From contig NZ_FRBR01000004.1 of the NCBI RefSeq assembly GCF_900142665.1, positions 210,288-274,287 of the forward strand: a stretch of DNA of 64,000 nt, written 5' to 3'. The translations under genes and the position numbers were made by a program. Source of the DNA: Roseovarius pacificus (GTDB lineage: Bacteria; Pseudomonadota; Alphaproteobacteria; Rhodobacterales; Rhodobacteraceae). The notes beneath the pieces are model-generated. The model did not search any database, was not told where the DNA came from, and saw only the letters and a list, made by a program, of their open reading frames with translations. Positions within the stretch are counted from its first letter, which is position 1; each line of letters starts with the position of its first letter. Below, piece by piece: positions 1-64,000 of the stretch.

Positions 1-456
1 TGGCTGGCTGCTGGCGGGCGGGCCTTTACCCCCTTGCCCGAGGTTCTGGCCAATACCCCGGCCACGTTGCAGGAGCGCTGGTTTGCCCGGCTTTACCCGA
101 TGATGCCGCTGGTCATCGCGACCCTGTCGCTGTTCTGGCTGGTGTCGGGGCTGGTCGGGCTGTGGCAGTTCGGGCGCGCGGCGGAGATGCTGACAACGCG
201 TGGCCTGCCCGATGGGCTGGCCGGTCTGGTCGTCGGGGGTGGGGCGATTGCCGATATCGCGCTGGGTGCGCTGGTGCTGTACCGGCCCTGGGCCGTGCGG
301 GCCTGTCTGGCGATGGTCGTCGTGTCGCTGGGCTACATGGCCGGGGCGGCGGTGGTCGCGCCGGATTTATGGGCCGATCCCGCCGGTCCGATGGTCAAGG
401 TGATCCCGGCGATGGTGCTGGCGCTGCTAGGCGCCGGGATGCTGGAGGAGCGATGA
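1..456 (+). CDS. DoxX-like membrane domain, C-terminal part of a gene starting upstream
   Basis: The reading frame is open from the first base, so the gene begins before the window. The visible part has about four hydrophobic segments (for example a run near MPLVIATLSLFWLVSGLVGL and a C-terminal VIPAMVLALLGAGML), as in DoxX-like four-helix proteins. In proteobacteria such a domain is often the tail of an SDR/NAD-dependent epimerase fusion, and a DUF2269 gene often follows, as here. The stop codon overlaps the next start (ATGA), which implies translational coupling. Whether the missing N-terminus is an SDR domain is inference. A TTG at 34 could be an internal start but has no clear ribosome site. 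Confidence 0.7.
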   Translation, partial: WLAAGGRAFTPLPEVLANTPATLQERWFARLYPMMPLVIATLSLFWLVSGLVGLWQFGRAAEMLTTRGLPDGLAGLVVGGGAIADIALGALVLYRPWAVRACLAMVVVSLGYMAGAAVVAPDLWADPAGPMVKVIPAMVLALLGAGMLEER

Positions 457-926
457 GTTACGAACTGTTGTTGTTCCTGCATGTGATCGGGGCCTGCATA
501 TTGCTGGGCACCGGGGCGGGAATCGCGTTTTTCATGGTGATTTCGAACCGCAGCCAGCAGCCCGGGCTGATCGCGCATACGGCGGGCATCGTGGTGCTGG
601 CCGACACGATATTCACCGCCACGGCGGTGGTGGCGCAGCCGATCACGGGGGTGCTGCTGGCGCGGGTCGTCGGCTGGCCGGTTTTCGAGGGGTGGATTCT
701 GGCCGCGCTCGGGCTTTATGTGCTGACCGGAGCGTTCTGGCTGCCGGTGGTCTGGATACAGGTCCGGCTGCGGCGGCTGGCGGCAGAGGCGGCCCGGCAG
801 GGGCAGGGGCTGCCCGCGCAGTATCATCACCTGTACCGGATATGGTTTGCCTGCGGGTTTCCGGCCTTCGCGGCGGTTCTGGGCATCGTCTGGCTGATGA
901 TCGCCCGCCCCGATCTGCCGTTTTGA
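453..926 (+). CDS. DUF2269-type integral membrane protein
   Basis: 157 residues, starting at an ATG that overlaps the stop of the DoxX-like gene. The protein begins MSYELLLFLHVIGACILLGT, the characteristic opening of DUF2269 proteins, and has four predicted membrane segments with an HVIGA motif in the first helix. The family is named only by conservation; its function is not known. Close coupling to the upstream DoxX-like gene suggests the two membrane proteins act together. Confidence 0.8.
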   Translation: MSYELLLFLHVIGACILLGTGAGIAFFMVISNRSQQPGLIAHTAGIVVLADTIFTATAVVAQPITGVLLARVVGWPVFEGWILAALGLYVLTGAFWLPVVWIQVRLRRLAAEAARQGQGLPAQYHHLYRIWFACGFPAFAAVLGIVWLMIARPDLPF

Positions 927-968
927 GCGACATGCGCCCGGGGCGCGGTGTTTCTGTGGGGATGTGGT

Positions 969-1062
969 GAGAGGCTGGACAACGACCCAAGCGGGGCTCG
1001 TTACGGCTGCTTCCTTCCGGACCTGACCGGGTTGGCGAGGCGCTTGCCCGCGCCAACCTCTC
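969..1062 (-). ncRNA. ffs: Signal recognition particle 4.5S-type RNA
   Basis: On the minus strand this segment carries the almost invariant SRP domain IV core: GGTCAGGTCCGG, then AAGGAAGCAGCC. The two ends pair (GAGAGGTTGG at the 5' end with CCAGCCTCTC at the 3' end), giving the expected long hairpin of about 94 nt. The RNA binds Ffh and guides co-translational protein targeting. Exact ends are set from the outer pairing. It sits alone between DUF2269 and cpdB. Confidence 0.93.
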
Positions 1063-1110
1063 AATTTGTTACCTAGGGATGTTGCGCCGGATTCGCAAGG
1101 GGTTCTGACC

Positions 1111-3033
1111 CTACCGTCCGAGCGGCAGGCGCAGGCGCATGAAGCCGGTTTCGGTGTCGCCCAGATCGGTGGCCCCCAGATCGGCGATTTCCTGCGGATA
1201 GGCGCGCAGGCCGGGGCCGGTCAGGTGCAGGGTGCTGGCGCCGGGCACCGGGGCAAAGGACCATGTGGGCGTGACGCGGCCCGTCACCGGCGCGCCCTTG
1301 CGGATGAAGGCCGCCAGGATGTCGCGCACCGGTGTTTCGCCTTGCAGCACGATATCCGGCTCGGGCAGGGCCGGGTAGGAGCCGCCGCCGAAGGCGCGGT
1401 AGCTGTTGGTGGCGATCAGGAAACGGTCGCTGTCGGTGACGGGGGCCCCGTCATGTTCGAGATCGACGATGCGCGATGCGCCGGGATTGGCGATGCTGCC
1501 GTCGGGCGCGTAGCGCGGCGGTTGCGTCAGGTCGATCCGGTAGCGGATACCGTCGATCACGTCGAAGGCATGGCCCGGCATCAGGCTGTTGCAAAGCATC
1601 TGGTCGGCGCGGTCGGGAACGATCAGGCGAAAGCAACTGGCGGCGCGTTCCAGCCAGTCGCGCAGGCGCGCCCCGTCGATCCGCGCCCCGACCAGCGTAT
1701 TGGGAAAGGAATAGAGATCGGCCGCATGGCGCAGGCGCAGCGGCCCGGCGGGCACGTCCGTATAATATTGAGGTCCGGCGCGCCCGCCGGTCTTGAACGG
1801 GGCGGTGGCCGACAGAACCGGCAGCCCTTCGTCCACAGTGCCGCGCACGGCCTGTTCCAGAGCCTGCGTCTTGGCGCGGTTGATCAGTTGCAGCATGGGA
1901 TCGGTGCGGGTCATCGCCAGGTAGCTGTGCAGGGGCGCCTTCGTGCTGTTCAGCGGTTGGGCGACCAGTTTCAGCGTATGGTAATGGGCGTCGTCCAGCA
2001 CGGAGCACAGGACCGGGTCGGGCGGGACGCGCGGCCCGGCGGTGTTGGGGGCGACGGGGCGGGCCTCGGCCCGATGGCCCGCGATGCGCCAGCCCTCGGG
2101 GCCCGGCGTCAGGGTCAGGTCCAGAACCCCCAGATGGGACCCGCCAAAGCCCGCCATGACGGCCGGTGTTCCATAAAGCGTGCCGGTTTGCGCATCGCCG
2201 CCCGGTATCGGCGCGCCCTGCGGGGCGGGAAACACCCGATGGCTGTGGCCGGCCAGTATGGCGTCGATCCCCGGCACGGTGGCCAGCGACAGGGCGGCAT
2301 TTTCCTGATCGGGCCGGTCGGGGCCGGTTTCGATGCCCGTATGGGCCAGCGCGACGATCAGATCCGCCCCGGCGGCGCGCGCGATGGGCACAATCCGGCG
2401 CGCGGTGTCGGTGATTCCCTGGCTGTCCAGCCGGTCGCAAAGATGGGTGCGGTCCCAGATGGTGATCTGCGGCGGCACCAGCCCGATCACCGCGACCCGC
2501 AGGTCATGGGCGTTTCCCGCTCTGTCCTCGAGGCGGCGCTCCAGCATCTGGAACCTCGCAAAGGCCGGTTTGCCCGAGGCGCGGTCGGTGACATTGGCGC
2601 AGGTCACCGGAAACCGGGCCTGAGCCAGCGTGCGGCGCAGGGTGTCCAGCCCGAAATTGAACTCGTGATTGCCCAGGCCGACCGCATCGTAGCCAAGCTG
2701 GTTCATGGCGGTGATCACCGGGTTGTCGCCTTTCCACCCATTGGCGGGGATGGCCGTCAGATCGCTCATCGGCGTGCCTTGCAGGAAGTCGCCGTTGTCG
2801 AACAGCAGGCAGTTGCGCGCTTCGCGCCTGGCCCGCGCGATCAGGGTCGCGACGCGGGCGAGGCTGTGGGGCTGGTCGCTTTGGTTCGTGTAATAATTGA
2901 ACGGGAGGAGATTGCCGTGAATATCGGTCGTTTCCAGCAACCGCAGGTCGATCTGCACGCTTCCGGTTTCGGGACGTCCCGCAGTGGAAACGTGGGGGCG
3001 TGTGTCTTCCACGGGCGAGTGTTCTCCGATCAT
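1111..3033 (-). CDS. cpdB: 2',3'-cyclic-nucleotide 2'-phosphodiesterase/3'-nucleotidase
   Basis: 640 residues from the ATG at 3033. The N-terminal half is a calcineurin-type metallophosphoesterase with the metal motifs DIHGNL, DNGDF, GNHEFN and HSHR. The C-terminal half has the 5'-nucleotidase substrate domain, including a NSYRAFGGGSYP motif. The family hydrolyses 2',3'-cyclic nucleotides and then 3'-nucleotides during RNA-derived nutrient salvage. Enterobacterial CpdB is periplasmic, but no convincing signal peptide is seen with this start. A longer GTG start at 3093 would add a weakly hydrophobic leader and cannot be excluded. Confidence 0.88.
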   Translation of the reverse strand: MIGEHSPVEDTRPHVSTAGRPETGSVQIDLRLLETTDIHGNLLPFNYYTNQSDQPHSLARVATLIARARREARNCLLFDNGDFLQGTPMSDLTAIPANGWKGDNPVITAMNQLGYDAVGLGNHEFNFGLDTLRRTLAQARFPVTCANVTDRASGKPAFARFQMLERRLEDRAGNAHDLRVAVIGLVPPQITIWDRTHLCDRLDSQGITDTARRIVPIARAAGADLIVALAHTGIETGPDRPDQENAALSLATVPGIDAILAGHSHRVFPAPQGAPIPGGDAQTGTLYGTPAVMAGFGGSHLGVLDLTLTPGPEGWRIAGHRAEARPVAPNTAGPRVPPDPVLCSVLDDAHYHTLKLVAQPLNSTKAPLHSYLAMTRTDPMLQLINRAKTQALEQAVRGTVDEGLPVLSATAPFKTGGRAGPQYYTDVPAGPLRLRHAADLYSFPNTLVGARIDGARLRDWLERAASCFRLIVPDRADQMLCNSLMPGHAFDVIDGIRYRIDLTQPPRYAPDGSIANPGASRIVDLEHDGAPVTDSDRFLIATNSYRAFGGGSYPALPEPDIVLQGETPVRDILAAFIRKGAPVTGRVTPTWSFAPVPGASTLHLTGPGLRAYPQEIADLGATDLGDTETGFMRLRLPLGR

Positions 3034-3247
3034 GACCTGATACGAACCGTACGCCGCACTTCGAAGAAATGAGCGCGAGGAAAAAAGAAACACTCGTAAA
3101 CCTGTTCAATTTTAAGGGTATACCGGAAGTTGTTCAATCACTCATTGCGCGAGGGCGGACCTGTCGGAAAGATGCCGCCGACATCTGGGTGCTTGCCCGC
3201 GCGGGCCGGGCATGGCACCAGTTGCGCAAAACGGGGGGAACGGTACG

Positions 3248-4216
3248 ATGCGGCATGCGGAAACGGTGACATTCGGAGGCTCGGCGCTGGATCGGGCGCA
3301 TGAACTGCGCGGTGACGATGCGGCGCTGGGTGCGGTCGTCGCCGCAGGGCAGGCCGATACGTTGCTTTTGTGGCGCGGCAAACCGCTGGTGCAGGGCGAC
3401 GCGCTGGATCGCCTGATGCGCCTGCCGATGGACCATCCGGTTCTGGCGCAATCCGATCTGCCGCCGATCCTGCTGGGCCGCGAAGACGGGCGGCTGATTT
3501 TCGTGCACGATATCTCGGGCTGGCGGCCCGAGGGGCTGGACGAGGACGAACTGGGCCGGTTCCTGGACCTCAGCGAACAACGCCACCCTGACCTGCCCGG
3601 AGAGGCCGCCTTTGTCGAGCTGCGCCGCATCATGACCCGCCTGGCGCCGCGCGATGCCGAACTGGCGGCGACGGCGCGGGCGATGACGGGCTGGCATGTC
3701 TCGCACCGGTATTGCGCCCGCTGCGGGGCCGAAAGCGCGATGGAGCGCGAGGGCTGGCAGCGCCAGTGCCCGTCCTGCGGCGCGGTGCATTTTCCGCGCA
3801 CCGACCCGGTGGTGATCATGCTGATCACGCGGGGCAACCGGGTGCTGATGGGCCGCTCGCATGGCTGGCCCGAGGGCATGTATTCGCTGCTGGCGGGGTT
3901 CGTCGAGCCCGGTGAAACCATCGAGGCGGCAGTGCGCCGCGAGGTGGACGAGGAAACCGGCGTGCAGGTCGGCGAGGTCGGCTATCTGGCCAGCCAGCCC
4001 TGGCCTTTTCCCGCCTCGCTGATGATCGGCTGCCGTGGCGAGGCGCTGAGCGACGAGATCACCATCGACCCGGTGGAGATCGAAGATGCGCTGTGGCTGA
4101 CGCGCGAAGAGATCATGCAGGCCTTTGCCGGGGAGCATCCGTTTCTCGCCGCCGCCCGGAAAGGTGCAATTGCACATTTTTTGCTGCGCAACTGGCTTGC
4201 GGATACGCTGGATTAA
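3248..4216 (+). CDS. nudC: NAD+ diphosphatase (Nudix hydrolase)
   Basis: 322 residues, read from the ATG at 3248 because a GGGGGAA ribosome site lies just upstream. The protein has the NudC order: an N-terminal domain, a four-cysteine zinc ribbon (YCARCG then CPSCGA), and a Nudix box beginning GFVEPGETIEAAVRREV and ending DEETG. The NudC-specific SQPWPFP motif follows the box. The enzyme cleaves NAD(H) to NMN(H) and AMP and can remove NAD caps from RNA. The stop is 36 bp before the SRPBCC gene, so the two may be cotranscribed. Confidence 0.92.
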   Translation: MRHAETVTFGGSALDRAHELRGDDAALGAVVAAGQADTLLLWRGKPLVQGDALDRLMRLPMDHPVLAQSDLPPILLGREDGRLIFVHDISGWRPEGLDEDELGRFLDLSEQRHPDLPGEAAFVELRRIMTRLAPRDAELAATARAMTGWHVSHRYCARCGAESAMEREGWQRQCPSCGAVHFPRTDPVVIMLITRGNRVLMGRSHGWPEGMYSLLAGFVEPGETIEAAVRREVDEETGVQVGEVGYLASQPWPFPASLMIGCRGEALSDEITIDPVEIEDALWLTREEIMQAFAGEHPFLAAARKGAIAHFLLRNWLADTLD

Positions 4217-4252
4217 GGCGAAAGTGCCGGTTGGTCAGTACAGGTAGTTTCC

Positions 4253-4726
4253 ATGAAGTTCAGCAGTCACGAGGATATCGAGGCCCCGATCGAAGAGATT
4301 TTTGGCGACGTCACGGATTTTCAGGCGTTCGAGCGGCAGGCCCTGCGCCGTGGCGCAGAGGTGCAGCGCGTCGATGACCTGACACGGCCGGGCCCCGGCA
4401 TGATGTGGGACGCGGCGTTCGATCTGCGCGGCAAGCGGCGCGAAATCACCATCGAACTGATCCGGCTCGATCCACCCAACGGATTGCTGGCCGAATCCCG
4501 CTCGCCGGGCATGGAGGGGCGGTTCGAGGTGGATCTCGTGGCGTTGTCGCGCAGCCGCACGCGGCTGAGCGTCACCCTGAGCCTCGAGCCCAAAACCCTG
4601 TCCGCGCGCCTGCTGGTGCAGTCGATGAAACTGGCGCGCAAATCCCTGACGCGCCGTTTTCGCAAACGGGTGGCGGGATTCGCGACCGAACTGGAAAACC
4701 GTCACAAGAAGGCCGGCCTGGCCTGA
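4253..4726 (+). CDS. SRPBCC-fold protein of unknown function
   Basis: 157 residues beginning MKFSSHEDIEAPIEEIFGDV, the usual first strand and helix of an SRPBCC (START/Bet v1-like) ligand-binding fold. A long basic C-terminal helix (KSLTRRFRKRVAGF) closes the domain. No enzyme signature is visible. It follows nudC in the same direction and converges on pheA with a 19-bp gap. The fold call rests on sequence pattern; substrate and role are unknown. Confidence 0.75.
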   Translation: MKFSSHEDIEAPIEEIFGDVTDFQAFERQALRRGAEVQRVDDLTRPGPGMMWDAAFDLRGKRREITIELIRLDPPNGLLAESRSPGMEGRFEVDLVALSRSRTRLSVTLSLEPKTLSARLLVQSMKLARKSLTRRFRKRVAGFATELENRHKKAGLA

Positions 4727-4745
4727 TCCGGCCAGCCCGCGCGGA

Positions 4746-5579
4746 TCAGTGGCGGCGCGGGTCGGCGGGGTAGACGCCCAGCATGGTGATATCGGACGTG
4801 AAATAATCCAGCTCGTCCAGTGCGCGTTTCACCCCCGGATCGTCGGGGTGACCTTCGATATCGGCGTAAAACTGCGTTGCGGTGAACGATCCGTCCACCA
4901 TGTAGCTTTCCAGCTTGGTCATGTTCACGCCATTCGTGGCGAAACCGCCCATCGCCTTGTAGAGCGCGGCAGGGATGTTGCGCACCTGAAAGACGAAGCT
5001 GGTCATCATGCCGTCATCGCCCCGGCGTGACAGGTCGGGCTGGCGGGCCATGACCAGAAAGCGCGTGGTGTTGTTGCCCTGATCCTCGATATGGCGGGCC
5101 AGAACGTCGAGGCCGTAAATGTCCCCGGCCAGTTCGCTGGCCAGCGCGGCAAGGCCGGGTTCATTCACCTCGGCCACGTGTTTGGCCGAACCGGCGGTAT
5201 CCGCGCCGGTGACGCGGCGAATGTCGTGTTTTGCAAGGAAATCACGGCACTGCCCCAGAAGCATGGTGTGGCTCATGGCGCGGTTCACGTCCTCCAGCCG
5301 GGTGCCGGGCAGGGCCAGCAGGTTGATGTGCACCCGCACGAAGGCCTCCGAGACGATATGCAGCCCCGATTTCGGCAGCAGGTGGTGAATGTCGGCCACG
5401 CGCCCGAAGGTAGAATTCTCGACCGGCAGCATGGCCAGTTCGGCATCGCCTTCGCGGACGGCCTCGATGGCGTCCTCGAAGGTGCGGCAGGGCAGTGCCT
5501 CCATCTCGGGGTAGGTTTCGTGGCAGGCCTGGTGCGAATAGGCGCCGGGCTCACCCTGGAAGGCAATGCGCTTGGTCAT
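4746..5579 (-). CDS. pheA: Prephenate dehydratase
   Basis: 277 residues, the usual size of a stand-alone dehydratase. The N-terminal catalytic domain starts RIAFQGEPGAYSHQAC and ends with the NNTTRF motif, whose TRF triplet is catalytic. A C-terminal ACT domain follows, with the phenylalanine-sensing region ending in KLESY instead of the common ESRP. It converts prephenate to phenylpyruvate in phenylalanine synthesis. It is divergent from the cytochrome c gene. Confidence 0.93.
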   Translation of the reverse strand: MTKRIAFQGEPGAYSHQACHETYPEMEALPCRTFEDAIEAVREGDAELAMLPVENSTFGRVADIHHLLPKSGLHIVSEAFVRVHINLLALPGTRLEDVNRAMSHTMLLGQCRDFLAKHDIRRVTGADTAGSAKHVAEVNEPGLAALASELAGDIYGLDVLARHIEDQGNNTTRFLVMARQPDLSRRGDDGMMTSFVFQVRNIPAALYKAMGGFATNGVNMTKLESYMVDGSFTATQFYADIEGHPDDPGVKRALDELDYFTSDITMLGVYPADPRRH

Positions 5580-5699
5580 ACGGGGTATTTCCTGTCAAAA
5601 GTCCGCCGGTCGGGCGTTTGGTCGCGCAAACTACACCTTGCGTCGAACAAGGGGAAGCGGATAGATACCGCGCGACGGATACTAACGGGAAACGGGCTA

Positions 5700-6797
5700 A
5701 TGTTCGATACGATGACATTCACCAAGATCCTTGGCGGCTTTTGCGGCGCGCTTCTGGTCTTTCTTCTGGGCGGCTGGGCTGCCGAGTCGCTTTATCACAC
5801 GGGCGGCGGTCACGGCGACGGCCACGAACAGGCCTATGTGATCGACACCGGCGAGGACGAAGGTGGCGAAGAGGCGGTCGAGGAAGGCCCGAGCTTTGCC
5901 GAACTCTATGCCTCGGCGGATGCGGGCAATGGCGAACGCGTCTTCAACAAGTGTAAAGCCTGCCACAAGGTCGAAGACGGCGCCAACGGCACCGGCCCGC
6001 ACCTGTACGGGGTGGTTGGCCGCGCCGTCGACAGCGTGGACGGTTTCGGATATTCCGGCGCGCTCGAACAGGTGGCCGAAGTCTGGACGCCCGAAGAACT
6101 GTTCCACTTCCTGGAAAATCCCAGTGGTTTCGCGCCGGGCACCGCGATGAGCTTTGCCGGTCTGAAAAAGGAAGAGGACCGCGTGAACGTGATCGCCTAT
6201 CTGGACATGACCGATGGCGGCATGACCGAAGTCGAAGCCCCGGCCGCCGCCGAGGAAGAAGCCGCCGCCGAGCCCGCAGCGGAAGAAGAGGCCGCGACCG
6301 ACACTGCTGCTGCCGAGGAAACCGCCGAGGAGCCCGCTGCCGAGGAGCCTGCCGCTGAGGAGCCCGCTGCCGAGGAACCGGCGGCGGAAGAAGCCGCTGA
6401 AGAGCCTGCCGCCGAAGAGGCCGCCCCGGCCGAGGAAGACACCGCCGCTGCCGAAGGCGACGCATCCGGCTTTGCCGCGATGGTGGCTGCCGCGAATCCC
6501 GACGATGGCGCAAGTGTATGGCGCCGCTGTCAGGCCTGTCACAAGCTGGAAGAAGGCAAGAACGGCGTCGGCCCGCATCTCTATGGTATTGTCGGGCGTG
6601 AAATCGCCAACGTCGAAGGCTTCCGCTATTCCAAGGCGCTCGAAGAGCTGGAAGGCACATGGACCGTCGATGAGCTGAACGCATGGCTGGAAGACCCCAG
6701 GGGCTATGCACCGGGCAACAAGATGAGCTATGCTGGTCTGCGCAAGGAAGAGGACCGCGCCGCGCTGATCGCCTACATGCAGGCGGCCATGCAATAA
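5700..6797 (+). CDS. Membrane-anchored protein with two cytochrome c domains
   Basis: 365 residues. The start at 5700 gives an N-terminal uncleaved anchor (about residues 9-27, ILGGFCGALLVFLLGGW). Two class I cytochrome c domains follow, with haem motifs CKACHK at residues 85-90 and CQACHK at 277-282. Each has a later Met in a similar setting (GTAMSFAGL, NKMSYAGL). The domains are joined by an Ala/Glu/Pro-rich linker of about 75 residues with EEPAA repeats. The protein resembles an anchored cytochrome c-552/c-y electron carrier, which normally has one haem domain, so it looks like an internal duplication. It probably carries electrons from bc1 to a terminal oxidase; that role is inferred. Confidence 0.88.
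   Translation: MFDTMTFTKILGGFCGALLVFLLGGWAAESLYHTGGGHGDGHEQAYVIDTGEDEGGEEAVEEGPSFAELYASADAGNGERVFNKCKACHKVEDGANGTGPHLYGVVGRAVDSVDGFGYSGALEQVAEVWTPEELFHFLENPSGFAPGTAMSFAGLKKEEDRVNVIAYLDMTDGGMTEVEAPAAAEEEAAAEPAAEEEAATDTAAAEETAEEPAAEEPAAEEPAAEEPAAEEAAEEPAAEEAAPAEEDTAAAEGDASGFAAMVAAANPDDGASVWRRCQACHKLEEGKNGVGPHLYGIVGREIANVEGFRYSKALEELEGTWTVDELNAWLEDPRGYAPGNKMSYAGLRKEEDRAALIAYMQAAMQ
6327..6413 (+). repeat. Coding tandem repeat in the cytochrome linker (EEPAA units)
   Basis: Four back-to-back 15-bp units (6327-6386) encode EEPAA with synonymous variation (GAGGAGCCCGCTGCC and variants). A shorter EEAA step and a fifth unit follow. Repeats of this kind change length by slippage, so the linker length probably varies between strains. 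Confidence 0.85.
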
Positions 6798-6979
6798 ATC
6801 CGCGCCGTTCCCGAATGTCAGGGCCGCTTTCCGGGCAACCGGAAGGCGGCCTTACGCTTTTGTGAGGTCCGAATCGCGGTCCGATCCGTTTCCGCGCTTG
6901 AACATGGGTCGGCCCCTCCATTAGCTTGCCACAGGCGGCAAACGCACCAGATCGCATGGTGCGGGAAAAGGAGACTGCG

Positions 6980-8926
6980 ATGATCCGACAGCGCAACAGG
7001 GCCGTGGCCCGGACCAGCCCCCTGAGCATCCCGCACCGGGCGATGGCGGTCCTGATGGGGTTGGCCATCGGGGCGGTGATCGCCCACGCGGCGCTGGCCG
7101 ACGAGGGCGAAGGCGAGGTGATCCGCTCGCACGGGTATTCCTATTACGGCGATCTGAGCTATCCGGCGGATTACGAGCATTTCAATTATGTGAACCCGGA
7201 CGCGCCAAAGGGCGGCGAGATTTCGATCTATGCGCCGGGCACGTTCGATTCGATGAACCCCTATTCGCGCAAGGGCCGCGCCGGGCAGTTGTCGTGGATG
7301 GTCTACGAAAGCCTGCTGGGCGATATGCCCTCGGGCGGCGGGGCCTCGCCTGCCGATGCCTATGGCGAGATGTACGGCCTGCTGGCCGAAAGCCTCGAAT
7401 ATGACGAGGGCAAGACCTGGGTCATCTTCCACATGCGCCCCGAGGCCCGGTTTGCCGACGGTACGCCGGTCACCGCGCATGACGTGGTGTTTTCGCATAA
7501 CCTGTTCCTGGAACAGGGCCTGCCCTCCTATGCGCAGGCCGTCAGCCGCCGGGTGACCGGGGCCGAGGCGCTGGACGATCATACGGTCAAGTTCACCTTC
7601 GCCACCGGCATTTCGCGCCGCTCGCTGATCGACCAGGTGGGCAGCACGCCGGTGTTTCCGCGCAAGTGGTACGAAGACACCGGCGCACGGCTGGACGAAT
7701 CGCGGCTCGAGGCCGCGCCGGGATCGGGCCCCTATCAGGTGGCCAGCTACGACGTGAACCGCCGCATCGTTTACCGGCGCAACCCGGAGTACTGGGGCCG
7801 GGATCTGCCGATCAATCAGGGGCGGCACAATTTCGATACCATCCGGATCGAGTATTTCGCCGATGACAACGCCGCCTTCGAGGCGTTCAAGGCGGGCGAA
7901 TATACCTTCCGCTGGGAAGGCAATTCCAAGACATGGGCCACGGGCTATGACTTCCCGGCGGCCAACAGGGGGCAGGTCAGGCTGGAGGAACTGCCCGACG
8001 GCACCCCGCCCGAACCCAACGGTATCGTCTTCAACCTTGGCCGCGAGGTGTTGCAGGACAAGCGCGTGCGCCAGGCGATCGCGCTGGCCTACAATTTCGA
8101 ATGGACCAACGAATCGCTGCAATACGGGCTGTTCAAACAGCGCCATTCCTTCGTGCAGGACACCCCGCTGGAGGCCAAAGGCGTGCCGGAAGGGGCCGAA
8201 CTGGAACTGCTGAAATCGCTTGGCGACGTGGTGCCGCCCGACATGCTGAGCGAACCGGCGGTGATGGCGCATTCCTCCGCGACCGACCGCCTGAACGACC
8301 GGCGCAACCTGCGCCGCGCCATGAAGCTGCTGGACGAGGCGGGCTGGACCGTGGGCAATGACGGCAAACGTCGCAACGCGCAGGGCGAGCTGCTGAGCAT
8401 CGACTTCCCGATCGCATCCTCGGGATCGGCCACGCTGGGCGCGGTGGTGGACAGTTTCGTCAGCAACCTGAAACTGATGGGCATCGACGCGAGTTTCGAA
8501 AAGGTGGACCCGTCGCAATACACCCTGCGCAGCCGGGATCGCGATTACGATCTGGTGTTCGACGGCTATACCAGTTTCCTCGGGGCGGGCACGGGCCTGA
8601 TGCAGCGTTACGGCTCGACCGAGGCCGAGTTCAGCCTGTTCAACCCCGCCGGGCTGGCCAGCCCGATGGTGGACGCGATCATCGACGCCGCGCTGAACGC
8701 CGAAACCAGCGAAGAGGAAGAAACCGCCCTGATCGCGCTCGACCGCGCGCTGCGGCACGAATTCTTCATGGTGCCGGTCTGGTATAACGACAGCTATTGG
8801 GTGGCCTATTGGGATATGTACGAACACCCCGAAACCCTGCCGCCCTATGCGCTGGGCGTGCTGGATTTCTGGTGGTTCAACGCCGACAAGGCCGAGGCGC
8901 TGAAAGCCTCGGGCGCGCTGAGGTAA
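6980..8926 (+). CDS. yejA: Periplasmic peptide-binding protein of a Yej-type ABC importer
   Basis: 648 residues from the ATG at 6980, which has AAGGAG eight bases upstream. A signal peptide with a hydrophobic core ([19 protein letters not shown]) precedes a family 5 solute-binding domain, including the [19 protein letters not shown] start typical of YejA. It is the first gene of a yejABEF operon, whose E. coli counterpart imports oligopeptides including microcin C. Stop and next start are 7 bp apart. Confidence 0.9.
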
Positions 8927-8933
8927 CCCGCCG

Positions 8934-10025
8934 ATGGGTGCCTATATCCTGCGCAGACTGCTGCTGATCGTTCCCACGCTTCTGGGGATCATGGTGATCA
9001 ATTTCGTCCTGGTGCAATTCGTGCCGGGCGGCCCGGTGGAGCAGGTGATTGCCAACATGCAGGGGCAGGGCGACGTGTTCGACAGCTTTGCCGGATCGGG
9101 CAGCGATGCCGGGCAGGACATGACGGGCGGCGGCGGCAATGAGAAATACCTTGGCGCCCGTGGCCTGCCGCCGGAACTGATCGAGGACCTGGAGCGCCAG
9201 TTCGGGCTGGACAAACCGCCGCTGGAGCGGTTCCTGAACATGATGTGGAACTACATGCGCTTCGATTTCGGAGAAAGCTATTTCCGCAAGATCGACGTGA
9301 CCGACCTGGTGCTGGAAAAGATGCCGGTCAGTATCAGCCTTGGCCTGTGGTCGACGGTGATCGCCTATCTGATCTCGATTCCGCTCGGCATCCGCAAGGC
9401 GGTGCAGGACGGGTCGGGCTTCGACACCTGGACCAGCGGGGTCATCATCGTGGCCTATGCGATCCCCGCCTTCCTGTTCGCGATCATGCTGCTGGTCCTG
9501 TTCGCCGGGGGCAGTTACTGGCAGTTTTTCCCGCTGCGCGGGCTGACCTCGGACAACTGGGAGCAACTGAGCCTGTTCGGCAAGATCGTGGACTATTTCT
9601 GGCACATCACGCTGCCGGTGGTGGCCTCGACCATTTCGGCCTTTGCGACGCTGACGTTGCTGACCAAGAACTCGTTCCTCGACGAGATCAAGAAACACTA
9701 TGTCATGACCGCCCGCGCCAAGGGGCTGAGCGAGCGGCGGGTGCTCTATGGCCATGTGTTCCGCAACGCCATGCTGATCGTGATCGCGGGCTTTCCGGCG
9801 GTGTTCATCGGGGTGTTCTTTGGCGGCTCGGTCCTGATCGAGACGATCTTTTCGCTCGACGGTCTGGGGCGGCTCGGGTTCGAGGCCGCCGTGGGGCGCG
9901 ATTATCCGGTGATGTTCGGCACGCTGTTCCTGTTCGGGCTGATCGGGCTGGTGGTGAACATCCTGAGCGACCTGATGTATGTGCTTGTCGATCCGCGGAT
10001 CGACTTCGAGAAGCGGGAGGGCTGA
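8934..10025 (+). CDS. yejB: Yej-type ABC importer permease
   Basis: 363 residues starting [20 protein letters not shown], the standard opening of DppB/OppB-type permeases, with six hydrophobic segments. The ATPase-coupling EAA loop is visible near [21 protein letters not shown] long periplasmic insert with Gly/Asp-rich sequence after the first helix is typical of YejB. It is read directly after yejA and followed by a 114-bp spacer containing a repeat element. Confidence 0.92.
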
Positions 10026-10061
10026 GGCGATGTGCGTGGTCCTGATCCGCAGACGCAGGCA

Positions 10062-10123
10062 GGGGGCGCTGCCCCCGTCGCCGCAGGCGGCGACTCCCCC
10101 GGGATATTTCGGGCATGAAGAAA
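10062..10123 (+). repeat. GC-rich intergenic repeat with GGGATATTT core, copy 1
   Basis: The element begins GGGGGCGCTGCCCCC (an inverted repeat), has a second GC hairpin (GTCGCCGCAGGCGGCGAC) and ends CCCCCGGGATATTTC followed by an A/G-rich tail ending GAAGAAA. Two related copies occur at 31665-31710 and 31781-31835. It sits between yejB and yejE within the operon, so it will be transcribed. Confidence 0.75.
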
Positions 10124-10139
10124 GCCGGGGAGAGAAGGC

Positions 10140-11246
10140 ATGACGCTGTCGCCCCTCAACCAGCGCCGCTGGCGCAATTTCAAGCGCAACAGGCGCGCCT
10201 TCTGGTCGCTGGTGATCTTTTCGATCATCTTCGTGATCACGCTGCTGGCCGAGTTCGTGGCCAATGACAAGCCGATCCTCGTGCAGTATCGGGGCGGGTA
10301 TTACACGCCGATCTTCAACTTCTACCCCGAAACGGAGTTCGGCGGCGATTTCGCGACCGAGGCGATCTATCGCGATATCGAGGTGCAGTGCCTGATCGTC
10401 TCGGGGGGAATGGATGTCTGTTTCGACGATCCCGAAGGGGTGATTGCGGATGCCGAGGATGGGATGATCGAAGGCGAGGCGGTGTCGCCGGGCTGGATGA
10501 TCTGGCCGCCGATTCCCTATAGCTACGACACGACGGTGGATCGCCCCGGCGCGGCCCCGCTGCCGCCCAACGAACAGAACTGGCTGGGCACCGACGACAC
10601 CAAGCGCGACGTGCTGGCGCGGGTGATCTATGGCTTCCGCCTGTCGGTGCTGTTCACGCTGATCGTGACCGGCCTGTCCAGCCTTATCGGGATTTTCGCG
10701 GGCGCGATTCAGGGCTATTTCGGCGGCTGGCTGGATCTGGTGTTCCAGCGGGTGATCGAAATCTGGGCCTCGACCCCGCAGATTTACGTGATCATCATCC
10801 TGTTCGCGATCCTGCCGCGCAGTTTCTGGCTGCTGGTGGCGATCACGGTGCTGTTCGGCTGGATGGCACTGGTGGGCGTGGTGCGGGCCGAGTTCTTGCG
10901 GGCGCGCAACCTGGAATATGTGCGTGCGGCCAAGGCGCTGGGCGTCAGCAACCTGACGATCATGTTCCGCCACATGCTGCCCAATGCCATGGTGGCGACG
11001 CTGACCATGCTGCCCTTTGTCATCACCGGCACGATTTCCCTGCTGGCGGGGCTGGATTTCCTGGGCTTCGGCCTGCCGTCGAGCGCGCCCAGCCTGGGCG
11101 AGCTGACGCTTCAGGCCAAGCAGAACCTTCAGGCCCCGTGGCTGGCCTTCACCGCGTTCTTCGCCTTTGCCATCATGCTGTCGCTGCTTGTCTTCATCTT
11201 CGAGGGCGTGCGCGACGCGTTCGATCCAAGAAAGACCTTCGAATGA
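10140..11246 (+). CDS. yejE: Yej-type ABC importer permease
   Basis: 368 residues. It opens MTLSPLNQRRWRNFKRNRRA and has an N-terminal helix, a long periplasmic insert specific to YejE, then the core permease helices. An EAA-loop region is visible near VRAAKALGVSNLTIMFRHML. It pairs with YejB to form the membrane channel. The stop overlaps the yejF start (ATGA). Confidence 0.92.
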   Translation: MTLSPLNQRRWRNFKRNRRAFWSLVIFSIIFVITLLAEFVANDKPILVQYRGGYYTPIFNFYPETEFGGDFATEAIYRDIEVQCLIVSGGMDVCFDDPEGVIADAEDGMIEGEAVSPGWMIWPPIPYSYDTTVDRPGAAPLPPNEQNWLGTDDTKRDVLARVIYGFRLSVLFTLIVTGLSSLIGIFAGAIQGYFGGWLDLVFQRVIEIWASTPQIYVIIILFAILPRSFWLLVAITVLFGWMALVGVVRAEFLRARNLEYVRAAKALGVSNLTIMFRHMLPNAMVATLTMLPFVITGTISLLAGLDFLGFGLPSSAPSLGELTLQAKQNLQAPWLAFTAFFAFAIMLSLLVFIFEGVRDAFDPRKTFE

Positions 11247-12832
11247 GTGTGCTGACGGTCAAGGATCTGACGGTGGGGTTCCGGCAGGACGGGCAGGTCG
11301 TGCAGGCGGTGCATGGCGTATCGTTCAGCGTGGACCGGGGCGAGACCGTGGCGCTGGTGGGGGAAAGCGGCTCGGGCAAGTCGGTGACGGCGCTCAGCAC
11401 CGTGACGCTGCTGGGGCCATCGGCGCAGGTGGCGGGCAGTGTCACCTATGACGGGCAGGAGATGATCGGCGCACCGGACAAGCGGCTGCGGCAGGTGCGG
11501 GGCAACGATATCAGCTTCATCTTTCAGGAGCCGATGACATCGCTCAACCCGCTGCACACGCTGGAGCGGCAGATCACTGAATCTCTGGAACTGCATCAGG
11601 GCCTGACCGGCGAAGAGGCGCGCGCGCGGATCGTCGAATTGCTGGAGCGCGTCGGCATCCGCGACGCCGAAAGCCGGCTGACCGCCTATCCGCACCAGTT
11701 GTCCGGCGGGCAGCGCCAGCGGGTGATGATCGCGATGGCACTGGCCAACAAGCCCGACATCCTGATCGCGGACGAACCCACCACGGCGCTGGACGTGACC
11801 ATTCAGGCGCAGATCCTCGAGCTTCTGGATGAGCTGAAGCGCGAGGAGGGGATGGGCCTGTTGTTCATCACCCACGATCTGAACGTGGTGCAGCGCATTG
11901 CCGACAAGGTCTGCGTGATGAAGGATGGCCGCATTGTCGAGGCCGGGCCGACCGCCGGGATTTTTGCCGATCCGCAGCACGAGTATACCCGCAAGCTTCT
12001 GGCCGCGCGCCCCTCGGGGCATCCCGATCCCGTGCCGTCCGGCGCGCGCGAGCTGGTGAAAACCGACCGACTGCGCGTCTGGTTCCCGATCCAGAAAGGG
12101 TTCATGCGCAGGACCGTGGGCCATGTGAAGGCGGTGAACGATGCCAGTATCGCCGTGCGCGCGGGGGAAACGCTGGGCATCGTGGGCGAAAGCGGCTCGG
12201 GCAAGACGACGCTGGCGCTGGCGATCATGCGGCTGATCCAGTCCGAGGGCGGGATCGCCTTTGACGGTGAGGATGTGCATGGCTGGTCCACCCGCGCGCT
12301 GCGCCGTCGCCGCGCGGATATGCAGATCGTGTTTCAGGACCCGTTCGGCAGCCTGTCGCCGCGCATGACCTGCGAACAGATCATCGCCGAGGGCCTTGGC
12401 GTGCATGGCAACCCGGACGGGCGCAAGGAGCGCGATCTGGTCGCCGAGGTGATGGACGAGGTCGATCTGAACCCGGCGACGATGGATCGCTACCCGCACG
12501 AGTTTTCCGGCGGGCAGCGTCAGCGCATCGCCATTGCCCGCGCCATGATCCTGCGGCCCAAGATGGTGGTGCTGGACGAACCCACCAGCGCGCTGGACAT
12601 GACGGTGCAGGTGCAGATCGTGGACCTGTTGCGCCGCTTGCAGGTGAAATACGGGCTGGCCTATCTGTTCATCAGCCACGATCTGGCCGTGGTGCGCGCC
12701 ATGAGCCACCGGGTGGTGGTGATGAAACAGGGCGACATCGTCGAATACGGCAGCGCCGGGGATGTGTTCGAACGCCCGCAGACCGAGTACGCCCGGACGC
12801 TGCTTCAGGCGGCGCTGGACCTGTCGGCCTGA
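11243..12832 (+). CDS. yejF: Yej-type ABC importer ATPase, two nucleotide-binding domains
   Basis: 529 residues with two fused ABC domains. The first has Walker [11 protein letters not shown], signature LSGGQRQRV and Walker [10 protein letters not shown]. The second has [19 protein letters not shown] and [12 protein letters not shown]. Both carry the H-loop histidine (FITHDL, FISHDL). The domain duplication is the YejF form rather than separate DppD/DppF. Its 3' end overlaps the convergent downstream gene by 28 bp. Confidence 0.94.
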
Positions 12833-13755
12833 CCTGCACCGCAGGGCAGGTTCAGGTCTATGACAACCGCCGCGTGGTCGCTGGCATGGGGCCGGTGATG
12901 GCCGGTCTGCGGCAGGTGCACGCCGGTGTGGCGCGCGGCCTCCAGCCCCATCCCCTGACGGTGGATCTCGGGGATCGCATCGGGGCAGGCGCGCGCCAGC
13001 GCCGGGCTGGCCAGCATCTTGTCGGGGCGTCCGTACTGGCCCGACCACGCATCGTGATAGGACCAGCGCTCGCCGCGCGGCAGGCGCTCCATCAGGTTGA
13101 CGGAGAACGGCGGCAGGATGGGGGCCGTGGCGGGGGGCTGCGCCGGGTGCCACGGGTCATTCACATCGCCAAGGATCAGCCACATCGCCCCTGCGGGCGC
13201 GTCAAAGCGGCGTTCGATCAGGCGGCGGGTGGCCTGCGCCTCGAGCGCGCGGACGGGAAAGGCGGCGTCGGCATCCGGGTAGGGGGCCTTGAAATGCACC
13301 GCGAACAGGGTCAGCCCCGGCAGGTCGATGCGCAGGCAATCGCGGCGGAACACGGGCGTATCGGGCTCCTGTCCGGGCAGGGGGCGCAGGCCCAGATCGC
13401 CGGGCGTCAGGCTGGCATGGCTGGCCACCTCCAGCGGCGCGATGCGGCTGAGCAGCGCCAGGTCCAGACCGCGCCCGTCATTGCCCGGCAGGCAGGCGCG
13501 GTGCGGATAGGGGGGCACCCCGGCGGGGATCAGGACGCGGTCGTGGAAATGATCCAGCGTGGCGCGGTCGAAGACCTCTTGCAGGATCACCACATCGGCG
13601 CGCAGATCGCCGATCACCTGAGCGGTCAGCGCCCGGTCACGCCGGTCCAGCGCGGGATCGTCGGCCTCGGGCGTGTCATCGTCGCGCGCACCGCCCAGAT
13701 GTCCGCCCCGCAGGCGCAGGTTCTGAACGTTGAAACTGGCGATGCGTATATGCAT
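12805..13755 (-). CDS. Endonuclease/exonuclease/phosphatase family protein
   Basis: 316 residues. The fold's active-site motifs are present: RIASFNVQNLR at the start, VVILQEVFD (metal-binding Glu), GDVNDPW (catalytic Asp/Asn) and HASDHAAVV (catalytic His) near the end. The substrate could be DNA, a lipid or a phosphoester; nothing here decides. There is no signal peptide. It reads toward yejF with overlapping 3' ends, and its start lies 5 bp downstream of the hemN stop, so it probably belongs to the hemN transcript. Confidence 0.82.
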   Translation of the reverse strand: MHIRIASFNVQNLRLRGGHLGGARDDDTPEADDPALDRRDRALTAQVIGDLRADVVILQEVFDRATLDHFHDRVLIPAGVPPYPHRACLPGNDGRGLDLALLSRIAPLEVASHASLTPGDLGLRPLPGQEPDTPVFRRDCLRIDLPGLTLFAVHFKAPYPDADAAFPVRALEAQATRRLIERRFDAPAGAMWLILGDVNDPWHPAQPPATAPILPPFSVNLMERLPRGERWSYHDAWSGQYGRPDKMLASPALARACPDAIPEIHRQGMGLEAARHTGVHLPQTGHHRPHASDHAAVVIDLNLPCGAGQADRSSAA

Positions 13756-13760
13756 CGGCC

Positions 13761-15116
13761 CTAGATGGCCGAGCTGTGGCCCGCCGTGCTGAGTTCGTAG
13801 GCGTCGAAGCTGCGGGCGATCATGCGCGTGAGCGGGCGGGCCTCGTGCGGGACGAACATGCCGCCCTCGTCCACCTGCAACAGGCCGGGGAACTGCGCCG
13901 CGCTGTCATCCAGCATCTTGCGCACGGCCTGAGGCGTGATGCCGAAGGTTGCGCACATCTCGGCGCTGTCGATGCGGAATTCGCACATCAACTGCTCGAT
14001 CATCCGGCTGCGCAGTCGGTCTTCGTCGCTGAAGGCATGGCCGCGCGTGGTGGAAAACCGGCCATCGCGGATGGCGGCGGTATGCGCGCCGGTGGCCGGG
14101 GCGTTCTGCGCATAGCCTTGCGGGAATTTCGAGATCGACGACGCCCCCACACCGATCAGCACCTCGGCGGTGTCGTCGGTATAGCCCTGGAAATTGCGGC
14201 GCAACCGGCCCGTCTTTTGCGCGATGGTCAGCCCGTCGGTCTGGGTGGCGAAGTGGTCGATGCCGATCTCGGCGTAATTGTCCCACATGAACAGCCGCCG
14301 CGCGGTATCGAACAGGTCCAGCCGTTCCTCGGGGGTGGGCAGGGCATCGGAGGGCAGCAATTGCTGCCGCTTGGCCATCCACGGAACATGCGCATACCCA
14401 TAAAGCGCGACCCGGTCGGGATTGAGCGACAACAGTTTCTGCACACTTTCAGTGATGCGCTCCCTGGTCTGGTGCGGCAGGCCATAGAGGATATCGGCGT
14501 TCAGGCTGGCCACGCCGCGGGCGCGAATCTCGTCGGCGGCCCATTTGGTGATGTCATAGCCTTGCAGCCGTCCGATCGACTGCTGGATTTCCTCGTTGAA
14601 ATCCTGCACCCCGATCGAGGCGCGGTTCATCCCCGCCGCCGCCAGCGCATCCAGCCGCGCGGAGTCGATCTCGTTGGGGTCGATTTCCACCGAGAATTCG
14701 GTTTCGTCGGTGAACGGCGCGATCTCCTTGATCGCTCCGGCCAGGTCTTCCATCATGCCGGGCTGCAACAGCGTGGGCGTTCCCCCGCCCCAGTGCAGGC
14801 GCGACAGGCGCACGCCCTCGGGCAGGTGTTGCCCCAGCATCGCCAGTTCGGACTTGAGCGTTTCCAGATAGGCGATCACCGGCGCGTCGCTTTGGGTGCC
14901 CTGCGTGCGGCAGGCGCAGAACCAGCACAGCCGACGGCAGAAAGGGACGTGAACATAGAGCGAGATTTTCGCGCCCTGCGGGATCTCCTCGATCCAGCGG
15001 GTGAAGTCCCCGGCGCCGATGTCGCGCCCGAAATGCGGGGCCGTCGGATAGCTGGTGTAACGCGGAACCTTCGCGTCAAACAGCCCCAGTGCGGCGAGTT
15101 GTGCTTTCGTAACCAT
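13761..15116 (-). CDS. hemN: Oxygen-independent coproporphyrinogen III oxidase
   Basis: 451 residues, full HemN length. The radical SAM cluster motif reads CRRLCWFCAC, the HemN variant with a fourth cysteine, preceded by SLYVHVPF. The HWGGGTPT motif and the C-terminal HemN domain are present. The enzyme makes protoporphyrinogen's precursor when oxygen is scarce. It diverges from fnrL across a perfect FNR box, so anaerobic induction is expected from known FnrL regulons. Confidence 0.95.
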   Translation of the reverse strand: MVTKAQLAALGLFDAKVPRYTSYPTAPHFGRDIGAGDFTRWIEEIPQGAKISLYVHVPFCRRLCWFCACRTQGTQSDAPVIAYLETLKSELAMLGQHLPEGVRLSRLHWGGGTPTLLQPGMMEDLAGAIKEIAPFTDETEFSVEIDPNEIDSARLDALAAAGMNRASIGVQDFNEEIQQSIGRLQGYDITKWAADEIRARGVASLNADILYGLPHQTRERITESVQKLLSLNPDRVALYGYAHVPWMAKRQQLLPSDALPTPEERLDLFDTARRLFMWDNYAEIGIDHFATQTDGLTIAQKTGRLRRNFQGYTDDTAEVLIGVGASSISKFPQGYAQNAPATGAHTAAIRDGRFSTTRGHAFSDEDRLRSRMIEQLMCEFRIDSAEMCATFGITPQAVRKMLDDSAAQFPGLLQVDEGGMFVPHEARPLTRMIARSFDAYELSTAGHSSAI

Positions 15117-15151
15117 GACGACTGCGTTAAGGTACGCGCCGACAGCAAGCC

Positions 15152-15165
15152 TTGATTCAGATCAA
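15152..15165. promoter_or_regulatory. FNR box between hemN and fnrL
   Basis: TTGATTCAGATCAA matches the FNR consensus TTGAT-N4-ATCAA in all ten fixed positions. It lies 36 bp from the hemN start and 25 bp from the fnrL start, so it could both activate hemN and autoregulate fnrL. Confidence 0.9.
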
Positions 15166-15189
15166 TCCTCCCCCCAAAGTGATCACGCC

Positions 15190-15936
15190 ATGCTTAAAGA
15201 AGATACATACGACATAGCCCGCGATTGCGGCGAGTGCCCGATTCGGCATCGCGCGGTCTGTGCCCGATGCGAGGTGGATGAACTGGAACAGCTGGACCAG
15301 ATCAAGTATTACCGCAATTTCGAGGCCGGTCAGACGGTCACATGGGCCGGGGACAAGATGGATTTCGTGGGCTCGGTCGTGTCCGGGATCGCCACCCTGA
15401 CCCAGACGATGGAAGACGGGCGCACCCAGATGGTGGGCCTTCTGCTGCCCAGCGATTTCGTCGGCCGCCCCGGCCGGCGCACCGCCGCCTATGACGTGGT
15501 GGCGACCACCGATCTGGTGATGTGCTGTTTCCGCAAGCAACCGTTCGAGGACATGATGAACCGCACGCCGCATATCGCGCAGCGGCTGCTGGAAATGACG
15601 CTCGATGAACTGGACGCGGCGCGCGAATGGATGCTGGTCCTGGGCCGCAAGACCGCGCGGGAAAAGATCGCCAGCCTGCTGTCGATCATCGGCCGGCGCG
15701 ATGCCGCGTTGCACATGGCGGGCCGGGAAGGGCCGATGGTGTTCGACCTGCCCCTGACGCGCGAGGCGATGGCCGATTACCTGGGGCTGACGCTGGAAAC
15801 GGTCAGCCGCCAGATTTCGGCGCTGAAAAAAGACGGCGTGATCGTTCTGGAAGGCAAGCGCCACGTCACCATCCCCGATTTCAACCGCCTGCTGGACGAG
15901 GCGGGGGACGACAGCGACGGCGGGTTGCTGGCCTGA
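15190..15936 (+). CDS. fnrL: FNR-type oxygen-sensing transcription regulator
   Basis: 248 residues from the ATG at 15190. The N-terminus has a cysteine cluster (CGECPIRHRAVCARC) and a further Cys pair in VMCCFRK, as needed for an oxygen-labile 4Fe-4S cluster. A cyclic-nucleotide-binding-like domain and a C-terminal helix-turn-helix follow, with the recognition helix LTLETVSRQISALK. The E-SR pattern is that of FNR, which reads TTGAT half sites. It activates microaerobic and anaerobic genes; four candidate boxes lie within 7 kb. A longer in-frame start at 15115 would run through the FNR box and is unlikely. Confidence 0.94.
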   Translation: MLKEDTYDIARDCGECPIRHRAVCARCEVDELEQLDQIKYYRNFEAGQTVTWAGDKMDFVGSVVSGIATLTQTMEDGRTQMVGLLLPSDFVGRPGRRTAAYDVVATTDLVMCCFRKQPFEDMMNRTPHIAQRLLEMTLDELDAAREWMLVLGRKTAREKIASLLSIIGRRDAALHMAGREGPMVFDLPLTREAMADYLGLTLETVSRQISALKKDGVIVLEGKRHVTIPDFNRLLDEAGDDSDGGLLA

Positions 15937-15992
15937 CCCTTTCGGTGGGGCGTCCCTGCCTTCATCACGGCCTCTCAGAACCAAACAGAATC

Positions 15993-16021
15993 AAAAAGGC
16001 GCGCCCGGATCGGGGCGCGCC
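15993..16021 (-). terminator. Intrinsic terminator of the universal stress protein gene
   Basis: On the minus strand a perfect 9-bp stem (GGCGCGCCC / GGGCGCGCC) with a six-base loop is followed by TTTTTGATT. It lies about 22 bp after the usp stop codon. Confidence 0.85.
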
Positions 16022-16043
16022 CTGCAATGGTCCGGTTTGCGGC

Positions 16044-16883
16044 TCAATGCGCCATGAACACCGGCAGTTTCGCCTGTTCCAGCATGTATCGGGTCGCACC
16101 GCCGAACACCGCCTCGCGGAAGCGCGAGTGCCCATAGGCCCCCATCACCACCATGTCGGCATCCATGTCCGCGGCATGGCGCATCATCACGTCCGACACG
16201 CGCGGCAGGGTCTTGGACAGCACGTCGATCTCGACCTTGACGTCATGGCGCGCCAGGTATTGCGACAGCATCCCGCCGGGGTCCGACCGGTTCGGCCCGT
16301 GTGTCGGCGGGTCGATCACCACCACATGCGCGACATCGGCCTGTATCAGCATCGGCAAGGCGGCCCGCACGGCGATCAGCGCCTCGGGGCTTTCGTTCCA
16401 GCCGATCATGATGCGCTGGGGCGCGGGGGCCGGCTTGGCGTTGTCGGGCACGATCAGGGCAGGCGTGTGGGCTTCGAACAGGGCCGATTCGGTGACCGGC
16501 TCCAACTCGGCGCCGTGCCCTTCGCCATAGGGCTGCGCCAGAACGACGAGGTCCGAGAACCGCGCCCGCGAGGCCACATGCCGGCCCAGATCGGCCAGTT
16601 GCGCTACCCCGGTTTCCGAGGCCCAGCGCAGGCCGGACCCGTCCAGCATTTTGGTGACGCGCTTTTCGATGGCTTCCGATTCTTCATGGGCGCGGGTGAT
16701 CGTCTCCTGCAATACGACCGCACTTGCCCCGGCATAGTAATACCCGGCCTGGCTGCGATCGACGCCAAGACACAACACGTCCAGATGGGCGTCATGGGCT
16801 TTGGCCATTTCCATGGCGTGGTTCAACACGCCCTCGGCCAGGTTTTCATCCGTGATAACGGAAAACAGGCTGTTGTAAGTCAT
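16044..16883 (-). CDS. Tandem-domain universal stress protein
   Basis: 279 residues with two UspA folds. The second carries the ATP-binding pattern GAYGHSRFREAVFGGATR (G-x2-G-x9-G-S/T type). The first domain lacks a clear nucleotide motif. Such proteins are common next to cco genes in Rhodobacteraceae and are often FnrL-controlled; here two FNR boxes lie in the shared promoter region with ccoN. Its terminator is visible downstream. Confidence 0.88.
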   Translation of the reverse strand: MTYNSLFSVITDENLAEGVLNHAMEMAKAHDAHLDVLCLGVDRSQAGYYYAGASAVVLQETITRAHEESEAIEKRVTKMLDGSGLRWASETGVAQLADLGRHVASRARFSDLVVLAQPYGEGHGAELEPVTESALFEAHTPALIVPDNAKPAPAPQRIMIGWNESPEALIAVRAALPMLIQADVAHVVVIDPPTHGPNRSDPGGMLSQYLARHDVKVEIDVLSKTLPRVSDVMMRHAADMDADMVVMGAYGHSRFREAVFGGATRYMLEQAKLPVFMAH

Positions 16884-16945
16884 TTCGCGGTTTCCTCATG
16901 GCTAAGGTCTCTGGTTAGAATAGGGGCGATACTGATCGTTGTTCT

Positions 16946-16959
16946 TTGATACGCATCAA
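16946..16959. promoter_or_regulatory. FNR box 1 between usp and ccoN
   Basis: TTGATACGCATCAA is a perfect TTGAT-N4-ATCAA palindrome. It is 63 bp from the usp start and is the better placed of the two boxes to serve that gene. Confidence 0.88.
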
Positions 16960-16977
16960 CTAATGCGACATCGGGTC

Positions 16978-16991
16978 TTGATGCAGATCAA
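16978..16991. promoter_or_regulatory. FNR box 2 between usp and ccoN
   Basis: TTGATGCAGATCAA is a second perfect FNR palindrome, 32 bp (about three helical turns) from the first and 95 bp before the ccoN ATG. It is well placed to activate ccoNOQP. Confidence 0.9.
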
Positions 16992-17085
16992 GGCGTTTTC
17001 TGCTGTATCTTATCATTAACGCATCAGTCTAAACGCGCCCGTGCGACAAGTTCGAATCGCGCGGATAAAGACGAGGGGACGCAAT

Positions 17086-18690
17086 ATGACGAACTATTTC
17101 AAGCTGATCGTGCTTGGAGTGATCGCGCTTTTGGCGCTGATCGCTGCGAATTATGCGCGCGATCTGGCCTATCTGGTCAACGCGCTGACAGTCGCGCTGG
17201 CTGCGACGGGTCTTTTTATCTGGACGCTTCGCAAGACCGACGAACCCGTTCCGAACGTGGATCTTTCCGGGCAATACATGGACGGCGTCGTGCGCGCCGG
17301 GGTGATCGCCACCGCCCTCTGGGGTGTCGTCGGCTTTCTGGCCGGGACGTTCATTGCCTTTCAGCTTGCCTTTCCGCAGCTCAATTTCGACTGGGCGCAG
17401 GGTTATATGAATTTCGGGCGCTTGCGTCCCCTTCACACCTCGGCGGTGATTTTCGCCTTTGGCGGCAACGCCCTGATCGCCACGTCGTTCTATGTCGTGC
17501 AGCGCACCAGCGCCGCGCGGCTCTGGGGCGGCAACCTGGCCTGGTTCGTCTTCTGGGGCTATCAGCTCATGATCGTTCTGGCCGCCACCGGCTATGTGCT
17601 GGGCGCGACGCAGTCGAAAGAATACGCCGAACCGGAATGGTATGTCGACTGGTGGCTGACCATCGTCTGGGTGGCGTACCTGGCCGTGTTCCTCGGCACC
17701 ATCGTCAAGCGCAAAGAGCGTCACATCTACGTCGCCAACTGGTTCTACCTGTCCTTCATCATCACCGTCGCGATGCTGCATATCGTGAACAACCTGAGCA
17801 TCCCGGTCTCGATCTTCGGGTCGAAATCGGTTCAGGTCTTCTCGGGCGTGCAGGACGCCATGACGCAATGGTGGTACGGCCACAACGCCGTGGGCTTCTT
17901 CCTGACCGCCGGTTTCCTTGGCATGATGTATTACTTCGTGCCCAAGCAGGCCGAACGCCCGGTGTATTCCTACAAACTGTCGATCATCCACTTCTGGGCG
18001 CTGATCTTCATCTACATCTGGGCCGGTCCGCACCACCTGCACTACACGGCGCTGCCCGACTGGGCCTCGACGCTGGGCATGGTGTTCTCGATCGTGCTGT
18101 GGATGCCCTCCTGGGGCGGCATGATCAACGGCCTGATGACCCTGTCGGGCGCATGGGACAAGCTGCGCACCGATCCGATCATCCGCATGATGGTGATCTC
18201 GGTCGGCTTCTACGGCATGTCCACCTTCGAGGGTCCGATGATGTCGATCCGTGCGGTGAACTCGCTGTCGCACTACACCGACTGGACCATCGGCCACGTG
18301 CATTCGGGCGCTCTGGGCTGGAACGGCATGATCACCTTCGGCGCACTCTACTTCCTGGTGCCGCGCCTGTGGAACCGTGAACGCCTGTACTCGCTCTCGA
18401 TGGTCAGCTGGCACTTCTGGCTCGCCACCATCGGCATCATCCTCTACGCCGCATCCATGTGGGTGACCGGCATCATGGAGGGCCTGATGTGGCGCGAAGT
18501 GGACGCCAACGGTTTCCTCGTCAACGCCTTTGCCGATACCGTTGCCGCCAAGTTCCCGATGTATGTGGTGCGTGGTCTGGGCGGGGTCCTGTATATCACC
18601 GGTGCAATCATCATGTGCTACAACCTGTTCATGACCGTCAAACGGAGCCCGGCTGTCGAAGCCACCAACTCCGTTGTTCCGGCCGAATAA
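17086..18690 (+). CDS. ccoN: cbb3-type cytochrome oxidase catalytic subunit
   Basis: 534 residues from the ATG at 17086 (GAGGGG upstream). It is a haem-copper oxidase subunit I with about 12-14 membrane segments. Haem/copper ligand regions are visible: [30 protein letters not shown] and [13 protein letters not shown]. It reduces oxygen to water with high affinity at the inner membrane. It leads ccoNOQP and has two FNR boxes upstream. Confidence 0.97.
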
Positions 18691-18705
18691 AAGGAGCGAC
18701 GGACA

Positions 18706-19503
18706 ATGGCTACTGAAGACAAGAAACCCCCGATGCCCAAATCCGCCACCGGCGTGGGCGATCGCCCGAAGAAGCGGTCGATCCTGGACAAGCATGCGAT
18801 CCTCGAGAAGAACATCACGCTTCTCACGATCTTTGCTTTCCTGGTGGTCACCATCGGCGGCATCGTACAGATCGCACCGCTGTTCTGGCTGGAAAACACC
18901 ATCGAGGACGTAGAGGGCATGCGCCCCTACACCCCGCTGGAGCTGACGGGACGGGATATCTATGTGCGCGAAGGCTGCTACGTCTGCCACAGCCAGATGA
19001 TCCGCCCCATGCGGGACGAGGTCGAACGCTATGGCCATTACAGCCTTGCGGCCGAATCGCAGTACGACCACCCGTTCCAGTGGGGCTCCAAGCGGACCGG
19101 GCCGGATCTGGCCCGCGTCGGCGGCCGCTACTCGGACGAGTGGCATGTCGATCACCTGCGCGATCCGCAAAGCGTGGTGCCGGAATCGGTGATGCCGAAA
19201 TACGGCTATCTCGAAAACCGGCTGATCGAGCCGGAGCATATCGGCGATCTTCTCAGCACCCACGCGCTTGTCGGTGTGCCCTATACCGACGAGATGATCG
19301 AGAACGCGCAGGCCGACTTCCTGGCGCAGACCGATCCGTTCGGCGATTACGATGGCCTGATGGAGCGCTATGGCGACAACGTCAACGTGCGCAACTTCGA
19401 CCGTCAGCCGGGGATTTCCGAGATGGATGCGCTGGTTGCCTATCTGCAAATGCTGGGCACGCTGGTCGATTTCTCGACCTTCACGCCCGTGGCCAGCCGG
19501 TAA
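18706..19503 (+). CDS. ccoO: cbb3 oxidase mono-haem cytochrome c subunit
   Basis: 265 residues. A single N-terminal membrane anchor ([20 protein letters not shown]) precedes the cytochrome c domain. The haem motif [20 protein letters not shown] and the [11 protein letters not shown] segment are typical of CcoO. It passes electrons from CcoP to CcoN. It starts 15 bp after ccoN behind AAGGAG. Confidence 0.97.
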
Positions 19504-19515
19504 GGGAGGATTGTC

Positions 19516-19710
19516 ATGGAAACTTATTCCCTTCTCCGCGAATTCGCCGATAGCTGGATGCTGTTGTTCCTCTTCGCGTTCTTTGTCGGTGTGGTGATCT
19601 GGGTCTTCCGGCCCGGCTCCACCAAGACCTACGAAGATCCCTCGGGCATCCCCTTCCGGCACGAAGACAAACCCGCCCGCAAGGGCGAGGGCAACGCCAA
19701 GGAGGCGTGA
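19516..19710 (+). CDS. ccoQ: cbb3 oxidase small subunit
   Basis: 64 residues with one membrane helix ([19 protein letters not shown]) and a charged tail, the usual CcoQ/FixQ form. The protein stabilises the oxidase complex. It is placed between ccoO and ccoP as in all complete cco operons. Confidence 0.93.
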
Positions 19711-19715
19711 ACGAC

Positions 19716-20585
19716 ATGGCTAAGCAACCCAGGAAGAAACAAGAGGTCGAAACGACCGGCCACGAATGGGACGGGATCGAAGAGTATAACAATCCCCTTC
19801 CGCGCTGGTGGCTGTGGGTGTTCTACGCCACCATCGTCTGGGCCATCTGGTACACGATCGCCTATCCGGCGTGGCCGATGATCTCGGGCGCGACCGAAGG
19901 CTACAAGGGCTGGTCCACCCGCGCCAACGTGGCGCAGGAACTGGCCGAGGCCGAAGCCGCCAATGCCGAGATCAACGACAGGCTCGCCTCGGTGGAACTG
20001 GCCTCGATCTCGGACGATCCCGAACTGGCGGGCTATGCCCGTTCGGCAGGGGCCGCCGTGTTCAAGACCTTCTGCGCCCAGTGCCACGGCTCGGGTGCGG
20101 CTGGCGCCAAGGGCTATCCCAACCTGCAAGACGACGCATGGCTTTGGGGCGGCACGATAGACGACATCCATTACACCGTATCCCACGGCATCCGGAACGA
20201 GGATGATCCCGATGCGCGCTATTCCGAAATGCCCGCCTTCGGCGAATTGCTGGAGCCCGAGCAGATCGAGCAGGTCGTGAACTACGTCATGTCCCTGTCG
20301 CCCACCTACGAGCCGCAGGATGCGTCCCTGGTGACCGAGGGCGAGACCGTGTTCCTCGATCAGTGCGCCGTTTGTCATGGCGATGACGGCACCGGCGATA
20401 TCTATCAGGGCGCGCCCAACCTGACCGACGCGATCTGGCTCTATGGCGGGGACTACGAAACGCTCATGGAAACGGTGACCAACTCGCGTTTCGGCGTGAT
20501 GCCCCCGATGGGCGGGGCCAATCTGTCCGAGGCCGAGATTCGCGCCGTGGCCACTTACGTTCACCAGCTGGGCGGTGGCGAATGA
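19716..20585 (+). CDS. ccoP: cbb3 oxidase di-haem cytochrome c subunit
   Basis: 289 residues. The ATG at 19716 is chosen over a GTG at 19707 because AGGAGG lies ten bases before the ATG but abuts the GTG. The protein has the N-terminal [19 protein letters not shown] anchor, then two cytochrome c domains with CAQCHG and CAVCHG haem motifs. It receives electrons from soluble or anchored cytochrome c. It is the last structural gene and two hairpins follow. Confidence 0.96.
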
Positions 20586-20608
20586 TCGCCCGCCCCGCAT
20601 AAAGAATA

Positions 20609-20634
20609 CCCGCAGGCGGCATGCCGTCTGCGGG
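20609..20634 (+). terminator. Terminator-like hairpin after ccoP
   Basis: CCCGCAG and CTGCGGG pair around a partly paired centre, followed by a short TTTC. The T-run is weak; the stronger terminator lies just downstream. Confidence 0.6.
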
Positions 20635-20638
20635 TTTC

Positions 20639-20698
20639 GGCACCGGCTCTTCCGTCCTGTTCGCGCGTTTCCTGGAAGACCGGTGCCGTTCTTTTTTT
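20639..20698 (+). terminator. Strong intrinsic terminator, second after ccoP
   Basis: GGCACCGG and TCTTCC on the left arm pair with GGAAGA and CCGGTGCC on the right, with one unpaired base, and the hairpin ends in GTTCTTTTTTT. It would stop readthrough from ccoP. The long 20-base loop leaves room for a processed small RNA, which is speculation. Confidence 0.75.
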
Positions 20699-20756
20699 CC
20701 GAAAATCGCACCCCATGTCAACGCTGTGCCGCAGTCCGCCCAGCGTCGTGCCGTGC

Positions 20757-20912
20757 TCAATCGCGCCGGCGGGCCACGGTATGGGCCTCGATCTCGGCGT
20801 TTCGGCGATTGTCGAATCGCTCGCTTTCAGCCCAGTGCGCCGGGGGCTCCCAGCGATCGCGATCATCTATGCGGGTGGCGGTCATGAAAGATTTTGCAAG
20901 GACACTCAGCAT
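20757..20912 (-). CDS. Small charged protein of 51 residues, unknown
   Basis: The ATG at 20912 follows GGAAAGGAAACGCC, a good ribosome site. The product starts MLSVLAKSFMTATRIDDRDR, continues with an Asp/Glu/Arg-rich WEPPAHWAESERF segment and ends ARRRD. Codon use is like that of neighbouring genes. No known domain is recognised. It diverges from the LysR gene and converges on the ccoP terminators. It was found by reading the otherwise empty 420-bp gap. Confidence 0.6.
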   Translation of the reverse strand: MLSVLAKSFMTATRIDDRDRWEPPAHWAESERFDNRRNAEIEAHTVARRRD

Positions 20913-21009
20913 GGCGTTTCCTTTCCAACTGCTGTTTCTGCCTTTAATATGCCCTTGCAGCCTCCGTCCTGCGACTCAGGAATAATTCAAACCTGTAAGG
21001 TGACCTAAC

Positions 21010-21900
21010 ATGATAAACTGGCTTTCCATGCCGCCGCTGACCGCCCTGCGGGCGTTTGCGGCCCTGGCCGACACCGGATCGACCAGCGCGGCGGGGGAGG
21101 CACTGAATGTCAGCCATGCTGCGATCAGCCAGCAGATCAAGGCGCTGGAGGCGCATATGGGGGTCTCGCTGGTGGACAGGTCGGGCCGCGAATTGTCGCT
21201 CACGCGCGAGGGGCGCGACCTGGCGGATGCCCTGCGGGCCGGGTTCGGCAGCATCGCCCGCACCATCGAGTCCCTCACCGGGGCCGATGCCGACCGCCCG
21301 CTGCAAATCACCACGACCCCCAGTTTCGCCGCGCATTGGCTGATGCCCCGCCTGTCGGACTTTCGACAGGCGCATCCCGACATCGACATCATGATCGACC
21401 CCACGCCGCAGGTCACCCGACTGGAACCCGGCGGCCTGGATATCGCGATCCGCTATGGAACCGGCCACTGGCCGGGGCTCGATGCGCACCTGCTGTTCCG
21501 CTCTCCCATCGTTGCCGTCGCCGCGCCAGATCTGGTCCGCGACAGGCAGGTCAGCGAACCGGCGGACCTGATCGGCCTGCCGTGGCTTCAGGAATACGGC
21601 ACCAACGAAGCCAGCGACTGGCTGCGCAAACGCGGCGTCTGCAAGGATCGCGAGGGCGGGTTGACGCAGGTGCCCGGAAACCTGTTGCTGGACGGGCTGC
21701 GCAACGGCTATGGGGTGGCTGTGACCGTTCATGACTGGGTGTGCCAGGATATCGCGGCAGGCCGCCTGCTGGAGCTTTTCCGCGACGAAGGCGAGGCAGG
21801 CTACTATATCGTGACCCGCCCCGGCCCCCTGCGGCCCAATGCGCGCGCCTTTGCCGCGTGGCTGCGGCGGCAGGCCGCGCTTGCAACCGGGATGAAATAG
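21010..21900 (+). CDS. LysR-family transcription regulator, GcvA-like
   Basis: 296 residues. The N-terminal winged helix-turn-helix is clear (SAAGEALNVSHAAISQQIKALE). The effector domain has the GcvA-type features PRLSDFRQAHPDIDI and LDIAIRYGTGHWPG. A more internal ATG at 21028 (MPPLTALRAF) is an equally common start in this subfamily. Targets are unknown; the divergent small gene is the nearest candidate, since ccoG has its own FNR box. Confidence 0.88.
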   Translation: MINWLSMPPLTALRAFAALADTGSTSAAGEALNVSHAAISQQIKALEAHMGVSLVDRSGRELSLTREGRDLADALRAGFGSIARTIESLTGADADRPLQITTTPSFAAHWLMPRLSDFRQAHPDIDIMIDPTPQVTRLEPGGLDIAIRYGTGHWPGLDAHLLFRSPIVAVAAPDLVRDRQVSEPADLIGLPWLQEYGTNEASDWLRKRGVCKDREGGLTQVPGNLLLDGLRNGYGVAVTVHDWVCQDIAAGRLLELFRDEGEAGYYIVTRPGPLRPNARAFAAWLRRQAALATGMK

Positions 21901-21920
21901 ATCACTTTGAGAATCAGAAT

Positions 21921-21934
21921 TTGATGCAGGTCAA
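21921..21934. promoter_or_regulatory. FNR box before ccoG
   Basis: TTGATGCAGGTCAA matches the FNR palindrome except for one base in the right half (GTCAA for ATCAA). It lies 66-79 bp upstream of the likely ccoG start. Confidence 0.75.
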
Positions 21935-21999
21935 GGCTGGACCGGCCGCCACCTGAAACAAGACACTGGTACTATAATGCGCATCCCGGAGTGATTCCG

Positions 22000-23433
22000 T
22001 TGTCCGACACCCAACCAGACGCCCCCAGCCTGTATGCCGCCAGGGAACCTGTCTTTCCCAAGAAGGTGTACGGCAGGTTCCGCAATCTGAAATGGCTGAT
22101 CATGATCTTCACCCTCGGCGTCTATTACCTGACGCCGTGGATTCGCTGGGACAGGGGGCCGAACCTGCCCGATCAGGCGGTTCTGGTCGATCTGGCGAAC
22201 CGCCGGTTCTTCTTCTTCTGGATCGAGATCTGGCCGCATGAATTCTACTTCATCGCCGGGTTGCTGGTCATGGCGGGGCTGGGGCTGTTCCTGTTCACCT
22301 CGGCGCTTGGCCGGGTGTGGTGCGGCTATGCCTGCCCGCAAACCGTCTGGACCGATCTGTTCATCCTCGTCGAACGCTGGGTCGAAGGCGACCGCAACGC
22401 GCGCCTGCGCCTGCATCGCCAGAAGAAGCTGGATTTCCGCAAGGTCCGCCTGCGCATGACAAAATGGATCGCCTGGCTGCTGATCGCGGTGGCCACCGGC
22501 GGGGCCTGGGTGTTCTACTTCACCGATGCGCCGACGCTCCTGATCGATCTCTTCACCCTCAATGCGCACCCGGTTGCCTATACCACCATCGCCGTTCTGA
22601 CCGGCACGACCTTCTTCTTCGGCGGGTTCGCCCGCGAACAGATTTGCATCTACGCCTGCCCGTGGCCCCGGATTCAGGCCGCCATGATGGACGAGGACAC
22701 GCTGGTCGTCGGCTATCGCGAATGGCGCGGAGAGCCGCGCAAGAATTCCGACGAGGTCAAGGCCGGGGAAACGCAGGGCGACTGCATCGACTGCATGGCC
22801 TGCGTCAATGTCTGCCCCGTGGGCATCGACATCCGCGACGGTCAGCAGCTTGAATGCATCACCTGCGCGCTGTGCATCGACGCCTGCGACGACATCATGG
22901 AAAAGATCGGCAAGCCGCGTGGCCTGATCGACTACATGGCGCTGACCGACGAACAGAACGAACGCGCCGGGAACGCGCCCAAGCCGATCATCAGGCACAT
23001 CCTGCGCCCGCGCACGATCCTTTATACCGCTTTGTGGTCGCTGGTGGGTTTCGGCCTGTTGTTCGCCCTGTTCATCCGGTCCGATATCGACATGACGGTC
23101 GCCCCGGTGCGCAACCCCACCTTCGTCACCCTGTCGGATGGCACCATCCGCAACGTGTATGAGGTGCGCCTGCGCAACAAACATGGCGAAGACCGCCCGT
23201 TCCGCATGACCGTCAGCGGCGATCCCGCGATCCGCATTCAGCTTGAGGGCACGCCTTACGGTGCCGTGACGGTGCCTGCGGACTCGACCATGCTGCAACG
23301 CGTCTACCTGATGGCGCCCCCCAGTTCCGAACCGGCCCATTCCGAACGCACCGAGGTGCGCCTGTGGGTCGAGGATACATCGAACGGCGAACGCGCCTAT
23401 CAGGACACGATCTTTAACGGCAGGGACAACTGA
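22000..23433 (+). CDS. ccoG: cbb3 oxidase assembly ferredoxin-like protein
   Basis: 477 residues from the TTG at 22000, chosen because GGAG lies eight bases before it and because it gives the MSDTQPD start common in this group; a GTG at 21991 is the alternative. Several membrane helices surround two 4Fe-4S ferredoxin motifs (CIDCMACVNVCP and CITCALCIDAC) and a periplasmic C-terminal domain. CcoG is a copper-reducing assembly factor for cbb3 oxidase. It starts ccoGHIS. Confidence 0.93.
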   Translation: MSDTQPDAPSLYAAREPVFPKKVYGRFRNLKWLIMIFTLGVYYLTPWIRWDRGPNLPDQAVLVDLANRRFFFFWIEIWPHEFYFIAGLLVMAGLGLFLFTSALGRVWCGYACPQTVWTDLFILVERWVEGDRNARLRLHRQKKLDFRKVRLRMTKWIAWLLIAVATGGAWVFYFTDAPTLLIDLFTLNAHPVAYTTIAVLTGTTFFFGGFAREQICIYACPWPRIQAAMMDEDTLVVGYREWRGEPRKNSDEVKAGETQGDCIDCMACVNVCPVGIDIRDGQQLECITCALCIDACDDIMEKIGKPRGLIDYMALTDEQNERAGNAPKPIIRHILRPRTILYTALWSLVGFGLLFALFIRSDIDMTVAPVRNPTFVTLSDGTIRNVYEVRLRNKHGEDRPFRMTVSGDPAIRIQLEGTPYGAVTVPADSTMLQRVYLMAPPSSEPAHSERTEVRLWVEDTSNGERAYQDTIFNGRDN

Positions 23434-23888
23434 TGACGGAACGCAAAATCACCGGCAAGCATGTGCTGTTCGGCTTTACCGCGGCCTTCGGGATCATCAT
23501 CGCGGTGAACCTCCTGCTGGCCTATTCGGCGGTCAAGACCTTTCCGGGGCTTGAGGTGGCCAATTCCTACGTGGCCAGCCAGACCTTCAACGAGCGCAAG
23601 GCCGCGCAGGAATCGCTGGGCTGGACGGTCGAGGCACATCACCACGATGGCCGCCTGACCCTGTCGATCACCGACGACACCGGACAGCCGGTCTCGGTCA
23701 GGATGCTGGATGCCACCGTCGGGCGCGCCACCCATGTGGCCGATGACGTGGCCCCCGATTTCCAGTTCGACGGATCGGCCTATGTGGCCGATGTGCCGCT
23801 TGGCGACGGCAACTGGAACATCCGCATGACCGCCATCGCCTTTGACGGCACCGAGTTCCAGCAGCGGGTCGTACTGATCAAGGATTAA
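23433..23888 (+). CDS. ccoH: cbb3 oxidase assembly protein FixH/CcoH
   Basis: 151 residues. An N-terminal membrane helix (LFGFTAAFGIIIAVNLLLAY) is followed by a periplasmic FixH domain. Stop of ccoG and start of ccoH overlap (TGATG), so translation is coupled. The protein is needed for maturation of the oxidase complex. Confidence 0.92.
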   Translation: MTERKITGKHVLFGFTAAFGIIIAVNLLLAYSAVKTFPGLEVANSYVASQTFNERKAAQESLGWTVEAHHHDGRLTLSITDDTGQPVSVRMLDATVGRATHVADDVAPDFQFDGSAYVADVPLGDGNWNIRMTAIAFDGTEFQQRVVLIKD

Positions 23889-23893
23889 GGCCG

Positions 23894-26083
23894 ATGACAG
23901 CCTCCATGCGCCCACCCCCTTCGGCCTGCCCGGCCTGCGCCGCCGCCCCCGCGGCGGAGCAACTGGCCGACATGCAGCCCCACGACCCGGCCCAGATCGC
24001 CTTGTCGCTGCCGACGATTCACTGCTCGGCCTGCATCACCAGGATCGAAAAGGCGCTGGAGGCCCATCCGCAGGTCAAATCCGCCCGCGTGAACCTGACC
24101 CTGAAACGCGCCAGCATCGAGGCCGGGCCGGAGGTTACCGCGACCGAGATGAAAGAACTGGTCGAAGGTCTGGGATACGAGGCGCACGAGCTTGATCCCG
24201 GCACCCTGAGCGCCACCGCCACCGATCGCGCCGGGCGCGACCTGCTGATGCGTCTGGCAGTCGCCGGATTCGCCAGCATGAACGTGATGCTGCTGTCCGT
24301 GTCGGTCTGGTCCGGCGCGGCGGACGCCACGCGCGATCTGTTCCACTGGATTTCGGCGGCCATCGCCCTGCCGACCATCGCCTTTTCCGGTCAGCCGTTT
24401 TTCCGCAATGCCTGGGCGGCGCTGTCGAACAGGCAACTCAACATGGACGTGCCGATCACGCTGGCCATCCTTCTGGCCGTGGTCACCTCGCTCTGGGAAA
24501 CCTCGCTTTCGGGCGAACACGCCTATTTCGACGCCGCACTTGCGCTCACCTTCTTCCTGCTGGCGGGCCGTTACCTCGATCACCGCACGCGCGCCATCGC
24601 CCGCTCCGCCGCCGAGGAACTGACCGCGCTCGAAGTGCCCCGCGCCACCCGCCTGACCGATACGGGCGAGGAGGAAACCGTCAACGTGGCGCAACTCTCC
24701 GTGGGCGATCTGATCCTCGTGCGCCCCGGCGGGCGCATGCCGGTGGACGGGGAAATCACGCAGGGCACCTCGGAAATCGACCGCTCGCTGCTGACGGGCG
24801 AAACCCTGCCGGTTTTCGCCAGCGAAGGGCAGGGCGTCTCGGCGGGCGAGGTCAACCTGACCGGCCCGCTCACCATCCGCGCCACCGCCGTCGGGGCCGA
24901 TACCTCGCTGCACCGGATGGCCGATCTGGTGGCCATCGCCGAATCCGGGCGCTCGCGCTACACCTCGCTGGCGGACAAGGCCGCGAAGCTCTATGCGCCC
25001 GGCGTGCATATCCTCTCGGCGCTCGCCTTCGTCGGCTGGTATCTCTACACGTTCGACATGCGCACCGCGCTCAATATCGCCGCCGCCGTCCTGATCATCA
25101 CCTGCCCCTGTGCGCTCGGCCTCGCCGTGCCCGCCGTGACCACGGCCGCCAGCGGGCGGCTGTTCCGCAAGGGCATGCTGATCAAGCACGAAACCGCGCT
25201 CGAACGTCTGGCGCAGATCGATACCGTGGTGTTCGACAAGACCGGCACGCTCACCGCAGGCACGCCCGAACTGACCAACCTTGCCGATCTTCCGCGCCGC
25301 GACGTGGAACTGGCGCTGGCGCTGGCGCAGGGCTCGTCGCACCCGCTGGCGCAGGCCATCACCCGCGCCGCCCGCGAGGCCGGGTTTGCCCCCGCCCATG
25401 TCACCGACGTGACCGAGGTGCCGGGATACGGCACCAGGGCTTTGCTCAACGGGCAGGAGGTGCGCCTTGGCCGCGCAAGCTGGACCGGCGCGGAGGGCCG
25501 GACCGAGACCGCCACCTTCCTCAGCCGGGGCAATGGCGTGCCCGTGCCCTTCACCTTTGCCGACCGCCTGCGCGACGGCGCGGCCGAGGCCGTTCAGGCG
25601 CTCAGGGACGCGGGCAAAACCGTCTACCTCATGTCCGGCGACACGACGCAGGCGGTCGAGGCGCTGGCCGACCGGCTCGGAATCGAGCGCTGGCTGGCCG
25701 AGGCCCTGCCGGCGGACAAATCCAGCCGCATTCAGGCCCTTGCCGAACATGGCGCAAAGGTGCTGATGGTGGGCGACGGGCTCAACGACACCGCCGCGCT
25801 GGCGGCGGCGCATGTCTCGATTTCGCCCGCGTCGGCGCTCGATGCGGCGCGGGTGGCCTCGGATATCGTTCTTCTGGGCGGCGATCTGACGCCCATCGCC
25901 TCTGCCTGCACCACGGCGCGCGCCGCCACCCGCCGCATCCGCGAAAACTTCCGCATCGCCACGATCTACAACGTGATCGCCGTGCCGCTGGCGGTGGCGG
26001 GGCTGGCCACGCCGCTGATCGCGGCCTTGGCCATGTCGGCCAGTTCGATTACGGTGTCGCTCAACGCCCTGCGCCTGAGGTGA
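23894..26083 (+). CDS. ccoI: Copper-exporting P-type ATPase for cbb3 assembly
   Basis: 729 residues. An N-terminal CPAC pair and a heavy-metal domain with CSACI precede the P-type ATPase core. The metal channel motif is ITCPCALGLAVPA, the phosphorylation motif DKTGTLTAG, and the hinge VGDGLNDTAAL. The protein moves copper toward the periplasm for the CcoN active site. It lies 5 bp after ccoH and 4 bp before ccoS. Confidence 0.95.
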   Translation: MTASMRPPPSACPACAAAPAAEQLADMQPHDPAQIALSLPTIHCSACITRIEKALEAHPQVKSARVNLTLKRASIEAGPEVTATEMKELVEGLGYEAHELDPGTLSATATDRAGRDLLMRLAVAGFASMNVMLLSVSVWSGAADATRDLFHWISAAIALPTIAFSGQPFFRNAWAALSNRQLNMDVPITLAILLAVVTSLWETSLSGEHAYFDAALALTFFLLAGRYLDHRTRAIARSAAEELTALEVPRATRLTDTGEEETVNVAQLSVGDLILVRPGGRMPVDGEITQGTSEIDRSLLTGETLPVFASEGQGVSAGEVNLTGPLTIRATAVGADTSLHRMADLVAIAESGRSRYTSLADKAAKLYAPGVHILSALAFVGWYLYTFDMRTALNIAAAVLIITCPCALGLAVPAVTTAASGRLFRKGMLIKHETALERLAQIDTVVFDKTGTLTAGTPELTNLADLPRRDVELALALAQGSSHPLAQAITRAAREAGFAPAHVTDVTEVPGYGTRALLNGQEVRLGRASWTGAEGRTETATFLSRGNGVPVPFTFADRLRDGAAEAVQALRDAGKTVYLMSGDTTQAVEALADRLGIERWLAEALPADKSSRIQALAEHGAKVLMVGDGLNDTAALAAAHVSISPASALDAARVASDIVLLGGDLTPIASACTTARAATRRIRENFRIATIYNVIAVPLAVAGLATPLIAALAMSASSITVSLNALRLR

Positions 26084-26087
26084 CCCC

Positions 26088-26246
26088 ATGACCATCCTTG
26101 CCTACCTGATCCCGATTTCCCTGTTTCTGGGGGGGATCGGGCTGGTGTTTTTCGTCTATACGGTCAAATCCAACCAGTATGACGACCCCGAGGGTGACGC
26201 CCGCCGCATCCTCAGCGACGAATACGACGACCACCCCAAGCCGTAA
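26088..26246 (+). CDS. ccoS: cbb3 oxidase maturation protein CcoS
   Basis: 52 residues beginning MTILAYLIPISLFLGGIGLV, with a single helix followed by FFVYTVKSNQYDDPEGDARR. The SxQYDDP motif is diagnostic of CcoS. It starts 4 bp after ccoI. Known CcoS proteins are needed for haem and copper insertion into CcoN. Confidence 0.94.
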   Translation: MTILAYLIPISLFLGGIGLVFFVYTVKSNQYDDPEGDARRILSDEYDDHPKP

Positions 26247-26285
26247 CCGCCCGCACCTGCAATAAGCCACATTGGCTCCATTTCC

Positions 26286-26344
26286 CCCGGATCGCCTGCG
26301 ATCCGGGTCGCGCCCGACCCCGCCCCCCAGGGCGGGCGCGACCC
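26286..26344. terminator. Two overlapping hairpins between convergent genes
   Basis: A 10-bp inverted repeat (CCCGGATCGC / GCGATCCGGG, two-base loop) shares three bases with a 12-bp inverted repeat (GGGTCGCGCCCG / CGGGCGCGACCC). The second also contains a nested GCCC/GGGC stem. No T-run follows on either strand. Position between ccoS and the convergent hydrolase gene suggests two-way termination. Confidence 0.55.
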
Positions 26345-26360
26345 TGCCATTCCCTTCACG

Positions 26361-27572
26361 TCACTCCAGCTCTGTCTCCACCTCGGCACTGCGCTCCAGC
26401 GTGCGATGCACCGGGCATTTGTCGGCGATCTCCAGCAGCTTCGCGCGCTGATCGTCATCCAGATCGCCCTCCAGCCGGATCACCCGTTTGAAGCGGTCGG
26501 CCTTGGCATTGCCCTGCGCGGCGGCGTCCTGCGCATGCACCTTGTCATGGCTCACATCCACGCTGACATGATCCAGCGACCAGCCCTTGCGCCGGGCATA
26601 CATGCGGATCGTCATCGAGGTACAGGCCCCCAGCCCCGCCGACAGGAACCCGTAGGGCGACATGCCCCTGTCGGTGCCGCCATAGGCCTGCGGCTCATCG
26701 GCCAGCATGTGATGTTTCGGCCCCGCGTTGATATCCTGCAAGAACCCCTCGGTATCGGCCTCGCTGACGCGCACGATACCCTCGGGCGCGCCCGGCGGCG
26801 GGGCAGGGGGGCGCAGTTCCAGATACCGCGTGGCCCATGCGGCGATGACCTCGGCGGCATATTCCGCATCGCCGGGATGGCTGATCAGGTGGTCGGCATC
26901 GTCCAGCGTGACAAAGCTCTTGGGATGTTTCGCCGCGCGAAAGATTTGGGCGGCGTTGTCGATCCCTACGATGGAATCGCGCGGCGCATGCAGGATCAGC
27001 AGCGCCCGGTGCAGGGATTTGATCTCGTCCGTCAGGTTTTCGGCGGCCACGCTTTCGACGAAACGCCGCCCGATGGTCACGGTATGCCCGCCCAGAGTGA
27101 CCTCGGCGCGCCCCTCGTCCCTGATCCGGCTCAGCGCGTCGTCGAAATTATGCGTCACATGCCCGGGGTCGTAGGGGGCGCCGATGGTCACCACCGCACG
27201 CGAGCTTTCGATCCTGCGCGCCGCCGCCAGCATCGCCGCCCCGCCCAGGGAATGCCCGATCAGCAGCTTCGGCGCCATGTCCCGCGCCTCCAGCGCCTGC
27301 GCGGCCAGCACAAGATCGTCCACATTGGACACGAAGGTGGTATTGGCGAACTCGCCTTCCGAATGGCCCAGCCCGGTAAAATCGAACCGCAGCACCGCAA
27401 TGCCCGCTCCCGCCAGCCGCGCCGCGATGCGCCGCGCGGCGAGGATGTCCTTGGAGCAGGTGAAACAATGCGCAAACAGCGCCGTGGCCAGATGCGGCCC
27501 CTCGGGCAAATCCAGCCGCGCCGACAGGGTGTCGCCATCATGGCCGGTAAAGGTAAAGCGTTCGGTGGGCAT
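26361..27572 (-). CDS. Alpha/beta hydrolase fused to an OsmC peroxidase-like domain
   Basis: 403 residues from the ATG at 27572 (AAAGGATG upstream). Residues 1 to about 255 form an alpha/beta hydrolase with nucleophile motif GHSLGG and a late HLISHP histidine. Residues from about 265 form an OsmC domain with the two redox cysteines in GLGACTSMT and DKCPVHR. The fusion is known in proteobacteria and is usually annotated as bifunctional. OsmC proteins reduce organic peroxides; the hydrolase substrate is unknown. Confidence 0.9.
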   Translation of the reverse strand: MPTERFTFTGHDGDTLSARLDLPEGPHLATALFAHCFTCSKDILAARRIAARLAGAGIAVLRFDFTGLGHSEGEFANTTFVSNVDDLVLAAQALEARDMAPKLLIGHSLGGAAMLAAARRIESSRAVVTIGAPYDPGHVTHNFDDALSRIRDEGRAEVTLGGHTVTIGRRFVESVAAENLTDEIKSLHRALLILHAPRDSIVGIDNAAQIFRAAKHPKSFVTLDDADHLISHPGDAEYAAEVIAAWATRYLELRPPAPPPGAPEGIVRVSEADTEGFLQDINAGPKHHMLADEPQAYGGTDRGMSPYGFLSAGLGACTSMTIRMYARRKGWSLDHVSVDVSHDKVHAQDAAAQGNAKADRFKRVIRLEGDLDDDQRAKLLEIADKCPVHRTLERSAEVETELE

Positions 27573-27766
27573 GGGACATCCTTTCACAGCCGGGTCACCC
27601 TCAAAGGGTAGGCAGGTGCGCCCGCGCTTTCCAGAGAGGACAGGGCGCCGTAACGCCATGGTGATCGTCTTGAAACGCGCGAATTTGCGGTGAATTGCAC
27701 GGAAACAGCCGGGCCAGGCCAGAGGCTTTGTTAACGAAGGGCTGCAATCCTTTCTCGAGAGGAGTG

Positions 27767-28525
27767 ATGGGACCCGGTATGCAACTGCGCCTTGCAACCC
27801 GCAACGATGTCAGGCTGTTCACTGCGGCGGTGGTCGTGGCGATGGTGTGCGGCTCGGTGCTGTTGAACTACATGGTGACGCCAACGCGCATACTGCGCGA
27901 AACCCTGATTTCCAGCGCGCTCATCGCGGGGATGCTGTCGGCGCCGGTGGCCTATTTCATCGGCTCACGCATGCGCGACGCGCACGATCTCAATCGCCGC
28001 CTGCGTCACGCGCTCAGCTTCGATCCCCTCACCGGCGCCCATACCCGCAGCAATTTCCATTCCCGCGTCGCACGGCTGCCGCGCGGGCCGATGGCGCTGA
28101 TCGTCGTCGATATCGACCATTTCAAGGCGATCAATGACCGGTTCGGCCATCAGGCGGGCGATACGGCCCTGCAACAATTCGTGGCGGCCCTGATGGACAA
28201 TTGCCGCACCGGCGATATCGTCGCCCGATTCGGCGGCGAGGAATTCGTGATCCTGCTGCCGGGCACGAAAGCCGCCGATGGCTGTATCGCGGCCAACCGC
28301 CTGTGCAACCGGGTGCGCGAACGCCCCGTCGTGGTCGAAGGGACGCCATTGCAACTCACCGCCAGTTTCGGGGTGGCCGGGCTCGGCGATCCGGCGGGAA
28401 TCGAACGCGCCATCCACGCCGCCGACCGCGCGCTCTACCGCGCCAAGGCCGAGGGGCGCAATCGTGTCTGCCTCTTCGATGCGGACAAGGATATGGGGGC
28501 TGACCCGCCCAAGGCCCGGTCATGA
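27767..28525 (+). CDS. Membrane-linked diguanylate cyclase
   Basis: About 252 residues. Two N-terminal hydrophobic segments (LFTAAVVVAMVCGSVLLNYM and ISSALIAGMLSAPVAYFIG) lead to a complete GGDEF domain. The active site reads RFGGEEF and an inhibitory-site RTGD lies five residues before it, so product feedback is likely. The enzyme makes cyclic di-GMP. Start is uncertain: ATG at 27767 is very close to AGGAG and ATG at 27779 is rather far. Confidence 0.85.
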   Translation: MGPGMQLRLATRNDVRLFTAAVVVAMVCGSVLLNYMVTPTRILRETLISSALIAGMLSAPVAYFIGSRMRDAHDLNRRLRHALSFDPLTGAHTRSNFHSRVARLPRGPMALIVVDIDHFKAINDRFGHQAGDTALQQFVAALMDNCRTGDIVARFGGEEFVILLPGTKAADGCIAANRLCNRVRERPVVVEGTPLQLTASFGVAGLGDPAGIERAIHAADRALYRAKAEGRNRVCLFDADKDMGADPPKARS

Positions 28526-28636
28526 GGGCGCTTTCAGGATTGATATAAATCTGTGATGTATTGCATGTTAATAATTCGTTTTCATTATTCACTAGTCACG
28601 CCTAGCTTCCCCCTATCGCAAGAGATGGAGAGCGAC

Positions 28637-28843
28637 ATGGCACATGAAACCTTTTCCCGACGCAGCGATCTGCACCGGATTCCGGCTGGCCTGTGGTGGA
28701 TGCTGACCGCCGCTGCTCTGGTGATCGTCGCGCTTGTCAGCCTCGCAGAGGGGCCGGCGCAGACCGGGGCGAACCCGTCCGCCACCCCGCCCCCGTTCGA
28801 AGACTGGCACGGCAACGTGCGCCGCTCGGGCGGCGGACAATGA
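28637..28843 (+). CDS. Small single-pass membrane protein, unknown
   Basis: 68 residues from the ATG at 28637, with GGAGAG upstream. The N-terminus is polar, one helix follows (LWWMLTAAALVIVALVSLAE), and the tail is Pro/Gly-rich (ATPPPFEDWHGNVRRSGGG). No family is recognised. It is convergent with dddP, 21 bp away. Confidence 0.55.
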   Translation: MAHETFSRRSDLHRIPAGLWWMLTAAALVIVALVSLAEGPAQTGANPSATPPPFEDWHGNVRRSGGGQ

Positions 28844-28864
28844 CGCATCGCAACGGGCGGGGGC

Positions 28865-30211
28865 TCAGCCCTCGCCCATCAGCCGCGCATCGAACGGATA
28901 GCCGGTCAGGTTCTCGTACCCGTCCTCGGTGATCAGCACCTGATCCTCCAGCTTGATCGAGAAATCGCCCCCCTCTTCCCCCACCAGGGCCTCGACACAC
29001 AGCACCATGCCGGGTTGCAGCACATACTCGAACGCCCCCTCCACCGCCTGATCGGGATAGGCCACCAGGGGCCACTCGTCGCACAACCCGACCCCATGCA
29101 TCAGACAGCCGTATTTCAGGGCTTGGAACTTCGCGTCCAGAACATGGGTGCCCGCCGTCAGTTCCGGCACGCTCACGCCGGGTTTCAGCATCTCCATGTT
29201 GGTCATGATATGCTCATGCGCGTGGCGCATCGCATACACCATGTCCGGGCGCGGGGCCGCATCGCCGATCCACCACGTCCGGCTGATATCGCAGCAAATC
29301 CCGTAGCTGCCCACCAGATCGGTGTCGAACGCCACGATCTCGTTATCCTGCACGATGCGCGGCCCGCATTCCTGAAACCACGGGTTGGTGCGCGGCCCGC
29401 TGGCCAAAAGCCGGGTTTCGATCCACTCGCCGCCGCGCCGGATGTTCCCGGCGTGCAGCACCGCCCAGATGTCGTCCTCGCTGACGCCGCCCCCCGGCAC
29501 CCGCCCACGGGCGAAGCGTTCCATCTCGGCCACCGACATTTCGCAGGCATGCATCGCACAGCGCATCGCACGGATCTCGTCGGCGCATTTGACGGCGCGG
29601 GCCTTTTCGGTGACCTCCTCACCCTCCATCACCACCAGTCCCTGCGCCTCCAGCGCGCGCAGCCCGTGCACCATCACCTTGTCCACCGCCAGTTGCCGAT
29701 GCCCCGGCGCATGCTCTTCCAGCAGGATACGCACCGCGTTGGCAAACGCATCTGCGGCCACATCCACCTTGTCGCCCCGGTCGAAATAGAACAGATCCGC
29801 CCCCGCGCGCACCTCGGCCACATGCGGATTGAACCCGCTCAGGAACGGCGCGTTCCTGTAATCCCACATCACCATATGCCCGTCGGCACACAGCAACACC
29901 GCACGAAACGGGTTGTGCATGTTCCACAACTGCATGTTGGTGCTGTCGGTGGCATAGCGGATATTCAGCGGGTCGAACATCAACAGCCCGCCATAGCCCC
30001 GCGCCACCACATGCCCGGTCAGCCGCTGCCAGCGATACCGGCGCATCTCCTGAAGGTCGGGCAACTCCAGCCCCGCCTGCGCCCACTCCGAAAACGCCAG
30101 CCGCGTCGGCCCGATCTCGATCCGGTCGGCATCGTTGGGGGTATTGTCCCCAAGGCGCGTGCCCCGGCTCGGGTCGATCTTGCGAATGTCACGATACTGC
30201 GTGTCCATCAT
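28865..30211 (-). CDS. dddP: DMSP lyase DddP (M24 peptidase fold)
   Basis: 448 residues from the ATG at 30211, with GGGAGGA six bases upstream. The protein has a creatinase-like N-terminal domain and an M24 catalytic domain. The expected DddP metal ligands are present at D296, D298 (AFDTDLV), D308 (CCDIS), H372 ([11 protein letters not shown]), E407 and E422, one residue off the published DddP numbering as I recall it. The [17 protein letters not shown] segment is also DddP-like. DddP cleaves dimethylsulfoniopropionate to DMS and acrylate. An ordinary M24 peptidase is the alternative. Confidence 0.9.
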
Positions 30212-30308
30212 GCACGTCCTCCCGTACCGCTCAGGCTGCCCCGCCCGAACGCCCGCCGCTTTGCGGAAAACGACCTGCCCGCATGTCGCATTCCTGCCGC
30301 GCCCGCCG

Positions 30309-30352
30309 CTGTCACAGAAGATTTGAAAAACCGTCACAGGAGTTTTGAGCCC
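30309..30352 (+). promoter_or_regulatory. 22-bp direct repeat before glpQ, PHO-box-like
   Basis: Two consecutive 22-bp units share C-GTCACAG-AG-TTTGA: the first starts CTGTCACAGAAG, the second CCGTCACAGGAG. PhoB sites use GTCA half sites at 11-bp phasing, and 22 bp is two such steps. The downstream gene is a secreted glycerophosphodiesterase, a usual Pho target. The assignment is inference. Confidence 0.5.
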
Positions 30353-30394
30353 CGCCGGTTACGTGCGCGCATGCAATCCAACCCGGAGAACGAT

Positions 30395-31603
30395 ATGCGC
30401 ATCCTGACCCCCGCCGCGCTGGCCCTCACGCTGGCCGCCGCGATCCCCGCCACCGCCGCCGAACAACTGGGCTATGGCCCCCGCCCGGCCTACCTGATCG
30501 ACCGCATGGCCGATGGCCCGCTGAAAACCCGACTGGCCGCCTGCCTCGGGCAAACCCCCAAACGCAGCGATTTTTCCATCGGCCACCGCGGCGCGCCGCT
30601 GATGTTCCCCGAGCATACCGTCGAATCCAACCGCGCCGCCGCACGGATGGGGGCGGGCATCCTGGAATGCGACGTGACCTTCACCAAGGATCACGAACTG
30701 GTCTGCCGCCACGCCCAGAACGACCTGCACACCACCACCGACATCCTCGGCAGCGACCTGGCCGACACCTGCGTGACCCCCTTCGCGCCCGCCAATGGCG
30801 ATACCCCGGCCCAGGCCGAATGCCGCACCTCGGAAATCACGCTGGCCGAATACCGCACCCTGACGGGCAAGATGGACGCCGCCGACAACACCGCCACCAC
30901 GGTCGACGATTACATGAACGGCACCGCCAACTGGCGCACCGATCTGTATGCAACGCAGGGCGGCACGCTGATGACCCACGCGGAATCGATTGCGCTGTTC
31001 AAATCGCTCGGCGCGAAATTCACGCCGGAACTCAAAAGCCCCTCGGTCGACATGCCCCATGACGGATTCACGCAACAGGATTACGCGCAGAAGCTGGTCG
31101 ACGAATACAAGGCCGCAGGCATCCCCGCCTCGGACGTCTGGGCGCAATCCTTCAACCTCGACGATGTGCTCTACTGGATCGAGGCCGAGCCCGAATTCGG
31201 CAAACAGGCGGTCTATCTCGTCGAATGGCATGACGGGTTCGACGAACAGACCCCCGACACCTGGCAACAGGACTTCGCCGCGCTCAAGGCGCAGGGCGTG
31301 AACTACCTCGCCCCCTCGCTCAACATGCTGGTGACCCCGAAGGACGGCGATTATGCCGCCTCCGCCTATGCCAAAGCGGCGCGCGAGGCCGGGCTGACCC
31401 TGATCGCCTGGACGCTGGAACGCTCCGGCCCGCTGACCTCGGGCGGGGGCTGGTATTTCCAGTCGGTCGCCGAAGTCACCGACAGCGACGCGGATTACTT
31501 CAACATCCTGCGCGCCCTGCACGAAGAGGCCAGCGTCGCCGGCGTGTTCAGCGACTGGCCCGCAACCGTGACCTATTACGCCAACTGCGTCGGCCTCGAC
31601 TGA
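30395..31603 (+). CDS. glpQ: Secreted glycerophosphodiester phosphodiesterase
   Basis: 402 residues from the ATG at 30395 (GGAGA upstream). A signal peptide (core [16 protein letters not shown]) leads to a GDPD domain. Catalytic motifs are [14 protein letters not shown] (His, Arg, Glu), ECDVTFTKD and CRHAQ. The protein is of the larger periplasmic GlpQ type. It releases glycerol 3-phosphate and an alcohol such as choline from lipid headgroups. It diverges from dddP and ends in a clear terminator. Confidence 0.92.
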
Positions 31604-31629
31604 CTCCGGACGGGTTTTCCGAAAACGGT

Positions 31630-31660
31630 GCGCGCCCTTCGGGCGCGCGCTTTGCGTTTG
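31630..31660 (+). terminator. Intrinsic terminator of glpQ
   Basis: GCGCGCCC-TTC-GGGCGCGC forms an 8-bp stem with a three-base loop, followed by GCTTTGCGTTTG, 27 bp after the glpQ stop. Confidence 0.8.
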
Positions 31661-31664
31661 TATT

Positions 31665-31710
31665 GGGGGCTCTGCCCCCAACCCCCCGGGATATTTTGAG
31701 CAAGAAGAAG
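31665..31710 (+). repeat. GGGATATTT intergenic repeat, copy 2
   Basis: It starts GGGGGCTCTGCCCCC, runs through CCCCCCGGGATATTTTG and ends CAAGAAGAAG, closely matching copy 1 without its central hairpin. Confidence 0.75.
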
Positions 31711-31780
31711 AGCTATGAGACCCCTGCACCCGCCCGTCCCGCGCAACCAGTTTGACCGGCAAAACGTTCAAACCGTCATT

Positions 31781-31835
31781 TCTTCTTGCCGGAAATATCC
31801 TGGGGGGAGGCCGCAGGCCGGGGGGCAAAGCCCCC
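31781..31835 (-). repeat. GGGATATTT intergenic repeat, copy 3 (inverted)
   Basis: Read on the minus strand it has GGGGGCTTTGCCCCC, a GCCTGCGGCC hairpin region, CCCCCCAGGATATTTCC and GGCAAGAAGA. It faces copy 2 across 70 bp, so the pair forms a large inverted arrangement between glpQ and the antitoxin gene. Confidence 0.7.
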
Positions 31836-31847
31836 TTTCTCCGGTAA

Positions 31848-32087
31848 TCACAGCAACCCCTCCTTCAACATCCGGAATTCGCGCATCCGCTCGGCATGGC
31901 GCTGTTCGAGAAATTCTTCACGGGCGCGTTCCACATTTTCCAGTGCGCGCAAATCCTTCAGGCTGACCAATGCGGCCACCTCGTGGCCATGGCGGGTGAG
32001 GACGATGCGCTCACCCGTGACGAGGTGATGGGTCAGGCAGGTGCTGAATTCGGTGCGGAACCGGCTGACAGGGAGTTCGATGGGCAT
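31848..32087 (-). CDS. Phd/YefM-type antitoxin without a visible toxin
   Basis: 79 residues from the ATG at 32087 (MPIELPVSRFRTEFSTCL). The N-terminal half fits the Phd/YefM DNA-binding fold (LTRHGHEVAALVSLKDLRAL); the C-terminal half is charged and helical, as in toxin-binding tails. No toxin gene lies on either side. A longer start at 32129 would add MHRMLALFPEHEAR. It may be an orphan or have a different role. Confidence 0.75.
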   Translation of the reverse strand: MPIELPVSRFRTEFSTCLTHHLVTGERIVLTRHGHEVAALVSLKDLRALENVERAREEFLEQRHAERMREFRMLKEGLL

Positions 32088-32212
32088 GCGGGCCTCGTGT
32101 TCGGGAAACAGGGCCAGCATGCGATGCAAGGGTTAACAGGGGCCGAGCGAAGCGCGCGATGGCGCATTTGCGTCCCTCATGGATGCAAATGTCCCGGCAG
32201 GCCCCGGATTTC

Positions 32213-32252
32213 GTACAAAACCCGCGTACACATCGTACGTTTCGTACGAAAC
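32213..32252. promoter_or_regulatory. Cluster of four GTAC-centred sites
   Basis: GTAC cores occur at 32213, 32226, 32235 and 32244, the last inside the perfect palindrome GTTTCGTACGAAAC. YefM/Phd proteins are known to bind TGTACA-type palindromes, and the nearest downstream gene on the minus strand is the Phd-type gene. Autoregulation is an inference. The cluster abuts the hemE stop codon. Confidence 0.5.
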
Positions 32253-33287
32253 TCAGCCGCCGCGCACCGTGTCGATCATCAGCTGCACGTTGTCGGGGTC
32301 CGCGTCCGGCGTGATCCCGTGGCCGAGGTTGAAGATATGCGGCCCGTTGCGGAAGGCGTCGACGATGCGGCGGGTTTCGCGCACCAGCGCCTCGCCGCCG
32401 CTCACCATATGTTTCGACGCCAGATTTCCCTGCACGCAGCCCGAGGGCTGCACATGTTCGGCCCCCCATTCCGGCGTGACCGAATCGTCCAGTGCAACAC
32501 AGTCGGCCCCGGTTTTTTCATGGAATCCTATGTATTTATCGCCCGCTTCCCGCGGGAAGGCGATGACCGGAATGCCGGGGTGACGCGCCTTGAGCTCGGA
32601 AATGATGCGTTTCGCGGGGGCGGTCGCATACTTGTCGAAATCTTCACCTTTCAGCGATCCCGCCCAGCTGTCGAACAGCTTGACGCATTCCGCCCCGGCC
32701 TCGATCTGGGCCGAGAGGTATTCGACGGTCGCGTCGGTCAGCCGTTCCAGCAGCGCCTCGAAAAGCGCCTTGTTTTCAGCCTTGAGCGCATGCGCGGGCC
32801 CCTGGTCCGGCGTGCCGCGCCCGGCGATCATGTAGGTGGCCACCGTCCAGGGCGCGCCGGCGAATCCGATCAGCGTGGTTTCGGCTGGCAGGGCCTGCGA
32901 CAGATTGCGCACGGTCTGGTAAATCGGGGTCAGCGTTTCGTGGATCTCGCTGGCCGGTTTCAGCGCGTCGAACCCGGCCTGTCCGGTGATCGTCGACAGG
33001 CGCGGCCCCTCACCGGTCACGAACCACAGATCGGCCCCCAGGGCCTGCGGCACCAGCAGGATATCGGCAAACAGGATCGCCGCGTCGAACCCGTAGCGGC
33101 GGATCGGTTGCAGGGTGACTTCGGTGGCCAAGTCACTGTTATAGCACAAGGAAAGGAAATCTCCCGCCTCGGCGCGGGTGGCGCGGTATTCCGGCAGATA
33201 GCGCCCGGCCTGCCGCATCATCCAGATCGGCGGGGTCTCAAGGGTTTCGCCCGCAAGGGCCCTCAGGATCGTCTTTTGCGCGGCCAT
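32253..33287 (-). CDS. hemE: Uroporphyrinogen decarboxylase
   Basis: 344 residues, standard length. The first signature [17 protein letters not shown] is present with the substrate-binding Arg and Gln, and [12 protein letters not shown] carries the conserved Asp region. The enzyme converts uroporphyrinogen III to coproporphyrinogen III. It diverges from hemC across 95 bp, a common alphaproteobacterial arrangement. Confidence 0.96.
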
Positions 33288-33382
33288 GTCGTCCTCCGTT
33301 TGGCACGGTGGTCACCCCCCGGCGACACAATGTCAAGCACCCTGCGCTTGTCAGTCGCGGGCAGGGGGGCTAGACCGGCGCC

Positions 33383-34330
33383 ATGACACGCGATTTGCCA
33401 ACCCCCGACACCCCGATGAAGCTGGGCACGCGCGGCTCGCCGCTGGCTCTGGCCCAGGCTCATGAGACCCGCGACCGGCTGGCCGCCGCCTTCGACCTGC
33501 CGCAGGAGGCGTTCGAGATCGTGGTGATCAAGACCACCGGCGACCGGATCATCGACCGCCCGCTGAAAGAGATCGGCGGCAAGGGTCTGTTCACCCGCGA
33601 GATCGAGGATGCGATGCTCCGGGGGGATATCGACATCGCGATCCACTCGATGAAGGACATGCCGGTTCTTCAGCCCGAGGGGCTGGTGCTGGACACCTAC
33701 CTGCCGCGCGAGGATGTGCGCGATGCGTTCGTCTCGCCCCATGTGGCCGGGTTGTCGGACCTGCCCGAGGGCGCGAAGGTCGGCACCTCGTCCCTGCGGC
33801 GCAAGGCGCAGGTGCTGGTGGCCTATCCGCATTTGCAGGTGGTCGAATTCCGCGGCAACGTGCAGACCCGCCTGAAAAAGCTCGACGATGGCGTTGCCGC
33901 CTGCACCTTCCTTGCCATGGCCGGGCTGAACCGTCTGGGTCGCTCGGACGTGGCCACCGCCGCCATCGCCCCCGAGGAAATGCTGCCCGCCGTCGCGCAG
34001 GGCGCCATCGGGATCGAGCGGCGCGCCGACGACACCCGCGCCGCCGATATGCTGGCGGCGATTCACGATACCCCCACGGCGCAACGGCTGGCCGCCGAAC
34101 GTGCCTTCCTTGCCGCGCTGGATGGCTCTTGCGAGACGCCGATTGCCGGTCTGGCCGAGCTCGATGGCGGCACGTTGCGCCTGCGCGGCGAGGTGCTGCG
34201 CCCCGATGGCAGCGAGGCGATCGGCGACGATCAGACCGCCCCGGTCGAAGATGGCGCCGATCTGGGCCGCGCCATGGCAGTCAAGCTGCTGGAACAGGCC
34301 GGAGAAGGGTTCTTCGACTGGCGCGATTGA
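33383..34330 (+). CDS. hemC: Hydroxymethylbilane synthase
   Basis: 315 residues. Motifs include LGTRGSPLALAQAH, the catalytic Asp in DIAIHSMKDMP, and GTSSLRRKAQ. The dipyrromethane cofactor cysteine lies in LDGSCETPIAG. The enzyme polymerises porphobilinogen. An internal ATG at 33416 (MKLGTRGSP) is an alternative start. Confidence 0.96.
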   Translation: MTRDLPTPDTPMKLGTRGSPLALAQAHETRDRLAAAFDLPQEAFEIVVIKTTGDRIIDRPLKEIGGKGLFTREIEDAMLRGDIDIAIHSMKDMPVLQPEGLVLDTYLPREDVRDAFVSPHVAGLSDLPEGAKVGTSSLRRKAQVLVAYPHLQVVEFRGNVQTRLKKLDDGVAACTFLAMAGLNRLGRSDVATAAIAPEEMLPAVAQGAIGIERRADDTRAADMLAAIHDTPTAQRLAAERAFLAALDGSCETPIAGLAELDGGTLRLRGEVLRPDGSEAIGDDQTAPVEDGADLGRAMAVKLLEQAGEGFFDWRD

Positions 34331-34360
34331 TCCGCGCAAAGGGCTGTCGGGCCGGGCGGA

Positions 34361-35791
34361 TCATGCGTCCGGCAGCACCTTGCCGGGGTTCATGATCCCG
34401 TTCGGGTCCAGCGCCTGCTTGATCGCGCGCATCGCCTGAATCGCTGCCGGGTTCTTGTGCCGCTGCATCGCCGGTTTCTTCGACAGGCCCACGCCATGCT
34501 CTGCCGAGAAACTGCCGCCAAGGTCCATGGCGGCATCGTCCACCGCCTGCTTGACCGCCTTGTGAATCTCCGGGTCCTGCGACTCGGGCCAACCCGCGAA
34601 ATGCAGGTTCCCGTCGCCCAGATGGGCCACGCAGAGCGGGATCAGGCCGGGGTCCAGGTCGCTGGCGCGGGCGGTGATGCGGTCCAGGAAAACCTGCATC
34701 TTGTCCACGGGCACGCAGATATCGTTGTCGATCACGTTCGGGCGCAGCCGCGCCACCTCGGCCGAGGCTTCGCGCCGCGCCCACATTTCCTGCCGTTGCG
34801 TATCGCTTTGCGCCACGACGGCATCCAGAATCGCGCCGTCCTCGAACAACTGCCCCAGCACCTCTTCCAGATGGGCGGCGACGGGCACCGTGCCATCCGG
34901 CCCCGGTTGCGCATCGCGCGGCGCAAGCGCGCCGACCTCGACGAGGATATTGATGTCATGGCGGTCATCGAAGGGCGCGCGGGCCTCGGGGAAGCGTTCC
35001 AGATAGGCGTCCATGAACACGCCGGGCATGAATTCGAACGCTTCCACCGCACCGCCGGTTTCCTGTTGCAGCCGGTTCAAAAGCACCAGCGCCCGGTCCA
35101 GCGACGGCACCGCGACCATCGCGGTGGCATAGGCCCGCGGTTTGGGGTGCAGTTTCAGAACGGCGGCGGTGATGATGCCAAGCGTGCCCTCGGCCCCGAT
35201 CAGCAGGTCGCGCAGGTCATAGCCCGAATTGTCCTTGTGCAACTCGCTCATCAGGTTGACGATCTCGCCCGTGGGCAGAACCGCCTCGATCCCGAGGCAC
35301 AGATGCCGGGTGCTGCCATAGCGCAGCACGTTCGACCCGCCCGCGTTCGTCGACAGCGCCCCACCGATCATGGCCGACCCGCGCGCGCCGAAGAACAGCG
35401 GGAAAATCAGGTCATGCGCCCCGGCGGCCTCGTGGATACGCGACAGGATCGCGCCCGCCTCGACAATGGCGATGCGGGCCTCGGGACGCACCTCGCGGAT
35501 GGCCGACATCCGGTCCAGCGACACCATGATCGACCCTTGCGCGCGTGTCCCCTCGACCAGCCCGGTATTGCCCGAAACCGGCACGATGGGCGTGCCCGCC
35601 CGGTTGGCCAGCCGGACCACCTCTGAAACCTCTTCGGTCGTTGCGGGACGGACAACCGCCAGCGGGGTCCAGTGCGCCTGTCTGGTCCAGTCCTCGCTCC
35701 ACCGGGCGGCCTCCGCGCCCGTGGCCACATGCGCCGTCCCGACAATATCGGCCAGCAGGTTCAGGATGTCGTCGGGATGTGTATCGGTCAT
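34361..35791 (-). CDS. FAD-linked oxidase of the GlcD/D-lactate dehydrogenase type
   Basis: 476 residues from the ATG at 35791. The PCMH-type FAD domain has PVSGNTGLVEG and GGALSTNAGGSNVLRYG. The C-terminal FAD-oxidase domain has the metal/substrate motif HLGDGNLHF and ends in LDPNGIMNPGKVLP. Members oxidise D-lactate, glycolate or D-2-hydroxyglutarate; the sequence does not decide which. It converges on hemC and is divergent from the glutathione peroxidase gene. Confidence 0.88.
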   Translation of the reverse strand: MTDTHPDDILNLLADIVGTAHVATGAEAARWSEDWTRQAHWTPLAVVRPATTEEVSEVVRLANRAGTPIVPVSGNTGLVEGTRAQGSIMVSLDRMSAIREVRPEARIAIVEAGAILSRIHEAAGAHDLIFPLFFGARGSAMIGGALSTNAGGSNVLRYGSTRHLCLGIEAVLPTGEIVNLMSELHKDNSGYDLRDLLIGAEGTLGIITAAVLKLHPKPRAYATAMVAVPSLDRALVLLNRLQQETGGAVEAFEFMPGVFMDAYLERFPEARAPFDDRHDINILVEVGALAPRDAQPGPDGTVPVAAHLEEVLGQLFEDGAILDAVVAQSDTQRQEMWARREASAEVARLRPNVIDNDICVPVDKMQVFLDRITARASDLDPGLIPLCVAHLGDGNLHFAGWPESQDPEIHKAVKQAVDDAAMDLGGSFSAEHGVGLSKKPAMQRHKNPAAIQAMRAIKQALDPNGIMNPGKVLPDA

Positions 35792-35895
35792 GGCCGCCAA
35801 GATGCGCCAGCCACCCGGAGGACGCAAGATGCCACTGGACAACGCGATGGGCCAGCCTAACTTTGTATTGCACACCTGTGGGAAAGGATGCCCTT

Positions 35896-36444
35896 ATGAT
35901 CCGCATGTTCCGCCTTCACCTTGCTGCCGCGATCTGTGCGCTGGCCGGTGTCCTGATCTCACCGGTCATGGCCGCGCCGGGGGCGTGGAGCTTTGACTCG
36001 ATCGACGGCGGCACGTTGTCGTTTGAGGATTGGCAGGGCCGGCCGGTTCTGGTGGTGAACACCGCCTCGCGCTGTGGCTATACCCCGCAATATGACGGGT
36101 TGCAGGCGCTCTATGACCAGTATCGTGAGCGCGGGCTGGTGGTGCTGGCCGTACCGTCGCAGGACTTCAAGCAGGAGCTGTCTACGGATCAGGAGGTGGC
36201 CGACTTCTGCGAGGTGAATTTCGACCTCGACCTGCCGATGACCACCATCACCCATGTGCGCGGCGATGACGCGCATCCCTTCTACAAATGGGTCGCCCGG
36301 ACCGAGGGGTTCACTCCGGGATGGAACTTCAACAAGATCCTGATCGGCCCCGACGGCGCGGTGGTGGAAACCTATGGCTCCGTCGTGCGCCCGCAATCGG
36401 CCCAACTCACCCGCGCAATCGAAGCCCTTTTGCCCGATAGCTGA
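35896..36444 (+). CDS. Secreted glutathione peroxidase-family protein
   Basis: 182 residues from the ATG at 35896 behind GGAAAGGA. A signal peptide (AAAICALAGVLISPVMA) places it in the periplasm. The catalytic set is present: Cys in VNTASRCGYTPQY, Gln in VPSQDF and Trp-Asn in WNFNKILI. There is Cys rather than selenocysteine, so it is probably thioredoxin-dependent. A terminator-like palindrome follows. Confidence 0.88.
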   Translation: MIRMFRLHLAAAICALAGVLISPVMAAPGAWSFDSIDGGTLSFEDWQGRPVLVVNTASRCGYTPQYDGLQALYDQYRERGLVVLAVPSQDFKQELSTDQEVADFCEVNFDLDLPMTTITHVRGDDAHPFYKWVARTEGFTPGWNFNKILIGPDGAVVETYGSVVRPQSAQLTRAIEALLPDS

Positions 36445-36464
36445 CCCGACAGGAGCCATCCCGC

Positions 36465-36483
36465 CGAAAAACCGGTTTTTTCG
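36465..36483. terminator. Terminator palindrome after the glutathione peroxidase gene
   Basis: CGAAAAACCGGTTTTTTCG is almost a perfect palindrome with a T-run on the plus strand, 20 bp past the stop codon. Confidence 0.6.
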
Positions 36484-36485
36484 CC

Positions 36486-36514
36486 TTGACGCAAGGCGCG
36501 GCCTGTCATACCTA
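36486..36514 (+). promoter_or_regulatory. Candidate promoter of tRNA-Met
   Basis: TTGACG at 36486 is followed at normal spacing by CATACCTA, a weak -10 match, 13 bp before the tRNA. The -35 is good and the -10 is only suggestive. Confidence 0.4.
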
Positions 36515-36526
36515 GCGCCTCGTTCT

Positions 36527-36603
36527 GGCGGAGTAGCTCAGTTGGTTAGAGCAGCGGAATCATAATCCGCGTGTCGGGGGTTCAAGTCCCTCCTCCGCTA
36601 CCA
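36527..36603 (+). tRNA. tRNA-Met (anticodon CAU)
   Basis: 77 nt with an encoded CCA end. The acceptor stem pairs GGCGGAG with CTCCGCT (one G-U), the D-arm has AGCTCAGTTGGTTAGAGC, the anticodon stem GCGGA/TCCGC encloses ATCATAA, and the T-arm GGGGGTTCAAGTCCCTC is normal. CAU could also be read as Ile after lysidine modification; the G1 acceptor and stem fit elongator Met better. Accessory sequence starts right after it. Confidence 0.95.
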
Positions 36604-36848
36604 AAATTCCCCAGTCTTTTCGGCGACTTCCTCCTATATCGGTTTAGGTTTGCGCTACCAGAAAGCTTATTGGGGTGGCGCTGGGGTGGCAGCGAAGCCT
36701 CCCTTAGAAGCCTCGCTTTTGTTATCAGTCGTTGAAGATTTCCCAAAAGACCGATTTGAGCAACAAATTTTTCTGAATTCGCTGCATTTTCTTTTTTTGC
36801 TCCGCCGATGATCCGAATTCCTTTTTGTGTCAATGCAAGGAGGCAATT
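36604..36848. other. Gap between tRNA-Met and the AlpA-like gene
   Basis: No gene is convincing here. Base composition turns AT-rich toward the right. A GGGGTGGC motif is repeated 12 bp apart (36674 and 36686), and AGAAGCCTCGCTTTT lies beyond. Such short repeats beside a tRNA 3' end could be integrase arm sites, but no integrase gene is present in the window. Confidence 0.5.
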
Positions 36849-37055
36849 ATGCCGTACTCACAAACAACTCCAAGCGATCTGTTGAGCGTATCTACATTGG
36901 TTGAAATGCTGCAGCGTTCGCGGGCGAGTATTTACCGTGACATCCAGCGTGGCGAGTTCCCGCGGCCACTGAAATTGGGATCATCTTCGCGATGGCGCCG
37001 ATCCGAAATTGAAGCTTACATCGAAAGGCTCGCCGGTAATCGCGAGCAAATCTAA
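36849..37055 (+). CDS. AlpA-like excisionase/helix-turn-helix regulator
   Basis: 68 residues from the ATG at 36849 with AAGGAGG six bases upstream. The pattern LLSVSTLVEMLQRSRASIYR, then DIQRGEFPRPLKLGSSSRWR, is the MerR-like fold of AlpA/phage excisionase proteins. These small proteins regulate prophage or island integrases, consistent with its place 245 bp after a tRNA. Base composition is more AT-rich than the core region. Confidence 0.85.
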   Translation: MPYSQTTPSDLLSVSTLVEMLQRSRASIYRDIQRGEFPRPLKLGSSSRWRRSEIEAYIERLAGNREQI

Positions 37056-37172
37056 CAGAACATTTGGGCATGTTGATTTCTGCTGAGAAGTGATGGGGTG
37101 GATACCCCCTCCCGACGGCATCGCAATGTGCCAAGGTGATGTGGGTCACATCACAAGAAGGAGGAAGTATCC

Positions 37173-37868
37173 ATGACAGAAGTTACCATCGTTGGGCTGG
37201 ATTTGGCAAAACGGGTTTTCCAGGTTCACGGTGCCTCGGCCGATGGAGGCGTTGTTTTTCGCAAGAAGCTATCACGGCGTCAGGTGTTGGCATTTTTCGC
37301 AGATTTGCAGCCTTGCGTGGTTGCTATGGAGGCCTGTGCTACGGCCCACTACTGGGCACGTGAGATCAGCACCCTGGGACATACCGTCAGGTTGGTGCCG
37401 CCAGCCTACGTCAAGCCTTTCGTCAAGCGTCAAAAGAACGATGCGGCTGACGCGGAGGCCATAGTTGAAGCAGCCAGTCGGCCGACCATGAGGTTCGTTG
37501 ACCCGAAGTCACCCCAACAGCAAGCGCGCGCCATGGTCTTTCGAACCCGTGATCTGTTTGTCCGCCAGAGGACATAAACCATCAATGCGCTACGGGCCCA
37601 TTTGGCAGAGCATGGCCTCATCGCACCTCAGGGTCTGTCTAATCTCGCAGGGATCCAGCGGGTAGTTGAAGAAGGAACAGCTGATTTGGAACCGTTGATT
37701 GTCGAGACTGCCCGGATCTACCTTGAGCAGATCATTGATTTGTCCAGTCGCATCGCCAAAATGGAAGCGACGTTGAAGCAAGAAGCTGCACAATCTGATG
37801 CCTCGTCAAGGATGATGACAATGCCGGGTCTCGGGCCGATCACCGCGATGGCTGTCAATCGGCATTGA
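37173..37868 (+). pseudogene. IS110-family transposase, broken
   Basis: The frame opens MTEVTIVGLDLAKRVFQVHG with the DEDD nuclease start typical of IS110 and reads to a TAA at 37575. The same frame continues without shift (INALRAHLAEHGLIAPQG) to a PGLGPITAMA motif, where homology stops. So it carries an in-frame stop, probably a CAA/CAG to TAA change, and is cut at about 37855, losing the C-terminal transposase domain. It cannot be active. Confidence 0.88.
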
Positions 37869-37896
37869 AGTTTGACCCCCGATTGGCGTCCAAAAG
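37853..37896. mobile_element. Possible terminal fragment of an IS21-type element
   Basis: TGTCAATCGGCATTGAAG followed by TTTGACCCCCGATTGGCGTCC looks like the short repeated GCATTGAA/TTGACCCCC ends of IS21-family elements. Only about 44 bp remain between the cut IS110 gene and the IS6 ends. The family is suggested from memory of such ends. Confidence 0.35.
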
Positions 37897-37925
37897 GGCT
37901 CTGTTGCAAACTTTATCACATGACG
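37897..37925. repeat. Extra 29-bp copy of the IS6-family left end
   Basis: GGCTCTGTTGCAAACTTTAT and the next nine bases are repeated exactly at 37926, so the first 29 bp of the IS occur twice in tandem. This implies that one IS end landed inside or beside another copy. Confidence 0.9.
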
Positions 37926-38809
37926 GGCTCTGTTGCAAACTTTATCACATGACGCAGTTACCCCTCCATTGGACACACTTATGCTGCGGCTTTGAAATGC
38001 TCTTCGATCAGCGTCATTGCCTCGGTCATGACACATGGCCCGACACCGAAGGCGCGTTCGATCATGCGTTTTTCGCCAATCGGGTCGCGGGTCAGGTTGA
38101 AGGTGCGGCCCTGGCCTTTTCGCAGGGCGCGCATCACCTCGAAACCCTTGATTGTGGCGTAGGCCGTCCTCATCGTCTTGAAACCCCGGACCGGCTTGAT
38201 CAGCTGCTTGAGCTTGCCGTGATCGGCCTCGATCACATTATTTAGATACTTGACCTGGCGGTGTTCCACGTCCCGCGGACATTTACCCTCTTTCTTCAAC
38301 TCGCGGATCGCCTGAATGTAGCATCCGGCCTTGTCGGTGTTGATCTTGGACGGTTTCTCCCAATCTTTACAGGCACGAATGGCCTTGCCCAGAAAGCGTT
38401 TCGCGGCTTTGGCATTGCGGGTTGAAGACAGGTAGAAATCGACGGTGTTCCCCAACTTATCGACCGCCCGGTACAGATACGTCCACTTGCCGCGCACCTT
38501 GATGTACGTTTCGTCAACGCGCCAGCTATCCGACATCGGCCGCCGCCACTGCCAGCGCATCCGCCGCTCCATTTCGCGGGCGTAGCGTTGCACCCAGCGG
38601 TAAATGGTCGAATGATCGACACGCACACCGCGCTCCGCCATCATGGTTTCCAGATCACGATAGCTGAGGCCATACCGACAGTACCAGCGAACAGCCCAAA
38701 GCACGACTTCACCAGAGAAATGCCGCCCTTTGAAATCGTTCATAGCTTGATCCTCGCACTGAAAACCGACCCAAACATGGCAACCCGCATATGTGTTTGC
38801 AACAGAGCC
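37926..38809 (-). mobile_element. IS6-family (IS26-like) element, copy 1
   Basis: 884 bp bounded by perfect inverted repeats GGCTCTGTTGCAAA and TTTGCAACAGAGCC, near the IS26 ends. It holds one transposase gene. No 8-bp target duplication is seen (ACATGACG left, CGAGAAAG right), so the flanks have been rearranged. It has cut off the 5' part of a serine recombinase gene on its right. Confidence 0.95.
37979..38743 (-). CDS. IS6-family transposase, copy 1
   Basis: 254 residues starting MNDFKGRHFSGEVVLWAVRW. The DDE catalytic set is visible in DETYIKVRGKWTYLYRAVD, NTDKAGCY and NNVIEADHGKLKQL. The length is normal for the family. It differs from copy 2 in at least two residues: YAREMERR here against YAPEMERR, and EADHG here against EADQG. 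It is intact as read. Confidence 0.95.
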   Translation of the reverse strand: MNDFKGRHFSGEVVLWAVRWYCRYGLSYRDLETMMAERGVRVDHSTIYRWVQRYAREMERRMRWQWRRPMSDSWRVDETYIKVRGKWTYLYRAVDKLGNTVDFYLSSTRNAKAAKRFLGKAIRACKDWEKPSKINTDKAGCYIQAIRELKKEGKCPRDVEHRQVKYLNNVIEADHGKLKQLIKPVRGFKTMRTAYATIKGFEVMRALRKGQGRTFNLTRDPIGEKRMIERAFGVGPCVMTEAMTLIEEHFKAAA

Positions 38810-38810
38810 C

Positions 38811-40400
38811 GAGAAAGCACGGCGCGGCGAACTTGTCGTCGCTGCCCCAGTCGGATTCGTAAAAGCCGGGGACCGGCTTGAGAAGGATCCGGACCGCCGC
38901 GTGCAAGAGGCCATATCCCTGGTTTTCGACAAGGTCGCCGAGCTGGGGAGCGCGCGGCAGGCCCTCATGTGGTTCCTCGAACATGGCCTTGAATTGCCCA
39001 GCTTGCGCAAACAGGGTGATGTGATCTGGCGGCGGCCGACATACGCCACCATCCATCGTATGATCGTCAACCCGGCCTATGGCGGGGCCTATGCCTATGG
39101 CAAGACCCAGGCAGCGGCGGGGTTCGGTGCAACCGCCATTCGCAGGAAAGATCGCGACGACTGGCTGGCATTGAAGCCGGGCGCACATGAAGGCTATGTG
39201 AGTTGGGAACGGGCAGAGGCGATCCGCAAAATGGTCAGCAATAATGTTCCTCAGAGCCGGCATCATGGCGCGGCCAAACATGGCTCTGCCCTCCTGGCCG
39301 GGCTGCTGCGTTGCCGACGCTGCGGCCGCAAGCTTACGGTTCGCTATACCGGCAAGAAGCATGACATCCCGCGTTACTCCTGCTGGCGCGGCCTTTTGGA
39401 CAACGGCGAAACGCGCTGCATCGCCTTCGGCGGATTGCGGGTCGACGATGCCATTGAACAGGCGCTTTTGCAGGTAGTCGGACCCGGCGCCATTGCCGCC
39501 GCAGAGGTGGCCGCCAGGCAAGCACTGCGCCAGCGGGATCAGGTTCGCGATGCGCTCTGTCGTGATCTGGAAGCGGCTCAATACGCGACTGATCGGGCCT
39601 TCCGGCAGTATGATGCATCCGATCCCGAGAACCGCCTCGTGACCGCCGAACTGGAAGTCCGCTGGAACCGGGCACTTCAGCAGGTTCAGGAGATCGAGAA
39701 CAAGATCGTTCACCATGACGCGGTCAGCCCGAACGGGACCACGCTGCCGGTGGAAGACCTGGCGGCCCTGGGGGCCGATCTCGAACGCGTCTGGTTCGCG
39801 CCGGCCACCGATGCCAGGTTGAAGAAGCGCATCGTTCGCACGGTGATCCGGGAAGTGGTAGCAGATCTTGATGATGATGCCTCCGAGATCGTTTTGATGG
39901 TTCATTGGGTGGGTGGCGCCCATACCGAAATCCGCCTGCCAAAGCGCCGCCGCGGACAGCGCAACGCGACACCGCCGGATATTGTCGAAGCCGTGCGCCA
40001 GCTAGCGCGGATCGCCAGCGACGATGTCATCGCCGGCGTTCTGAACCGGAACGGTCTCGTCACCGGAAACGGCAATCGCTGGACCAGGGAACGGGTCACG
40101 GCGTTGCGGTCCTATCGCAAGATCCCGGTATACAAACCCGAACCCAATGGTCTTGACCCGTGGCTCAACCTTTCTGGCGCCGCAAAACTGATCGGAGTAG
40201 CGCCAAAAACATTGCGGTTGGCAGCGGAAGCAGGTGATATCAAAGCAGACCACCCGCTTGCTGACGGGCCATGGGTATTCGAGCGCGCGGAACTGTCAAA
40301 AACGAAGGCACAACAACTCAGGAAACGGGCGCAGAAAAACCCAAAACACCCCGCGGTATCGCACCCGGATCAGCAAAACCTATTCTCTTCAACAACATAG
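38811..40400 (+). pseudogene. Large serine recombinase, N-terminus removed by the IS
   Basis: About 530 codons continue from the IS edge with [20 protein letters not shown]. The recombinase domain ([10 protein letters not shown] region), the zinc ribbon ([10 protein letters not shown] then YSCWRG) and a coiled-coil stretch are present. The catalytic resolvase domain with its active serine, normally the first 140 residues or so, is missing. A C-terminal helix-turn-helix-like segment ([20 protein letters not shown]) ends it. It is inactive as a recombinase. Confidence 0.88.
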
Positions 40401-40451
40401 AAAGATGGGCGTAATGAAACAGGCTTGAACCAGTCAAGCCATCGCGGCAGG

Positions 40452-41156
40452 TCAGAGTTGCGAGCAGCGGAAGAGGCGTGATCGGTAGCATGACCCGTTG
40501 TCGGTCATCACCCGTTCGACCCTGATGCCGCGCGCGGCGAACCAGGCCAGCGCGCGGCCCAGAAAGGCGGTGGCACTCTCCTTGCGCTCGTCGGGCAGGA
40601 CCTCGACATAGGCCAGCCGGGTCGCGTCATCGACGGCGACATGGACGAAATCCCAGCCGGCGCCACGGCTGGATCCCTTGGTCCGTGATCCCGTGGCGCG
40701 ATGGCCCGGCCGGTAGAAGCGGCCCAGTTTCTTGATGTCGATATGGAGCAGTTCGCCCGGCCTCTCCCGCTGATAGCGCCGGACCGGTGGCGGCGGATCG
40801 AGCGCCGCGCGCCGTCCGGCACCGTGACGGGCCAGCCACCGCGCGACGGTCGAGCGGGCCAGACCGAGCCGCTCGGCGATGGCGGCCGCCGTCATGCGGA
40901 AGCGGTGGCGCAGATCGAGGATCAGAGCGATCCGGGCCTCACCGAGACGCCTTGGGCGCCGAACGGGTGCGCTTGCGCCATTGGCCAGCGCGCCGTGACC
41001 CCCCTCCCGGTATCGTCGGAGCCATTTGTGGACCGTGCGCAGCGACAGGCCGAACTCCTCGGCGATCTGTCGAGCGGACCGACCTGCGGCATGGCGGGCG
41101 ACGATAAGCGCTCGACTATGAACAGTGAGACGCGCACCTTGATGTGGGGTGTTCAT
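40452..41156 (-). pseudogene. IS481-family transposase, 3' truncated
   Basis: From the ATG at 41156, the product has two helix-turn-helix regions (SARQIAEEFGLSLRTVHKWL and AIAERLGLARSTVARWL) and the first part of the DDE domain (LLHIDIKKLGRF, MTDNGSCYRS). It ends SRLFRCSQL, before the third catalytic residue and the PYTPRTNGK-type region found in complete IS481 transposases. About a quarter of the protein is missing. Confidence 0.85.
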
Positions 41157-41233
41157 CCTTCGGGGTCCTCGGCTGGAGTTTGGCGATTGCAGCCTAACTC
41201 CGAACCGGATGAACAACCTACTGAAGGTTCACA
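40463..41233 (-). mobile_element. IS481-family element, partial
   Basis: The intact end on the right reads TGTGAACCTTCAGTAGG on the minus strand, starting at 41233, close to the transposase start. The opposite end is lost at about 40463, where transposase similarity stops. Confidence 0.7.
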
Positions 41234-41266
41234 GCTAGAAGGCGCAAGGATCAGAAATCAGATAGC

Positions 41267-41950
41267 TTATTTTTCACCTTCAAATCCCACGACTTTCAGG
41301 GTGAATTTTTCGACATAATCCACCAGATGCTCTACCGCCCTCTCCGCGTCTTCGGGATTGGCATCGGCGATGGCGCCGGCCACGCGGGCATGGGCCGTTG
41401 CCATGGCCCGAATATCGCCATGCTTCTGGTAATGGAGCAGCCAGAAACGGCGCGAGACCCCTTTGACCGACTGCATGGCCTTCATCGCAAAGCTGTTGTC
41501 GGCGGCGATGCCGAGCAACGAATGATGTTCGATATCGAGATCCATCATCGCAATCGCGTCCCGGCTTTCGGCATGGCCCTCGAATTTTCGTGAAATATCC
41601 AGAAACTGTGCGCGTTGCTCATCTGTTGCCCGCGCCGCCGCACAGCGGGCCAAGAGACCCTCGACTTCCCGGCGCAGTTCTTGGGCACGAAACTGCAAAG
41701 TGATATCTATTGGGCAAATCTGGGCACCGCGCCTGGGAACCGTGTGAATAAGCCCTTGGTCCTGCAACCGCTGCACTGCGGACCTGACAGATGCGCGGCT
41801 ATGCCCAGAGGCTTTCATCAGGTCGGTTTCAGACACCCAGGTGCCCGGTGCCAGCTCTCCGGTGACGATCAAGCGCTCGAGCGAGAAATACGCCTCTTCG
41901 CGCTGCATCAATGGGGGCTCTGTACCGGCCTTCAACTCGTTTTCCGACAT
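41267..41950 (-). CDS. GntR-family regulator with FCD ligand domain
   Basis: 227 residues. The winged-helix part reads ERLIVTGELAPGTWVSETDL then SRASVRSAVQRLQDQGLI, the FadR pattern. The C-terminal FCD helical domain has the metal-type ligands D, H in MMDLDIEHHSLLG and later H residues (HARVAGAI). It is divergent from the ABC operon, and TGACATGTCA sites lie between them, so it probably represses the operon until a ligand binds. Confidence 0.9.
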   Translation of the reverse strand: MSENELKAGTEPPLMQREEAYFSLERLIVTGELAPGTWVSETDLMKASGHSRASVRSAVQRLQDQGLIHTVPRRGAQICPIDITLQFRAQELRREVEGLLARCAAARATDEQRAQFLDISRKFEGHAESRDAIAMMDLDIEHHSLLGIAADNSFAMKAMQSVKGVSRRFWLLHYQKHGDIRAMATAHARVAGAIADANPEDAERAVEHLVDYVEKFTLKVVGFEGEK

Positions 41951-42013
41951 GTTCTCTCCACCCTACGGGTCGTCAATATAGCCTGACATTTCACAACACG
42001 ACAATCGCAATTC

Positions 42014-42045
42014 TTGACATGTCAACAATGCTTGGTAACATGTCA
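42014..42045. promoter_or_regulatory. GntR operators overlapping the operon promoter
   Basis: TTGACATGTCAA (42014-42025) is a perfect palindrome and TAACATGTCA (42036-42045) a near copy 22 bp on. Together they also read as a promoter: TTGACA, 16-bp spacer, TAACAT. A repressor on both sites would cover -35 and -10. Further half sites CGACATGT and CTGACATT lie near the regulator start (41945-41990). Confidence 0.75.
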
Positions 42046-42073
42046 GTAATTAACAAACAACAGGGAGCTCATT

Positions 42074-43039
42074 ATGAAACTGGTAAAAACAGGCCTCTTG
42101 GCGGGGGCGTTAAGTCTGGCCACAGCGGCGAGTGCCGTGGCACAGCATCTGGTCCGCGTGGCCGAGCCCAACTGGGCAAGTGGGCGCGCGATGGCCGCGC
42201 TTATTTCTACGGTTATCGAGGACCGGCTGGGCGGTCAGGTAGAGATCGTCCCCGGCGGCAATGCGGTGATCTTTGCCGGGATGGATCGAGGCAAGGGTGA
42301 GATTGATGTGCATCCCGATGTCTGGATGCCGAATCAGGAGAATTTCACAAAGGAATATGTCGATCAAAACGGCACTGTGGCGCTGAGCGATCATGGCTAC
42401 ACAGGTTTTTCCGCATTCTGTGCCCCCCGCGAATTTGCAGAGAAACATGGGATCAAAAGCGTCTTTGATCTCGCCACGCCAGAGGCCGCGGCCGCGATGG
42501 ACCGTGATGGCGACGGTATGGGCGAAATCTGGCTCGGGGCGCCCGGTTGGACCTCGACCAACCAGAACAAGGTAAAAGCCCGTGATTACGGGATCTCCAA
42601 CTTCTTCGAAGAAATCGTCGCCGAAGAAGAGGTCGCCACCGCGTCGATTTCTGATGCGATCGCCAAGGGCGAGGGCTTTGTCTTTTACTGCTATGCCCCG
42701 CATTACAACTGGTTCGTGTTCGACATGGTGCAGCTGGAAGAGCCGCCCTACGACCCGGCGAAATACACGATGGTCAATCCGAACGAAGATCCTGAGTGGT
42801 TCGAGAAATCCTCAATCACCGTGGGTGCCCAGGATAAATCCATCCATGTCGGCTATTCCAAAAGCCTGGAGACCCGCGCGCCGATGGTCGCGGAGTTCCT
42901 CAAGAACATCGCGATGGATGTCGACACCGTCAACGAGTTCACCAACGAAATTGTCGTCAAACAACGTGACGGCCAGGAGGTCGCGCGGGAGTGGATCGCC
43001 GCAAACAGTGACCGCGTCGATGGTTGGCTGGGGCTGTGA
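42074..43039 (+). CDS. Betaine/proline-type ABC importer binding protein
   Basis: 321 residues behind CAGGGAG. A cleavable signal peptide (LLAGALSLATAASAVAQ) precedes an OpuAC/ProX-like domain with VAEPNWASGRAMAALI and GEIDVHPDVWMPNQ. The family binds quaternary amines and related small solutes through aromatic residues. It is the first gene of a seven-gene operon. The true ligand is unknown, and the coupled hydrolase suggests a catabolic substrate rather than an osmolyte. Confidence 0.88.
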   Translation: MKLVKTGLLAGALSLATAASAVAQHLVRVAEPNWASGRAMAALISTVIEDRLGGQVEIVPGGNAVIFAGMDRGKGEIDVHPDVWMPNQENFTKEYVDQNGTVALSDHGYTGFSAFCAPREFAEKHGIKSVFDLATPEAAAAMDRDGDGMGEIWLGAPGWTSTNQNKVKARDYGISNFFEEIVAEEEVATASISDAIAKGEGFVFYCYAPHYNWFVFDMVQLEEPPYDPAKYTMVNPNEDPEWFEKSSITVGAQDKSIHVGYSKSLETRAPMVAEFLKNIAMDVDTVNEFTNEIVVKQRDGQEVAREWIAANSDRVDGWLGL

Positions 43040-43045
43040 CGCAAG

Positions 43046-43070
43046 GTGGGGCGCAGCATCTGCGCCCCAC
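43046..43070 (+). promoter_or_regulatory. Intercistronic hairpin after the binding-protein gene
   Basis: GTGGGGCGCAG-CAT-CTGCGCCCCAC is a perfect 11-bp stem with a three-base loop and no T-run. Hairpins after binding-protein genes commonly protect their mRNA so that this subunit is made in excess. Confidence 0.7.
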
Positions 43071-43092
43071 AGGCCCAAGGGAAGGATTTGAT

Positions 43093-44160
43093 ATGTTCGA
43101 CACAGCCGGCAGCGCCTCCGACGTGATGATTGATCTGCGAAACGTCTGGAAGATTTTCGGGCATCGCTCGCAGGAGGCCATGCAGGCCGTGCGAGAGCGT
43201 AAGCTGACCAAGGCCGAGGTCCTCGACGAATTTGATTGCGTGGTTGGTGTGGCCGACGCCAGCTTTCAGGTGAAGAAAGGCGAAATCTTTTGCGTGATGG
43301 GCCTGTCGGGAAGCGGCAAGTCCACGCTCGTCAGGCATATCAACCGCCTGTTGGAGCCGACCGCCGGTCAGGTGATCGTGGATGGGCAGGATGTCACCGC
43401 TCTTCGCCCCAAGGAGTTGGCCGACATGCGCAATCGCAAGATTGCGATGGTGTTTCAAGACTTTGGATTGATGCCGCATCGCTCGGTCCGCGACAATGTC
43501 GCGATGCCACTCGAGATCAGGGGCGTGGCGCAGAATGCCAGATGGCAGGCGGCGCAGAACGCGCTCGATCTGGTCGAGCTGTCGCAATGGGGCGACAAAT
43601 ATGCCCATGAGCTGTCGGGTGGCATGCAGCAGCGGGTCGGCCTCGCCCGCGCCATTGCCGCCGACGCCAAGGTTCTCCTCATGGATGAACCGTTCAGCGC
43701 TCTCGACCCGCTGATCCGGCGCCAATTGCAGGACGAGTTCATCGCCCTGGCCAGTCAGATGGGCAAGACCACGGTATTCATCACGCATGGTCTGGATGAG
43801 GCCGTGCGCATCGGCGACCACATCGCCGTGATGCGCAATGGCGAGATCGTCCAGACCGGCACGCCGGAACAAATCATCATGGAGCCCGCAGACAGCTATG
43901 TCGCGGATTTCGTTGCGGGCATCTCGCGCATCAATCTGATCAGAGCGCATTCCTTGGTGTCGCCCCTCGATGGCCCTGCCGGGCCGATCCCGCCGAATGC
44001 GCTTCGCATGCCTGAAACGGCCACTTTGAAGGAGCTGATCATGGCGTCGGTCGCACATGATGCGCCGCTCGTGATTGATCGGCCAAATGGCGAGCCGCTC
44101 GGGATGATCAGCAAGAACGATCTTCTGGCAGGCATTATTCACGGGACAAATGACGGATGA
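43093..44160 (+). CDS. Betaine/proline-type ABC importer ATPase
   Basis: 355 residues from the ATG at 43093. ABC motifs: Walker A GLSGSGKSTL, signature LSGGMQQRV, Walker B VLLMDEPFSALD, H-loop VFITHGLDEA. The N-terminal VWKIFGHR and long pre-Walker insert are as in ProV/OpuAA, but the two CBS domains of osmosensing members are mostly absent, with only a short C-terminal remnant. That fits a catabolic rather than osmotic role. The start of the next gene overlaps its stop. Confidence 0.92.
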   Translation: MFDTAGSASDVMIDLRNVWKIFGHRSQEAMQAVRERKLTKAEVLDEFDCVVGVADASFQVKKGEIFCVMGLSGSGKSTLVRHINRLLEPTAGQVIVDGQDVTALRPKELADMRNRKIAMVFQDFGLMPHRSVRDNVAMPLEIRGVAQNARWQAAQNALDLVELSQWGDKYAHELSGGMQQRVGLARAIAADAKVLLMDEPFSALDPLIRRQLQDEFIALASQMGKTTVFITHGLDEAVRIGDHIAVMRNGEIVQTGTPEQIIMEPADSYVADFVAGISRINLIRAHSLVSPLDGPAGPIPPNALRMPETATLKELIMASVAHDAPLVIDRPNGEPLGMISKNDLLAGIIHGTNDG

Positions 44161-45662
44161 CACAGACCACCAATGATCCACTGCCTCGCGATGCCGTTCG
44201 CAAGTTCGTGAAAACAAGTAGCGAATACTACCAATCTCGGTTCCGCAAGATCGGAGACAGCGAGAAGACGGCCCTCACCTTCAACTGGGCCGCAGCCGGG
44301 CTCGGTGCGGTCTGGTTCGGCATGCGCAACCTCTGGGCGCTGTTTCTCGTCTTCGTCGTCCTGGAAACGATCGCAATTGTTCAGATCGCACGCGGCATCT
44401 GGGGCGATCTCGGCGCGCCGATCCTCGCGCGGCTGGAGGGGATCGAGAAAACCCTCGCGATGCGGCGCACTCAGCTCAGCGACGCCATGGAGAACGCGCC
44501 CGACAAGGTCGAGACATTCAAATCCGCGATCGCGTCGCTGGAAGGCGCTGTGCAGTCGATCCGGCTACAGGCCGAGGCCGCGCGGAATGAGGCCCTCGCA
44601 CTTATCCTGTTCGGCATCGTGCTGTTGCTGGTGGTGAAGCTCGGCCAGGGATTGCTCGCCAATCCTGCGCTGCGGGCGCGCTATGTCCGCTGGCGGTCGC
44701 AACCCTCGCTCAAGGCAGGGCTCACAGCGCCGACGATCCTTCTGGCCTCGGGTCTGGCCTTTGCGACCTATCTCACCTGCGCCTTCAAATTTGGCTTTCC
44801 AGAGCAGATCCCGGCCTTGCAGAGCTTTCCGGCCGACCCCTCCGTCCAGAGCAACGTTGCGACGCTCATCAAAGACTGGATGCGCGAAACCGCCCTGAGC
44901 ACCGAATGGTTCTTTGACGGTTTGGTGCAGGTCATCAGCGCGGTTCTCGATACGCTTGAGACGCTTTTTGTGGAAACCCCTTGGCCCGTGATGGGCGGCT
45001 TTGTCATCCTGTTGACCGGCCTCTCGGCAGGCTGGCGCGGGGCGATCTTCTCGGCCGCCGCCCTGGCCTATCTCGGCTATCTCGGGTTCTGGGAAAAAAG
45101 CATGCAGACGCTGGCGCTTCTCGGAACCGCAGCCTTTATCTCGATCTCGCTCGGGATACCGCTCGGGGTGCTCTGTGCCCGCAATCCGAGGCTCTATACC
45201 TTTGTGCGCCCGGTTCTCGATTTCATGCAGACCATGCCGGCCTTCGTCTATCTCATCCCGGTCATCGCCTTTTTCGGCACGGGCAAGCCCGCGGCGATTG
45301 TTGCCACGATGATCTTTGGCGGGACGCCGGTGGTGCGCCTCACGGTTCTTGGTTTGCGTGGCGTGCCTGAAACGGTGCGAGAGGCCGCGATGGCCTTTGG
45401 TGCCTCACGCAGCTACCTGCTGTGGAAAGTGGACCTGCCGCTGGCCGCGCCGTCGATCATGGCCGGGATCAATCAAACCATTCTGCTGAGCCTCGCGATG
45501 GTGGTCATCGCCTCTCTCATCGGGGCCAAAGGCCTCGGCGAGGACGTGCTTGAGGCCCTGCAATACGCCTCCGAGGGACAGGGCATCCTGGCCGGCATCG
45601 CCATTCTGTTCTGCGCGATGATCCTCGATCGCATCATTCAAGGAAAAGGAAAGAAATCATGA
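44157..45662 (+). CDS. ABC importer permease with extra N-terminal membrane domain
   Basis: 501 residues, longer than ordinary ProW (about 280-350). The last 270 residues are a normal permease with the EAA-type loop (VREAAMAFGASRSYLLWKVD). In front are about 75 residues resembling DUF2628 proteins (TALTFNWAAAGLGAVWFGMR and two helices), then a coiled-coil stretch (ARLEGIEKTLAMRRTQLSDA and onward to EAARNEALA) and further helices. The fusion is unusual to me; the DUF2628 likeness is by eye. Stops of neighbours overlap on both sides. Confidence 0.85.
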   Translation: MTQTTNDPLPRDAVRKFVKTSSEYYQSRFRKIGDSEKTALTFNWAAAGLGAVWFGMRNLWALFLVFVVLETIAIVQIARGIWGDLGAPILARLEGIEKTLAMRRTQLSDAMENAPDKVETFKSAIASLEGAVQSIRLQAEAARNEALALILFGIVLLLVVKLGQGLLANPALRARYVRWRSQPSLKAGLTAPTILLASGLAFATYLTCAFKFGFPEQIPALQSFPADPSVQSNVATLIKDWMRETALSTEWFFDGLVQVISAVLDTLETLFVETPWPVMGGFVILLTGLSAGWRGAIFSAAALAYLGYLGFWEKSMQTLALLGTAAFISISLGIPLGVLCARNPRLYTFVRPVLDFMQTMPAFVYLIPVIAFFGTGKPAAIVATMIFGGTPVVRLTVLGLRGVPETVREAAMAFGASRSYLLWKVDLPLAAPSIMAGINQTILLSLAMVVIASLIGAKGLGEDVLEALQYASEGQGILAGIAILFCAMILDRIIQGKGKKS

Positions 45663-45997
45663 CTGTCACCGTTGCAATGCTCATCAAATACGAGAACGAA
45701 AGAAAGGCCGAGATGCTCGATCAGGCAAGCGACCGCGCCGAGGTGTCGCGCAACGCCGTGGCGGCCATGGGCGGGCGTCTGCTGCACGCTTTTGGCACCT
45801 GCGGCGAATATGACATGCTGTTCATCTACGAGATGCCGGACATGGCAACCGTGGCCGCGAACATGCATCTTGCCGAGGCGACGGGCATGGCGCGTTACCA
45901 CAAGGTCATTCCTCTTTTCTCGAATGAGGATTTCGTGGCGTCTCAGGTCAAGGCCGGTGAGCTGCGCGACAGTTACAAGGCAGTCGCCCAATCATGA
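45659..45997 (+). CDS. GYD-like small alpha/beta protein
   Basis: 112 residues overlapping both neighbouring genes by 4 bp. The pattern AVAAMGGRLLHAFGTCGEYDMLFIYEMPD fits GYD-domain proteins, which form dimeric ferredoxin-like barrels of unclear function. The strict coupling to the permease and hydrolase genes implies a stoichiometric role, perhaps substrate handling. Confidence 0.75.
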   Translation: MTVTVAMLIKYENERKAEMLDQASDRAEVSRNAVAAMGGRLLHAFGTCGEYDMLFIYEMPDMATVAANMHLAEATGMARYHKVIPLFSNEDFVASQVKAGELRDSYKAVAQS

Positions 45998-47613
45998 GCG
46001 GGACATTGTTTTATGGCGGGACCATCGTCACGCAGGATCCCAAATATCCCGCCCCAGAGGCCGTGCTGATTTCCTGCGGCAAGATCGTCGCGGTCGGAGA
46101 TTTGGCAGACATTCAGCCCCGCGCCGACAAAGCGACAGTACAGCATGATCTCGCGGGGCAGACCTTGCTTCCAGGGTTTATCGACGCCCATTCCCATCCC
46201 ATTTGGGCCGCCAAGACACGGGGCGCGCCGGTGGTGGATGTCCGAGCCAACATTGTCCCGACCTATGCCGCACTGATCGGCAAGATCAAACGCCGGGTCG
46301 CGGTCGCCGCACCTGGCGAGCATCTCCTGTTCTTTGGGCTGGATGCCCAGCTACACCCGGATATGGAGGCCCCGACGCGGGCCTTTCTTGACGAGCTCGC
46401 GCCCGACCATCCATTGGGGATACAGACATCGAACTGCCATGCTCTCTTTCTCAATTCTGCGGGTTTCAAAGCCTGCGGGATTGACGAAACAACACCGACC
46501 CCGACCGGATCCATCATCGAGCGCGATGAAAATGGCGTGCCCACCGGCAAGATCGCCGAAGCCGTGACATGGACCGCCCTCGAGAGTTTCTACGAGGCCT
46601 GGGGCGCGCGCCGCCTCGCCGAAGAGGTCGAGCAGCAGATACTTGCTTTTGTGGCAAATGGCATCACCACCGTGACCGAACATCTCTACATGCCGTTCTA
46701 CAAAGCGAGCTATATGGCGGCATTGAACCAAAAGCTGCCCTTGCCGAGGGTGGCCTGTTATCAGCAAGCGACGACACCCGATATGCGGGTTGAAAAGCTC
46801 ACCGATGCGGATGACCGCCTCTGGATGGCGGGGGTAAAGATCCATGCCGACGGCTCTCCGTTCATCGGGAATATCTGGCTGACCGAACCTTACCTATCGA
46901 ATGAGATCACACTTGAACGGATGGATCTCAAACCCGGTCACACCGGCGGGCCAAACTATCCCCAGGAATATTTCGAGCGTATGGTCCGAGAATATTTTTC
47001 GGCCGGTTGGCAGATGACGGTGCATACACAGGGCGACCGGACCATCGACATGGTCCTCGACCTCATCGAAACATTGCTCGAAGAAATGCCGCGCCCTGAT
47101 CATCGCTTTCGGCTGGAACATTGCGCCCTGATGCGGCGTGACCAGATTCGGCGGGCGCACGCCTTGGGCGTGCAATGCAGCTTTTTCATCAACCACATCA
47201 CCCATTGGGGCGCCCCAATCGAAGATGCCCTGTTCGGCCCCGAACGCGCCGCCCATTACATGCCGGCCGGGTCGGCTGTCGCCGAAGGGATGCGGATTTC
47301 GCTGCACGCCGACACCCCGATGACCGACGCCTCGGCGCTCGATCTCATGCAGGCTGCGGTGACGCGCCGGGCGGCAGATGGGCGCTGCCTTGGCGAGGGA
47401 GAGCGGCTCGATATCGAAACGGCACTGAAATCCGTGACGATTGACGCGGCCTATCACATTGGCATGGAAGATCAGCTCGGATCGATCACACCGGGCAAAC
47501 ACGCCGATCTGGTCATTCTTGGCGCGAACCCGCTGGAGACCGAAGGCGACCGCCTTGGTGATATCCCGATCTCTTCCACCTGGCTCGCCGGAGAGCGCGT
47601 CTATGGCGGATAA
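45994..47613 (+). CDS. Amidohydrolase family 3 metal-dependent hydrolase
   Basis: 539 residues, the length of YtcJ-type enzymes. Metal motifs are present: FIDAHSHPIW, the later VTEHLYMPF, KIHADGSPFIG, VHTQGDRTID, RLEHCALM and SLHADTPMTD. No signal peptide, so it acts on imported substrate in the cytoplasm. The family hydrolyses amides and related bonds; substrate unknown. It lies inside the importer operon and overlaps the CobW gene by 11 bp. Confidence 0.9.
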   Translation: MSGTLFYGGTIVTQDPKYPAPEAVLISCGKIVAVGDLADIQPRADKATVQHDLAGQTLLPGFIDAHSHPIWAAKTRGAPVVDVRANIVPTYAALIGKIKRRVAVAAPGEHLLFFGLDAQLHPDMEAPTRAFLDELAPDHPLGIQTSNCHALFLNSAGFKACGIDETTPTPTGSIIERDENGVPTGKIAEAVTWTALESFYEAWGARRLAEEVEQQILAFVANGITTVTEHLYMPFYKASYMAALNQKLPLPRVACYQQATTPDMRVEKLTDADDRLWMAGVKIHADGSPFIGNIWLTEPYLSNEITLERMDLKPGHTGGPNYPQEYFERMVREYFSAGWQMTVHTQGDRTIDMVLDLIETLLEEMPRPDHRFRLEHCALMRRDQIRRAHALGVQCSFFINHITHWGAPIEDALFGPERAAHYMPAGSAVAEGMRISLHADTPMTDASALDLMQAAVTRRAADGRCLGEGERLDIETALKSVTIDAAYHIGMEDQLGSITPGKHADLVILGANPLETEGDRLGDIPISSTWLAGERVYGG

Positions 47614-48595
47614 CAAGAGACCAACCCCCATCCCGCTGGCAACGGTTGGCGGATTTCTGGGCTCGGGCAAGACAACCCTGATCAACCACCTGCTCAACCA
47701 GGCAAACGGGCGGCGCTATGTCGTGTTCGTGAATGATTTCGGAGCGATCAATATCGACCTGCAATTGGTCGAAACCATCGAAGACGACCGCATCTCCTTC
47801 TCAAACGGCTGTGTTTGCTGCACCTTGAACGATGAATTCGTCGGTTCGGTCGCCGAGATGTCGAAACGACAGGACAGGCCCGATGCCATCCTGATCGAAG
47901 CGAGCGGCGTGGCAGACCCGCGCGCGCTCGAGGCCTCCCTGTCGGCGCTGGAAGCGTCCAATCATGTGCGGCTCGAAACCGCCCTCTATATCGTCGATGC
48001 GGGCTGCTTTGGACAGCGCGACTATGCCGAGGTTGAAATGCTCATCGACCATGCCGCGACAAGCGATCTCGTTCTCTTGAACAAATCAGACCTCGTGTCA
48101 GAACAGGCGCTGGACGGGCTTCTACAGGAGTTCTCGGTTGCCGCGCCTTATGCCGCGACCCTGGCCACCGTCCAGAGCTGCGTTTCGCCTGCGCTCTTGT
48201 TTGGAAATTCTGACAGACCGACCCGCCCGGAGGCCAAGGCAGGGCCGCATAGACATCCCGATTATCATCACTGGCACTACAGTGGCCGCGACCCGATGAC
48301 ACGCGATGCCTTGGTCGAGCTTACAAAAATCCTGCAACAGCATTTCTTCCGGATCAAGGGCATCGTCCAGTCGGCCGCAGACCCCACGATCTGGCTTTCC
48401 TTGCAGGTTGTCGGGACACGGGCGGTCATCGGGCAATTGCCGCAGGGTTTCACCGGCAAGGACGCGGTGGAAATCGTGGGGATTGGCATCGGTCCAAAAA
48501 TGCGCCGTGTGGAGCTCGATCGCAGCATGGCAGCGTTTGAAGAGACCCTGAAACCGACGCCGGCTCTGCCCGCCATGTTCACTGGGAAAACCTAG
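47603..48595 (+). CDS. CobW/COG0523-family GTPase
   Basis: 330 residues from the ATG at 47603. G3E GTPase motifs: Walker A GGFLGSGKTTL, the metal motif GCVCCTL, EASGVADP and NKSD. A CobW C-terminal domain and a His-rich patch (HRHPDYHHWHYSG) suggest zinc or similar metal binding. Such proteins deliver metals to enzymes; the neighbouring metal-dependent amidohydrolase is the obvious candidate client. It is the last gene of the operon. Confidence 0.9.
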   Translation: MADNKRPTPIPLATVGGFLGSGKTTLINHLLNQANGRRYVVFVNDFGAINIDLQLVETIEDDRISFSNGCVCCTLNDEFVGSVAEMSKRQDRPDAILIEASGVADPRALEASLSALEASNHVRLETALYIVDAGCFGQRDYAEVEMLIDHAATSDLVLLNKSDLVSEQALDGLLQEFSVAAPYAATLATVQSCVSPALLFGNSDRPTRPEAKAGPHRHPDYHHWHYSGRDPMTRDALVELTKILQQHFFRIKGIVQSAADPTIWLSLQVVGTRAVIGQLPQGFTGKDAVEIVGIGIGPKMRRVELDRSMAAFEETLKPTPALPAMFTGKT

Positions 48596-48630
48596 CTCTC
48601 AAGTCGCCCGCTCCGCCCTCCGCCCGGTGG

Positions 48631-49485
48631 TCACAGATCGTCAAAGCCCCGGTGGGTCATCTCCAACTGATAGCGCCGCGTGTCGTGGCCTTGGGGCGCG
48701 TGTAGCGGAAACCTGGGCGCGGCGCTCGCGAACTCATGCAGATGCACCACGACCTGTTCCGCGTCGAGCAGCACGACGCCATAGGCCGGCGCCTCGAGCG
48801 TGCCGGGAATGGTCTCAGGCCCTGCCGTGAGATCAAGCGCCACCTGATGGTTGAGCCCGCGCATGCATGAAAAGCTCAGTCCGCGCCACGTGCCAAAGAC
48901 CGCCCGGTGCAAATGGCCGAAGAAGAGATGGCGAATGCGCGGCAGATGCGGCGCGATCACCTCGTGGAACGGATCGGCGTCCTGCATCCTGATCGCGTCC
49001 ATCCCGGCGATGCCGACAGGAAACGGCGGGTGATGCATGAACAGAAGCACCGGCCCGTCGCAGGCGGCAAGCTCGGCGGCGAGCCAGTCGCGCCGGGCGG
49101 CGCAATAGCTCCCGGCATGGCTGCCGGGATGTTTCGTGTCGAGACAGATCGCCCGGCCCTGGGCCGCGTCGAACGCATATTGCACGAACCCATGGCGGTC
49201 GCGCGGCAACTCGGGGAACTGCTTGGCAAGGGCTTCGGTGTCGTCATGATTGCCGACCATGAGATGCAGCGGCACCCGCAGCCGGGCGATCTCTGCGTGA
49301 AAGGCACGATAGGCCTCGGCATCGCCCCAATGGGTCATATCGCCGGTGAGCATGACAAAATCCGCATCTCCGTGCTCGGCATTGATGCTGTCCACGGCCC
49401 GGGCCAGACGCCGCGCCGGATTGGCCCCAAAGAGCGTCTGACCGCCGCCGATCACATGGGTGTCGGTGAGATGGATGAATTTCAT
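48631..49485 (-). CDS. Metallophosphoesterase, GpdQ/CpdA-like (first)
   Basis: 284 residues. The class III phosphodiesterase metal set is complete: LTDTHV, GDMTHWG, GNHDDT, FMHHPPF and GHLHRA. Relatives hydrolyse cyclic nucleotides or glycerophosphodiesters. It is cytoplasmic (no signal) and the last gene of the Ugp-like operon, overlapping the other phosphodiesterase gene by 4 bp. The operon setting favours a phosphodiester nutrient. Confidence 0.9.
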   Translation of the reverse strand: MKFIHLTDTHVIGGGQTLFGANPARRLARAVDSINAEHGDADFVMLTGDMTHWGDAEAYRAFHAEIARLRVPLHLMVGNHDDTEALAKQFPELPRDRHGFVQYAFDAAQGRAICLDTKHPGSHAGSYCAARRDWLAAELAACDGPVLLFMHHPPFPVGIAGMDAIRMQDADPFHEVIAPHLPRIRHLFFGHLHRAVFGTWRGLSFSCMRGLNHQVALDLTAGPETIPGTLEAPAYGVVLLDAEQVVVHLHEFASAAPRFPLHAPQGHDTRRYQLEMTHRGFDDL

Positions 49486-50312
49486 TCCGCCGCCTCATGC
49501 GGTTTCGCCCAATCGTCCCATCCGGTGCCCGACAGCGTCACCGGCCCGTCCCAGTCAAAGGGCACCTGATGGATGATCGTGCTGCCGCCTTCGATCAGCA
49601 CCACGCAATAGGCTGGGTTCAGCGCCGCGCTCTTGAGATACCGAGGCTCGGCAAGATCGGGAATAGACTGATTGCCGGTCGAGGGCACGCTGGCAAACTG
49701 CACACCCTGATAGCAGCCATGGATCGGCGCATGGACATGGCCAAAATGCAGATAGTCGATCTTGGCGCCATATTCGGCCAGCAACGCGGCAAAGCCGGGC
49801 CGGTCCTCAGGCACAATCGCGATCCGGTCCTCGGCAGGCAAGCCGAGAAGCATCGGATTGTGATGCAGGAAAAGACGCGCCCGGTCACAGCCGGCGAGCT
49901 CGGTGGCGAGCCAGTTCCGGCGGGCGGCACAGAAATGCCCCGCATGGGTGCGCTCGCCCGTGCTGTCGAGATAGAGAAACCGCGTGCCACCGATCGTTTC
50001 GGCATGGTTCACAAAGCCGTTCTCATCGGTGGGATGATCGGCAAAGACCGCACGGAAATTGGCGCGGTTGTCGTGGTTGCCGATCATCAGCCGCACCGGA
50101 ATGGGCAAGCCGTCCAGCGCGTCGCGCAGCGCCTCATAGGCCGCCGGTTCGCCCCAATGGGCAAGATCGCCGGTGATCACGATCCGCGCCGCATCGGCAT
50201 GATCGGCAAGGATATGGCGCAACGCCCGGTCAAATCGCGCATGGGGGTCGAGGCCGCCCATCTCTTCGCCCGGAACGGTGAGGTGGATGTCGGAAATATG
50301 GATGATTTTCAT
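49482..50312 (-). CDS. Metallophosphoesterase, GpdQ/CpdA-like (second)
   Basis: 276 residues with the same motif set: ISDIHLT, GDLAHWG, GNHDNR, FLHHNP and GHVHAP. It is a clear paralogue of the neighbouring gene but far from identical, so the two probably act on different bonds or substrates. It lies between the binding-protein gene and the first phosphodiesterase gene. Confidence 0.9.
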   Translation of the reverse strand: MKIIHISDIHLTVPGEEMGGLDPHARFDRALRHILADHADAARIVITGDLAHWGEPAAYEALRDALDGLPIPVRLMIGNHDNRANFRAVFADHPTDENGFVNHAETIGGTRFLYLDSTGERTHAGHFCAARRNWLATELAGCDRARLFLHHNPMLLGLPAEDRIAIVPEDRPGFAALLAEYGAKIDYLHFGHVHAPIHGCYQGVQFASVPSTGNQSIPDLAEPRYLKSAALNPAYCVVLIEGGSTIIHQVPFDWDGPVTLSGTGWDDWAKPHEAAE

Positions 50313-50332
50313 AAGAGTGCCTGTGTGGAAAA

Positions 50333-50360
50333 CGGCCGCGCACAGGGCTGCGCGCGGCCG
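50333..50360 (-). promoter_or_regulatory. Hairpin after the Ugp-like binding-protein gene
   Basis: CGGCCGCGC and GCGCGGCCG pair over 9 bp around a ten-base loop, with no T-run. As in the other operon, a hairpin follows the binding-protein gene and may stabilise its mRNA. Confidence 0.6.
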
Positions 50361-50374
50361 GGTCAGAGGATGGC

Positions 50375-51622
50375 TCAGCCGTTCGGCAGAAGGTCGGAGA
50401 CTTCTTCAACCAGCTCTTGCTGCAGCTCTTTCATATCGGTGGCATCGCCAGTGACGATACGTTCGATCCCGTCATAGATCACCTGCGTGATGGCGAGACC
50501 GTTGTCGCCGGGATAGGCCAGCCAGTCGCGCAGCAGCGGAAGCTGATCCACGGCGGTTTTCTTGTTCGGGTTGGCCTCGTAGAAATCGGCGAGGATCACT
50601 TCGTTGGCGGCCTTGTTGGGTGGCATGTAACCGGTGGTCTTGGCCACTTCGGCGGCGCCTTCGCCCGAGGTGATGAACTTGATCCAGGCCCAGGCCGCCT
50701 CTTGCACCTTGGGATCCTCCGAGGTCGAGGTCAGCACCGCGGCATTGCCCCCGGCAGGCAGGCCCTTGGGGGTCTCGCCCATGCCCGGAAAGGCCCCGGT
50801 AACCAGCTCGAAATCGCCCTGGCTACGTTCGACCGCGCCAAGCGCCGAAGTCGACCAGAACATCATGCCGATCTCACCGGCGGCAAAGGATGACAGCGCC
50901 GCTTTCCATTCGATGTTCTGCATGTCGCATTTGGTAAAGATCTCTTGCATCTGCTCGAGCGCGGCCAGCGCCTCGGGACTGTCGAGCGCCATGCGGCCAT
51001 TGTCGACGATCGGCTTGTCCTGGCTCCACATCAGCGCCTGCAGAAACCAGTTGCCGGTGACGCTCCAGCCCCAGAAGATCGGGTTGTCCACGCCATTGGC
51101 CTTCATCTTTTCACAGACGGTGATCACCTCGTCCCAGGTGGTGGGCAAGCTTTCGACCCCGGCGGCTTTCATCATGTCCATGTTGTAATACCCGACCGGC
51201 AGCGAAACCGAGAAGGGAAGCCCATAGACCGCGTCATCAATGGTCGACAGCGACAGCATCGCATCATGATAGCCGTCCTTGGCAAAATCCGTCTCCTTGG
51301 CGATGAACGGTTCGAGCGATTGCGCGATGCCCTTCTCGACGAGGATTTGCTGGCGGTTGAGGCCCTGCATGGTCACATCAGGCAGAGTGCCCGAGACCGC
51401 TTCGCGCAGGACCGTGTTGGTGCCATCCTCGTAGGATTCGTAAGTGGCGCGGAATTTCACGTCGATGTTCGGATGCTTCTCCTTGAAGGCCGGCATCATC
51501 GCCTCATAGGTGACGTCGAACAGGTGGCTGTAAGAATAGGCGAATTCGATGGTCACGTTGTCCTGGGCCATCGCGGTGCTGGCACTCAGGGCCAGCGCCA
51601 TTGCGGAGATAGTGTGTTTCAT
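50375..51622 (-). CDS. Ugp-like ABC importer binding protein
   Basis: 415 residues from the ATG at 51622, with GAGAGGA eight bases upstream. A signal peptide (ISAMALALSASTAMAQ) precedes a family 1 solute-binding domain (FAYSYSHLFDVTYEAMMPAF, VYGLPFSVSLPVGYYN). UgpB relatives bind glycerol 3-phosphate or glycerophosphodiesters. The co-located phosphodiesterases support a phosphodiester ligand; this is inference. Confidence 0.87.
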   Translation of the reverse strand: MKHTISAMALALSASTAMAQDNVTIEFAYSYSHLFDVTYEAMMPAFKEKHPNIDVKFRATYESYEDGTNTVLREAVSGTLPDVTMQGLNRQQILVEKGIAQSLEPFIAKETDFAKDGYHDAMLSLSTIDDAVYGLPFSVSLPVGYYNMDMMKAAGVESLPTTWDEVITVCEKMKANGVDNPIFWGWSVTGNWFLQALMWSQDKPIVDNGRMALDSPEALAALEQMQEIFTKCDMQNIEWKAALSSFAAGEIGMMFWSTSALGAVERSQGDFELVTGAFPGMGETPKGLPAGGNAAVLTSTSEDPKVQEAAWAWIKFITSGEGAAEVAKTTGYMPPNKAANEVILADFYEANPNKKTAVDQLPLLRDWLAYPGDNGLAITQVIYDGIERIVTGDATDMKELQQELVEEVSDLLPNG

Positions 51623-51705
51623 GGTTGATGTCCTCTCAGTCCTGACTTGGAGCGTTTGCGTTTGGCGATGCACGCTCCGGGGAGATCCCTCGCGGGATGG
51701 TGGGC

Positions 51706-51727
51706 GGGTGCGGGGCAACCCGCACCC
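51706..51727 (-). promoter_or_regulatory. Hairpin between permease and binding-protein genes
   Basis: GGGTGCGGG-GCAA-CCCGCACCC is a 9-bp stem with a four-base loop just after the permease stop. A second weaker repeat (GGAGCGT / ACGCTCC) lies at 51647-51676. The 110-bp gap could lower readthrough or hold a separate promoter. Confidence 0.6.
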
Positions 51728-51732
51728 AAAAC

Positions 51733-52695
51733 TCATTTCATGCCGTTCAGCGTGATCCCTTCGATGAAACGCTTCTGCGCCAGAAGAAAGGCGACGATCA
51801 GCGGCGTGACGATCACCGTGGCGGTGGCCATCATCGGCCCGAAATCGGACCCGTCGCCGCCGCCCTTGAACTCGCGCAGCCCGAGCGGCGGGGTGAACAG
51901 GTCACGATTGCCGGTGACCACGATGCGCGGCCAGAAATAATCGTTCCAATGGGCCACGACCGAGAAGATGGCGAAGGCCAAAAGCGCCGGAATCGCGGTC
52001 GGCAGCATGACGCGCCAGACGATGGCAAACTCGCCCATCCCGTCCATCCGCGCCGCATCTATGAGATCATCGGGCACGGTCATGAAGAACTGGCGCATGA
52101 GAAAGATGCCAAAGACCGAAATCGACCACGGCACCACCAGCGCCGCATAGGTGTTGGTCAGCCCGATCTTGGCGAGCAGGATATAGAGCGGCAGCGCAAT
52201 GGCATGGACCGGGATCAGCAGGCAAAAGAGCACCAGCCCGAACACCGCCTCGCGCCCCCAGAACCGCAGCTTGGCCAGCGCATAGGCGGCGGGCAGCGCC
52301 ACCACCACCTGCAACAGGAAAATCGAGGCGGTGACGATCACCCCGTTGAGCAGATAGCGCAGCAGCGGCGCTTCGGTGAAGGCCTTGGTGTAGTTGAAAA
52401 CCACCGGCCGCATGGCGCAATCGGCTTCTGCCTCGGCCATGAGCTGATCGCGGATGTCACGGTCGCTCTGCCCGGGAAACCGGGGGGCGGCGGCGGCAAT
52501 CTCGTCGCGGCTCGGATCGCGCAGCTTGACGCAATGCTCATCGACCATGAGTTCTTGGCGGCCAAAGAACCCGCCCTCGCCGCGATCAATCTCGCCGGGG
52601 GATTTGAAGGAATAGCTGACCATCATGTAGAAGGGCGCGATGACGATGATCACCCCGAGAATTAGGATCAGATGTTTCCACCAGTCGCGGGTCAT
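51733..52695 (-). CDS. Ugp-like ABC importer permease (E type)
   Basis: 320 residues from the ATG at 52695, which overlaps the stop of the other permease gene. Six helices and the EAA loop (DAARMDGMGEFAIVWRVMLP) are visible. After the first helix there is an unusual periplasmic insert of about 65 residues, rich in charged residues, from GEIDRGEGGFFG to AEADCAMRP; normal UgpE/MalG proteins have little there. Confidence 0.88.
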   Translation of the reverse strand: MTRDWWKHLILILGVIIVIAPFYMMVSYSFKSPGEIDRGEGGFFGRQELMVDEHCVKLRDPSRDEIAAAAPRFPGQSDRDIRDQLMAEAEADCAMRPVVFNYTKAFTEAPLLRYLLNGVIVTASIFLLQVVVALPAAYALAKLRFWGREAVFGLVLFCLLIPVHAIALPLYILLAKIGLTNTYAALVVPWSISVFGIFLMRQFFMTVPDDLIDAARMDGMGEFAIVWRVMLPTAIPALLAFAIFSVVAHWNDYFWPRIVVTGNRDLFTPPLGLREFKGGGDGSDFGPMMATATVIVTPLIVAFLLAQKRFIEGITLNGMK

Positions 52696-53672
52696 CAGTA
52701 ATGCACCTTTCGTTCCACCAGCCAGCGCTGGATCAGGGTCAGGACCATGACGAAGAGCAGAAACAGCATGGTGATGGCCGAGCCGATGCCGATGAGGTTC
52801 TGCTGCACGCCTTTCTCGAAAATGGCGAACATCATCACATAGGTTGACTTGTTGGGGCCGCCGCCCTGCGGCCAAAAGGCCTCGATCGTGTCGAACACCT
52901 GAAAGGCCCGGATGCAGGTGATGGTGACGACAAAGACCGTGGTCGGCCCGAGCGCCGGCCATGTCACCAGCCAGAACCGCGCCCAGCCGGACCGCGCCCC
53001 GTCCATCTCGGCCGCATGGTAGAGCTCGCGATGCACGCTGGTCAGCCCGGCGAGATAGAGCACCATGTTGAACCCGAACCCCTGCCAGATGCCGATGAAG
53101 CAGATCACCCAGATCGCATAGCGCTGATCCCCGAGCCAAACGGGAAACCGCTCGGCGCAGCCATGGGCCATAAAGGGCCAGACCCGTTCGAGAAACGTGC
53201 CACAGCCCAGTTCCAGCGTGCGGTTGATCATCCCGATCGACGGGTGCAGCATGAATTCCCAGGCGATGGCCATGGCGAGAAGTGTCGCCATCACCGGCAG
53301 GAAATAGATCGTCTTATAGAGCTCGCGAAACCGGCCCAGCGAATTGATGAGCAAGGCCGCCCCAAGGCCGAGCCCAACCGAGATCGGCACCACCGTGACC
53401 ACATAGGTCAGCGTGGCGAGGAACATCTTTTCATAGGTCGACCGGGTGAAGAGCTTCTCGTAATTGTCGAACCCGACCCAGTCGAAACCGCTGTTGCCCA
53501 GGGAATAATTGGTAAAGGACAGGAAGGCTGCGATGCTCACCGGCGCGAGCAGCAACAGCACCATCAGCCCAAGCGCGGGCCCGGTCAGAACCCAGGCGGC
53601 GCGGCTTTGCCGGATGGCCCGGCGCGGCGCGCGCGCGGGTTTGGCGGCGGCGGTGGGATCAATGGCCGCCAT
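52695..53672 (-). CDS. Ugp-like ABC importer permease (A type)
   Basis: 325 residues from the ATG at 53672. A basic N-terminus (PARAPRRAIRQSR) leads to six helices and the EAA loop (HAAEMDGARSGWARFWLVTW). A periplasmic insert with two cysteines (ELGCGTFLERVW and AHGCAERF) lies between helices and could form a disulfide. It begins 1 bp after the ATPase gene. Confidence 0.88.
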   Translation of the reverse strand: MAAIDPTAAAKPARAPRRAIRQSRAAWVLTGPALGLMVLLLLAPVSIAAFLSFTNYSLGNSGFDWVGFDNYEKLFTRSTYEKMFLATLTYVVTVVPISVGLGLGAALLINSLGRFRELYKTIYFLPVMATLLAMAIAWEFMLHPSIGMINRTLELGCGTFLERVWPFMAHGCAERFPVWLGDQRYAIWVICFIGIWQGFGFNMVLYLAGLTSVHRELYHAAEMDGARSGWARFWLVTWPALGPTTVFVVTITCIRAFQVFDTIEAFWPQGGGPNKSTYVMMFAIFEKGVQQNLIGIGSAITMLFLLFVMVLTLIQRWLVERKVHY

Positions 53673-53673
53673 C

Positions 53674-54831
53674 TCAGGCCACCTCGGACGGGGCGCTGGC
53701 CGTCTGCACCACCCGGCGTATCCGGGCGCCTTCGCTGTCAAAGAGCAGCGCCTTGTCACGATCGAAATCGAGCGACACGGCGCTGCCAAGCGCCAGCGCG
53801 CTGCGCTGTTCGGGGCCCACCCGCAGGGTGAGACGCTGATCGAGCCCGGTGAGCGCGATCTGCACAAAGAGTTCGGAGCCGAGGTTCTCGCGATGCACCA
53901 CTTGGCCATGGATCGGCGCCTCTGGCCCGGCCAGCCGCAACGCCTCGGGGCGCAGCCCGAGCGAGGCGATGCCCTTGCCGCCCCGGTGCAGCATCAGGTC
54001 GAGCGGACGATCCATCAGGATCAGCCGCCCGTCCTCGGCAATCTCGACCGGCAGGATGTTGATCTTGGGCGAGCCGATGAATTCGGCCACCTCGATCCGG
54101 TCCGGATCGTCATAGACCACATCGGGCGGCGCGCATTGCAGGATGCGGCCGCCCATCATCACCGCGATCCGGTCGGACATGGTCATCGCCTCGACCTGAT
54201 CATGGGTGACATAGACAAAGGTGGCGGCAAGCCGGCGGTGCAGCTCGGCAATCTCGGCCCGTGTCTGCACCCGCAGCTTGGCATCGAGATTGGACAGCGG
54301 CTCGTCCAGAAGAAACGCCGCCGGCTCGCGGACAAGGGCACGGCCCAGCGCGACGCGCTGGCGCTGCCCCCCCGAGAGCTGCCCCGGCTTGCGGTCGAGA
54401 AGATGCGCGATCTCGAGCATCTCGGCGGCCTGCGCCACCTGCTGTCCGATGTCACGGCTCTGCGCCCGTGTGCCGGGCAGCAGGCGCCCGACAAGCGGCA
54501 GGCGCTGCAGGCTGTTCAACCGGCGCATCCTGAGCGGGACGGCGATATTCTCGCCGACGCTGAGATGCGGGTAGAGCGCGTAGGATTGGAACACCATCGA
54601 CAGGTTGCGGTCGGCGGCGCGCTGGCCCGCGACCGACTGGCCACCGATGCGGATGTCGCCGCTGCTCTGGTCCTCGAGACCGGCGATGATGCGCAGCAAG
54701 GTGGATTTGCCACAGCCCGACGGGCCGACCAGCGACACGAATTCGCCATCGGCAATGTCGAGCGACACCCCTTTGAGCACCTCGGTCTCGCCAAAGCGTT
54801 TGGTCACGTTCTCGATACTCAGCCCGGCCAT
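53674..54831 (-). CDS. Ugp/Msm-type ABC importer ATPase
   Basis: 385 residues. Motifs: Walker A GPSGCGKSTL, signature LSGGQRQRV, Walker B AFLLDEPLSNLD, H-loop YVTHDQVEA. A C-terminal TOBE-type domain follows (ASLGLRPEALRLAG). An extra segment of about 30 residues (RLNSLQRLPLVGRLLPGTRA) is inserted before the signature. First gene of the operon. Confidence 0.92.
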   Translation of the reverse strand: MAGLSIENVTKRFGETEVLKGVSLDIADGEFVSLVGPSGCGKSTLLRIIAGLEDQSSGDIRIGGQSVAGQRAADRNLSMVFQSYALYPHLSVGENIAVPLRMRRLNSLQRLPLVGRLLPGTRAQSRDIGQQVAQAAEMLEIAHLLDRKPGQLSGGQRQRVALGRALVREPAAFLLDEPLSNLDAKLRVQTRAEIAELHRRLAATFVYVTHDQVEAMTMSDRIAVMMGGRILQCAPPDVVYDDPDRIEVAEFIGSPKINILPVEIAEDGRLILMDRPLDLMLHRGGKGIASLGLRPEALRLAGPEAPIHGQVVHRENLGSELFVQIALTGLDQRLTLRVGPEQRSALALGSAVSLDFDRDKALLFDSEGARIRRVVQTASAPSEVA

Positions 54832-54881
54832 CTGATTCCTCCATCTGCTCCGGGCAGTGTAGGCAATCGACCTTTCACTTT

Positions 54882-54907
54882 TGTGACGTCACATTAGTGA
54901 AACTAAT
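54882..54907. promoter_or_regulatory. Palindromes between the Ugp-like operon and its LysR gene
   Basis: TGTGACGTCACA (54882-54893) is a perfect palindrome. ATTAGTGAAACTAAT (54893-54907) has ATTAG-N5-CTAAT symmetry, which contains the T-N11-A pattern of LysR boxes. Both lie in the short divergent promoter region. Confidence 0.65.
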
Positions 54908-54944
54908 CACCGCTAAGGCTGGCCTCCAAACCGGAGGAACCGCG

Positions 54945-55820
54945 ATGCGCGCCAATCATCATCAATTCGTCGCCTTCGCCTATGTGGTGCGCGAAGGCAG
55001 TTTCTCGGCCGCCGCCACCCGGCTCGGGGTGACGCAATCGGCGGTCACGCAACATGTCGCCAAGCTTGAAAAGCAGGTCGGCTCGCCCTTGCTCTTTCGG
55101 AACCGGGAGGGCGTGTCGCTGACCCGGACGGGCGAGGAGTTCTACGATCTCGCCGACCGGCTGGTGACGCTCGACACGGCGATCACTGAACGGCTCGAAG
55201 GGTTCGAGGCGATGGAACGCGGCCATATCAAGATCATCGCCAACGCGCCGCTGCCTGCGCTCCGCGCGATCAGCCAGTTCCGTCAGGCCTACCCGGATGT
55301 GGAAATTGATTTCGCGCTCTATGCTTGGAGCACCGCCACGCGGCTTTTGCGCGAACGGCGGGCGGATGTCGGGCTCATCACCGATCCGCCCCGCTCGGAA
55401 GACTGGGAACGGGTCTCGATCCTCAAGGCGCGCTACGTCGCCTATCTCCTGCCCTCGTCCCCGCTGGCAGGCCGCGACCTGCTGCATTTCCGCGATCTGA
55501 CCGACGAGACGATCATCCTGCCGGAAACAGGCTCGCTGACCGAACGGGTGGTGCGCGAGGCGCAGGTCAAACATGGCATCCGCTTTCCCCGGACGATCAC
55601 CATGACGACCTTTCCGCTGATGTGCGAGGCGGTGTTTCAGGGCGCAGGGATCGCGCTTTTCCTCGCCAACAGCGGCCTGATCTCGCGCGGGTTGGTCGAG
55701 GTGCCGGTGGCCGAGCTTTCGGCCAGCCATGAAACCGCCGTCATCGCCCCCAAAGACCGGGCGCGCCTGCGGCTGGTAAAAGCCTTCATCGAAATCGCCT
55801 CCTCGCTGGATTTCAGATAG
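54945..55820 (+). CDS. LysR-family regulator of the Ugp-like operon
   Basis: 291 residues from the ATG at 54945, with GGAGGAAC six bases upstream. The helix-turn-helix reads FSAAATRLGVTQSAVTQHVAKL. The effector domain (IIANAPLPALRAISQFRQAY) resembles CysB/Cbl-like or phosphonate-type regulators only loosely. Divergent layout with two palindromes suggests it controls the importer operon and itself. The effector is unknown. Confidence 0.88.
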   Translation: MRANHHQFVAFAYVVREGSFSAAATRLGVTQSAVTQHVAKLEKQVGSPLLFRNREGVSLTRTGEEFYDLADRLVTLDTAITERLEGFEAMERGHIKIIANAPLPALRAISQFRQAYPDVEIDFALYAWSTATRLLRERRADVGLITDPPRSEDWERVSILKARYVAYLLPSSPLAGRDLLHFRDLTDETIILPETGSLTERVVREAQVKHGIRFPRTITMTTFPLMCEAVFQGAGIALFLANSGLISRGLVEVPVAELSASHETAVIAPKDRARLRLVKAFIEIASSLDFR

Positions 55821-55958
55821 CCCGGCGATATGCGCGCCCTCGCATCTGACGCGTTAAGGCGACGGCCACGTAGCGGTTCCGCAAAGGTATCACCGGATTG
55901 AAACGCGCCGAATCACTGCTCCTCTTTTCGTACCTCTGAGCGGCCACCCCCGACAGAA

Positions 55959-56842
55959 GGCTCTGTTGCAAACTTTATCACATGACGCAGTTACCCCTCC
56001 ATTGGACACACTTATGCTGCGGCTTTGAAATGCTCTTCGATCAGCGTCATTGCCTCGGTCATGACACATGGCCCGACACCGAAGGCGCGTTCGATCATGC
56101 GTTTTTCGCCAATCGGGTCGCGGGTCAGGTTGAAGGTGCGGCCCTGGCCTTTTCGCAGGGCGCGCATCACCTCGAAACCCTTGATTGTGGCGTAGGCCGT
56201 CCTCATCGTCTTGAAACCCCGGACCGGCTTGATCAGCTGCTTGAGCTTGCCCTGATCGGCCTCGATCACATTATTTAGATACTTGACCTGGCGGTGTTCC
56301 ACGTCCCGCGGACATTTACCCTCTTTCTTCAACTCGCGGATCGCCTGAATGTAGCATCCGGCCTTGTCGGTGTTGATCTTGGACGGTTTCTCCCAATCTT
56401 TACAGGCACGAATGGCCTTGCCCAGAAAGCGTTTCGCGGCTTTGGCATTGCGGGTTGAAGACAGGTAGAAATCGACGGTGTTCCCCAACTTATCGACCGC
56501 CCGGTACAGATACGTCCACTTGCCGCGCACCTTGATGTACGTTTCGTCAACGCGCCAGCTATCCGACATCGGCCGCCGCCACTGCCAGCGCATCCGCCGC
56601 TCCATTTCGGGGGCGTAGCGTTGCACCCAGCGGTAAATGGTCGAATGATCGACACGCACACCGCGCTCCGCCATCATGGTTTCCAGATCACGATAGCTGA
56701 GGCCATACCGACAGTACCAGCGAACAGCCCAAAGCACGACTTCACCAGAGAAATGCCGCCCTTTGAAATCGTTCATAGCTTGATCCTCGCACTGAAAACC
56801 GACCCAAACATGGCAACCCGCATATGTGTTTGCAACAGAGCC
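55959..56842 (-). mobile_element. IS6-family (IS26-like) element, copy 2
   Basis: 884 bp with the same perfect ends GGCTCTGTTGCAAA and TTTGCAACAGAGCC and the same orientation as copy 1. It interrupts a gene on its right. Flanks CGACAGAA and AATCAGAT are not a target duplication. Confidence 0.95.
56012..56776 (-). CDS. IS6-family transposase, copy 2
   Basis: 254 residues, nearly identical to copy 1. It keeps D-D-E (DETYIKV, NTDKAGCY, NNVIEAD) but has Gln instead of His three residues after the catalytic Glu (EADQG). His is what I expect at this site in IS6 proteins, so activity may be reduced. The Pro in YAPEMERR is the usual residue, so copy 1 carries the change at that site. Confidence 0.93.
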   Translation of the reverse strand: MNDFKGRHFSGEVVLWAVRWYCRYGLSYRDLETMMAERGVRVDHSTIYRWVQRYAPEMERRMRWQWRRPMSDSWRVDETYIKVRGKWTYLYRAVDKLGNTVDFYLSSTRNAKAAKRFLGKAIRACKDWEKPSKINTDKAGCYIQAIRELKKEGKCPRDVEHRQVKYLNNVIEADQGKLKQLIKPVRGFKTMRTAYATIKGFEVMRALRKGQGRTFNLTRDPIGEKRMIERAFGVGPCVMTEAMTLIEEHFKAAA

Positions 56843-57109
56843 AATCAGATCGCATTTGGAGCGTTCCTTCTCGGGGATCTCCAGGATGTGAGCACGGCAG
56901 AGGTCGTCTTCCTTGAAGAAGTAAGCACATGTTTCAGTAACGGGTGGTCTGCCGCTGTCTCTACGTAGATGACCCAGATCAACGCCGATGAGGGTCTGGT
57001 CTGGCGCCTGAGATGGGCTGCCGAGCAAGGTGACGAAGGGTTTCCAAGGGATCTCGAGGTTCTTCGGAAGAGGGCGCGGGGTGAGTGTGCAGAGTGTCGG
57101 TTTTGTCAT
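56843..57109 (-). pseudogene. Unknown gene cut by IS6 copy 2
   Basis: The ATG at 57109 follows TTGGAGGCAATT, a good ribosome site nearly identical to that before the AlpA-like gene. 89 codons remain, from MTKPTLCTLTPRPLPKNLE to EKERSKCDLIG, then the IS begins. The product is not recognised. Its 3' end is not elsewhere in the window. Confidence 0.65.
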
Positions 57110-57749
57110 AATTGCCTCCAAGGCTGAAACAAGGGTCTGAAGTTGGCGCGGCGTTGCCCGCTATGTTGAGACGGCCGGTCTCGACCGCTGAAAGGGATTT
57201 GGCTGCGAGGCTCAGCCGCCGGAAATCAGACGCAGCTTGACGTTGCGTCAACATGCGTGGGGCAGCATGGTTTGACCTTTGTACTGAAGGCCGGCGCCGG
57301 GTCGCTTGGAGGGTGCAATTTAAAAGTAGACACGGCAAATTTGGCGCTCAGGTCTGGTTGGCCTGCGTGCTTCGCACAGAGGGCATTCAGCCGACGATTC
57401 GCGGCACAACCAGATAAGACCACGGCCGGAGATTTGGACAGCGCATCAAAACAGGCGGCTGGCAAAAACCGTTGGTCGTACCGCCCGCACCCAAGCATTT
57501 GAAACTCTGCGTGGGAATTTCGGCTCTCATCCGTGTCTCGGCCAAAGCGTGCAACGAAAGCTGTCTCCGGCGTCGCGCCACCCTATTTCCAATCAATTCT
57601 CTGCCTCCGGGGCTCATCATGTTTACGGCGACTTTGGGCACAGGACACCCGTGAAATGAGCTGCGGTGGCGGCGCGAGGGAGACGGTTTCCGGAAGCGGA
57701 ACCGCACCCTGCGCGGCGCCAAACGCAACTTTCGAAAAGGAACTCCCCC
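57110..57749. other. Gene-poor stretch, 640 bp
   Basis: No convincing gene is seen. Short open frames here lack ribosome sites and family likeness. TTTAAAAGTAGACACGG at 57319 resembles the ends of some IS21-type elements, so the stretch may be transposon debris; that is weak. Confidence 0.4.
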
Positions 57750-58199
57750 ATGAATAATCAACTCCCGGTCACGTTCGAGAACATCGAGGGCATCGCTGCA
57801 GAAGCGTTCGCGGATGCGCGCATCTGCGCAACCGCCCTGCGCGAAGATGTTATCCCGAACCTCGCGCGAATGGAGCGCAAAGCGCCGGAACGGCTGATCA
57901 AGGCGATCGAGACGGGACAGATCTTCGAAAATGAAACGCTCGTCGAACTCGACGTTCTCATCAACAAGCTCTCGCGACGGATCGCGGACGGCACGACGCA
58001 AGTCGAACGCGTCGACGATCACGCTTACTGTTTTTCCGAGGATCCGTCTTGGACAGAAACACATCGGACGTGTGTGGCCGAAGATATGTCACGCGCGCTT
58101 ACCGTGCTGTTGAGCTTCCACGCTTCTCTGCAAGCAGTGCATGACCTGATGAATGCGCAGCGCGAGCTCGAGAAGATGCGCCAGCGCACGCAACCGTAA
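57750..58199 (+). CDS. Hypothetical protein, helical, 149 residues
   Basis: ATG at 57750 with AAAAGGAAC upstream. The product is mostly helical and charged: LARMERKAPERLIKAIETGQ, then VLINKLSRRIADG, and a final MNAQRELEKMRQRTQP that could be a coiled coil. There is no signal peptide or known motif. A GC-rich hairpin follows. It looks like an accessory gene with normal coding bias. Confidence 0.65.
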   Translation: MNNQLPVTFENIEGIAAEAFADARICATALREDVIPNLARMERKAPERLIKAIETGQIFENETLVELDVLINKLSRRIADGTTQVERVDDHAYCFSEDPSWTETHRTCVAEDMSRALTVLLSFHASLQAVHDLMNAQRELEKMRQRTQP

Positions 58200-58588
58200 A
58201 AAGATCATGAATGTGGGTGCGCTTTCTCTCTTTTCCCCGAAAAGCGTGAGCGCGCCGGTCGCATAGTTTGATCATTTGCAGCCCGCACTTGAAACCGTGC
58301 GGGCTGCTCAGCGCCAGGAGCGTCTGGCCACGGGTTCGAGCTGGTGTTTACCCAAGCCTCTGCTGAACAAAAGGGCTTGGCGCGTGGGTCGCTCCCCCGT
58401 TCTCGCTCAATGCGGCCGGAGCCTTCAGCCAAGGAATGAACGCGAACGATTGTGAATCCGGCTTCGGAGAAAACATCCTGCGCTTAAGAAAATCGTCCAT
58501 CTGGTTTTGCCGCTCGTCCATTCGATCCGACGTCATTCCCGGGCGCCGAAAGGTCGTCCCTTCAGGAACCCAGGAAAAGGACAATACC
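58200..58588. other. Spacer with a perfect hairpin
   Basis: GCAGCCCGCAC and GTGCGGGCTGC (58278-58307) pair over 11 bp with an eight-base loop, a likely terminator without a T-run. The rest shows no gene; an open frame from 58436 is just the upstream extension of the next gene. Confidence 0.6.
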
Positions 58589-58975
58589 ATGCTACATTCA
58601 ACGAAATCCGCGAGCGCGTCCGAGACTGACTCAAGACTCTCGCTGCTGGACATCGTGATGCAAGCGCTCGAAGTGACTGGACGCATTCCCACCACGCAGC
58701 CCGAGACAGGTTTTTCGGACGCGTTCACGGCAGACAGGATTTCTGATTTCTATGTCGAGGAACTGAACGGTGGTTGGGTTTCGACGCTCCGGTTCCGCGA
58801 CATACCGGAAGGCCTGCCCGACGCGTTGGGGTCGCCGGATATCATGCCGTACCGTGAGCGCCGAGATGCCTTTCTGCACGGCGCTGGCATCCTATGCGAG
58901 ATTGTCACCGGAAGCCGTGAGTTGCCGTTCACGATTGTCGGCGATCACCTCATCGTCGCGGCCTATGGCGCTTGA
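58589..58975 (+). CDS. Hypothetical protein, 128 residues
   Basis: ATG at 58589 behind AAAAGG. It starts with a Ser/Thr-rich segment (STKSASASETDSRLSLLD), then DIVMQALEVTGRIPTT and a globular part with ADRISDFYVEELNGGW. Not recognised. Like the gene before it, it is a single gene with a hairpin after it. Confidence 0.6.
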   Translation: MLHSTKSASASETDSRLSLLDIVMQALEVTGRIPTTQPETGFSDAFTADRISDFYVEELNGGWVSTLRFRDIPEGLPDALGSPDIMPYRERRDAFLHGAGILCEIVTGSRELPFTIVGDHLIVAAYGA

Positions 58976-58999
58976 AGCGGTACGTGAAGGCTTACGCGA

Positions 59000-59023
59000 C
59001 CGGGGCGGTTCAATCCGCCCCGG
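59000..59023 (+). terminator. Hairpin after the 128-residue gene
   Basis: CCGGGGCGG-TTCAAT-CCGCCCCGG is a perfect 9-bp stem with a six-base loop, 24 bp past the stop. No T-run follows, so Rho-independent action is uncertain. Confidence 0.6.
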
Positions 59024-59150
59024 CCCGTTCCGCCGCACTGTTGTCACGTTCCCCGAGGGATCATCGTTCGCGATGCCGGGTCATTGGGCCGGATGGTAGC
59101 CAGCACCTCAGGCGCGGATCAAGCGCGACACCTGCCACCGCGTGACAGCC

Positions 59151-59546
59151 TTACGGATCGACCCGCACGGTATATTGCACACCACCTTGCGGACCCCAGG
59201 TCCAGGAAATAAGAACCGGCGTCTCATTGAAGCGTCCGCGGACCGCAGGCTCTCCGCGTCCGATCGTTGTTTTCTCCAGTTCCGTGATGCGCCCGCGGCG
59301 GGCAATGTCTTCCGTCATCTCGGCGGCCTGGTCAACGGATACGGCCGCGTCCGAGATCCAGCAGGTGCGCGATCCTTCCGAGACCGTCGCGATCGTCTCC
59401 CCGCGAACTTCCTGAACAGCGCCGTTCTGGCCGTCGACCAGGGTCGCGTCGGGGAAACGACGGTCGACCGGTTGCCCCGAGAGCACGACGAAAAGCACCC
59501 CCCATGGCCAGCCCCTTACGGAAAATGTTGATATGAGCGCTTCCAT
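59151..59546 (-). CDS. Hypothetical secreted or anchored protein, 131 residues
   Basis: The ATG at 59546 has GGGGG four bases upstream. A short hydrophobic N-terminus (GWPWGVLFVVLSG) could be a signal or anchor. The rest has a small beta-rich look with TWGPQGGVQYTVRVDP at the end. No family recognised; the coding call is moderate. Confidence 0.5.
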   Translation of the reverse strand: MEALISTFSVRGWPWGVLFVVLSGQPVDRRFPDATLVDGQNGAVQEVRGETIATVSEGSRTCWISDAAVSVDQAAEMTEDIARRGRITELEKTTIGRGEPAVRGRFNETPVLISWTWGPQGGVQYTVRVDP

Positions 59547-59679
59547 TTACCCCCGGAAGGGCCAGCATTGCTTTTAAAACAAGGTTCTTATGGAAACTCT
59601 GAGGGAGAACGCAAATGTGCTAAGTCTCGAAAATATCTTCGAGAGGGCTCCGAGCGGCTCGCTGCGAGTATCTCCGACA

Positions 59680-59775
59680 TTCACTTGAGCTTGGACAGAA
59701 TCATTTACTTGAAAGCGGACCGTGATGTTTACTTGATGATGGACAGTCCTATATACTTCTAATTGGACGCATGTA
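59680..59775 (+). repeat. Four 24-bp direct repeats before the AbiEi-Fic gene
   Basis: ACTTGA occurs at 59683, 59707 and 59731, and ACTTCT at 59755, exactly 24 bp apart. Each is followed two bases later by a sequence ending GGAC (TTGGAC, GCGGAC, ATGGAC, TTGGAC). The array ends about 16 bp before the start codon and must cover the promoter. It is most likely an operator for the gene's own N-terminal DNA-binding domain. Confidence 0.8.
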
Positions 59776-59791
59776 ATGGATCGGGAGGGTT

Positions 59792-61309
59792 ATGGTAGAC
59801 AAACGGAAGATCTTGGCTGACGCGATGGAAGCCCTGCACACCTTGCAGAAGCAAGGACATCTTGTTGTTCGTAGCGGCGAGATCGACCCGGTGCGGATCA
59901 AGGCGCTAAGGAAGGCGGGCTATCTTCAGCCCATCATGAAGGGCTGGTATCATCTGTCGGACCCCAGTTCGCGTCCTGGTGACACGACGCCGTGGACGAT
60001 GAGCTACTGGTCATTTGTCCAGAGATACTGCGAGCATCGTTTCGGCATCGACTGGGTTCTCAGTCCTGAGATTTGCCTTAGCCTGCATACTGGATCTCAG
60101 GTGCCGGCTACCCAGGTGGTGGTGCATGCCCCCAAGGGAGGCAACAATACTGTCGAACTCCCAGGCAAGCGGTCGCTCTTCGATCTGAGGGTCAGGGAGC
60201 TTCCTGAGCAGGAAAGGAGGATGCAGCTGCCGAACGGGCTGAGGGTCTACACTCCGGAGGCCACGCTGATCCATATGGCAGAGAATTGCTATCATACGCA
60301 GGCTATGTCAGTGGCAGCACTGATGGGCAGCTACCGAAATGTCGATGTCCTGTTGCGCGCGGTGGTGGGCGGGGCGCACAGGCGCCCGGGTAACCGCCTG
60401 GTTGGCGCGTTCAAGCACTTGGGAATGGACGATCACGCCAAGCGCCTGGCCGATGGCATGCGCCGCGCAGATATGGATCTAAGGAATGAAAACCCCTTTG
60501 AGGGGGAAGGCATTGCTGTTGTTGCTGGTGCGGCCCCGATCTCTAACATGTTGCGAGCGATATGGCAGAGGGACCGACAAGTGATCATTGACCTGCTACC
60601 GGCCCCCGAGGGACCTGTCGAAGTCGACGAGGTGCTGGGACAGATTGACGATGTCTACACCCATGATGCCTGGAACTCGCTCTCGATCGAAGGTTATCGG
60701 GTCTCCGAAGAGCTGATCGAGAAGATTCGCAGTGGTAGCTGGGACCCGGAGGCCGACAAGTCTGACGCAACCTCTCGTGATGCTATGGCAGCAAAGGGTT
60801 ACTGGAATGTTTTCCAGTCTGCCCGCGAGGTGGTGAAAACATCCATCGAGCGAGGTGAGCCGGTCTCGGTGCGAGACAATCTAAGCGATTGGTATCAGGA
60901 CCTCTTCGAGCCCTCGATCGACGCAGGCATCCTAACGCGAGGCCAACTGATAGGATATCGCAATCACCCGGTATTTATTCGCACAGCCAATCATGTGCCC
61001 CCGGCGAGCGAAAAGCTTATGGATGCGATGGAGACCTACTTCGACCTTCTTGACGAGGAGGAGCATTCCGGAGTGCGCGCGGTGCTTGGTCACTGGCTTT
61101 TGGGCTACATCCACCCTTATCCCGACGGAAACGGGCGCCTCGCTCGTTTCGTAATGAACGCGGTGCTCGCGAGTTCGGGCTATCCATGGGCTGTGATCCG
61201 GCTCGATCAGCGGAGGCGCTACATGCAGGCTCTCGACGCCGCGAGTTTTGGAGGCGACATCGCTCCCTTCGCGAAGCTGATAAGTGAGCATCTTGGCAAC
61301 AAGCCCTGA
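59792..61309 (+). CDS. AbiEi-like domain fused to a class II Fic domain
   Basis: 505 residues behind GGGAGGG. The first 150 or so residues (ALHTLQKQGHLVVRSGEIDP, KALRKAGYLQPIMKGWYHLS) look like an AbiEi-type antitoxin/winged-helix domain. The C-terminal part is a Fic domain with the complete motif HPYPDGNGRLAR (His441 to Arg452). A class II inhibitory motif, S296-x3-E300-G301, precedes the core. Fic proteins transfer AMP or related groups to targets and are held off by that Glu. The fusion couples an AbiEi-like regulator and a Fic effector. Next genes are hipBA. Confidence 0.85.
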   Translation: MVDKRKILADAMEALHTLQKQGHLVVRSGEIDPVRIKALRKAGYLQPIMKGWYHLSDPSSRPGDTTPWTMSYWSFVQRYCEHRFGIDWVLSPEICLSLHTGSQVPATQVVVHAPKGGNNTVELPGKRSLFDLRVRELPEQERRMQLPNGLRVYTPEATLIHMAENCYHTQAMSVAALMGSYRNVDVLLRAVVGGAHRRPGNRLVGAFKHLGMDDHAKRLADGMRRADMDLRNENPFEGEGIAVVAGAAPISNMLRAIWQRDRQVIIDLLPAPEGPVEVDEVLGQIDDVYTHDAWNSLSIEGYRVSEELIEKIRSGSWDPEADKSDATSRDAMAAKGYWNVFQSAREVVKTSIERGEPVSVRDNLSDWYQDLFEPSIDAGILTRGQLIGYRNHPVFIRTANHVPPASEKLMDAMETYFDLLDEEEHSGVRAVLGHWLLGYIHPYPDGNGRLARFVMNAVLASSGYPWAVIRLDQRRRYMQALDAASFGGDIAPFAKLISEHLGNKP

Positions 61310-61483
61310 CAGAAAGGCTATGACTCGAAGCGTATCGGCGCGCCACCACGCTGAGAGCCTTGCACCACAGCAGGGAATGGTGGACGCCATCAACATTTAC
61401 TGTCAGGAGCTTGGCCGCCATGGCGGTCTTCAGTGACCGCCCATCCGCGAACGATCCGGTTGCGACGCCGATACAGGCAATAA

Positions 61484-61595
61484 TGAACCGCGCCGGGTTT
61501 GCCGGAGGCTCCAACTCCTGAGTAGGATGGAGCATCATGAGCAAGACAACGAACAAGTATTCCCCGGAAGTGCGCGAGCGTGCGGTTCGATCCCC
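61484..61595 (+). mobile_element. IS3-family left end with start of orfA
   Basis: TGAACCGCGCCGGGTTTGCC is a typical IS3-group terminal repeat. An ATG at 61537 opens MSKTTNKYSPEVRERAVR, the usual orfA beginning, but likeness stops after 18 codons. The rest of the element is absent. Confidence 0.75.
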
Positions 61596-61991
61596 AGCCG
61601 TTCACTTTAGAGTGGCCTCGGTAAGAACAACACTGGAGCGCTCATCAAAACTATAATACCGGGCAAGGTTTAAGCTCATTGCTCGGAGCTTGTCTCCGCG
61701 CGAAGATATTTTCGTGAGCGCGGAATGGGCCGAAAATCCAAGAACACAAGATATAGAGATGTCGGCGGGGACCCTTGTCTCCCGCCGGCACACGGCGATC
61801 TCCAGGTGAATGCGTGCCGGACGCCAGGATGACTACCCAGCGAACGGGGGTGATGGGAACACGGCCGATCAGAAGCTCTTCTGCAAGACCTGCCGGAAAT
61901 CCGCAGGCAAGCCACCACGCCGAACCGGAGCTGTCTTGGTATTCCCGGTAGGGTCATTTTTGACACTTCAAGTCGCCATTTAATGCATAAA

Positions 61992-62007
61992 GTATCTATT
62001 TTGATAC
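61992..62007. promoter_or_regulatory. Inverted-repeat operator of hipBA
   Basis: GTATC-TATTTT-GATAC is a perfect inverted repeat 69 bp before the hipB start, in an AT-rich promoter region with TTGACA at 61960. HipB proteins are known to bind TATCC-N8-GGATA type sites, so a related autoregulatory operator is likely. Confidence 0.7.
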
Positions 62008-62076
62008 CTTGTGTTGAGTTATTTGCCGATTTGCAATATCTTCTTGGACAAGATTTGCAGTGCGCTGAGGATGCTA

Positions 62077-62397
62077 ATGGAGACATTACCGGGGTTCCTG
62101 ACCCCCGAAGACATCAAGGAGAAGATGCGCGATGCGGTGCGCAAGCGGCGCATCGGCATGGGCTTCACGCAAGAGGAGCTGGCCGCGCGCGCCGGGATCT
62201 CGCTCGCCACCATGAGGCGGTTCGAGAAGAGAGGTGACGGCACCCTTTCGACCGTGTTGGCGCTGGCCGAGACGCTCGACGCGCTGGATGGTTTCAGGAG
62301 CCTCTTCCCACCGGTCGAGGCGCGCACGCTTGATGAGCTCGAGCGGCAGAAGTCCGAGAAAATTCCACAACGCGTGCGCAAGGGGAAGATCTCGTGA
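62077..62397 (+). CDS. hipB: HipB-like antitoxin, XRE family
   Basis: 106 residues from the ATG at 62077, which has GAGG six bases upstream; an ATG at 62071 is possible. The helix-turn-helix is clear: FTQEELAARAGISLATMRRF. The C-terminus is charged (ERQKSEKIPQRVRKGK). It pairs with the overlapping hipA gene, neutralises the toxin and represses the operon in known systems. Confidence 0.88.
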   Translation: METLPGFLTPEDIKEKMRDAVRKRRIGMGFTQEELAARAGISLATMRRFEKRGDGTLSTVLALAETLDALDGFRSLFPPVEARTLDELERQKSEKIPQRVRKGKIS

Positions 62398-63632
62398 TCG
62401 ACCGCCTCTATGTCACCATTGATTTCGGCGCTGGCGCCAACGAGCGCCCGGTCGGGCAGATGGGCTGGGACGGCCGCGCGCGCCACGCCGTGCTGGAATG
62501 GGATCGCACCTTCGCGGCCGCGCCGCTGCCGATCTCCCCGGTCCACATCAAATCCCAGGCCGGACTCCTGCGTCCCACGAGTCGCGCCTTCGGCGACTTG
62601 CCTGCGGTGTTTGGCGACAGCTTACCCGACGGCTGGGGTAAGCTGTTGGTCGACCGCGAACTGCAGGCGCGCGGCGTGCGACTGGACGAAATCACCGACA
62701 TGGACCGGCTCGCCATGGTCGGCACCGCCGGCATGGGCGCGCTGGCCTACCGACCGGCTCAGGATCCCAACCCGGAGGGTGATTTCGATCTTGACTGGTT
62801 CGAACGGCTGGTGCCCGAGGTTGATGGCGGCGCCACGGCCGGGGAACTGGAGCGGTTGCGCGCGGTGGCGGGCGGCTCCCAGGGCGCGCGGCCGAAGTTC
62901 GTGGCCCAGCTGGCGGCGGACGGTGCGCGGCTGCGCGATCACCGCGCGGCGCTGGAGAAGGGCTGGCGCCATGTCCTGGTGAAGCGGCGCGCGCTGCAAG
63001 ACCCGGTAGGCACTGTCGAGGTCGAGGCGGCCTATGCCATGATGGCGCGGGCGGCCGGGATCGAGATGAGCTGGACGGGCGTGCTGCACGCGACCTCCGG
63101 CGAGCCCTTCTTTGCCACGGAGAGGTTCGACCGACCCGACGGCGGGCGGCTCCACATGCAGACAGTCGCCGCACTGTTCGCGGTCGACTTCCGCGAAGCC
63201 TATCTGGACTACAAAGAGCTGCTGCGCCTCACCCGCTTCATGACCCGCGACGCGCGCGCCGCCGAGCAGATCTATCGCCGGATGGTCTTCAACGCGCGAA
63301 CCCACAACCGCGACGATCACCTAAAAAACCACGCCTTCCTGATGGACGCTGCCGGCAGTTGGCGGCTGGCTCCGGCCTATGATGTGACCTACAGCTCCGG
63401 ACCCGGCGGCGAACACACGCTCACCATCGCCGACGAGGGTCGGAGGCCGGGCCGCGAGTCCTTCGCCGCAGTGGCGCGGGAGAGCGGGATCTCCGCGCGG
63501 CGAGCGGCCGAGATCGTCGACGAGGTGGATGGCGCCGCCGCGGACTGGTTGGAGTATGCCGACGCCACCGGCGTGCCCCCGCAGCTTCGCCGGGAAATTA
63601 GTGAACAGATGGAGCGCGCGGCGGGCTGGTGA
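62394..63632 (+). CDS. hipA: HipA-like serine/threonine kinase toxin
   Basis: 412 residues from a GTG at 62394 that overlaps the hipB stop. HipA features: GQMGWDGR and FGDLPAVFGDSLPDGWGKLL in the N-terminal part, a Gly-rich loop GGSQGARPKF, the catalytic loop HNRDDHLKNH (Asp307, Lys311, Asn312), and APAYDVTYS as the metal-binding DFG equivalent. E. coli HipA phosphorylates GltX; the target here is unknown. The catalytic residues are intact. Confidence 0.92.
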   Translation: MIDRLYVTIDFGAGANERPVGQMGWDGRARHAVLEWDRTFAAAPLPISPVHIKSQAGLLRPTSRAFGDLPAVFGDSLPDGWGKLLVDRELQARGVRLDEITDMDRLAMVGTAGMGALAYRPAQDPNPEGDFDLDWFERLVPEVDGGATAGELERLRAVAGGSQGARPKFVAQLAADGARLRDHRAALEKGWRHVLVKRRALQDPVGTVEVEAAYAMMARAAGIEMSWTGVLHATSGEPFFATERFDRPDGGRLHMQTVAALFAVDFREAYLDYKELLRLTRFMTRDARAAEQIYRRMVFNARTHNRDDHLKNHAFLMDAAGSWRLAPAYDVTYSSGPGGEHTLTIADEGRRPGRESFAAVARESGISARRAAEIVDEVDGAAADWLEYADATGVPPQLRREISEQMERAAGW

Positions 63633-63812
63633 CCGCTCGGCCCAGAGGCTCAAGGTCGGCACGGCGAAGATCTGCTCGCCGAATTGGACGAACCTTGTCG
63701 CCGTCATAATGCTGCGGATGGCCGTCGAGATCTTTATGTTTTCCGCAGCATGTAATCGGACCCAGTGGCAGGGGAAAATCCCAGAAAAAGAATCCGGAAA
63801 TTGCCAACTCCC
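63633..63812. other. Spacer between hipA and the IS66 end
   Basis: 180 bp without a recognised gene. The IS66 end starts at GTAAGCG (63813). Short open frames on both strands are not supported by ribosome sites. Confidence 0.5.
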
Positions 63813-64000
63813 GTAAGCGACGGCTGCAGGGCACGTGCATTTCAGCTTGACGAGTCGAAGTTCCACGGGAGGAGGTCGTCGATCTGGCTTTTGGGATGTC
63901 CTGCGGCGATGGCCTCGAGGGTAGCCTTGAGATAGGCGAAGGGCTCAACGCCGTTGATCTTCGCGGTCTCGATCAGGGAGGCGATACGGCCCCAAGCTTT
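63813..64000 (-). mobile_element. IS66-family element, right end, runs out of the window
   Basis: GTAAGCG at 63813 is the typical IS66 terminus. The transposase gene ends 23 bp inside it and continues past the window edge. Confidence 0.8.
63842..64000 (-). CDS. IS66-family transposase (TnpC), C-terminal end
   Basis: 53 codons including the stop, from AWGRIASLIETAKINGVEPF through YLKATLEAIAAGHPKSQID to LLPWNFDSSS. This is the characteristic IS66 TnpC tail (LIETAKLNGVEPYAYL and DLLPWNF types). The rest lies beyond the window, so intactness cannot be judged. Confidence 0.88.
   Translation of the reverse strand, partial: KAWGRIASLIETAKINGVEPFAYLKATLEAIAAGHPKSQIDDLLPWNFDSSS

What the first reader, a model, noticed from the sequence alone, without database searches (positions are those of the whole stretch)
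59680..61309. AbiEi-like/Fic fusion controlled by a 24-bp repeat array
One gene joins an AbiEi-like antitoxin/DNA-binding domain to a Fic domain that keeps both the full catalytic motif and a class II inhibitory Ser-x3-Glu-Gly. AbiEi normally represses and opposes a nucleotidyltransferase toxin encoded separately; here the effector is a Fic transferase in the same chain. Four phased repeats (ACTTGA ... GGAC, 24-bp period) cover the promoter and fit cooperative self-repression. Together with hipBA next door this reads as a stress or phage-defence module.
Basis: partly seen in the sequence, partly recalled or inferred. Interest (0 to 1): 0.75.

Follow-up and report, generated by a model that had tools for sequence, protein, structure and literature searches.

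The report
Self-silencing Fic switch, repeat-ladder promoter
One bacterial gene joins a DNA-reading module, predicted to have the fold of the AbiEi antitoxin, to a Fic enzyme module; a ladder of 24-base repeats stands right before it and recurs before its relatives in three classes of bacteria, so the protein likely switches its own gene off there, and close copies of the whole unit appear to have jumped between genera.

Summary
The 505-aa protein (59792-61309) has an N-terminal half whose predicted fold best matches AbiEi (6y8q, 1zel) and a class II Fic half. The key catalytic and inhibitory residues are invariant in 55 aligned members. Four 24-bp units (59680-59775) cover the likely promoter.

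The ladder is a family hallmark. The strongest period before the start is 24 or 23 bp in 52 of 56 homologues, against 4 of 99 other genes of the same plasmid loci. Unit letters drift; the period stays. Nine plain AbiEi genes lack it.

I infer one AbiEi module per unit, head to tail, blocking the promoter; AbiEi is known to use 23-bp inverted sites. Binding, AMPylation and toxicity are untested.

New: in the closest relatives, gene and ladder form a transposase-less cassette of about 1.9 kb with inverted ends and 8-10-bp target duplications. One Paracoccus cassette with similar ends carries a Phd/PIN toxin-antitoxin pair instead.

Verdict: a new variant of a known kind, a self-regulating class II Fic protein.

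The parts
59508..59532 (+). left inverted terminal repeat of the mobile cassette
   Evidence: arms 59510-59532 and 61389-61411 are 83% complementary; the same ends bound the element in L009, L010, L012 and L015
59680..59703 (+). operator unit 1 (ACTTGAN4GGAC exact)
   Evidence: period test
59704..59727 (+). operator unit 2 (exact)
59728..59751 (+). operator unit 3 (exact); its TTTACT is the likely -35 hexamer
59752..59775 (+). operator unit 4 (8 of 10); its TATACT is the likely -10 hexamer, 18-bp spacer
   Evidence: same-phase hexamers in 19 of 56 loci
59792..61309 (+). AbiEi-Fic fusion gene, 505 aa
59792..59971 (+). winged-helix part, residues 1-60 (predicted)
   Evidence: model: helix 4-20, strand 25-27, helix 33-42, strands 45-49 and 52-55
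59987..60481 (+). AbiEi second domain (nucleotidyltransferase-like fold), residues 66-230 (predicted)
60677..60694 (+). inhibitory motif S296-L-S-I-E300-G301 of class II Fic
   Evidence: S296, L297, I299, E300, G301 invariant in 55 of 55 rows
61112..61147 (+). Fic catalytic motif HPYPDGNGRLAR, residues 441-452
61389..61411 (-). right inverted terminal repeat

Best explanation
It is a one-gene Fic protein that likely regulates itself: the N-terminal module, predicted to have the AbiEi fold, would bind each 24-bp unit of the array as a monomer, head to tail, and so block the gene's own promoter, while the conserved class II inhibitory motif would keep the Fic domain off until an unknown trigger. 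Shown by sequence or computation: the fusion, the intact catalytic and inhibitory motifs, the array, its co-occurrence with the family, its absence before nine plain AbiEi genes, and the cassette with terminal repeats and target duplications. Inferred: binding, one protomer per unit, repression, cooperativity, AMPylation, toxicity and trigger. The period also equals a -35 to -10 distance with an 18-bp spacer (6+18). In 19 of 56 loci promoter-like hexamers sit at the same phase of neighbouring units, so the bound protein and RNA polymerase would exclude each other. In the window's clade gene and ladder travel as a transposase-less cassette, which an outside transposase presumably moves.
For: Period 24 (48) or 23 (4) is strongest in 52 of 56 upstream regions, against 4 of 99 other genes of the same annotated plasmid loci; Fisher p 1.9e-31. 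Without five near-copies of the window it is 47 of 51. One of the 4 control hits (L060 2744-) faces the same array across a shared intergenic region. Plain AbiEi genes: 0 of 9. In six orthologous promoters the four GGAC columns and three of four ACTT columns are unchanged in all four units, while spacer columns vary. Fold. Motifs invariant. Published: AbiEi monomers bind 23-bp promoter sites and repress (PMC3985639, PMC7319586; passages); a class II Fic with an HTH represses its own promoter (CccR, PMC9755527; abstract and first part of section 10). Cassette.
Against: No binding, expression or activity data. The fold match is modest (TM 0.37-0.51, rmsd 6.3-7.0; rmsd 4.9-5.1). The sigma-70-like hit is no more than shuffles give (1 found, 1.1 expected), and the same-phase hexamer pattern was written. 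L019, L053, L056 and L060 did not give 23 or 24 as best lag, and in 8 of 56 loci more than 2 of 200 shuffles reach the best score. Known AbiEi sites are inverted, not direct.
Confidence: 0.72

Rival explanations
1. The array is the docking site of another regulator, and the N-terminal module has lost DNA binding and only holds the Fic domain back as a built-in antitoxin.
For: No wHTH-specific coevolution with the operator letters. The AbiEi second domain is called an antitoxicity domain (PMC7319586, passage).
Against: The array follows the gene across genera, classes and plasmids, and the 16 annotated plasmid loci share no regulator by name. The winged-helix region is present in the 53 aligned members. 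AbiEi proteins are published autorepressors with sites of about the same length.
Confidence: 0.12
2. The repeats are coding: 24 bp is eight codons, so the array encodes an octapeptide repeat in a leader peptide or an N-terminal extension.
For: An ORF of 64 aa runs through the window's array, and L018 is open in frame through its array.
Against: The frame in register with the gene is open from -120 in 4 of 56 loci and any frame in 20 of 56. Some arrays have period 23 (L050, L051, L068), which would shift the frame. In the window the ORF stops before the gene.
Confidence: 0.04
3. The array arose by recent tandem duplication and the regularity is only history, with no selected spacing.
For: Some arrays, such as that of L055, are nearly perfect copies.
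Against: Core columns are kept and spacers diverge between orthologues. Spacing stays at 24 or 23 although unit letters differ between clades.
Confidence: 0.05
4. The protein is an anti-phage abortive-infection effector like SoFic, sensing phage and not mainly autoregulated.
For: PADLOC SoFic profile hit E 1.4e-17, residues 289-496. SoFic is a one-protein defence system (PMC12249575, passages). Mobile setting; a DEAD/DEAH helicase gene follows in two of 16 plasmid loci (L063, L066).
Against: No defence gene is shared by name across the 16 annotated plasmid loci. The self-repression and defence readings are compatible, so this is a rival for purpose only.
Confidence: 0.25

Closest known systems
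AbiEi antitoxin of type IV AbiE systems (S. agalactiae AbiEi 6y8q; Rv2827c 1zel)
   Same: predicted fold of residues 1-232, both domains; promoter sites of 23 bp in the published systems
   Different: sites here are direct repeats with 24- or 23-bp period, not inverted pairs; a Fic domain stands in the same chain; none of the window's scanned neighbours is AbiEii
CccR of Yersinia pseudotuberculosis (PMC9755527)
   Same: class II Fic enzyme joined to an HTH domain; represses its own promoter (published)
   Different: Fic first and HTH last; two 10-bp inverted repeats 26 bp apart; secreted effector
CbFic2 of Coxiella burnetii (PMC10628234)
   Same: class II Fic with a DNA-binding domain; DNA binding changes the enzyme state (published)
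   Different: C-terminal wHTH; tested with random DNA in the passages that I saw; histone target
SoFic one-protein defence (PMC12249575)
   Same: class II Fic domain
   Different: no AbiEi-like N-terminus and a C-terminal domain instead (wHTH, recalled); phage protection is published for SoFic only
Mobile insertion cassette (MIC; passages in PMC4444841, PMC4133298)
   Same: inverted ends and target duplications, passenger gene in place of a transposase
   Different: passenger is an AbiEi-Fic gene with its operator; the transposase that moves it is not identified

Membership tests
AbiEi antitoxin family / type IV AbiE system | two-domain fold: N-terminal wHTH plus nucleotidyltransferase-like second domain | tested here: met
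AbiEi antitoxin family / type IV AbiE system | match to a Pfam AbiEi profile at its cut-off | tested here: not met
   AbiEi_1 in 2 of 53 members, best E 0.072
AbiEi antitoxin family / type IV AbiE system | bicistronic with a separate AbiEii nucleotidyltransferase | tested here: not met
   five neighbouring ORFs of the window scanned in Pfam, none AbiEii; none of the named neighbours of 16 plasmid homologues is AbiEii, though many are 'hypothetical'
AbiEi antitoxin family / type IV AbiE system | inverted-repeat operator | tested here: not met
   no inverted pair listed within the window's promoter; units are direct, period 24 or 23, in 52 of 56
Class II Fic proteins | catalytic motif HPFxDGNGRxxR | tested here: met
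   HPYPDGNGRLAR (Y for F), key residues invariant in 55 of 55 rows
Class II Fic proteins | inhibitory (S/T)xxxE(G/N) motif N-terminal to the Fic motif in the same chain | tested here: met
   S296LSIEG301, at the end of helix 278-299 of the model
Class II Fic proteins | AMP transfer to a target | not testable with these tools
   needs an assay
CccR-type Fic regulators | N-terminal Fic, C-terminal HTH, inverted operator | tested here: not met
   opposite domain order and direct repeats
SoFic defence system | protection against phage | not testable with these tools
   PADLOC hit covers residues 289-496 only
Mobile insertion cassette | inverted terminal repeats and target duplications around a passenger, no transposase inside | tested here: met
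   ends and direct repeats in the window, L009, L010, L012, L015: exact 9-10 bp in four, 9 of 10 in the window; 11 of 5000 random point pairs give an exact 8-mer; of the ORFs of 60 aa or more that one search lists inside, all but one antisense or small frame set overlap the fusion gene or the array, and none was found to be a transposase by eye (not searched one by one)
Mobile insertion cassette | moved in trans by a transposase with matching ends | tested here: inconclusive
   no other copy of the ends in the own genome at up to 3 mismatches; no transposase with such ends identified in the five plasmid regions opened

The most novel reading that the evidence does not exclude
The ladder is the antidote. 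Chains lined up head to tail on the 24-bp units are held in the silent (or AMP-removing) Fic state by their neighbours. Chains in excess of the ladder, or left behind when the cassette or its plasmid is lost or its DNA is destroyed, become active AMP transferases. The module would be a one-gene addiction system whose antitoxin is a stretch of DNA, spread by jumping cassettes whose toxin-antitoxin cargo can be swapped.
Probability: 0.18. Interest if true: 0.9.

Novelty: new variant of a known kind. Interest (0 to 1): 0.7.

Why it matters
How class II Fic proteins are controlled is poorly known; the CccR authors say so in print (PMC9755527, discussion passage). Here is a large family (2820 hits among 7999 scored candidates) in which the likely control element can be read off the DNA. 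Copy number, spacing and unit letters vary naturally between relatives. That makes testable whether operator occupancy sets Fic activity, as the CbFic2 authors speculated for CccR (PMC10628234, passage). It also suggests an AbiEi module used in head-to-tail arrays and offers a natural set of diverged protein-operator pairs. The cassette shows one way such modules may spread between genera.

Tried and rejected
Viral decoys: the two-unit pattern hits 19 stretches in viral contigs. In the printed matches nearly all are long 12-bp repeats of GACTTGATCCCG type, not 24-bp promoter arrays; I judged them unrelated. A pattern for the cassette end gives 0 hits there, and the protein's peptide patterns give none.

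Operator-reader coevolution: similarity of units rises with wHTH, second-domain and Fic identity alike (Spearman 0.43, 0.51, 0.50; 1413 pairs with Fic identity under 85%, 54 loci). This does not prove that the wHTH reads the unit.

Other genomic targets: the exact motif elsewhere in the own genome (L001, L002, L003, L007) has no neighbours at 24 bp.

Other partners of the N-terminal module: 164 proteins of 128-406 aa at E 1e-5, 120 listed, none of these with a Pfam domain; many are on short contigs and may be fragments. In 376 class genomes 13 of 14 N-terminal matches lie in frames of 510-547 aa and are the places already found, most of which are rows of the query alignment; the other is a 110-aa fragment that keeps an array (L082).

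Cassette ends on other plasmids: of 15 records with weak matches to the end (E 0.02 to 9) I opened five. A second end was found only in L119. L118 and L120 have one end beside CcdAB and Phd/VapC. In L116 the AbiEii gene lies outside the end, so I do not count it.

Terminal repeats in the rest of the family: best inverted pairs of 56 loci against 30 shuffles each. Only the window's clade shows the shared ends. Different pairs in L051, L048, L050 and L046 exceed their shuffles and were not followed. For the window that scan picked another pair; its ends are.

Rows dropped: L020 and L021 (copies of the window and L018), L026 and L027 (broken fragments) and L041 (67 bases upstream) from the period count; L092 (no N-terminus) from the plain AbiEi count; L015 and L059 (broken frames) from alignment A3. 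Start codons were set by rule or by hand; L058 has no start codon at the place used. Of the 75 plasmid records that cover at least 80% of the query I fetched 16 (L053-L068).

Fold search: the rows shown for the full-length model are Fic structures, so the N-terminus was folded alone.

Full report

The ladder. Four units of 24 bp run from 59680 to 59775; three match ACTTGAN4GGAC exactly and the fourth in 8 of 10 letters. The strongest period is 24 in 48 and 23 in 4. Among 99 other genes of the annotated plasmid loci it is 23 or 24 in 4 (Fisher p 1.9e-31). One of these four is a divergent gene that shares the array's intergenic region. In 48 of 56 loci at most 2 of 200 shuffles reach the best score, and 47 of those have period 23 or 24; the other 8 are weaker. 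Of the four misses, I read by eye two units 24 bp apart in L053 (a Bacteroides plasmid), 23-bp units in L056 and 24-bp units in L060, all in the printout; L019 stays unclear. A rough automatic count, which starts from three units, gives 3 to 6 per locus.

Letters drift, period stays. Read by eye, cores are ACTTG in the window's clade and many others, and ACCTA, AGCTA, ACGTG, AGCGA or ACTA elsewhere, mostly 24 and in some 23 bp apart. In six orthologous promoters the four GGAC columns and three of four ACTT columns are the same in all four units, while spacer columns vary. Nine plain AbiEi genes found by Pfam AbiEi_1 (6, 3) do not have 23 or 24 as their best period.

How it likely works. Published AbiEi binds as a monomer to 23-bp sites in its promoter and represses it (PMC3985639 and PMC7319586, passages). 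A 24-bp direct period is therefore about one AbiEi footprint per unit. Successive units are turned by about 100 degrees around the helix (24/10.5 turns, my arithmetic). I infer a head-to-tail row of chains. The period is also the distance of -35 and -10 hexamers with an 18-bp spacer. In the window TTTACT lies in unit 3 and TATACT in unit 4, and 19 of 56 loci show such hexamers at the same phase of neighbouring units, by a pattern that I wrote after seeing the best promoter-like pairs. The promoter hit alone is not above chance (1 found, 1.1 expected). Binding and RNA polymerase would exclude each other. The Fic half would be kept off by its own motif. What releases it and what it modifies are unknown.

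A mobile cassette. Between the window and L009, L010, L012 and L015 (Tritonibacter, Primorskyibacter, Marivita, Pseudophaeobacter), identity of 88-95% starts near 59500 and ends near 61420, and no other part of these loci matches the window at E 1e-8. These borders carry inverted ends of the form CCAGCCCCTKACGGWAAATGTTGAT, with small differences. Outside them lie direct repeats: exact 9-10 bp in four loci and 9 of 10 in the window; random point pairs give an exact 8-mer in 11 of 5000. L011 (Jannaschia) shows the right end; its left end is cut by the contig. The own genome has no further copy of the ends at up to 3 mismatches. A Sulfitobacter dubius plasmid keeps the left end and a scrap of ladder. 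A S. faviae plasmid keeps a ladder and two pieces of the gene. On a Paracoccus aminovorans plasmid similar ends, with a 9-bp direct repeat, enclose a Phd antitoxin and a PIN-domain toxin (L119 4002-5055). So the same kind of cassette seems to carry different toxin-antitoxin cargo; this rests on one complete second example.

Spread. Matches in drawn genomes, own included: 8 of 390 in the order (two of them broken fragments, E limit 1e-30), 13 of 385 in the class and 14 of 398 in the phylum (E limit 1e-40). Named examples are Alpha-, Beta- and Gammaproteobacteria and Bacteroides plasmids. The neighbours differ between most records, though L062 and L064 share theirs. Some homologues of about 600 aa carry a C-terminal tail with PF07369 (two sequences; the name DUF1488 is recalled).

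hipBA. HipB (62011-62397) and HipA (62394-63632) are real. The window's HipA and HipB hit none of the other loci held. A HipA 51% identical lies beside the S. faviae remnant. A HipA-domain gene follows another Fic gene, not shown to be of this family, near the member on a Variovorax plasmid; it matches the window's HipA at 28%. I treat this as shared mobile surroundings.

Known or not. Searches for AbiEi with Fic domain, AbiEi with Fic family protein and related words, COG5340 with Fic, Fic with winged helix and other words (0 papers), Fic with direct repeats and autoregulation, class II Fic and Fic in phage defence gave no paper whose title or abstract start, as listed, describes this fusion or its operator. 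I opened seven papers: CccR (abstract, part 1 of section 10, passages), CbFic2, Sofic, two AbiEi papers and two mobile-element papers (passages only). The other listed papers, among them a Streptococcus thermophilus defence survey, were not read, and most subscription journals are not held. CccR and CbFic2 are the nearest Fic precedents, with the DNA-binding domain at the other end.

Verdict. It looks like an AbiEi autorepressor joined to a class II Fic enzyme, but it is not a type IV AbiE system: separate toxin gene, inverted operator and Pfam profile were tested and not met.

Noticed in passing
L119 4002-5055 (Paracoccus aminovorans plasmid): A 1054-bp cassette with ends like those of the AbiEi-Fic cassette and a 9-bp direct repeat encloses a Phd antitoxin and a PIN-domain toxin.
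   Followed up: partly
L118 4001-4596 and L120 4001-4738: One copy of the cassette end stands directly beside CcdA/CcdB genes (Roseovarius indicus) and a Phd/VapC pair (Paracoccus pantotrophus); the second end was not found.
   Followed up: partly
L012 8014-8038: A further end-like sequence (5 mismatches) lies 1.4 kb after the cassette in Marivita.
   Followed up: no
L050, L068, L051, L056, L067: Arrays with a 23-bp period instead of 24; whether the protein differs to match was not worked out.
   Followed up: no
L067 (Variovorax sp. WDL1 plasmid): Two genes annotated as Fic family stand about 2.8 kb apart, the first followed by a HipA-domain gene. One search lists one matching place in this record, so the first may be another kind of Fic protein.
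   Followed up: no
P0064, P0085 and other proteins of about 600 aa: Family members with an extra C-terminal domain PF07369 (DUF1488 by recall).
   Followed up: no
window 56012-57121 (-): IS240-type (DDE_Tnp_IS240) transposase gene near the cassette.
   Followed up: no
window 55500-62000: G+C of 0.55-0.62 between stretches of 0.63-0.70, as in acquired DNA.
   Followed up: no
L054 4604-5725: A second, shorter Fic gene (373 aa) lies just upstream of the family member on an Aminobacter plasmid.
   Followed up: no
viral contigs L093-L111: Long 12-bp tandem repeats of GACTTGATCCCG type in most of these contigs, several arrays in some, apparently unrelated to the promoter ladder.
   Followed up: partly
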